IMG/VR virus record: IMGVR_UViG_3300031801_000013 | Coordinates: 1 to 28,643 of that record | Length of the DNA: 28,643 nt | Source of the DNA: a virus | Reading direction: 5' to 3' (one strand) | Shown here: positions 1 through 28,643 of the stretch, in pieces | Numbering within the stretch: the first letter of the stretch is position 1 | How the letters are laid out: each line of letters starts with the position of its first letter | Program-made: the position numbers and the translations under genes | Notes under the pieces: model-generated | Told to the model about the DNA's origin: nothing | The model's input: only the letters and a program-made list of their open reading frames with translations | Databases searched by the model: none

Positions 1-1350
1 ATCTTGGGAGTCTACTGCTTTTTCAATTACAGTGTTTGTTTCTACTGTATCTGATACTTGACTTTTTTGCTTTAGTTTTTCATACAAAGACGATGTAGTT
101 TGATTATCATCTTCGTCATCTTCTAGGTCTGTTATTCTTAAACTGTTAATATCAAAACCAAAATCCAACTTTTGTCCAACTGCACTAGAAGAACGTGTTT
201 TCATAAACTGTATTTGTACTCTGCCACGTTCTCTCATTGCCCTACTAGAAAATATACCTATAACATTGTCAGCAGTTTGTATTTTACTTAAACCTCCTGC
301 AATATGACTATGGTCAAATTCTATCTCGTCTACTGCTCCTCGGTTTAATTGACTTGCTGTTACAAACAAAAAATTACCTTCTAATGCAAAATTACGTAAC
401 TCTTCCGATACTAATTTATCTTTAGTATATAAATCACTAACACTAACTTTTCTGTTCAATGGCATCATGAGATCTAAATAATCTAACAATACACAATCCA
501 TAACTATATTTGTTTCAAGTTGAAATTCTTTTACAAGTGCTCTAACATCATTTACATTACAACCATTTGGTAACTGTACTACTTGTAATCGTCCTGCATT
601 TTTTCCCAATAAGCGAATTTTTAAATCTACATCATCTAGATTTTTAAATAATTCTTTTGTTGACATGTCTGTGTGCATTGCATCCATTCGCATACTAGTT
701 AACTGCTCTGATAATTCTAAGGATATATACAATACATTAAGTCCTGCCTTTGCCCAATTGATTGCTAAATTTTGTAAGAATAAACTTTTACCTGATCCAC
801 TACCTCCTGCAAAAATATTCAACTCACCTTTATTAAATCCACCAAACAACTTTTTATCTAATGTTAACCAACCTGTAGATGTTTGTCCGTGATTGTCTTG
901 TATATCCTTTAATCTTTTTGCAGGATTTTCCCAATAGTCTATACCAAATTCTTTTGCTAATCCTATTTGTACTGCATCTTTTATTAATTTTTCTACTGTA
1001 CCATATTCTTGATTTTCTAGTTTATCATAACTTTTTAAAATTGCTTGTTCTAATGCTTTATGTTTACAAAACTGTTCAAACTCATCTAAAAACCAACCTT
1101 CATATTTTTCAGTAGCACTTGTCATGTCTCCTAATTTAACTTGTGTAGTTGCTTCAACTTGATCTTTAGTTGGAACAGCAGAATACTTATCTGCATGTTT
1201 TATCACAAACTTTACACAATCACGTAATTCATGATCAAAATAATCACTATTTAAAATACCTCTACATCTTGCATAAAGATCATGATTCTTTAACAAAAAT
1301 TCAATAAACAATTTTTGCAATTCTGCACTATATTCTTTTGTTTCTGCCAT
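1..1350 (-). CDS. 41: Replicative DNA helicase, gp41/DnaB type (partial, runs off the left edge)
   Basis: This gene encodes the hexameric 5'-3' helicase that unwinds the phage replication fork and works with the gp61 primase. I translated it by hand from the ATG at 1350; the frame stays open to base 1, giving 450 codons without a stop. The N-terminal ~150 residues are helical. A clear Walker A motif (GGSGSGKS) follows at about residues 178-186, in the setting of a RecA-like core. Further on are 'YISLELSEQ', a Walker B-like 'VLLDYLDLM' and 'FVTASQLNRGA', the DnaB family pattern with a sensor Gln-Leu-Asn. The C-terminus visible here is acidic (a DDDEDD run) and low in complexity. Its start lies three bases after the stop of the primase gene, so the two are almost certainly co-transcribed and translationally coupled. 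The C-terminal end is missing only because the window stops. Confidence 0.93.
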   Translation of the reverse strand, partial: MAETKEYSAELQKLFIEFLLKNHDLYARCRGILNSDYFDHELRDCVKFVIKHADKYSAVPTKDQVEATTQVKLGDMTSATEKYEGWFLDEFEQFCKHKALEQAILKSYDKLENQEYGTVEKLIKDAVQIGLAKEFGIDYWENPAKRLKDIQDNHGQTSTGWLTLDKKLFGGFNKGELNIFAGGSGSGKSLFLQNLAINWAKAGLNVLYISLELSEQLTSMRMDAMHTDMSTKELFKNLDDVDLKIRLLGKNAGRLQVVQLPNGCNVNDVRALVKEFQLETNIVMDCVLLDYLDLMMPLNRKVSVSDLYTKDKLVSEELRNFALEGNFLFVTASQLNRGAVDEIEFDHSHIAGGLSKIQTADNVIGIFSSRAMRERGRVQIQFMKTRSSSAVGQKLDFGFDINSLRITDLEDDEDDNQTTSSLYEKLKQKSQVSDTVETNTVIEKAVDSQD

Positions 1351-1353
1351 AGC

Positions 1354-2409
1354 CTATTTACAATACTTTTTTGTAAGTACTTTAATTTTTCCTTGATTAG
1401 TTTCTGTACATTCTATTATACTTTTTAGTGCAAATAACTTTCCATATTTTACTACTGCATCTGACACATCTTTACAATCTTTCCACGGTGGAAAACTCAC
1501 TGCCCATTTTCTTTTTCTTGCAATGCCCACCAATCTTGCCCCTGCATGATCTCTATCTGGACACAATATTATTTTCTTACCTAACTTTTCTATAATTTTA
1601 CATTGTGTTTGATTTGCTAAATTGGATGTTACTGCAACACCGTCTATTGCTAATGCATCCATGGGCCCTTCTACTACTATTACATACTTTCTTTCATATA
1701 CTTGTGCATCTAAATTAAACACAAAATCTTTGGGTTGCTGTGTATAAAATTTAGGAATGTTATCTGGTCTAGGATCGCTAGATGCCCATCTTGCAGTATA
1801 CCCTACTGCCTTTCCTTTATATACATAAGGAATAAACAATCTCTTTCTTAATTGGAATGTGTTATTATTACACCAATACAATCTTTTATCGTTTACACTA
1901 AAACCTCTATTTTTTATAAATGTAACAATATCTGAATATTCGACTTCATCTTGATATTCTATTTCAGAATCATTATATCCAAAATTTAATTGTCGGAGCC
2001 AATCCCACATTGCATAAGAAACTTTTGGTAATTCTATTTCTGGCCAATTGAATTTTATGGGTTCTTCTTCTACCGCTTGATATTCAAATTCTTGAAAAAC
2101 TTCTTGTTCTGTTGCGAGTTGTAATTTTAATCGTTGTATATCTGCTATATCAGCACCCAATATTTCTAATAACTTTTGTAGTCTAACAGTTATATGTCTG
2201 CCAGCAGACCATCCAGTTTTATACCCACAATTAAAACAATTATATTGAAACTTATCTATGTCAAAAAAGAAACCGCCGCGTCCTCTTGTATCTGGACGAG
2301 ACTGACCGTTATGAATACACATTGGACAATTACCACTTAACCAACCGCTAGGTGTTTTACGATATCCATAGGGTATATATTGCTGTACAAACTCTAGAAC
2401 TAAACTCAT
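1354..2409 (-). CDS. 61: DNA primase, gp61 type
   Basis: This protein makes RNA primers for lagging-strand synthesis with the gp41 helicase encoded immediately downstream. The N-terminal ~75 residues hold a zinc ribbon, with CPMC near residue 28 and CFNC near residue 58. The middle has the primase/TOPRIM features: 'VVEGPMDALAIDG' (the Glu of the EGxxD motif) around residue 250 and 'CPDRDHAG' (the DxD metal pair) around residue 287. At 351 aa it is close to the length of T4 gp61 (about 340 aa). A gap of nine bases separates it from the upstream 265-aa gene, and three bases separate it from helicase gp41. The acidic linker around residues 100-125 is of no known function. Identity as a DnaG-type phage primase is secure; numbering is approximate. 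Confidence 0.93.
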   Translation of the reverse strand: MSLVLEFVQQYIPYGYRKTPSGWLSGNCPMCIHNGQSRPDTRGRGGFFFDIDKFQYNCFNCGYKTGWSAGRHITVRLQKLLEILGADIADIQRLKLQLATEQEVFQEFEYQAVEEEPIKFNWPEIELPKVSYAMWDWLRQLNFGYNDSEIEYQDEVEYSDIVTFIKNRGFSVNDKRLYWCNNNTFQLRKRLFIPYVYKGKAVGYTARWASSDPRPDNIPKFYTQQPKDFVFNLDAQVYERKYVIVVEGPMDALAIDGVAVTSNLANQTQCKIIEKLGKKIILCPDRDHAGARLVGIARKRKWAVSFPPWKDCKDVSDAVVKYGKLFALKSIIECTETNQGKIKVLTKKYCK

Positions 2410-2418
2410 ATTACTAGT

Positions 2419-3216
2419 TTAATGTCTATATAGGATTTTGTCAATTGTTCCAGTATTAGCAGGATCTTTTTCATAACAAAATCTAATCCATGCTATATTT
2501 CCACTAAAGTTAAAAGCATCTACTCCGGAAAATGCAGTAAGAAGAGCATAAGGATTAGCAAGCGATAAGTCTAATGTAAACCAATCACTAGAATCATTAC
2601 CGATAATATCTAATGTACCTTCTGCATATAATTTACCGGTAAAATCAGTAGCATATATAGCAAATGTATGTAATCCTGTTTTATCATGTTTTCTAGCATC
2701 ACCTTCTACAACACTTGTATAAAATTTAGCAGTGCCGCCCAATTCAGTAAATGTAGATAATGATATACTATCAATTAATGTGGGTAGTTCTGTATCTAAA
2801 ATTTCTACAGTTCCACTTACTCGTTGATTATAATCTGAATATAACGGTCTTACAATATCATCAGCATCTTTAATTGTAACAGTAAGATAATATAATCCTG
2901 ATTCTAATTGTCTTATATCTTTTTCTGTTAATGTTAACTGTGCCGCACCATTGTATTCATCTGTTAATAATAAGGGTCTACTAATAGTAGATGATTTATC
3001 TTGTGTTTTTGTCAAATTGGCTGTTAGACCAAGTCCATTTAGATTCATGGGCTTTCTGTCTTGATTTTTAATTCGAAAAGATATTAAACTGTCTGTACTT
3101 TTATAAATTTTAACGGGTCTATTATTCATTGGCAAATTTATTGTCTTAGAATTATCGTTTATATAAGTATAGACTCTCTCTTCTTGATAATTGTAAAATT
3201 CAATTGTTCGAGGCAT
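2419..3216 (-). CDS. Probable virion structural protein, beta-rich (baseplate or fibre associated)
   Basis: This 265-aa protein has no enzyme motif. It consists of alternating polar and hydrophobic short strands. The first ~130 residues ('KIYKSTDSLISFRIKN', 'GLYYLTVTIKDADD') resemble the immunoglobulin-like N-terminal domain seen in phage baseplate/upper-fibre proteins. The second half ('TFAIYATDFTGKLYAEGTL', 'SSDWFTLDL', 'AWIRFCYEKD') looks like a second beta-sandwich of the kind that repeats in phage tail proteins. There is no signal peptide. A perfect T4-type late core (TATAAATA) lies 33 bases upstream of the ATG, which supports late expression and a structural role even though the neighbours downstream are replication genes. 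The exact place in the virion cannot be told from sequence. Confidence 0.65.
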   Translation of the reverse strand: MPRTIEFYNYQEERVYTYINDNSKTINLPMNNRPVKIYKSTDSLISFRIKNQDRKPMNLNGLGLTANLTKTQDKSSTISRPLLLTDEYNGAAQLTLTEKDIRQLESGLYYLTVTIKDADDIVRPLYSDYNQRVSGTVEILDTELPTLIDSISLSTFTELGGTAKFYTSVVEGDARKHDKTGLHTFAIYATDFTGKLYAEGTLDIIGNDSSDWFTLDLSLANPYALLTAFSGVDAFNFSGNIAWIRFCYEKDPANTGTIDKILYRH

Positions 3217-3248
3217 ATAATCATATCCATCCTTAATAACTCCACTTG

Positions 3249-3256
3249 TATTTATA
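3249..3256 (-). promoter_or_regulatory. T4-type late promoter core (TATAAATA)
   Basis: The minus strand reads TATAAATAC here, 33 bases upstream of the ATG at 3216. It matches the T4 late consensus exactly and has the same spacing as the cores before gp18 and gp19. It sits between two divergent genes. Confidence 0.75.
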
Positions 3257-3257
3257 C

Positions 3258-3265
3258 TAAATATT
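3258..3265 (+). promoter_or_regulatory. Possible plus-strand late-like core (CTAAATAT)
   Basis: CTAAATAT followed by TTATAAAG lies 10 bases before the ATG of the plus-strand 128-aa gene and next to the opposite-facing TATAAATA. It is a weak match, reported because the gene needs its own promoter; nothing else plausible is seen in the 59-base divergent gap. Confidence 0.35.
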
Positions 3266-3275
3266 ATAAAGCATT

Positions 3276-3662
3276 ATGAGTACACCGATCCCAAATATAT
3301 ATCAAAAACTATTAGATTCCTTTCCGTTTCTAAGTTTTTGTACCCAAGGTAATAACGAATTCATTGGTATTATACAAAACATGGATAATGTTTTATGCTC
3401 TATGTACATATACGAAAACATCCGGCAAGAAGAAGGTAAAAAGATATTCTTAGAATTAGGAGATGAATGGTGGTGGGGATCAAATAGATTAATTCCAATT
3501 AATATTATATTAGGTGATCGCTTTAGACCATTTAGATCTATATTACGAACATTCAATGCTAAAGACTTTACATTAGTCCATGGCCACGAAATTAGCTTAC
3601 AAAATATAATGCAGAAACGAATTAAACGACGTCAAATACAACTAGTTCGTAAAATGAGTTAA
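3276..3662 (+). CDS. Conserved-type phage protein of unknown function (plus-strand island)
   Basis: This 128-aa protein is one of only two plus-strand genes in the window. It is a soluble mixed alpha/beta protein with a striking 'ELGDEWWWGSNRLIPINIIL' segment (residues ~60-79) and a strongly basic C-terminus (KRIKRRQ...VRK). I recognise the general pattern (Trp triplet, SNR, basic tail) from hypothetical proteins of marine T4-like phages, but know no function. The basic tail could contact nucleic acid; that is inference. It ends by overlapping the stop of the minus-strand U32-like gene by about 4 bases, so the two are convergent with no room for a terminator. The 84-aa antisense frame over it is a shadow. 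Confidence 0.7.
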   Translation: MSTPIPNIYQKLLDSFPFLSFCTQGNNEFIGIIQNMDNVLCSMYIYENIRQEEGKKIFLELGDEWWWGSNRLIPINIILGDRFRPFRSILRTFNAKDFTLVHGHEISLQNIMQKRIKRRQIQLVRKMS

Positions 3663-4858
3663 ACTTCCAAAACTGAATCTAATCTTTTGGTACCAAATAC
3701 ATCATCACACATATGACATTTATAACATTGGTTTTTACAACTCTTTAAAACCTTTGCTAATTTAATGGCTTCTTTACTATTCCAAAAATGTGTGGTTAAA
3801 TTATCTTTAATTTCATCTATATCTGTAGTTGTGGGGAAGTCTTTCTTTATACAACTGATACTAAACCACATATGAAGAGGTGCTAAATTGTTTTCATATA
3901 TTGTTTTAAAACTATCCGCGGAGAACGATCTACGTTTTGTTTCTATTGCGTAAAGTAATTTATCATTCTGATCAGTATCGCCTAAATTTTTTAATCTTCC
4001 AGATAGTTTAAATATATCTACTAAACTTGCAAATTCGTCCCAATCTTTATTCGAATGAATAATAAGATCTGTACTTGTTCTTGGATTAGTAACACCTGGT
4101 TCTAAATAATTACCATCAGGTCCGGGATGTAAGTCTAATTCATTTCGCCAACCAACACATGTATCACCTATCATTTCCCAATAATTATGTCCAGAACCTA
4201 CTAGTTCTCCACTTTGCCAACAATCATGTTCTGTTTTAAAAGGACATTCTGGTAAACAACTTTCGAACACTAAAAGACAAGTTTTTATACCCAACCTGTC
4301 TGCTTCCTTTTTTACCTTTCTTAATTCACTACGATTTCTATTAAAGTCTCTATCCAATTGAATTGTTGTATAACCTAAATTAGCATAATCAATAAACTGT
4401 TGCGTAGTTCTGATTCCATGATTAACTGTATTCTTCCAATCCATTTCTGGAAATGCTTCTTGCAAAACACCTAATCGCATTAAATGAGTGTGGCTTATTG
4501 TACAACTTCTAACGCCATCTGCATAATATTTTCCTATAAAATCTACAAAGTCTTTTGTAATATCAGGACGAAGCATATGCATTGGTCTATTCATTTCGTT
4601 TATTGTTAACGAAATAGGAATCCCATACTTTTCTTGAATTGTTAATAAATTTTTATAGTGTGCTTCGGATGCATCTACTCCCATAGTATTACCATATCTT
4701 AAACCAGACGAATGATAAAAAGTAGCACCATAGTAAATATCATAGATTTCATTTTTATATTGTTCAGAGGAATTTTCAAAACATCTTAAATATAGATCTT
4801 CCGAAGGTGTACTATCCCAATGTCCTATTGAGAATTTTTTATTATATAGTTCTTTCAT
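3659..4858 (-). CDS. Peptidase-U32-like protein (TIM-barrel type), probable Fe-S protein, copy A
   Basis: This 399-aa protein has the alternating beta/alpha rhythm of a TIM barrel. Three features point to the U32 family: 'DGVRSCTISHTHLMRLG' followed by a later 'LGYTTIQLDRDFNRN' strand, the Cys pair in 'FESCLPECPF' (C-x3-C-P, about residue 208), and 'FKLSGR' (about residue 297), which fits the KxEGR signature of U32 proteins. The C-terminus adds a cluster 'CKNQCYKCHMC', a likely second metal or Fe-S site. Known U32 relatives are Fe-S proteins that hydroxylate RNA bases or quinone precursors, or that act on protein; the substrate here is unknown. It starts with an ATGA overlap with the DnaE-like gene, so it is last in the purE-DUF1289-DnaE-like operon. 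A second copy with the same C-x3-C-P and FKLxGR pattern is at 26132-27157. Confidence 0.6.
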   Translation of the reverse strand: MKELYNKKFSIGHWDSTPSEDLYLRCFENSSEQYKNEIYDIYYGATFYHSSGLRYGNTMGVDASEAHYKNLLTIQEKYGIPISLTINEMNRPMHMLRPDITKDFVDFIGKYYADGVRSCTISHTHLMRLGVLQEAFPEMDWKNTVNHGIRTTQQFIDYANLGYTTIQLDRDFNRNRSELRKVKKEADRLGIKTCLLVFESCLPECPFKTEHDCWQSGELVGSGHNYWEMIGDTCVGWRNELDLHPGPDGNYLEPGVTNPRTSTDLIIHSNKDWDEFASLVDIFKLSGRLKNLGDTDQNDKLLYAIETKRRSFSADSFKTIYENNLAPLHMWFSISCIKKDFPTTTDIDEIKDNLTTHFWNSKEAIKLAKVLKSCKNQCYKCHMCDDVFGTKRLDSVLEV

Positions 4859-5415
4859 ATTAAATTCATATGTACAATTACTAAATGAGCGTATGCGATT
4901 GCATGTGATTTTTTAAAGTAATAAGTACCATCTGCTGGCTTTTTCCATACTTCTTCAAATACTTTATTCCAACTTTCTCCTAATAAATATCGCTTTGCAG
5001 GACGTATTATTGCCAATATTGCCGCCAGCTGTTCTACAGTGTCTGGCTTCATTTGTCGTATAATATCACTATGATTACTTATATGAATTAACTGCTTTAT
5101 AAATTCTTCTTCTAATAATTTATGCCATGGTGGTTCTTTGAGCATTAATTCTACAAGATGCTGTTCACTTGTAATTTGATTATATACTCCTACATTAAGG
5201 ATGTCTAATTTAAAAAACCCTTCATCTTCTGCTTCTTTGTGATCAATAGTTGCTAATCCTGTTATAGGATTTTTTGACATTTTATGAAAGTATACACCTG
5301 TATTATGCTTAACAAAACTTTTATCTTTAGTTAAAGATGCTGGAGTATGCTCAAACAAGTTTAAAACACTTTCACGATTTGCTACATCAATATCAATATC
5401 TGTTGTAGATTTCAT
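4855..5415 (-). CDS. Miniature DnaE-like protein (DNA polymerase III alpha catalytic-core fragment)
   Basis: At 186 aa this is far too short for a DnaE (about 1100 aa), yet it carries, in the right order, short blocks that match PolIII alpha. 'TDIDIDVANRESV' (residues 5-17) matches the 'PDxDxDF..RE.V' block with the catalytic Asp pair. 'GFFKLDILNVG' (66-76) matches 'KxDxLGL' with the third catalytic Asp at D71. 'AAILAIIRPA' (131-140) matches the 'xxLxRPGP' block. 'YFKKSHAIAYAHL' (166-178) matches the 'FNKSHAxAYA' block. The intervening regions are greatly shortened. It overlaps the DUF1289 gene (ATGA) and the U32-like gene (ATGA), so it is an intact, translated cassette gene and not decayed DNA. 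Whether it polymerises anything is unknown; it could be a degenerate nucleotide-binding or clamp-related factor. The family assignment rests on eye alignment only. Confidence 0.6.
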   Translation of the reverse strand: MKSTTDIDIDVANRESVLNLFEHTPASLTKDKSFVKHNTGVYFHKMSKNPITGLATIDHKEAEDEGFFKLDILNVGVYNQITSEQHLVELMLKEPPWHKLLEEEFIKQLIHISNHSDIIRQMKPDTVEQLAAILAIIRPAKRYLLGESWNKVFEEVWKKPADGTYYFKKSHAIAYAHLVIVHMNLI

Positions 5416-5693
5416 TTAATTAACTTTCCATATAGTTGTTTTCTTTTTTTAATATCTTCTAATGCTTGTAATTTTCTAGGTATATCCCATGCCCACCAAT
5501 TAGTAAGTTCTTCTTTATTTCTATAACAACCTATACATATATTTTCTTCTTCTGATAAGTCTGGAGAATAACTACATATATCTATGCATGGTGAAGGTAC
5601 TGTTATGTCATTTCTTTGTGGGCGCTTAATTCCTAATAATTTTTTATCAGGCCCTGTTGCATATTCCGACCCATATGGTTCTTTTTTTATCAT
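5412..5693 (-). CDS. DUF1289 family small Cys-motif protein
   Basis: This 93-aa protein carries the DUF1289 signature: 'PSPCIDICSY' (residues ~33-42), then 'ICIGCYRNKEELTNWW' (~52-67), i.e. C-x3-C followed by C-x2-C and the Trp after the acidic turn. The four cysteines suggest a bound metal or Fe-S cluster. The usual bacterial DUF1289 protein is 55-90 aa and has no firm function. It overlaps purE by one base (TAATG type) and the DnaE-like gene by four, which makes translational coupling likely. The ~30-residue N-terminal extension is basic and not part of the motif. Confidence in the family is good; the role is unknown. Confidence 0.8.
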   Translation of the reverse strand: MIKKEPYGSEYATGPDKKLLGIKRPQRNDITVPSPCIDICSYSPDLSEEENICIGCYRNKEELTNWWAWDIPRKLQALEDIKKRKQLYGKLIK

Positions 5694-6178
5694 TAATCAT
5701 CTCGCCAAATATCGGGTTCATCATCATTACTAAGAACAAGAGTACCTCCTACGTCTCTTAATGTAGCAGGCTTTGCACTTTTATTTAATATACGTATTGC
5801 AAATAATGCGGCATTAACAGCACCATGCTTTCCAATAGACATACATGCTACAGGAACTCCTCTTGGCATTTGTGATATACTTAACAAACTATCTAATCCA
5901 TTTAACCCCGAAGTCATTGGCACACCTATAACGGGTAAGTCTGTATATGCGGCAACAACTCCTGGTAATGCAGCTGCCATACCCGCGGCGGCAATAATAA
6001 CTTGATTACCTCTTTTTACTTTTGCTTCTTTAACCCATGTTCTAACCTTATCGGGGTCGCGATGTGCGGATGCCACAACAATGTCAAACTTTATATTATG
6101 TTCTTGTAATGTTTCAACACAATGATTCATTACTTCTGAATCAGATGCACTGCCCATTATAATTCCTACTACAGCCAT
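5693..6178 (-). CDS. purE: N5-carboxyaminoimidazole ribonucleotide mutase (PurE), phage-borne
   Basis: PurE converts N5-CAIR to CAIR in de novo purine synthesis, so this is an auxiliary metabolic gene likely to boost nucleotide supply during infection. At 161 aa it is full length for class I PurE. It shows the '[10 protein letters not shown]' phosphate loop (residues 8-17), '[10 protein letters not shown]' with the conserved active-site His at residue 39, and the C-terminal block '[20 protein letters not shown]'. One usual class I residue is missing: the 'AAHLPG' turn reads 'AAALPG', with Ala at residue 70 in place of His. The codon is GCA, not a one-base change from a His codon. It could be a less active or altered PurE. 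It overlaps genes on both sides by one base. No purK or other pur gene is in the window. Confidence 0.92.
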
Positions 6179-6411
6179 TATGTTTTCCTCTTTGATTTTT
6201 TATAATATCCAGTCTTTATATAGTTTACTAAATCTTCTAATATTTTATCTGATGAAACAGACCAATTTACTCCACAACCTCGTAAATAGTTTTCTGCTCC
6301 GCCCCTATCGAATGGACTTTTAGAATACCTGTCAATGATTTTATTTTTGATTAGTATTTTACTAAGATCTTCTTTTAGTAATCTAATTGATTCCTGCTTC
6401 TTTAAAGACAT
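6178..6411 (-). CDS. Small basic protein of unknown function ('[11 protein letters not shown]' motif)
   Basis: This 77-aa protein is charged and helical, with no membrane segment. The central '[16 protein letters not shown]' (residues ~30-45) resembles the SPxDRGxAxxYY motif found in many small hypothetical proteins of marine T4-like phages and their hosts. The C-terminus is Lys-rich (KKSKRKT). It starts inside the 3' end of the zinc-finger gene (29-base overlap) and its stop overlaps the purE start, so it is the link between the two groups. I know no function. Confidence 0.6.
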
Positions 6412-7057
6412 GTTCTATCCATGCTGAGTCCTTCTCATTAGTACTTATTTTTTTCTGCCAATAACTAGGCTCTATATAATCTGCTATCATTTGTATTTGT
6501 TCTTCTGACATCCTGTCTAATAATTTTTGTGCTCCAGAACAACTATAAAGTATCCATGGAGAAATTCTTCCTGACTTAATTAAATGTACCGACATATTAG
6601 TAGATACTTTATTAAAGAAGTTAGTCCAATCTTCGTTACATTCTGCAGACCACTCTTGCATTAATATTATACTTCGTTCTACTGCTCTATCTACAGATTC
6701 TTTTTTCATTAAGTCACAAATATATTCATTGTATACAGAATCTTTACTCCAATCATCTATCCGTACACCCATTCGCAAAACAAAATCTATAAATGCTTCT
6801 GGATTAATTGCATTTATATCTAAAATATACTTTCCAAACTTAACAAATGCCTTATAGTATTTTGAATCAGCAAACTCATCGTATGTTTTATCATGTTTTG
6901 TATTTGTGTTATTTGAATAAAAATTTTGATATGCTCTAAAACCTAATTGAACATGTCTGTCACCTTTAACCATATGGCGCCGTTTTTGTTCACACATATG
7001 AACCGCTAACGTTTGTTCTCGCGCAAATTCACGTTCACAATAACCACATTTATACAT
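6383..7057 (-). CDS. Protein with N-terminal C2H2-like zinc finger, unknown function
   Basis: This 224-aa protein opens with 'YKCGYCEREFAREQTLAVH', i.e. C4 and C7, then H20 and H28 (or C22), the layout of a classical C2H2-type finger. Basic residues follow (KRRHMVKGDR), suggesting nucleic-acid contact. The remaining ~170 residues are helical and rich in Trp and Glu, with no motif I can name. The gene sits one base from clamp-loader gp62 (TAATG-type overlap) and next to replication genes, which is consistent with a role in replication, repair or transcription; that is inference. Similar finger-bearing hypotheticals occur in marine T4-like phages. The first Met is the natural start because the finger begins at residue 2. 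Confidence 0.7.
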   Translation of the reverse strand: MYKCGYCEREFAREQTLAVHMCEQKRRHMVKGDRHVQLGFRAYQNFYSNNTNTKHDKTYDEFADSKYYKAFVKFGKYILDINAINPEAFIDFVLRMGVRIDDWSKDSVYNEYICDLMKKESVDRAVERSIILMQEWSAECNEDWTNFFNKVSTNMSVHLIKSGRISPWILYSCSGAQKLLDRMSEEQIQMIADYIEPSYWQKKISTNEKDSAWIEHVFKEAGIN

Positions 7058-7530
7058 TAGTTAAATATTTTCTTAATTTCGTTATCTTGCAATCCTAGAT
7101 CTTCTGCATATTGTTTTAATTCTTTTGTAGAATTTAACTCTGTCAAAAGTTCTATTTCATCTTCTTTTAAATGTTTATGTACATCTGCTAACCAAATAGT
7201 AAGTCTATTTTTCTTAATTCCTTTACCCGGTTTAATCCATGGATGGAACTGTTTCTTTCCTACACCACATAATGCCATTAATTTATATTGTAATTCTCCA
7301 TGATGTCTAATATCATTGAAGTTAACATTAACAAATTCATTAACGGTTGTTAGGTAATGATAGTTTATCTTCTTTTCATTTGAACTACAACAACTAACAT
7401 ATCGCATATATACCCAAGCAGAAAAAGCATCTTTTTGTTCATCAGTTAATGACTTCCAAAAAGACTTGTTTCGTTTATCTACTGCTTCTAATATTTTACC
7501 TAACGGTATATTTTTATCGTCTTTCTTCAC
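7057..7530 (-). CDS. 62: Clamp-loader small subunit, gp62 type
   Basis: gp62 joins gp44 to form the ATP-driven loader that puts the sliding clamp gp45 on DNA. This 157-aa protein matches the gp62 pattern I know from marine T4-like phages. It has an N-terminal 'GKILEAVDKRNKSFWKSLTD', then 'FSAWVYMRYVS', then 'YYLT-like.NEFVNVNF', 'ALCGVGKKQFHPWIKPG' and a helical C-terminus with 'LKQYAEDLGL'. T4 gp62 is 187 aa, so this is a somewhat short member. No gp44 or gp45 lies in the window. It overlaps the zinc-finger gene by one base and follows the 166-aa gene after 14 bases. Assignment is by remembered family pattern; a profile search would settle it. Confidence 0.72.
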   Translation of the reverse strand: MKKDDKNIPLGKILEAVDKRNKSFWKSLTDEQKDAFSAWVYMRYVSCCSSNEKKINYHYLTTVNEFVNVNFNDIRHHGELQYKLMALCGVGKKQFHPWIKPGKGIKKNRLTIWLADVHKHLKEDEIELLTELNSTKELKQYAEDLGLQDNEIKKIFN

Positions 7531-7544
7531 TATAGTATATTATA

Positions 7545-8045
7545 TTACCAAATTTGATTTAAATCAAGTACATCTGGTACTTTGTTTGTTTCCTTTATAA
7601 AATAAGCAATCGGATCATTTTTATTCAATCCAGTTGGCACAGCAAGAAGGTGTCCATATTTCAATTTAGGAAAAACCCATTTTACTTCAGTATATATATT
7701 AACTATATCTACTGGTTTAAATGCTATTTGATAATCACTGAGCGGATTATAACAGAACGCATCAAATCCCCTATCATTAATATGTAATATAGAAATAACT
7801 TCCGGGTCGCCTGCTTCACTGTCTCCAATAACCAACGACCAGTCAATCGGCATTGTAAATTGTCGTCCGCCTATATTTAATACTGCCGCCGGAGCATTAA
7901 AGGATTCTAAAAATATTAAAGGTACAAATATATAATCAACAAACGTAGGATCACTATAATCCATTACACAATATCTGATATCTTCTACTTCTTCTGGTAT
8001 ATTGTTTAATTGATATCGTTCGTTTTCAACTGTTAAAATTAACAT
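7545..8045 (-). CDS. Conserved-type marine T4-like phage protein, unknown function
   Basis: This 166-aa protein is acidic and beta-rich: 'RYCVMDYSDPTFVDYIFVPLIFLESFNAPAAVL', read in pieces, then 'MPIDWSLVIGD', 'DRGFDAFCYNPLSDY' and 'WVFPKLKYGHLLAVP'. I recall this arrangement (VMDxSxPTxVDYIFVPL, PLDWxxxIGD, FPKLKxGxLLAVP) from a hypothetical protein next to replication genes in marine T4-like phages, but know no function. No signal peptide or membrane helix is visible. It overlaps the uvsW start-side neighbour by 7 bases at its 5' end, so it is translated from the uvsW message. It is probably a soluble early protein. Confidence 0.6.
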   Translation of the reverse strand: MLILTVENERYQLNNIPEEVEDIRYCVMDYSDPTFVDYIFVPLIFLESFNAPAAVLNIGGRQFTMPIDWSLVIGDSEAGDPEVISILHINDRGFDAFCYNPLSDYQIAFKPVDIVNIYTEVKWVFPKLKYGHLLAVPTGLNKNDPIAYFIKETNKVPDVLDLNQIW

Positions 8046-9490
8046 CTATAATTTACCTTGTTTATATTAAAAGGATATTTTGCGTCATCATAAAACTTTT
8101 TCCTCTTTGCTAAATGTCTTTTAGAAAATTTGGCCGTCGAGGTGATGTCCCAGATCTGTACAAAATCCTTGTCCTGCGCTTTACGAATGCCTCGTCCGAT
8201 ACTTTGAATAACTCGTACAAAACTCTTCCCAGACTCAACAAGAACAAGATTGAAAATCCTAGGGATATTAATACCAACAGAGGCAACACCATAAGTAGCA
8301 ATAATAATCTTATTATCGCTTTCTTGAATTTCATCATAATGCTCTTTCCTTTCATCTGTTTTAACTGAGCCCGATATAAAAACAGAAGTATCTACTCTTT
8401 CTGTTAATCCCTTGCCCGTTTTTATTCTATCTATTAATACAAGAGTATTACCAGATTCCGAAATACTTTTAATTAAGCCAGCCATATAATCTAATCGTTG
8501 TTTATCTCCTACCAAATACGATAATTCACTTTGATAATTTTTATATACTGCTGTTTCTTCTAATTGTATAATATTTACTTCACAATTGGCTAAAACTCCT
8601 TTGTCTTGTAATTCGGCCGCGCCCAATCTATGTATTACGTCACCAATACTTGCTTTAAGACTGATTTGCTCATGTTCTTCTTTTGGTATTGTTCCTGTCA
8701 GTCCCCATCGTAACGGAACTTTAGCAAATACACTTGTTAATAACTTTTTAAGAACATCTGCTTTAACCATATGTGCTTCATCTACAATTACACAAATAAC
8801 ATCCTTTGCAAAATCTACAATATTAACATCACTTAATCCGTCACGGAAACGCTTCTCCATTATGTTTAAACTTTGCCATGTACATATCATATGAGTATGT
8901 CCAAAGTCTTTTCTATCACCAAAATACACGCCGGTATCTAGACCTAATGCCGTGTAATCCGCCTCTGTTTGCTTCACTAGTGACTTATTAGGTACTATGA
9001 CTATACTACGCCCCCATGGCTCGATTAAATTGCTTAAAGACGCCGTTATGAGCGTCTTACCAGCCCCTGTAGCAATTTCTTGCAATGCATGTGGGCTCTT
9101 TAAAAACTTATTAATAACTTCTACTTGATAATCACGTAATATTATGGGTTGCCCGGCGGCGGTATGTTTCTTTGGCCAAGTATACTCACTAAAATGATCC
9201 TTATCAATAGGATCAAATTTAAAGTCAAAAGGCTCGCGTTTATCTTCTATTTCTATATCATAATGAGTAAGAAAAGGCAATATGCGATCAAGTAAATTAA
9301 GAAATGTCATACCTCCAACAGTAAAGAACGATACACATCCATCCCACCTTCCTAACTTATAAGACGGAACATGATATGCATAAGGTAAGAAAAACTTTAA
9401 CTCTTTTTCTAACTTACGACGAATGGGCGGGTCCAACCCATCAAACTTAATATTAACTTCGTCTCTTATGATTAGTTTACACTGCTTCAT
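8039..9490 (-). CDS. uvsW: UvsW-type ATP-dependent DNA/RNA helicase (superfamily 2)
   Basis: UvsW unwinds R-loops and branched DNA and helps T4 shift from origin-based to recombination-based replication. This 483-aa protein has the small N-terminal domain (residues 1-110), then 'LRDYQVEVINKFL' (Q-motif region, ~118), Walker A 'TGAGKT' (141-146), DEAH box 'VDEAHM' (236-241) and motif III-like 'GLTGT' (263-267). The second RecA domain has 'IIATYGVASVGINIP' and 'VIQSIGRGIRKA' (motif VI). T4 UvsW is about 500 aa, so it is full length. It overlaps the 166-aa gene by 7 bases. The first Met fits the N-terminal domain of the family. A TATAAT box ends only nine bases upstream of the start, so the message may be nearly leaderless. 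Confidence 0.93.
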   Translation of the reverse strand: MKQCKLIIRDEVNIKFDGLDPPIRRKLEKELKFFLPYAYHVPSYKLGRWDGCVSFFTVGGMTFLNLLDRILPFLTHYDIEIEDKREPFDFKFDPIDKDHFSEYTWPKKHTAAGQPIILRDYQVEVINKFLKSPHALQEIATGAGKTLITASLSNLIEPWGRSIVIVPNKSLVKQTEADYTALGLDTGVYFGDRKDFGHTHMICTWQSLNIMEKRFRDGLSDVNIVDFAKDVICVIVDEAHMVKADVLKKLLTSVFAKVPLRWGLTGTIPKEEHEQISLKASIGDVIHRLGAAELQDKGVLANCEVNIIQLEETAVYKNYQSELSYLVGDKQRLDYMAGLIKSISESGNTLVLIDRIKTGKGLTERVDTSVFISGSVKTDERKEHYDEIQESDNKIIIATYGVASVGINIPRIFNLVLVESGKSFVRVIQSIGRGIRKAQDKDFVQIWDITSTAKFSKRHLAKRKKFYDDAKYPFNINKVNYRC

Positions 9491-9498
9491 ACATTATT

Positions 9499-9527
9499 AT
9501 TATATACTCTATTTGTTAATAACGCAA
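9499..9527 (-). promoter_or_regulatory. Possible sigma70-type promoter before uvsW
   Basis: A perfect -10 box TATAAT (9499-9504) lies 17 bases from a poor -35 (TTGCGT, 9522-9527). The box is very close to the uvsW ATG at 9490, so use of this promoter would leave almost no leader. Confidence 0.4.
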
Positions 9528-9529
9528 GA

Positions 9530-9557
9530 AGAGCGGGGAAGTTTCCTTCCCCGCTCT
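9530..9557 (-). terminator. GC-rich hairpin, terminator of the AAA+ ATPase transcript
   Basis: A perfect 11-bp stem (AGAGCGGGGAA with TTCCCCGCTCT, 6-base loop) stands between the AAA+ gene stop and uvsW. On the minus strand it is followed by TCTTGCGTTATT, a short T-rich tail. It is the most GC-rich spot around. Confidence 0.75.
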
Positions 9558-9607
9558 ATGAAACCAAATATGTTATTATTATTTTAGTGGTGTGTGATAT
9601 CTGGCTT

Positions 9608-10630
9608 TCATTCTTCTAGAACTTCTCGTTTCATACAAGTCATTTCTGCTAGACGCTTCCACTTCTCATCTTTGGGAGCCATTTTAAACAAGTCTGCAAT
9701 TTTGAGTACCATTCTCAATGATATTTCACGCAGTTTTTCCTTGTTATCATCGATGTACTTAACAATCATTTCTTTTTCGCCTTCAGCAAGTTTATGATTA
9801 TCCAGCATACCGTCTCCGACAACCTGTTTAATACGGAGCATCCTATCACGCATTGTATCAAGTGTCAAATCTAAATAATGACAACGAGATAAAATCGCCT
9901 TCAAGTGATCTTTAACTTTACCTAACCTTCCACCACTAACCATATCATCAAATTTAAGGTTTGATATAAAAATTATTGATCCATTAAACTCGTAATAATC
10001 AGGAACTCCTGTGCGCCGTAACATAGACGAATCAGCATTCCAAAACAGTCGACGTTTCTTACCACTGTCCAATGCACCCTTTAAAAGGTTCAGTGCTAAT
10101 TCATCGAATAATATAGTATCACAGTCATCTAGCACTAATACCTTACCTTTGTCGGCCCAGGCATATAACAAAGTATAAAGACCAATGGGCGTCATTGCAC
10201 CTTTTATAATATCATACTTAACTGGCTGACTACCTATCTTGTTAAAGATGTTAGCTCGTTCTAGCACTGCTTCAACACCAAATGACTTACCTACTCCCGG
10301 AGGACCCGATACAATCATGCCACGGACTGTACCTTCCATTGTTGCTTCTGTCATTTCATCCAGGATTGCAAACCGCTCACGGATCTCAGTCATTCGCTCT
10401 TCGTCGGTTTGTTCGTTTCTTTTCTTCTCGGCAGTTGGAACCATTGGTTCATACCCATTCTTGCCAAGTTTGATTCGGATTTTTCTGTTGGGATATCCGG
10501 CAACCCTAGATCCATCAACTGTAATGTACCCACCGCGTTTTCCTAATTTCCATCCTTTATGTAAGGGAAACACAGTATTGGTAACAGCCTTGCCACCATA
10601 CTCGCCGTTAAGAATACGGACTTTTCGCAT
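9608..10630 (-). CDS. AAA+ ATPase of phage type, unknown target
   Basis: This 340-aa protein has two parts. The N-terminal ~65 residues are basic and Gly-rich with short strands ('VRILNGEYGGKAV', 'KRGGYITVDG'), possibly a small beta-barrel. The AAA+ core follows: Walker A 'GPPGVGKS' (109-116), Walker B 'VLVLDDCD' (164-171), sensor 1 'FISN' (221-224) and a likely Arg finger R249 in 'LSRCHYLDL'. The C-terminal ~80 residues form a helical lid. It lacks the gp44 clamp-loader signatures (no SRC motif in the right context, no zinc site), so I do not call it gp44. It stands alone between a strong sigma70-type promoter (10671-10699) and a terminator (9530-9557), a single-gene unit with three repeats upstream. 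Codon use is less AT-biased by eye than its neighbours. Confidence 0.85.
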   Translation of the reverse strand: MRKVRILNGEYGGKAVTNTVFPLHKGWKLGKRGGYITVDGSRVAGYPNRKIRIKLGKNGYEPMVPTAEKKRNEQTDEERMTEIRERFAILDEMTEATMEGTVRGMIVSGPPGVGKSFGVEAVLERANIFNKIGSQPVKYDIIKGAMTPIGLYTLLYAWADKGKVLVLDDCDTILFDELALNLLKGALDSGKKRRLFWNADSSMLRRTGVPDYYEFNGSIIFISNLKFDDMVSGGRLGKVKDHLKAILSRCHYLDLTLDTMRDRMLRIKQVVGDGMLDNHKLAEGEKEMIVKYIDDNKEKLREISLRMVLKIADLFKMAPKDEKWKRLAEMTCMKREVLEE

Positions 10631-10670
10631 AATAATAACCCTCTTCTAAGTTCACACTTCCACTATATAT

Positions 10671-10699
10671 ATGATAACCTCATATGGCAGATCTGTCAA
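10671..10699 (-). promoter_or_regulatory. Sigma70-type promoter of the AAA+ ATPase gene
   Basis: TTGACA (10694-10699) and TATCAT (10671-10676) are separated by exactly 17 bases on the minus strand. The gene starts 40 bases downstream of the -10 box, after an AGAGGGT Shine-Dalgarno-like stretch. This suggests early expression by the host polymerase. Confidence 0.8.
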
Positions 10700-10728
10700 C
10701 CGGTATTTCTTGGTGTTTTATTAATGAT

Positions 10729-10802
10729 ATCAATGACTTACAGAAATTTTGGAAAATGCCCTAAAATCAATGAGTTATAAACCTAGTAAAATCAATGACT
10801 TA
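10729..10802. repeat. Three direct repeats of TAA[G/C]TCATTGAT upstream of the AAA+ promoter
   Basis: The 12-base unit ATCAATGA[C/G]TTA occurs at 10729-10740, 10766-10777 and 10791-10802 (plus-strand reading). The last two extend to a shared AAAATCAATGA.TTATAAA. Spacing is 37 and 25 bases. They lie about 30-100 bases upstream of the -35 box, a plausible place for a regulator or iteron-type binding site. The rest of this 205-base gap holds only the promoter above. Confidence 0.7.
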
Positions 10803-10835
10803 TAAAAAATGTTAAAACCCGTACTGGTTACAGGG

Positions 10836-11390
10836 TTAATGTTGCACCGTTAACGGATTTTCCCGTGTAGTTTGTGTGGTAGTTTCTGTTTCTTTTGCTG
10901 GAGCAGGAAATTCATCAGCAAATTTATATTGTAGTTGGGGTTCACTGCCTTCGCGAAATTCTTCAGTACCGTCTTGTGCCTTAAATTCTCCTTGGGCATC
11001 TCTTCCTCCTTGTGTACCTTCTTTCATTTTTCGTAAACCTTCTTTATCGTCTTCGGTAACTGGAAAGAGATATAAACGATCAGTATTATCTTCAAATAAA
11101 TGTGCCAATAATAATGCATGAGCTTTTTCTTCTATATATCGTTCTTCATGCCATATGTATGACCATTTTCCTTGCGGAAATTCATATCTAGGTAAACCAA
11201 ATATAGAAGTAATCCATATTAATGTAGCAAAAATAAGACCAAAGGCCATTGGGGGAGAAATCCATTTTATTATGACATTAACATCTCTACTTTGACATAA
11301 TGTATATACACACATTGTTGATATAACAATTGCTGTTAAAACAAGAGTAGGTGCCGATACAGTTAAAAGTTTTAATATATATTCAATCAT
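10836..11390 (-). CDS. Two-helix membrane protein, third member of the ion-channel-like cassette
   Basis: This 184-aa protein starts with two membrane helices, about residues 11-32 and 46-66, joined by a short polar loop (CQSRDVNVIIKW). The remaining ~115 residues are soluble, charged and partly disordered: an Arg/Glu helix 'EERYIEEKAHALLLAHLFED' and then Gly/Gln/Glu-rich sequence ending in a Thr-rich tail. I do not recognise a family. It overlaps the ExbD/MotB-like gene by four bases (ATGA), so it belongs to the same message and probably the same complex. A role as regulator, plug or assembly partner of the channel is inference. If both helices insert as a hairpin, the soluble tail and N-terminus face the same side. 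Confidence 0.65.
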   Translation of the reverse strand: MIEYILKLLTVSAPTLVLTAIVISTMCVYTLCQSRDVNVIIKWISPPMAFGLIFATLIWITSIFGLPRYEFPQGKWSYIWHEERYIEEKAHALLLAHLFEDNTDRLYLFPVTEDDKEGLRKMKEGTQGGRDAQGEFKAQDGTEEFREGSEPQLQYKFADEFPAPAKETETTTQTTRENPLTVQH

Positions 11391-12091
11391 GGCGTTCCCT
11401 GTCCCGGAGGCGGCGTGGCTACTTCTGTTGACGTTCCCTCGATCATTGTATTCGACCCACCTCGATCTAAACTACTATCTTGATCATATGTAATACTACC
11501 AGACATAATCCAATTTGTTTTTTCATAATTTATATCAAAAACATTTCCATTGTCTGTCATAATAAAATTGAACGCAGTTGCCTGTTGCCCCCGTGTTGTT
11601 AATATTATTTCTTGACTGGCTATTAATTTATAAGGCTTATTATCCCATAACTCTATTATTACCGGAATAGTAGCAGTGTCAACATCTTTTTTATTATACC
11701 AATGAATATTAACTCTCCATTGACCAGGAATAAAGCCTCTAATAAAAATAAATTCTTGGTTTTGATACACTACTTTTCTCTCACCATTTACTATTGCCCA
11801 ATCATTTGTATGGCCCAAATCATCTTTTTCTAAATTAGTATATCCTGCTTCTCTACTTCTATAGCCTATTTTATTTCCTGCAGGATCTCGTACCCATAAA
11901 TCTACATCATTTGCATCATGATCGGGCCATGTCATTCTAATAATAAATTGTACATCGGGGTCCATATTTTTTTCTGTAGTAGGAGGTGAAATAAGAATAA
12001 ATGCTATAATGAATAGCATAACAAAACCAACTGTTAAATTAAAAAGTAAATCTACGAATGCAAACGTGCTTCTGTGTTTTCGTCTATCCAT
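11387..12091 (-). CDS. ExbD/TolR/MotB-like membrane protein with large beta-rich periplasmic domain
   Basis: I place the start at the ATG at 12091, one base after the upstream stop and behind a GAAGAAA ribosome-site-like stretch; an in-frame GTG at 12112 would add seven residues. The protein (234 aa) has a short basic N-terminus and one membrane helix, 'FVDLLFNLTVGFVMLFIIAF' (residues 12-31). It carries Asp14 at the place of the conserved proton-binding Asp of ExbD, TolR and MotB. The ~200-residue remainder would be periplasmic. It has no OmpA-type peptidoglycan-binding domain; instead it has 'NDVDLWVRDPAGN' (61-73) and 'PGQWRVNIHWY' (122-132), which suggest a beta-sandwich of the DUF2135/YfaP kind. 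Family position is by topology and the Asp; function unknown. Confidence 0.75.
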   Translation of the reverse strand: MDRRKHRSTFAFVDLLFNLTVGFVMLFIIAFILISPPTTEKNMDPDVQFIIRMTWPDHDANDVDLWVRDPAGNKIGYRSREAGYTNLEKDDLGHTNDWAIVNGERKVVYQNQEFIFIRGFIPGQWRVNIHWYNKKDVDTATIPVIIELWDNKPYKLIASQEIILTTRGQQATAFNFIMTDNGNVFDINYEKTNWIMSGSITYDQDSSLDRGGSNTMIEGTSTEVATPPPGQGTP

Positions 12092-12092
12092 T

Positions 12093-12587
12093 TCATTTCT
12101 TCGAATAAGCACCAGAAGTCTTTTTCGGTGCTTTTCTTGGAGTTGAATTTTCTATATTGATTAATTGGAATTTAATTAATAAACTACAAATTAGACCTAA
12201 CAATGTAGTAGTCAATGCTGTACTCATTCCTACTGCCAATTGACCTATTGCTCTCTGTAATGTTTCAGTTTCTTCGACATTAATATTTAGGAATGCTGTA
12301 CCCAACATCAATAGAAAACCTGCCACAGTTCCTATCATACCAACAGTTATGCAGGCTTCGCTAAAGAACCAAACAGGTTCAAGATTTAATCTTTTATTAC
12401 TATTTTTATATTTTTGATAAGAAAGACGACCGCAATATAACGATACTATTAAGAAACTAATTAGAATTACAAAACTGAGTTTAGTTACATCATTTTCCCA
12501 TAACCATATATGCAGATTTTCATATAAACAGTATGCTCCGCTAACTGTCAATAATCCTGTAAAAATCCACCATCTCCAAAATACCAT
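12093..12587 (-). CDS. ExbB/TolQ/MotA-like proton-channel protein
   Basis: This 164-aa protein has four membrane helices (about residues 7-26, 36-53, 73-99 and 115-141). The third and fourth carry the ExbB/TolQ/MotA signature: 'VGMIGTVAGFLLMLGTAF' (82-99) and 'AIGQLAVGMSTALTTTLLGL' (113-132), with the polar Thr/Ser residues that line the ion path in this superfamily. It is very compact: the large cytoplasmic loop of MotA or TolQ between helices 2 and 3 is only ~18 residues here, and there is no long cytoplasmic tail as in ZorA. In the family, five such subunits surround two partner helices, and proton or sodium flow turns the complex. The partner is the overlapping ExbD/MotB-like gene. A late-type promoter and a GGAGA ribosome site precede it. 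Confidence 0.87.
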   Translation of the reverse strand: MVFWRWWIFTGLLTVSGAYCLYENLHIWLWENDVTKLSFVILISFLIVSLYCGRLSYQKYKNSNKRLNLEPVWFFSEACITVGMIGTVAGFLLMLGTAFLNINVEETETLQRAIGQLAVGMSTALTTTLLGLICSLLIKFQLINIENSTPRKAPKKTSGAYSKK

Positions 12588-12629
12588 ATATTGTCTCCAG
12601 TGGCCATCAATGACCGTGTCATTATATAG

Positions 12630-12637
12630 TATTTATT
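12630..12637 (-). promoter_or_regulatory. Late-type promoter core (AATAAATA) before the membrane cassette
   Basis: AATAAATAC overlaps the stop of the OB-fold-like gene, 42 bases upstream of the channel-gene ATG. The wider stretch closely matches that before the 333-aa gene (17431-17438): both read TAATAAATAC and then TATAATG a base or two later. This makes chance less likely. Confidence 0.6.
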
Positions 12638-13367
12638 ACGATACCTCCACCACTTTAACTCGGTTTATAATAGTCTCATGACAATTGCTATACCTACTTT
12701 TACCCTGACTTTTCACCAAACCAGCAAGGGTAACAGTCTTACCTTCAAGTATTCCAGATATATCGGGGTCTTTAGAAAACCAAAACTTAACAACATTCTT
12801 TTTATTTTCCAAGCCAGTTACCATAAAGACACCCATTTTCTTAACGAAAGTAATATCTATTATGTCTAGAGTAAACATACTGCGAGTACTCATCTTACCA
12901 ACAACTTCACTTGAACTTATTAAGTTATCTAGTTTGTCTTTAACCGTATCTCTCTTTGTCTGATGCTTTTGAGTATTTGGAATACTGGCAATTAATGCAA
13001 CACCATATACACCTACCTTTTCGGCAGTGATGTTTTCTATTAATGCATTTTCAAATTCATTTAGGTTACTACCTAACTTCTTCATAGTAAGCCGACCAGT
13101 TACATCATCAATCAAATGTACTGCCGCTTCTCGATCTTCGGTAGTAGGTTTTATCCCTTCTTCTTTATTAAGCAAAGAATGAAGGAGAATCGATTTATTG
13201 TCCTTTATTACTTCTTCCGAACCATCGTCGTTTATTTTAGTGTAACCCTGGCCACTACGAACAAATCCTTGTTTTTTGTCAACTGCTATAGCAGTGGCAA
13301 TAACTTCAAGGGTTGGAAATTCAGGGTTGGTTTTATAAACCAGTCTAGATGTGCGTCTCATATCCAA
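12636..13367 (-). CDS. OB-fold-like protein of unknown function, early operon
   Basis: This 243-aa soluble protein has an N-terminal half of short strands and charged helices ('LEVIATAIAVDKKQGFVRS') and a C-terminal segment with the rhythm of an OB fold: 'MGVFMVTGLENKKNVVKFWFS' in pieces, then 'LEGKTVTLAGLVKSQGKSRY' and a final 'ETIINRVKVVEV' strand. Such folds are common in nucleic-acid-binding phage proteins, but I cannot name it. A perfect sigma70-consensus promoter lies 29 bases upstream of its ATG, which implies strong early expression, unlike the late-type core found at its 3' end. It lies between UvsY and the membrane cassette and does not overlap the latter's coding region. Confidence 0.65.
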   Translation of the reverse strand: MDMRRTSRLVYKTNPEFPTLEVIATAIAVDKKQGFVRSGQGYTKINDDGSEEVIKDNKSILLHSLLNKEEGIKPTTEDREAAVHLIDDVTGRLTMKKLGSNLNEFENALIENITAEKVGVYGVALIASIPNTQKHQTKRDTVKDKLDNLISSSEVVGKMSTRSMFTLDIIDITFVKKMGVFMVTGLENKKNVVKFWFSKDPDISGILEGKTVTLAGLVKSQGKSRYSNCHETIINRVKVVEVS

Positions 13368-13395
13368 AATACCTTTAACCTTACTCTATACTACT

Positions 13396-13424
13396 ATTAT
13401 ACGGTCAAACTATTTGGCTGTCAA
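13396..13424 (-). promoter_or_regulatory. Consensus sigma70 promoter of the OB-fold-like gene
   Basis: TTGACA (13419-13424) and TATAAT (13396-13401) are both perfect and are separated by exactly 17 bases. It is the best sigma70 promoter in the window and reads toward the OB-fold-like gene and, beyond it, the membrane cassette. Confidence 0.9.
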
Positions 13425-13456
13425 CCATGAATTCTTACTTTTATTTCTCTTTGTTT

Positions 13457-13915
13457 TCAAAGACCTAGATCTTCTAACCCTGCAGATCGTAGTTTAATTA
13501 TGTTATTAATCTGGAATTGTTTGGCATCTATTGCTTTAGTAAAGCCAATATACTTGTTTCTAATCAGGGCAAATTCATTGACTAAGTGTTGTAGATCTAC
13601 AACATCTTGCTCACCATCAATATATTGTTGAACATCGCGAGAAGTTAATTGTCGTTGATAATGTTCTAAAAATTGCTTATATTTAATCGAACGTAATTTT
13701 CTTAATTCGATATTGAGATGTTCTAGAATGGCTTCGATTTCTTGTAGTTGTCCAAACCTATGTTCAACAATACCAGGTATGTCTCTACTATTTTTTTCTA
13801 TATTACCTGCAAGGCTTATTTCTATTCTTCCTTGCTTTAATTCTGTTTCAAAGAAATCTATAGCTTTAACAATGTTACTAAGATCCTTTTGTACTTCTCT
13901 ATACCATTTAGACAT
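13457..13915 (-). CDS. uvsY: UvsY recombination mediator
   Basis: UvsY loads the UvsX recombinase onto gp32-covered single-stranded DNA. This 152-aa protein is close to T4 UvsY in length (137 aa) and is almost wholly helical. Its C-terminus has the family's best-kept stretch: 'IRNKYIGFTKAIDAKQFQINNI' in two parts, then 'KLRSAGLEDLGL' (residues ~117-152), where T4-like UvsY proteins have the LxKALDAKQYQINNITKLR pattern. The N-terminal half carries Lys/Arg-rich helices likely to bind DNA. It lies two bases downstream of the small acidic gene that separates it from uvsX, keeping the uvsX-uvsY order of the T4 group. Confidence 0.88.
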   Translation of the reverse strand: MSKWYREVQKDLSNIVKAIDFFETELKQGRIEISLAGNIEKNSRDIPGIVEHRFGQLQEIEAILEHLNIELRKLRSIKYKQFLEHYQRQLTSRDVQQYIDGEQDVVDLQHLVNEFALIRNKYIGFTKAIDAKQFQINNIIKLRSAGLEDLGL

Positions 13916-13917
13916 GT

Positions 13918-14163
13918 TTAATCAAACTCTTCGTCTTCGTCCTCTTCATCTTCTTCGGGCATATAATTAGTAGATAGTATCTTATCAATATCTGAATCAC
14001 TTCCAGATAACTCGTTTACCATATCTTCTATATTATAAATTTCTTCTGCGGCCTTTAAAAAACTTTCAGCGGCATCTTCTCGTTCTTTTGCAGTAATAAA
14101 CTGTTTAATACTCGACCATAAACTTACTAGTTCTTCTGCTTCATCAGTATACATACTTGACAT
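13918..14163 (-). CDS. Small acidic helical protein between uvsX and uvsY
   Basis: This 81-aa protein has a helical N-terminal ~50 residues ('LVSLWSSIKQFITAKEREDAAESFLKA') and an extremely acidic tail, with 'EEDEEDEDEEF' at the C-terminus. I recall small acidic proteins of this design beside uvsX/uvsY in marine T4-like phages, but no function. The acidic tail could mimic DNA or contact gp32 or UvsY; that is inference. It has a GGAG-like ribosome site (CCGGAG) and stops two bases before uvsY begins, so it is co-translated with it. Confidence 0.7.
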   Translation of the reverse strand: MSSMYTDEAEELVSLWSSIKQFITAKEREDAAESFLKAAEEIYNIEDMVNELSGSDSDIDKILSTNYMPEEDEEDEDEEFD

Positions 14164-14192
14164 ATATATTCTCCGGGTAGTAAAACATGTAT

Positions 14193-15248
14193 TTAACTAT
14201 TTTGACTATTTTGAAAAATATCTTTATCACCTAATTCTTCTATTACCAATTCTAATTTTTCAGGAGTCCATTTTTTACGGAACTCACTTATAACTTCTCC
14301 TTTTACTTTGGTAGAAGTATATTGTAGTTTATTTCCAGATTTAGTAAATACACCTACTTTTTCAAATAAGTCTACTAATCCACTATAGGGATCCATTCCT
14401 GAGTCATATGGTATTTTGATTTGAACACTTTCAAACGGTTTGGCATATCTACTTTTTACTACTTTACATGCCGCACGTATGCCTCTTATATCACTAATTT
14501 TATTACCTTCAGTGTCTTCTTTAAGTTTAAGTTTCTTCATTGCAACAACAATACTCGATGCATATATAAACCCTTGTCCGCCACTAATCTTATCGTCTGG
14601 GTCAAACATATCCTGACTTGCATATGTATGATTAGTACAAACAAGACCTATGTTAAGACTACCAAACATATTAACACAATTACGAACTAGTGCCGTTAAT
14701 GCTTTAGGTTTACGCCCCATATCACCTTTAAGATCGCCTCTATCAAATTGAGCAACATCTGTTGGTGTTAATAACATACCTAAAGAATCAACAACAAATA
14801 AAACTTTAGGACGATCTTCGTATTCTAATTCTGCATAATTATCTTTATATTCTTTTATAAAGTCACTTAACACTTTAGCAACATCATCTATCATTGCTAA
14901 ATTCATTTTTAATAATTTATCCGGTGATGTATCAACACCCAACGCATGAAGCCATGCTTCATCTAATGCATTTTCTGAATCGATTAAAATAACAAAAACA
15001 CCTTGCGCTTGAGCATTTTTTACAATGTTACCTGCACAAACAAAACTTTTACCACTACCACTTTCTCCAGCGAATACTGTAACTTTTCCTAAAGGTATAC
15101 CCTTGTGAAAATCATTACTAATTAGTTTATCGAGAACTAAATTTCCAGTGGAGATCCATGTATCAGGATCTCTAAATCCTACACTTAATCCAGGAATAGA
15201 TTTTGTTACTGTTTTTCTAAATTTACTTACGTCAAATGGTCTAGCCAT
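14193..15248 (-). CDS. uvsX: UvsX recombinase (RecA family)
   Basis: UvsX is the strand-exchange protein for phage recombination and recombination-dependent replication. This 351-aa protein matches T4 UvsX in length (about 390 aa, slightly shorter). It has Walker A 'GESGSGKS' (61-68), the DSE block 'VILIDSENALDEAW' (~85-98), Walker B 'VLFVVDSLGML' (~143-153) and 'GLVCTNHTY' (~200-208) with the loop after it. The C-terminus is helical and carries no long acidic tail. The AAGGAG ribosome site is strong and well spaced. It lies between gp32, after a G6/C6 hairpin, and the 81-aa and uvsY genes, the T4-type recombination set working on gp32-coated DNA. Confidence 0.95.
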   Translation of the reverse strand: MARPFDVSKFRKTVTKSIPGLSVGFRDPDTWISTGNLVLDKLISNDFHKGIPLGKVTVFAGESGSGKSFVCAGNIVKNAQAQGVFVILIDSENALDEAWLHALGVDTSPDKLLKMNLAMIDDVAKVLSDFIKEYKDNYAELEYEDRPKVLFVVDSLGMLLTPTDVAQFDRGDLKGDMGRKPKALTALVRNCVNMFGSLNIGLVCTNHTYASQDMFDPDDKISGGQGFIYASSIVVAMKKLKLKEDTEGNKISDIRGIRAACKVVKSRYAKPFESVQIKIPYDSGMDPYSGLVDLFEKVGVFTKSGNKLQYTSTKVKGEVISEFRKKWTPEKLELVIEELGDKDIFQNSQNS

Positions 15249-15264
15249 ATATTATCTCCTTAAA

Positions 15265-15291
15265 GGTAAGGGGGGTTAACCCCCCTTTACC
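15265..15291 (-). terminator. G6/C6 hairpin between gp32 and uvsX
   Basis: GGTAA plus six G pairs with six C plus TTTACC around a TTAA loop, with a single bulged T. It sits between the gp32 stop and the uvsX ribosome site, and only a short T run follows on the minus strand. It may be a partial terminator or an RNA 3'-end/stability element that lets gp32 be made in excess over UvsX. Confidence 0.65.
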
Positions 15292-15297
15292 AATCGA

Positions 15298-16281
15298 TTA
15301 TGTTTGGCGCGAGCGGATCATTTTTAAAATATCTTGAGCACTCGGTTTTGCTCCGTCTCCGTCTGTTGTAACAGGATCTGCGGCAGGTGTTTCTACTACA
15401 GTTTCTTCTGTTTTCTCAACAGCAGGTTGTGGAGCAGGAGCAGGCGCAGGCGTACTTGCCCTTAGAGCAGGTGATTTACCATTTCCATTATCCACATTTA
15501 AACCATAAGGACGATAATGTTGACCAAATCGATCTGGATCATAAAGTTGACCATCTACTGATGCTTCGAACATTTCAAAAATAACTTTAACGTCATCTTC
15601 ACTTGGACGTCGTGGCATAAAATCATTTAGATTAAATAAACCATTTGATTCTATTGCTTGTCGTTCTTCTTCGTTTAAACTACGTTCACGACGTGCCCAA
15701 TTAGATGTAGAATAATCAGCATACTGACCTTGTTGAGTTTTAGTCAATTTGAAGTCTGTACCTTGTTCGTAATCTGTGGGTATTTCTACAAAATCAGGAT
15801 CCATTAATGCAGCCGCTATAATTTTATAGATACTCGGATTGATTACAAACCTACGAATTGGATTTTCTGGTGTGTCGTCTTCAGCAAGAGGATTTTCAAT
15901 AACAAATCCTTGAAATAAGTAAGATCGCTTTTTCCAATACTTCCTAGCAATATCTTCCATGGATGTATCTTTAAACCATGGACGAATTTCTGCATGTACT
16001 GGACAAGCATCTCCCCACATTTCTATACAAGGAACTTGAATAGTCACTGAACGACTTTCGTCATGACCTTTAACTCCTGGAAATGCTAAACGAATCATTT
16101 GACGTTCCCGCCAGAAAAAAGTGTTCTCTGTGTCACCGTCTGGTAGGAATCGTAATGTTGCGGTTGTGTTTTCTGGAATATTCCAGAATGTATATATTGC
16201 GTTATCTCCAGTACTTGTACCGGGTCCGCGGCGGGTTTCTTGTTCTAATAGTTTTGCCCTAATTTCAGCCAATGTAGCCAT
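15298..16281 (-). CDS. 32: Single-stranded DNA-binding protein gp32
   Basis: gp32 coats single-stranded DNA in replication, recombination and repair and recruits UvsY and the helicase-primase. This 327-aa protein is near T4 gp32 in length (301 aa). The zinc-site residues are in place: H73, C85, C93 and H96 in the block ending 'DACPVHAE'. The N-terminal ~20 residues are basic and helical, as needed for cooperative binding. The C-terminus is an Ala/Pro/Glu-rich linker (residues ~270-305, with repeated AP) and a short final helix 'SAQDILKMIRSRQT', in place of the plain acidic tail of T4. A strong AAAGGAG ribosome site and a TTGACA/TATACT promoter precede it, fitting high expression. Confidence 0.93.
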   Translation of the reverse strand: MATLAEIRAKLLEQETRRGPGTSTGDNAIYTFWNIPENTTATLRFLPDGDTENTFFWRERQMIRLAFPGVKGHDESRSVTIQVPCIEMWGDACPVHAEIRPWFKDTSMEDIARKYWKKRSYLFQGFVIENPLAEDDTPENPIRRFVINPSIYKIIAAALMDPDFVEIPTDYEQGTDFKLTKTQQGQYADYSTSNWARRERSLNEEERQAIESNGLFNLNDFMPRRPSEDDVKVIFEMFEASVDGQLYDPDRFGQHYRPYGLNVDNGNGKSPALRASTPAPAPAPQPAVEKTEETVVETPAADPVTTDGDGAKPSAQDILKMIRSRQT

Positions 16282-16320
16282 AATATTTCTCCTTTAATGT
16301 TAGCCTTAAAATGTGCCTAA

Positions 16321-16356
16321 GTGTATATACTCTCATATACAGTATTAAGTATACAC
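16321..16356. promoter_or_regulatory. Inverted repeat overlapping the gp32 promoter -10 region
   Basis: GTGTATA (16321-16327) and its complement TATACAC (16350-16356) flank 22 bases, and the second arm lies on the -10 box. It could be an operator or chance in AT-rich sequence. Confidence 0.35.
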
Positions 16357-16375
16357 TTTATTATTTATCTGTCAA
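16348..16375 (-). promoter_or_regulatory. Sigma70-type promoter of gp32, with a late-type core inside its spacer
   Basis: TTGACA (16370-16375) and TATACT (16348-16353) are separated by 16 bases. The spacer itself contains GATAAATA (16362-16369), a late-type core, so gp32 could be transcribed both early and late. Confidence 0.75.
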
Positions 16376-16405
16376 GTGGGGTTTGGTGAAATATTAATAA
16401 TATTT

Positions 16406-17407
16406 TTATATGTTGAACTGAGAAAATTTATCTTCTAGCATTTCGGAAACAACTTCTTCCCAATGTTCTATCATATGATCTTCTTCTTCTACTATTTCAT
16501 TTTCTTGGAGAGGAAGATTTGCTATAAAAGGTAAAATATCTTCAAACTGTTGATCAAAATATTTTACTGTAAATTTCTCTTTTAGTTGATCTACTAACTC
16601 ATTAACAGGATCATTAATTGCTTCTTGTGCTTCGATTTGCTCGACCATTGATTGATATGATCTTATTCCTGCTAGTCTAGTTAATTCTGTTTTAGCACCA
16701 GTTTTATATGTATTAACTCTATCTATAACATCTGATGTTTGCTCATTGACCAAAGAATTGCGTCTTACGTATTTTGTAAATTCTTGTAACTTTTTTAAGT
16801 TCTTTACAGTTTCTACAATATGTTCACCGACAACATCGTATGGTGTGCCGCCTTCATTGATATGACGAGCCATAGCTCGTGCGCCTGATAAATGTATATA
16901 GGGGAACTTAAATCTTTCGCCTTCAGTATTTTCGATATATAAGCCTTTTATGTTGCGAGATCTAGCGCCTACCTTTTCTTCGTCTACTTGCTTAGAATGA
17001 CGAATTATTAGTTTAGCATCATTAATTTTTTGGTAACTGCTTTTCATACTTCCGTATGGTTTTTGTAATGCTTCGGTCACCGCGGTATTCATAGCCATGT
17101 GTGCAAAATCCTTTGGTTGTAACTGCTTTCCATATGTTTTAATTGTGAACTCAAACATATAATTTTTAGCTTGGTTTCGTAGCATTTCAATTATTTCTTC
17201 ATCAACATCTTCATGTTCACTTAAATGAATTTTTAATTCATCGTTATCTATATTAACCATCATGTGTGTGTTACGATCATAAAAACGACGTGCTTTAGTA
17301 GGATCTACTGTACGTTGCCCGTCTTCTGTGAATAAAACCACACTCAATCCGGTTCCTTTAAGGATATTAAATATTTCAGATGAAAAACTTTCGTAATCTA
17401 TAGCCAT
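16406..17407 (-). CDS. Conserved-type marine T4-like phage protein, unknown function (possibly structural)
   Basis: This 333-aa protein is helical and acidic, with no membrane segment. Parts I recall from a hypothetical protein found near gp17/gp32 in marine T4-like phages are 'FTIKTYGKQLQPKDFA' (~86-101), 'RNIKGLYIENTEGERFKFPYIHLSGARAMARH' (in pieces, ~147-178) and 'GGTPYDVVGEH'. The basic-aromatic central part and acidic C-terminus (EEVVSEMLEDKF) give no enzymatic clue. A late-type core and a good AGGAAGG ribosome site stand before it, and it follows gp17, which favours a virion or packaging role; that is inference. A 'TELTRLAGIRSYQ' segment near residue 237 resembles an L..LAGI motif seen in the 420-aa protein. 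Confidence 0.7.
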   Translation of the reverse strand: MAIDYESFSSEIFNILKGTGLSVVLFTEDGQRTVDPTKARRFYDRNTHMMVNIDNDELKIHLSEHEDVDEEIIEMLRNQAKNYMFEFTIKTYGKQLQPKDFAHMAMNTAVTEALQKPYGSMKSSYQKINDAKLIIRHSKQVDEEKVGARSRNIKGLYIENTEGERFKFPYIHLSGARAMARHINEGGTPYDVVGEHIVETVKNLKKLQEFTKYVRRNSLVNEQTSDVIDRVNTYKTGAKTELTRLAGIRSYQSMVEQIEAQEAINDPVNELVDQLKEKFTVKYFDQQFEDILPFIANLPLQENEIVEEEDHMIEHWEEVVSEMLEDKFSQFNI

Positions 17408-17430
17408 ATAACCTTCCTAATCATTATATG

Positions 17431-17438
17431 TATTTATT
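17431..17438 (-). promoter_or_regulatory. Late-type promoter core (AATAAATA) of the 333-aa gene
   Basis: AATAAATAC lies 23 bases upstream of the ATG at 17407, just overlapping the 3' end of gp17. Its surroundings match the core before the membrane cassette closely. Confidence 0.65.
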
Positions 17439-19008
17439 ATATTATACCTATTGGCATAGGTTTAATATCGCCGCCTTCGTCTTCGTCGAATGTATCTTGT
17501 AATGTATCAAATATAGTACCATCAAATTGTCCTATTGTTATTGCCATACGTACTACTAATAATGTTGCCATAACAAGATCATCTGTATTACCATCTTTAG
17601 CGGCATAGGACGCTCCTCGTGCTACAAATGTTTTTGTTTCGCGAATAAGATTTGGACTGCACATTATCATTTTATCATTTTCTACCCAACTTTTAAATTT
17701 AGCACATGCAGTTAATTTGCTTTTATTTGTTGTTGTAAATCCTAGTCTATATCTACGAACACTACCTGCTCTTTTGGGTTCACTAAGAAATGTGCCGGGT
17801 ATATTATCTTCGCCCATTTCACGGATTACAACTAAAGCTGCTTCTCCTAATGTATTATTTTCTACACTCCAATATATTTCTGATGTGTTTTCGCTTTCTT
17901 CTTGTATTGTATTACACATTTCGCGTAGAATTCTTATTTGGCCCTGTACAGGTGTTTTATTATGCATCCATTCTGCAACTTGTTTACATCCTGGCAATTC
18001 ATATACTTGAATAGCCGCATTATCGCCGCCTGTACCTAAACTAGGATCTAAACCAAGACAATATACTTTATCCTTTACTATAGGAGAATACCATCTAATT
18101 TGCCCTGTTTTACGTACAACACCATGACTTTCTAAAAGAGGTAATTTAAGATTACTAATAAGAGTTTCGTCGTTTGTAATAAATTCACACTCGTGTTCTC
18201 GTCTAAATCTATCTTCCCCTATTTTTGCTTTTTCTAATGATGCCCATTTTTCATCTCTATCTGGGTGTTCGGGCCATTTTACTAATATAGAAGCAAATCC
18301 GTTTCTGCCAACTGGTTGGTCATTTCCATATGAATCTACTGTGTTTATTGCTTCTCTCCAAATTCGTGCAAATTGATCGTCGTCTTGATTGGGCGTAGAT
18401 GTAATAAGACATTTACCTCCTGTAGATAATGTAGGAGATAATGCTGTCCAAAATTCAGATGCAATACGTGGGGGTACAAATGCAAACTCGTCTAAGTATA
18501 TTAATGTTAAAGATAAACCTCGACCAGTAGTTTCGGTTGTTGCTTGAGATATAATTCTAGACCCATTGTCAAATTCTATAGAATTTCTATTATATGCAGT
18601 TACTCCTGCTCTAATAAAATTAGGTAAACTTTCATATGCAAAACGCACCCTTGTCATTATTTCCTGTGCGCCCGAATACTTATGAGCTGCAATAAGGATT
18701 GTACTATCTGATTTAAACATAGCATACCATAACAGATATCCTGCCGCACAAGTAGATTTTCCGGTTTGTCTAGCAAGCATAGCAATAGAATATCTATTAT
18801 TATGATATACGTCTATTAAATCTCTTTGATAATCGTATAAATTGAATTTTATACGTCCTAAAATAGGATGTTGTATAAGACAGTATGCATTTAAGAAATA
18901 TGCAGGATCATCATAACAATCTTGTAATTCTTTTAACTGCTCTTTTGAAAACGTCTCTGATCTATGAGGTTTTTTGATTAACTGTGTATCAACAGTGGAA
19001 CTGACCAT
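17437..19008 (-). CDS. 17: Terminase large subunit gp17 (packaging ATPase and nuclease)
   Basis: gp17 powers DNA packaging into the prohead and cuts the concatemer. This 523-aa protein has Walker A 'ARQTGKST' (79-86), Walker B 'LIYLDEFAF' (169-177) with its catalytic Glu, and the coupling motif 'TSTPNQ'. In the C-terminal RNase-H-like nuclease the three acidic residues are D321 ('GLDPSLGTGGDN'), E383 ('WSVENNTLGE') and D477 ('NTDDLVMA'). T4 gp17 is 610 aa, so this is shorter, mainly at the N-terminus. No Shine-Dalgarno sequence is seen; a GATAAATA late-type core ends only six bases before the ATG, and an upstream in-frame stop rules out an earlier start. A terminator hairpin separates it from the 420-aa gene. 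Confidence 0.96.
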   Translation of the reverse strand: MVSSTVDTQLIKKPHRSETFSKEQLKELQDCYDDPAYFLNAYCLIQHPILGRIKFNLYDYQRDLIDVYHNNRYSIAMLARQTGKSTCAAGYLLWYAMFKSDSTILIAAHKYSGAQEIMTRVRFAYESLPNFIRAGVTAYNRNSIEFDNGSRIISQATTETTGRGLSLTLIYLDEFAFVPPRIASEFWTALSPTLSTGGKCLITSTPNQDDDQFARIWREAINTVDSYGNDQPVGRNGFASILVKWPEHPDRDEKWASLEKAKIGEDRFRREHECEFITNDETLISNLKLPLLESHGVVRKTGQIRWYSPIVKDKVYCLGLDPSLGTGGDNAAIQVYELPGCKQVAEWMHNKTPVQGQIRILREMCNTIQEESENTSEIYWSVENNTLGEAALVVIREMGEDNIPGTFLSEPKRAGSVRRYRLGFTTTNKSKLTACAKFKSWVENDKMIMCSPNLIRETKTFVARGASYAAKDGNTDDLVMATLLVVRMAITIGQFDGTIFDTLQDTFDEDEGGDIKPMPIGII

Positions 19009-19013
19009 ACTAG

Positions 19014-19021
19014 TATTTATC
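19014..19021 (-). promoter_or_regulatory. Late-type core (GATAAATA) directly before gp17
   Basis: GATAAATAC ends six bases before the gp17 ATG. If used, it would give an almost leaderless message, unlike the 23-42 base spacing of the other cores. Confidence 0.45.
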
Positions 19022-19027
19022 GTAAAA

Positions 19028-19052
19028 AAATAGGCCCTATTAGAGCCTATTT
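19028..19052 (-). terminator. Rho-independent terminator after the 420-aa gene
   Basis: AAATAGGC pairs with GCCTATTT around a 9-base loop; on the minus strand the stem is followed by a run of Ts. It lies between the stop of the 420-aa gene and gp17. Confidence 0.75.
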
Positions 19053-19073
19053 AATTATTATGTAATTTACTTA

Positions 19074-20336
19074 CTAATTTGTATAGCTGTCTAACGTAGT
19101 AAACCCTGGTTTTTTAGGATGTTCCTGTTCTTTACGATCTTGTTCTGCTTGCCAATCGGGTGTCCAGCCACCTCCACAAATACCATACGCAGGATCACAC
19201 CATGGTTGTGGACCTTTAGGATCATTTTGTCCACCTTGTGTATACCAGTCGCTTGTTTCGCTATTTTTACACATACCATATGCAGGATCACAGTAATCTT
19301 CTTTTGGTTTCTTAGGATCATTTTGTCCACCTTGTACATACCAGTCACCTCCAGGGTCCTTACATACACCATATGCAGGATCACAAACTGTTGTTGTTTG
19401 AGGTGGAAATCCCATATTACCAGGAGTATCCCACCAATTTTCTGCATCACCGGTATCTGTTCCTGGATCGGCAGGTGCCCGGGGTTCTGCATCTAATTCT
19501 GCTTTCCGCATTTTATCCCATGCTAGTGATTGTGCCGATTGTCGTTTAGATTTTTCTGTATTTAAAATACCAGTATCTACTTGTTTAGGTAACCAAGGTT
19601 CGGCTTGTTGTTTAGCTTTAATACCAGCCATGTATTCTTGATACTCTTTGGCTTTTTGTGCAGGGGTATAATCGTGCTTTTCAGTTAGTGCCGGAGCTGC
19701 TTCTTTAAATTTGGCCCAAGACTCTTCTGAAAGAGCAGGAAACCATACCATTTCTTTAATTAATTTTTTTTTTTGAATACCTGCTAATGTAAGCATTCTA
19801 TATAAGCCTGAATAAGGATCTCCGGAGGTAGGTATAGTATTAGGGTCAACTGTTTCTTCAACTATTTCTTCTTCATCTTCTTCAGTTGCTTCTTCGACTT
19901 TTTCTTCGTCGTCAGTTGCTTCTTCCTTATTACCATTTTTGGCAGCGAGCATTTTTTCAAAAGCAGCCTTTTGTGCTGGACTTTGTGCTTCGGTTACTTC
20001 CTCTGCATCTTCGTCTGTATCTTCTTCTTTGGCCTCTTCGACTTCTTCTGCTTCTTCTTCTTCTTTGGCCTTTTCTGCAATTTCTCCATGTACTTCATTA
20101 ATAAATGCATTATAAGAAGCAGACATTTCTTCTTCTGTAATTGGCTGCGGAAATTCCGGGGATGCCAAATCATGGTTTAAATATTTACGTAGACTTAATT
20201 CTACATTTGTTCCCCAGTCACGTAAATCACCCATTTCTTCTTGATCTGGATGATTTGTCGATTCGGGTGTATTTGCCCATTCTTCATCTAGCACAATACC
20301 AGACAATTTTATAATATCTTTAAGTTCTCTGTTCAT
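19074..20336 (-). CDS. Large low-complexity acidic protein with 31-residue Cys repeats (probable capsid or scaffold associated)
   Basis: This 420-aa protein has three zones. Residues 1-90 include 'ELKDIIKLSGI' at the very N-terminus. Residues ~90-165 are almost pure Glu/Ala/Asp, likely a long acidic helix. Residues ~170-200 repeat an 'LYRMLTLAGI' motif. The C-terminal quarter holds three tandem 31-residue units that begin CDPAYG[V/M/I]C at residues 318, 349 and 380; the first two continue to QGGQNDPK, and all contain a Trp. There is no enzyme motif. The acidic central helix recalls phage scaffold or internal proteins; placement between gp16/gp17 genes and the shared L..L[A/S]GI motif favour a virion role. 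Start is a good AGGGAG-led ATG right after the 181-aa gene. Confidence 0.7.
   Translation of the reverse strand: MNRELKDIIKLSGIVLDEEWANTPESTNHPDQEEMGDLRDWGTNVELSLRKYLNHDLASPEFPQPITEEEMSASYNAFINEVHGEIAEKAKEEEEAEEVEEAKEEDTDEDAEEVTEAQSPAQKAAFEKMLAAKNGNKEEATDDEEKVEEATEEDEEEIVEETVDPNTIPTSGDPYSGLYRMLTLAGIQKKKLIKEMVWFPALSEESWAKFKEAAPALTEKHDYTPAQKAKEYQEYMAGIKAKQQAEPWLPKQVDTGILNTEKSKRQSAQSLAWDKMRKAELDAEPRAPADPGTDTGDAENWWDTPGNMGFPPQTTTVCDPAYGVCKDPGGDWYVQGGQNDPKKPKEDYCDPAYGMCKNSETSDWYTQGGQNDPKGPQPWCDPAYGICGGGWTPDWQAEQDRKEQEHPKKPGFTTLDSYTN
19155..19385 (-). repeat. Three tandem 93-base units encoding CDPAYGxC repeats
   Basis: The units start at residues 318, 349 and 380 of the 420-aa protein, exactly 31 residues apart. 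Each has two Cys six residues apart and a Trp; the third is shortened. The nucleotide sequences are similar but not identical, so this is selected protein repetition and not a fresh duplication. Confidence 0.85.
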
Positions 20337-20337
20337 T

Positions 20338-20883
20338 TTAACTCCCTATGGGTGATTTAGTGTTACCCCCTCCGATTCCATCTTCTACACCTTTTGGTGT
20401 ATCATTAATTATTTCTTTTTTACGGTCTGCACGTACTTTTGCTAGTTCTTCTGTAAATTTAGAATTATATACATCACCATAATGTTTTTCTGGTTCTATC
20501 TTTGCCGCATCTGAATATTCAGAATCTTCCAATTTTGATTTGGCTTCCTCTTCATTCATTGGTTCATCAACTGGCGAACGAACTACTACATGTGTTCTGC
20601 TAAGACCTGTTGCTTCACAAATCTCATCTCGTAATACATCACTTACTACAGGATAATCTAATACAAAATCTACTATAGTAACTTCGCGTCCTCTAGATTC
20701 TGCAAAATCCAATGGATTTGATTGTGCTATTGTTTTCTTAGGTTTTGTAATTTCCCTAACGCCGTATTTTTCTAAATGTGTTTCCATTCGATCTAGCATT
20801 GCTTCTGTTATATCAGTTGCAAATTTAATACGCAATGCGTATTCTTTGTTAGACTCTGCTAGATATTCATAAAATGTTTTCAT
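20338..20883 (-). CDS. Conserved-type marine T4-like phage protein, unknown function
   Basis: This 181-aa protein begins 'MKTFYEYLAES', a start common to several marine-phage head proteins. A ferredoxin-like alpha/beta domain (residues ~15-105) follows: 'YALRIKFATDITEAMLDRME', 'KPKKTIAQSNPLDFAES' and 'VTIVDFVLDYPVVSDVLRDEI', ending 'THVVVRSPVDEP'. I recall the same arrangement (KPKxTxxQxxPxDFP, then HVVVRNP) in proteins near gp16/gp17 of cyanobacterial T4-like phages. The last ~70 residues are charged and probably disordered. A late-type core (TATAAATA) lies 22 bases upstream and a second (GATAAATA) 21 bases further, so it is late. It stops one base before the 420-aa gene starts. Confidence 0.7.
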   Translation of the reverse strand: MKTFYEYLAESNKEYALRIKFATDITEAMLDRMETHLEKYGVREITKPKKTIAQSNPLDFAESRGREVTIVDFVLDYPVVSDVLRDEICEATGLSRTHVVVRSPVDEPMNEEEAKSKLEDSEYSDAAKIEPEKHYGDVYNSKFTEELAKVRADRKKEIINDTPKGVEDGIGGGNTKSPIGS

Positions 20884-20905
20884 CGATATATCCCTGTATT
20901 AAGTA

Positions 20906-20934
20906 TATTTATATCTACAACTGTATTATTTATC
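20906..20934 (-). promoter_or_regulatory. Tandem late-type cores before the 181-aa gene
   Basis: TATAAATA (20906-20913) and GATAAATA (20927-20934) face the gene that starts at 20883. The first has the usual spacing; the second overlaps the end of gp16. Confidence 0.65.
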
Positions 20935-21456
20935 TTTAATCCTATTTGCAATGGCGTCTAAAATAGAATTGCGGTCTGTTATAACATGACCGTCACCAGG
21001 AATAATAGTGGTTTCACCTGGATCTTTGTCTGTATCTAATTTAGCTTTTCTAATTTGTAATTCAATCATTCGAAGTTTTTTATCTAATTTTGCTGTTTTT
21101 GCGTCTATAGCATTTTTCATCATTTTAGATGCCACATCAAATACATTGGCAGCATGTCTATCTTCCATATTATGCCCTAAATCTATTAACGTATCAAAAG
21201 TTTCCATTGCCTTAGAAGCATACGCATCCATATCTCTATCTAAACTTTCCATACCAGTAACTTCAGGTAATGCATTATCAATTTTATCTGCTATTGCTAA
21301 TGTATTTGTTAGTTCAACATTAATTTCTGCTACATCGGTAGTATTTGAATCATGTCCATTTTTTGCTGCCGCATCTGCAAGTGCATCTTGCGGAGTATGA
21401 TTTAACACGTCTTTCAATGGAGGTAAATTAAAAGTTTCTTCTAATTTCTTTGTCAT
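20926..21456 (-). CDS. 16: Terminase small subunit, gp16 type
   Basis: gp16 binds phage DNA and stimulates gp17 packaging and cutting. This 176-aa protein matches T4 gp16 in size (164 aa) and layout. It has a loose N-terminal part with 'LPPLKDVLN', then a long helical core (residues ~75-145) with 'LDRDMDAYASKAMETFDTLIDLG' in pieces, 'AANVFDVASKMMKNAI' and a Lys/Arg-rich coiled coil 'KLDKKLRMIELQIRKAKL'. Gp16 proteins show the same 'EV(A/F)xxLxxxxx' helix pair. The C-terminal ~30 residues are poorly structured. It overlaps head-completion gp4 by four bases (ATGA). The assignment is by pattern and neighbourhood; it is less certain than gp17. Confidence 0.72.
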   Translation of the reverse strand: MTKKLEETFNLPPLKDVLNHTPQDALADAAAKNGHDSNTTDVAEINVELTNTLAIADKIDNALPEVTGMESLDRDMDAYASKAMETFDTLIDLGHNMEDRHAANVFDVASKMMKNAIDAKTAKLDKKLRMIELQIRKAKLDTDKDPGETTIIPGDGHVITDRNSILDAIANRIKDK

Positions 21457-21905
21457 TTACGTTTTTTCCGTTTTGTTTGTGTTTGTGGTTTTCTAAAAAG
21501 ATGATCTTCTGTTACAACTCTGAATATCATTCCTTTATCTTTAGTCCATGCTCTTGCCGCTTCCCATTTTGCCGCATTTACAACTGCTTGTGCTTTTTGT
21601 ACTTGAGATTTAGCATGATCTAATGTTTGCATTTTTGGTTTGATTTCTATTATTTCTGCATGTTTTTTTCCGTTTTTATCTACATACACCATAAAAAAGT
21701 CTGGAACATAATTTGTTTGTTTGCCTGTAACAGGATTGCGATAAGGTATTCTTGTTGCTTCACTTGCCCATCCTATTACATTGGGATGGTTATCGCACAT
21801 ACGCATAAATGTTAATTCCCAACCACTACGATAACGAGGTCGATGTTTACCTACATATTTTTGCGGATTTGTTGGAGAATATACACCTTGTTGAAAACTA
21901 GCCAT
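21453..21905 (-). CDS. 4: Head completion nuclease, gp4 (gp50) type
   Basis: gp4 finishes the head after packaging and has the fold of a restriction-type nuclease. This 150-aa protein matches the length of T4 gp4 (about 150 aa). The family pattern is clear: 'KHRPRYRSGWELTFMRMCD' (E30 as first acid), 'WASEATRIPYRNPVTGK', 'YVPDFFMVY' (D69) and 'EIIEIKPK' (E87 with K89), a PD-(D/E)xK active site. The C-terminus is strongly basic (KKRKK-like). It is followed by gp16 with a four-base overlap and preceded by the tube-like gene. The first Met, 'MASFQQGVYSP', is the family's usual start. Confidence 0.9.
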   Translation of the reverse strand: MASFQQGVYSPTNPQKYVGKHRPRYRSGWELTFMRMCDNHPNVIGWASEATRIPYRNPVTGKQTNYVPDFFMVYVDKNGKKHAEIIEIKPKMQTLDHAKSQVQKAQAVVNAAKWEAARAWTKDKGMIFRVVTEDHLFRKPQTQTKRKKRK

Positions 21906-21908
21906 ATT

Positions 21909-22715
21909 TTATTCGCCAGTAGTACCAGTTCTCCAGTTATTTCCATATTCTATTGCTTCATATGTAAAATTTAATGACCATAAAACAGGAGACGAATCTG
22001 AATAACTCAATGTATCATGTTGAACCATTGTAAGCATTGGATTAATAATAGATACATCATCACGAAAAGTACCAGCATGTTTATCTTTATCGTGACCTTC
22101 TTGAATAAGATTTACATTTGTCATAGGTTGTTTATACGGCCGGCCGTCACCGAATTCTCTAATAATCTTAATTCGTTTAATAAAATATTTGTCTACATTT
22201 AGTTTGGGTGGTTTATAACCATATCCTGTTGCAGTTGGGTTACCTGGTTCGCCCGGTAGACTGTCTTCATCACCTCCTACATCTGATTTATTTGGAGTTG
22301 TATCAAGTTGATATGTGGTTATTCGTTTTTCAAAATTTCCAAAGTAATATAAATTATATGCCCTAACTAAATTTTCTATCTTACTATCAACTGTATCATG
22401 GCATTGCAATGTTATTGGATTATATTGTATACTGGTCATTACTACTCGTTTTCTATTATATTGATTTAATGTTTGTACATCATATGAATAACTAGGAAGT
22501 TCTATGGATTGTGCCCTAAATGTAAAATCCCTTTCATCTATATTAGGATTACGAGCATTAATACCTGCACTACTTAATACATCACGTACATTACCCCAAT
22601 CATGATTTAATGTAATTGCAATAGTATACTGAAACTTCATCCGCGGTTCATGAATCGACGAAATGCCAAACGATTGATCTTGATTATATAATAATGTTGT
22701 TTGATTAATTGCCAT
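21909..22715 (-). CDS. Second tail-tube-like protein (gp19 relative or gp54-like tube initiator)
   Basis: This 268-aa protein has the beta-strand pattern of phage tube and baseplate-hub proteins: 'FTFRAQSIELPSYSYDVQTLNQYNRKR' in pieces, 'ITLQCHDTVDSKIENLVRAYNLYYFG' and 'IKIIREFGD', with a C-terminal 'LWSLNFTYEAIEYGN'. These are the three features of the gp19/gp54 group (adapter strands, D/T-D pair and final strand). I start it at the ATG at 22715 (MAINQ...). An upstream in-frame ATG at 22748 is rejected because it lies inside a terminator palindrome and would encode MGLFFVV from its T run. It lies between gp19 and gp4. T4 has gp19 and gp54 as tube relatives; which one this is cannot be told. 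Confidence 0.65.
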   Translation of the reverse strand: MAINQTTLLYNQDQSFGISSIHEPRMKFQYTIAITLNHDWGNVRDVLSSAGINARNPNIDERDFTFRAQSIELPSYSYDVQTLNQYNRKRVVMTSIQYNPITLQCHDTVDSKIENLVRAYNLYYFGNFEKRITTYQLDTTPNKSDVGGDEDSLPGEPGNPTATGYGYKPPKLNVDKYFIKRIKIIREFGDGRPYKQPMTNVNLIQEGHDKDKHAGTFRDDVSIINPMLTMVQHDTLSYSDSSPVLWSLNFTYEAIEYGNNWRTGTTGE

Positions 22716-22734
22716 TACAGTACTATTTACCACA

Positions 22735-22764
22735 AAAAAAAGTCCCACTAGTGGGACTTTTTTT
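22735..22764 (-). terminator. Perfect 30-base palindrome, strong terminator after gp19
   Basis: Seven A, GTCCCACTAGTGGGAC and seven T form a perfect inverted repeat. It lies between the gp19 stop (22783) and the next gene start, and would end transcription in either direction. It would let tube protein be made in excess of the downstream minor tail gene. Confidence 0.9.
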
Positions 22765-22782
22765 ATATTATTATATGTACTC

Positions 22783-23424
22783 TTAAGTAGATGAAGTTAC
22801 TACAGAACCAGTTGCATTATCACCACCTACTGTTCCTATTGTTGCATGGTTCAAGTAAGCATCTGCGCCAGACGCTGTATAAGATCCCTTACCATGTTGA
22901 GCATTATCGTAACGTATTGTACAAGTTACCTGCTGTTGGTCACTGTTACCATAACTTGAATCACCATATGCTATGTCTGAAATATAACAACCTGCCAAGT
23001 ACCAATGATCTAAAATACTATCACCTGTTGGATCATCATCGCCGTCTAATGTTTGTATTTCCATATAGAATTTATAATTAGCACCTGCTTTTGCGGCAGA
23101 TTGATCATAATGATGTAGTTGATTTTGTAGCTGTTGATCAAGTGCTTTAATTGTATGACTTTGTACTTCGTCTCGTAAAATAACAGTAACAGGAGCCCAT
23201 GTATGTTTGCCAGCTAAATAGATCCTTGAATTGTAAACGTCTAAAATCATTTCATCATGTGTTAACTGAGGTCGTGTAACCGAAATAACCTGTCTTGTTA
23301 CAATATTATTATTGCTTGCGCCGCCCATATTACCAAATAACACTCTAAAGCGATATTGTAATTTGGGCATTAATGTTTGATGTGACCCAGCTACTGGTAC
23401 ACCAAATTTTCCTAAAACTGACAT
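22783..23424 (-). CDS. 19: Tail tube protein gp19
   Basis: gp19 is the stacked inner tube of the contractile tail. This 213-aa protein is longer than T4 gp19 (163 aa). The core fits: N-terminal 'PKLQYRFRVLF', 'TRQVISVTRPQLTHDEMILDVYNSRIYLAGKHTWAPVTVILRDE' in pieces, 'DHWYLAGCYISDIAYGD' and 'QVTCTIRYDNAQH'. The last ~35 residues are Ser/Thr/Gly-rich and probably decorate the tube surface or lumen. It has an AGGAG ribosome site and a perfect TATAAATA late core 34 bases upstream, and a strong terminator downstream, so it is a single-gene high-output late unit. The order gp18-gp19 is as in T4. Confidence 0.88.
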   Translation of the reverse strand: MSVLGKFGVPVAGSHQTLMPKLQYRFRVLFGNMGGASNNNIVTRQVISVTRPQLTHDEMILDVYNSRIYLAGKHTWAPVTVILRDEVQSHTIKALDQQLQNQLHHYDQSAAKAGANYKFYMEIQTLDGDDDPTGDSILDHWYLAGCYISDIAYGDSSYGNSDQQQVTCTIRYDNAQHGKGSYTASGADAYLNHATIGTVGGDNATGSVVTSST

Positions 23425-23457
23425 AATAGTCTCCTATTCCGTTTAAATTGTTAATTG

Positions 23458-23465
23458 TATTTATA
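23458..23465 (-). promoter_or_regulatory. T4-type late promoter core (TATAAATA) of gp19
   Basis: TATAAATAC on the minus strand, 33 bases upstream of the gp19 ATG at 23424. Exact match to the T4 late consensus. Confidence 0.8.
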
Positions 23466-23487
23466 CAATTCTCTTAAAATATAATTT

Positions 23488-23537
23488 AAAAAGGGCACCT
23501 TATAAATAAAAGTATAAGTAAAAAGGGCACCTTATAA
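23488..23537 (+). repeat. 18-base direct repeat (period 32) in the leader of the plus-strand zinc-ribbon gene
   Basis: AAAAAGGGCACCTTATAA occurs at 23488-23505 and at 23520-23537. The first copy runs into the late core TATAAATA; the second carries the AAGGG ribosome site and touches the ATG. Each copy also contains an AAGG-GCA-CCTT mini-hairpin. Confidence 0.85.
23501..23508 (+). promoter_or_regulatory. Plus-strand T4-type late promoter core (TATAAATA)
   Basis: TATAAATA lies 29 bases before the ATG at 23537 and faces the opposite way to the gp19 promoter 36 bases away, giving a divergent late promoter pair. Confidence 0.75.
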
Positions 23538-23704
23538 TGAAACAAAGACCCATTTGTACTCAATGTATGAAAAAATCTGCCGCAATAAACTATTATAAAA
23601 ATAGTGTGCCTTTCTATAGGTCAAGATGTGATAGTTGTGTTAGAAAAAATAAAAAAATAAAATCTCCAACTAGAATTCCTCGAAAAATTGTTGCCGACTT
23701 ATAA
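23537..23704 (+). CDS. Small zinc-ribbon protein (55 aa), plus-strand late gene
   Basis: This 55-aa protein is too short for standard ORF cut-offs but has everything a gene needs: a late core, a ribosome site (AAGGG, about 10 bases before the ATG), an ATG and a terminator. It carries two CxxC knuckles: 'CTQC' (residues 7-10) and 'CDSC' (31-34), separated by 'YYKNSVPFYRSR', a typical zinc ribbon. The rest is strongly basic (RKNKKIKS, RIPRK). I recall longer zinc-binding proteins of the same start (RPxCxxCxKxxAAxNYxKNGxxxYRSxCDxC) in marine T4-like phages; here only the first part is present. Nucleic-acid binding is likely; the target is unknown. It lies between the divergent gp19 and convergent gp18 genes. 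Confidence 0.75.
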   Translation: MKQRPICTQCMKKSAAINYYKNSVPFYRSRCDSCVRKNKKIKSPTRIPRKIVADL

Positions 23705-23710
23705 AACAAA

Positions 23711-23733
23711 AAAGGCATGCTTAGCATGCCTTT
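23711..23733. terminator. Bidirectional hairpin between the zinc-ribbon gene and gp18
   Basis: AAAGGCATGC pairs perfectly with GCATGCCTTT around a TTA loop. On the minus strand a T run (TTTTTT-G-TTTT) follows, so it is a good terminator for gp18, and it may also end the plus-strand message. Confidence 0.88.
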
Positions 23734-23762
23734 AATGTAAATTAAAAATAATTTTTAATTTT

Positions 23763-26045
23763 TTATAGTGTACCTGTTGCAACAATCCTGATTGGAATGT
23801 AAATAAACTCTGCAGATTTAGTTGGCTCTATAGCCACATCTACATAAAGTTCATTACGATCTATTCTAGCAGGAGTATTGTTTGTTCCATCACAAACTAC
23901 TGCAAAATCATATACACCTCTTTTAGACATAATGTCAGTCATAAAACTGTCAAATACATGTGTAATATTTGCTCTAGTAGTTTCATCATTTTGTTCAAAG
24001 ATAAAAGGACGAGCAACAACTTCAAAACGTTCTCTTAAATATGCAACTAATCTAGAAACATTTATTCTATCTAATGCAGTACTAGTGCCATGTAAAGTCT
24101 TTTGACCCCACAATGTTATTCCTGAATCAGGAAAATTAGCAATAGGATTCATGTATGCATTATACATTACATCTCGTTGTCCATTTGTTAATGCTACAGG
24201 AGTAAAATCACCTTCGGCGTTCAAATAGCCAACACCTGTTGCGTTGTCTACTCTACCTCTAGTAAGTCCTGCAGGAGCAAACCATGGATACGAAACTGCA
24301 TCACTATGTGCTAACGCACGTAATGTCATATGACTTGCTGGTACCATTACTGTAGTACCGTCTGTATTTGTAGAAAGAGCATTAGGATAATATACAGCCA
24401 TGCTTGAATTCTTAGTATTCAAGCCATCTTCGCCATTTTCGGCTGCTGTAGTATTTGTAATCCAAGTAACTGCTTCGTCTGGTGATTTCCTAAAAGGCGA
24501 ATCAACTAGTACAAACGCTGTTTCTTTTCTATCTGTATTTAATGTAGATAGTTCATCTGCAAGTTCTGGATAACCAGGAGCTGCTAATAATGTAACCGCT
24601 ACTGTTTCTTCTCTTAAAGTAGATCCAGAAGCTGCGGCTTGTAGTCCTTGAACAACTACTTTACGCTGTGCATAACGTCCAAATGTACCAGAACCGTCTA
24701 CATTATTGCCACTTTCTGTCGGCCATTCTTCTCCTGCTGGAAGAGTGTTATCTCTTTTTCTAACAACTCTACCTGTACCAGGCATATTAACTAAAATCAT
24801 ATCTATTGGATATAAAGCTGCGGCAATGCCACCATCTGCTTTTACGGCGCCTACTGTTACAGCACCTGTTGTAGCATGATATGTAGCTTTTGTATGATCT
24901 CCAAACACAACACCTGCTACTGTTGTTTGGTCTGAATTATCACGTGCAGTACCCCAAGTAGCACCATCACTTACATAAATTGCTGGATAACTTGTATCAT
25001 TTGTATCTACCCAAACATTGTTAGCTGCGCCAACCGCTGGCTCTGTAGATGCTAGTGTAATATTACCACCAGCTATAGCAACCCATGCCGCACCATCATG
25101 CTTCCATAGATCAATATAAAAAGTCTCGTCATACCAAAGGTCACCGGTGGTTGTTACACCTGTTACTGCGGTTGCTGATGCTGTATGTGTTAATGCTACA
25201 AATGCAGAGCCATTCCAACGTTGAAGTGTAAATTCTGCATCAGCTGCTGTTGTGTCTGCCCATACAAAACCAGTTACGGTTGTTGTAGGAGCGGTTGCAG
25301 CTGTTGTAACTGCTACACTTAAAAATGCATTTGAACCAGAATCAAATATTTTAAGTACAGGATTAAAACCTTCGTTTGGTGTTGAAGTTTTAAACCAAAA
25401 ATCATCTGCGGCAACTGCTGTTGGTACTGATGTATGATCTGCAACAAAAACTGTTCCTGTTAGAACTGCTGTTGTCATTACTTTCCATGCACCATCATTA
25501 TAATGAAACTGTGCAGGAGCAACACTTGTATCTACTTGAACATCGCCTACTGCACCGCCAACGCCTGCGCCGACTGTAACAGTTTGCTTTACCCAACTAC
25601 CTGTACCTGCGGCAGTTGATTTAAAAATACCCCATTCGGTATTTGCTGTGTCTAACCAATAAAGTCCATTTGCTGGCGGACCTTGTGGTTCTGGTTTTGC
25701 CGCTGTTAATTGTGTTGTATTAACATCTGCTCGTACAACATATGCGGCATTTGATGCGCCTAAGTAACTATAAGCAGCTAGTAATCCATATTCATTTAAT
25801 TCATCGCCATGATTGCCAAAAGAAGGATTACCAAATTCTTGTGACAATTCAAATTGGCTTGTTACTAATTGTACTGTACCGGCTTTTGCTTTTGCTGTTC
25901 CTGAAGCAGTGCCAGTACCGCTTACGTGGGCCTTGTCTTCTCCTGATGCAACTACTAGCATAGGAACAGTTCCTGCGCCAGCAGATGCATACATACTCTC
26001 ATCTGTAACGGAAACTGAGACACCCGGTGAAACTAATGTAGCCAT
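23763..26045 (-). CDS. 18: Tail sheath protein gp18 with repeat-rich insertion
   Basis: gp18 is the contractile outer tail sheath. At 760 aa it is larger than T4 gp18 (659 aa). The N-terminus 'LVSPGVSVSVTDES' is the sheath start, and the C-terminus matches T4 gp18 clearly: 'DRINVSRLVAYLRERFE', 'FIFEQNDETTRANI', 'VVCDGTNNTPARIDRNELYVDV' and a final 'IRIVATGTL'. Between residues ~120 and ~370 lies a run of about six short units, each of the form 'G.xWxDT....L..W(N/D)G.AWV', unlike the T4 protein; these are extra surface domains. It has an AGGGAG ribosome site and a late core 32 bases upstream. The gene is followed by a strong terminator. Confidence 0.93.
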   Translation of the reverse strand: MATLVSPGVSVSVTDESMYASAGAGTVPMLVVASGEDKAHVSGTGTASGTAKAKAGTVQLVTSQFELSQEFGNPSFGNHGDELNEYGLLAAYSYLGASNAAYVVRADVNTTQLTAAKPEPQGPPANGLYWLDTANTEWGIFKSTAAGTGSWVKQTVTVGAGVGGAVGDVQVDTSVAPAQFHYNDGAWKVMTTAVLTGTVFVADHTSVPTAVAADDFWFKTSTPNEGFNPVLKIFDSGSNAFLSVAVTTAATAPTTTVTGFVWADTTAADAEFTLQRWNGSAFVALTHTASATAVTGVTTTGDLWYDETFYIDLWKHDGAAWVAIAGGNITLASTEPAVGAANNVWVDTNDTSYPAIYVSDGATWGTARDNSDQTTVAGVVFGDHTKATYHATTGAVTVGAVKADGGIAAALYPIDMILVNMPGTGRVVRKRDNTLPAGEEWPTESGNNVDGSGTFGRYAQRKVVVQGLQAAASGSTLREETVAVTLLAAPGYPELADELSTLNTDRKETAFVLVDSPFRKSPDEAVTWITNTTAAENGEDGLNTKNSSMAVYYPNALSTNTDGTTVMVPASHMTLRALAHSDAVSYPWFAPAGLTRGRVDNATGVGYLNAEGDFTPVALTNGQRDVMYNAYMNPIANFPDSGITLWGQKTLHGTSTALDRINVSRLVAYLRERFEVVARPFIFEQNDETTRANITHVFDSFMTDIMSKRGVYDFAVVCDGTNNTPARIDRNELYVDVAIEPTKSAEFIYIPIRIVATGTL
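24936..25688 (-). repeat. Six-unit W-rich repeat inserted in the sheath protein
   Basis: Units of about 30-45 residues recur between residues ~120 and ~370: examples are 'GLYWLDTANTEW', 'GDVQVDTSVAPAQFHYNDGAW', 'GFVWADTTAADAEF', 'GDLWYDETFYIDLWKHDGAAW' and 'NNVWVDTNDTSYPAIYVSDGATW'. The units are diverged at protein level, so this is an old array. Confidence 0.75.
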
Positions 26046-26076
26046 ATTTTTTTCTCCCTAGAAAGTTATTCGTTAA

Positions 26077-26084
26077 TATTTATT
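26077..26084 (-). promoter_or_regulatory. Late-type promoter core (AATAAATA) of gp18
   Basis: AATAAATAT lies 31 bases before the gp18 ATG at 26045, the usual spacing in this window. No terminator is seen between it and the upstream U32-like gene. Confidence 0.7.
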
Positions 26085-26131
26085 TTTATATTAAAAAAAC
26101 CAGGAGATATGCAAGTTAACAGAGTAGTTAA

Positions 26132-27157
26132 TTAAGGATATTGCCCCGATACGCCCGAAGATTGAATAAGAGCAATATAAAGGGAAGGTGCAACAAAATC
26201 ATCAAACATAAATCGAGTAGCACTATGTGAAAGTTCAACCCATTGCATTTGCCGACCTTGTAATTTAAATCTTCGATAACCCATATCATATACTTTTTTA
26301 ACTTCTTCTAATCTAAGTTCAGTACTTCTATCCATGTGGGTTTCTTTATGAAAATTGACAGGATAACATTTAGGAAGTATAAATTTATTATAGTAATCTT
26401 TATGTTGGGGATCAGCTTGTCCTGTTTCATTAATTGACATTGCTTCTTGAGAAAACATTAAATGTTCTTGTCGTCTATATGGACAGTTTACTTCGCACAT
26501 TTCATTTAAAATAATTTCATATTTGTCAGCATCATCTGATAACTTTTCAAGCAAATCAAAATTAATACTATCATCTGTATGAATGTTTACTACATCATAT
26601 CGTTCTGCTAAACTCCTATACCATTTTTCATCACCTGCTTTTTTTTCTTTTACTGTTTTATCAATAGATGCTTTTAATTTTAAATCAGGATATCGTTTTT
26701 TAATATAATCATACAGTATTTCACTAACAAGTATAATGCCACTATTACTTCCATTTATTTCCCACAACTTATCTAATAATAAATTACATGTTGGTTCGGA
26801 TAAATGCTTTTCTTCTATTAGCCAATTAGACCATGTATAAAAAACATCAATATTTCTTTTCTTATATCCTCTTAACACATGATCAAATTCAGATGCTTGT
26901 TCTTCTTTAGACGTACCTACTGTGGGTTGAAGCATTTGTGTTTTTTGATTTATGTTATGTATACCTCTACCGCCATGCCATAATACAGGTAAAGAACCAT
27001 ATACTTCCATTGGAATATGAAAATTAAATCGTTCTTTAACAATATCATACATATTATAATACCCTTCGTCATGTGTAAATAATCCAGGTACAGTCCATAA
27101 TGATTCTGTCCAGTCTTTATGTATAATATGTTCTATTTGTTCTATTTGTTCTTTCAT
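26132..27157 (-). CDS. Peptidase-U32-like protein, copy B
   Basis: This 341-aa protein has the same beta/alpha rhythm and landmarks as copy A at 3659-4858: 'SGIILVSEILYDYIKKRYPDLKLKASIDKTV' (in pieces, ~137-168), a Cys pair 'MCEVNCPYRRQEH' (C-x3-C-P, ~220-232), a lone 'PKCYP' and 'FKLQGR' (~297-302), the U32 KxEGR-like motif. It lacks the C-terminal Cys cluster of copy A, so only three Cys are obvious and any Fe-S site may need another ligand. It overlaps the radical SAM gene by four bases (ATGA), so the two are translated together and may act on the same substrate. RNA or protein modification is possible; the true reaction is unknown. Confidence 0.58.
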   Translation of the reverse strand: MKEQIEQIEHIIHKDWTESLWTVPGLFTHDEGYYNMYDIVKERFNFHIPMEVYGSLPVLWHGGRGIHNINQKTQMLQPTVGTSKEEQASEFDHVLRGYKKRNIDVFYTWSNWLIEEKHLSEPTCNLLLDKLWEINGSNSGIILVSEILYDYIKKRYPDLKLKASIDKTVKEKKAGDEKWYRSLAERYDVVNIHTDDSINFDLLEKLSDDADKYEIILNEMCEVNCPYRRQEHLMFSQEAMSINETGQADPQHKDYYNKFILPKCYPVNFHKETHMDRSTELRLEEVKKVYDMGYRRFKLQGRQMQWVELSHSATRFMFDDFVAPSLYIALIQSSGVSGQYP

Positions 27158-28263
27158 GTAATAGTTACTTCAATTTTATTTACTTTATCTGTTTCGTGTT
27201 GTTGTGCTAAACATCCCATACATAATCCATTACAATCAACTTGGAAATGTGGACATTTTTGACATGTTTCTGGTGCACCTATTTTATCATAAGTTTCTAC
27301 ATACCTACGAGTATGTTCTGCACGAAGTTGTGGCCATTTATCACCTTCTGCATAATCAAAATCAAATATATTAGGTATAACATTTGGCATACCTATTTCG
27401 CCCTGTGATTGAAAACAATGAACAACAGAAGCATCTGGCATAACTTCTATTCCTTTACTATCAGTACAAGTAATACAACCTTGCATTCCTGTTTGATCAT
27501 CATGCCAGGGTCTAGCTTCTCCTGGCCTATTAATACAATGTGGTACTTGGCAATCCATAAAAAATCCAAAGTTTCTTTTTTGAGCAAGTTGATGAATACC
27601 ATCTAATATATCTCCTACTTCATAATTATGTAAAAGATATGTTCCACTTAAATCTAATCCTATTCTTATCATATGAAATTGATCAGGTATTTCACTCCGT
27701 AACCATTCTAAATATTCTACGCAACCCTTTGATTTATTTTTTCGTAAATCTTGAGGAATAGTATAACAAAGAGATAAATTATTATGAGCCCACTGCGTAA
27801 CATCTCCCCTATAAACATAATGGCCGCTTGTTCGTTTAAATATTGCTTCATATATACGTGAATAATTTCTTTTCCATCGTTCTAATCTAGTTTTATCTTC
27901 TTTCCCCCAAACTTCATCTAGTTCGGCACAATTGGGATGAATTGCTATACAAGTACCAGAATTAATATGATGTATTATATTATCACACATAGATTCACTG
28001 AAAAGAAGAGCAGATAACATATGAAATGTAACATTTTTTCTTGCAAACATGTGCATAATTTCTTTAAACTGTGAATGTTCTGTAGGTTCACCACCTTGTA
28101 TTTGAAAATGAGTTGCACCAACTTCGTCTATTAAACGCTCAAGCATAGGTATATCCATTTCGCGATCTATTGCTTTTACTTCATCTGGTATAAAACAAAA
28201 GGAGCAACCTTTAGAACATGCGTCATTTATATACAATGTTAGTTGATGTTTTGTATCTATCAT
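27154..28263 (-). CDS. Radical SAM enzyme with SPASM-like C-terminus
   Basis: Radical SAM enzymes cleave S-adenosylmethionine with a 4Fe-4S cluster to start radical chemistry. In this 369-aa protein the cluster motif is C16-x3-C20-x2-C23 ('CSKGCSFC'), followed by 'QIQGGEPTEH' (SAM-binding GGEPT, ~54-63). The barrel continues to about residue 230. The C-terminal part carries many cysteines: 'GCITC', then 'CQKCPHFQVDCNGLCMGC' (~334-351). This is the spacing of SPASM/twitch domains that bind extra Fe-S clusters, as in peptide-modifying maturases and sulfatase-maturing enzymes. The substrate is unknown. It follows the dNMP kinase after four bases and overlaps the U32-like gene by four. Confidence 0.88.
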   Translation of the reverse strand: MIDTKHQLTLYINDACSKGCSFCFIPDEVKAIDREMDIPMLERLIDEVGATHFQIQGGEPTEHSQFKEIMHMFARKNVTFHMLSALLFSESMCDNIIHHINSGTCIAIHPNCAELDEVWGKEDKTRLERWKRNYSRIYEAIFKRTSGHYVYRGDVTQWAHNNLSLCYTIPQDLRKNKSKGCVEYLEWLRSEIPDQFHMIRIGLDLSGTYLLHNYEVGDILDGIHQLAQKRNFGFFMDCQVPHCINRPGEARPWHDDQTGMQGCITCTDSKGIEVMPDASVVHCFQSQGEIGMPNVIPNIFDFDYAEGDKWPQLRAEHTRRYVETYDKIGAPETCQKCPHFQVDCNGLCMGCLAQQHETDKVNKIEVTIT

Positions 28264-28267
28264 AATA

Positions 28268-28643
28268 TTACCTATGCATTACCAGGGCAACAACATATCC
28301 CAATTCCTCTATAGATGAATCATTTTCGATTATATTATCAAACTGTGTATTAATCCATCTATATTCACTTTCGTGTACTTCTAAATATTTAGCAAGCATT
28401 TCATTGGTTCCTGTTTCGTTATCTACTACAGCAGTATGATACCAATCTGGTAATTCACCTCGTTTAATCCACCATACAGAACCATTTAATTGTTGTTGTA
28501 TAACATCTACTTCATTGGGAAATCTAACATCTGGTATTACCCAATTTACATCTGGATTATCTATTAATGTTTTTTTAACTATACTAACCCAAATATTATT
28601 ATGTAAATTTTTACGTATACAATCTGTACCAAATACTTGTAAC
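28268..28643 (-). CDS. 1: Deoxynucleoside monophosphate kinase, gp1 type (partial, C-terminal part)
   Basis: gp1-type kinases phosphorylate dNMPs for phage DNA synthesis. I translated 125 codons by hand; the reading frame is open to the right edge and ends in TAA at 28268-28270. The visible part has 'LQVFGTDCIRKNLHNNIW' (near the top), 'NWVIPDVRFPNEVDVI' and 'WWIKRGELPDW', which are the DVRFPNE block and the R-x-G-x-LP motif of this kinase family. The C-terminal ~60 residues are helical ('LEVHESEYRWINTQFDN'). The N-terminal ATP-binding loop lies beyond the window. It is followed, after four bases, by the radical SAM gene, so the two share a message. Confidence 0.8.
   Translation of the reverse strand, partial: LQVFGTDCIRKNLHNNIWVSIVKKTLIDNPDVNWVIPDVRFPNEVDVIQQQLNGSVWWIKRGELPDWYHTAVVDNETGTNEMLAKYLEVHESEYRWINTQFDNIIENDSSIEELGYVVALVMHR

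Follow-up and report, generated by a model that had tools for sequence, protein, structure and literature searches.

A phage-carried three-gene locus with a compact MotA/TolQ/ExbB-type channel protein and a TerD-like predicted fold: a candidate ion-driven envelope motor or channel

Can a phage carry an ion-driven machine of its own for the envelope of its host? The question is raised by three consecutive genes, here termed A, B and C (Table 1), on a virus record of 28,643 bases, which was analysed over its whole length and is referred to below as the window. The minus strand of the window carries a T4-type gene set (UvsX, UvsY, a gp32-type SSB, UvsW-type and DnaB-type helicases, primase, terminase, tail sheath and tail tubes), and the neighbours of the trio are phage replication and structural genes. 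An earlier note on this DNA had read the trio as an ExbB/ExbD-like, that is MotA/MotB-like, ion-channel cassette with a third membrane partner, and the three open reading frames are indeed real and lie where it had placed them on the minus strand. Elsewhere in the window, the terminase (17437-19008) has its closest counterparts, at ~53-55% identity, in the PA5oct group of jumbo phages (~287 kb) and in Sinorhizobium phage Phosso (469 kb), and the region 3659-7057 holds several unnamed genes, including a short DNA polymerase-like gene (4855-5415, 186 aa); the polymerase may be split.

Table 1. Position of the trio and of the putative promoter element preceding it in the window.
Feature	Position	Strand	Description
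Gene A	12093..12587	-	164 aa; channel subunit of MotA/TolQ/ExbB type with very little cytoplasmic loop or tail
Gene B	11387..12091	-	234 aa from ATG; open frame extends to GTG at 12112
Gene C	10836..11390	-	184 aa; start overlaps B stop (ATGA)
ATAAATA late-promoter-like site	12630..12636	-	42 nt upstream of gene A

The genes are tightly packed, and the way in which they join required one correction. B had been described as overlapping A, whereas its start codon is most probably the ATG at 12091 and not the GTG at 12112, as in the relatives L010 and L014, so that A and B lie one base apart (TGAAATG) without overlap. The ATGA coupling of B and C was confirmed, and the numbering of Asp14 in B is correct when counted from the ATG at 12091. 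Comparison of the window with its relatives gives dN/dS values that are lowest in A (~0.07-0.09), followed by B (0.25-0.30) and C (0.36-0.56), and on these ratios all three genes are under purifying selection. Because the values are low and homologues of all three genes recur together, the trio is more than a chance arrangement.

Protein A belongs, on sequence homology, to the MotA/TolQ/ExbB channel family, as its signature helices had suggested. It matches the Pfam model MotA_ExbB (PF01618) with 30.5 bits (E 3.3e-7; gathering cut-off 22.9), so do 17 of 18 phage-type relatives at E 0.1 or better, and a profile of A run against the PDB finds MotA, ZorA, TolQ and ExbB chains, the best being MotA 8gqy (5.9e-7), with ZorA 8qyy also close. 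The closest curated subfamilies are those of ZorA (NF033917, 5.7e-8; PADLOC ZorA2, 2.3e-8). By hydropathy, A has three clear helices and a weaker, Trp-rich first helix, which together with its homology points to a four-helix protein. The third and fourth helices carry the signature GMIGTVAGF ... TTTLLGL with the polar-ring Thr residues: in a census of 63 distinct A sequences, Gly83, Gly86 and Thr128 (the latter in TM4) are invariant (63/63), Thr87 is kept in 50 and replaced by Asn, Lys or Ala in the other 13, and Asp33 is near-invariant, with a single exception. What sets the phage proteins apart is their size. The cytoplasmic loop has a median length of 22 residues in phage versus 88 in cellular sequences over the same alignment interval (p 8e-10, uncorrected for relatedness and with L074 counted on the phage side), and it is short in every phage lineage; the earlier description of a very compact channel subunit, almost devoid of cytoplasmic loop or tail, therefore holds.

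Protein B has one helix by hydropathy, and its AlphaFold model (pLDDT ~70) consists of a helix (residues 4-34), a beta-sandwich (47-189) and a low-confidence C-terminal tail (193-234). This bears out the proposed single-helix protein with a membrane Asp as in MotB and ExbD: Asp is found at this position in 51 of 63 distinct sequences, including all phage members. In one cellular clade (L056, L058 and L064-L072, 11 distinct sequences), whose A and C are intact, its place is taken by Val, and in one sequence by Ala, so that loss of the residue presumed to carry the ion is compatible with persistence of the trio; the Val clade is possibly a non-conducting form. The periplasmic domain had been predicted to be a beta-sandwich rather than OmpA-like, and both the model and a structure comparison of residues 46-192 (VIA-align) agree with this. 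The top match is TerD 3ibz (Z 11.7, 3.4 A over 133 residues), followed by 2qng and 2qz7, and the TerD-fold matches (Z 11.7, 11.0 and 10.6) stand at the head of the list, above unrelated rows. Acidic motifs, DVD and RDDLGxxND, are conserved in B. The TerD family (PF02342) is absent from a Pfam search of B up to E 10, profile-profile alignment of B with TerD (hhalign) gives a probability of 0.9%, and sequence homology between the two was set aside, as neither hhalign nor hmmsearch gave a signal against reversed and shuffled decoys. On a predicted model of moderate confidence, the sandwich thus appears TerD-like at the level of fold only.

The earlier note would have counted a lack of profile matches to MotA_ExbB and ExbD/MotB against its reading; the first match was found for A, whereas the second was not found for B. 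Searches with hmmscan returned no ExbD, TolR or MotB family for B up to E 10, nor for 19 members of the B family up to 0.1, and sequence searches of Pfam, PHROGs, NCBIfam, PADLOC and the PDB gave nothing convincing for B or C. B is assigned its role as a channel partner by architecture, gene order and the membrane Asp, and not by family membership. No part of a profile built from all B sequences was conserved well enough for scanning DNA. Some longer cell proteins detected with the B profile carry DUF2135 across part of the matched region; B itself falls below the DUF2135 model, and no homologue of A or C was found beside the DUF2135-containing proteins.

The two-helix third partner proved to be a constant member of the trio: almost every locus that extends sufficiently beyond B has a C homologue after it, in some cases with a small gene in between. 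Hydropathy gives two helices for C, and its AlphaFold model has transmembrane helices at 2-33 and 39-64 followed by a beta-rich domain. An OB-like identity of this domain was set aside, since the structural matches were weak (Z 7). Between gene C and the next gene (10716-10810) lie three near-repeats around AAGTCATTGAT, which are kept in L009, L010 and L014 and are possibly an operator or termination region.

The suggestion that the trio is made late in infection gains support from the ATAAATA site before A. The window holds fewer copies of this motif than chance predicts (11 observed versus 24.7 expected), yet its minus-strand copies are all located 5-80 nt upstream of a gene start (9/9; binomial p ~5e-10), the genes behind them including those for tail sheath, tail tube, virion and terminase proteins. 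Among these copies, the one that precedes the SSB gene shares bases with a sigma-70-like promoter and could be a chance occurrence. The copy before A is kept in five relatives (L009, L010, L012, L013 and L014). Since all nine sites precede genes and the one before A is conserved, the trio is probably transcribed late, as judged from motif position. In contrast, the ATPase gene at 9608-10630 is preceded by a sigma-70-like promoter (TTGACA-17-TATCAT, within 10660-10710).

Far from being a peculiarity of marine phages, where its relatives were to be sought, the trio is also present in rhizobial phages and on alphaproteobacterial chromosomes. A search with B found 27 phage records, which stem without exception from phages of Rhizobium or Sinorhizobium and cover several types (T4-like Pootjesviridae, RHph_I1_18 of 171 kb, phages of 68 kb, and the 16-3 group); in each of the eight phages inspected, A precedes and C follows B, with small genes between in the temperate ones. 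Further copies reside in prophages of Ensifer, Shinella, Rhizobium and marine alphaproteobacterial MAGs. Of 385 alphaproteobacterial genomes sampled, 65 match B, ~55 of them strongly (E below 1e-35; ~14%), and nearly all cellular loci fetched from this sample carry the complete trio; 398 genomes sampled across the phylum gave 16 strong B matches. All phage loci and almost all cellular ones preserve the order A-B-C. Homologous genes are present in Azospirillum brasilense Sp7, and Azospirillum copies lack annotation in the record. Several cellular loci lie beside chromosomal genes (SufB, aspartate dehydrogenase, a periplasmic binding protein, histidine kinases), often with no phage genes in sight. 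A gene for a trypsin-like serine protease is located just upstream of the trio in temperate phages and prophages (L003, L005, L006, L023-L029); L074 and L098 share this protease, and some loci counted as cellular may be prophages. The trio is an alphaproteobacterial system found on chromosomes and in rhizobial phages.

As a whole, the locus seems best explained, with moderate confidence, as a self-contained ion-driven envelope motor or channel of an undescribed subfamily. The conserved Asp and Thr residues, the constancy of the trio and the missing loop together point to an ion-driven channel or motor with periplasmic output. In the proposed model, A, B and C would form one inner-membrane complex, in which five A subunits, a number taken from the family, would surround a B dimer with Asp14 of B facing the polar ring of A (Thr87/Thr128). 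Ion flow would then move B, whose TerD-like sandwich would, in the periplasm, contact a partner of the envelope, with C as a dedicated accessory subunit bearing a periplasmic domain. The phage copy would be a reduced form of a three-gene envelope motor of alphaproteobacteria, having neither the cytoplasmic loop by which MotA engages the rotor nor the ZorA tail; for want of these parts, it must act either in the periplasm or through the ion flux itself. A tentative view, held at somewhat less than even confidence, is that Alphaproteobacteria have an undescribed, self-contained ion-driven envelope motor with a third subunit and a TerD-like head, of which at least two phage lineages carry a cut-down form comprising the channel and the periplasmic part and so would drive a motor of their own in the cells they infect. 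The phage trio probably works alone and not via a host copy. Its most likely use would be to alter the envelope of the infected cell late, for example for superinfection exclusion or for holding the envelope until lysis, and any such particular purpose is proposed with low confidence.

Could the phage proteins instead be decoys? Phage A and B would then be built into the host trio, into ZorAB or into some other stator-like system and knock it out, since hybrids with the loop missing would be inert. The loss of most of the loop in every phage lineage fits such a role, as do the closeness of A to the curated subfamilies of the ZorA anti-phage proteins and the presence of a cellular trio in ~14% of the sampled alphaproteobacterial genomes. 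However, the Ensifer, Shinella and Metarhizobium genomes with a prophage trio that were checked contain no second B homologue, which makes a decoy of a host copy less likely, and the phage copies retain the Asp, the polar Thr and the whole C gene, for which a decoy has no obvious need; A is, moreover, under strong selection. We regard this explanation as improbable.

The history of the family bears on a further alternative, namely that the trio is an auxiliary gene set, acquired by the phage from a host, that boosts a host envelope function such as the handling of nutrients or ions and plays no part in lysis or against other phages. In a careful tree of A and B, the family falls into two fully supported halves, both of which contain phage copies, and the starred branches require at least two changes of phage/cell label. 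A quick tree joins the window group with chromosomal copies from genomes of ~1 Mb and 28% GC (support 0.785), and the cells with these small genomes hold the trio at a fixed chromosomal place beside SufB and aspartate dehydrogenase, in keeping with an auxiliary set. The grouping was set aside, as the careful tree does not resolve it; the phage loop also differs from that of nearly all cellular copies, and the promoter is of late type, while early expression is the more frequent pattern for auxiliary genes in T4-like phages. We regard an auxiliary role as similarly improbable.

Similarly improbable is a late ion channel related to lysis, which would collapse or tune the proton motive force and time holin triggering: the late-type promoter before A and the modules of the temperate phages RHph_X2_25 and TM3_3_14B, a few kb from lysozyme genes, fit it, but in T4-like Rhizobium phages the trio lies near gyrase, late sigma factor, recombination nuclease and clamp genes instead of lysis genes, and its chromosomal homologues have no visible lysis genes.

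If the ion-driven envelope motor or channel favoured here is real, phages run such a machine in the envelope of their host, a widespread alphaproteobacterial operon gains a first mechanistic frame, and the phage copies illustrate how compact such a motor can be made. The model is testable in Rhizobium, for which trio-carrying phages such as 16-3, where A, B and C are p038, p040 and p042, and P10VF have already been isolated. In the literature searched, largely without subscription journals, we found no phage-encoded stator-like ion motor, and work on ExbB/MotA in phages, on Zorya, on the lysis of 16-3 and on TerD gave no description of the trio; a search on DUF2135 found no paper. The superfamily of A is known; the combination of three genes, the TerD-like head and the carriage by phages were not found described in that literature.

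Compared with the known systems, the trio resembles the MotA/TolQ/ExbB (PF01618) and MotB/TolR/ExbD pairs in the signature and polar-ring Thr of A, in the N-terminal helix of B with its Asp, and in the adjacency of the two genes. It differs from them in that A, at only 164 aa, has almost no cytoplasmic loop or tail, in that B has a TerD-like sandwich replacing the OmpA-like or ExbD/TolR periplasmic domains and matches no ExbD/MotB profile, and in the constant third gene C. With the DUF2135 cell proteins it shares detection by the B profile, but neither a DUF2135 match for B nor neighbouring A or C genes. The critical Asp and the Ser/Thr ring of Zorya ZorA/ZorB (PMC11890865; 8qyy) are shared by A and B. 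In contrast to Zorya, A lacks the ZorA cytoplasmic tail, its match to ZorA models being confined to their membrane part, B lacks the peptidoglycan-binding ZorB domain, C has no Zorya counterpart, ZorC, ZorD and ZorE are absent, and the genes are carried by a phage. Finally, the predicted fold of B is similar to that of TerD, whereas B itself would be membrane-anchored and periplasmic.
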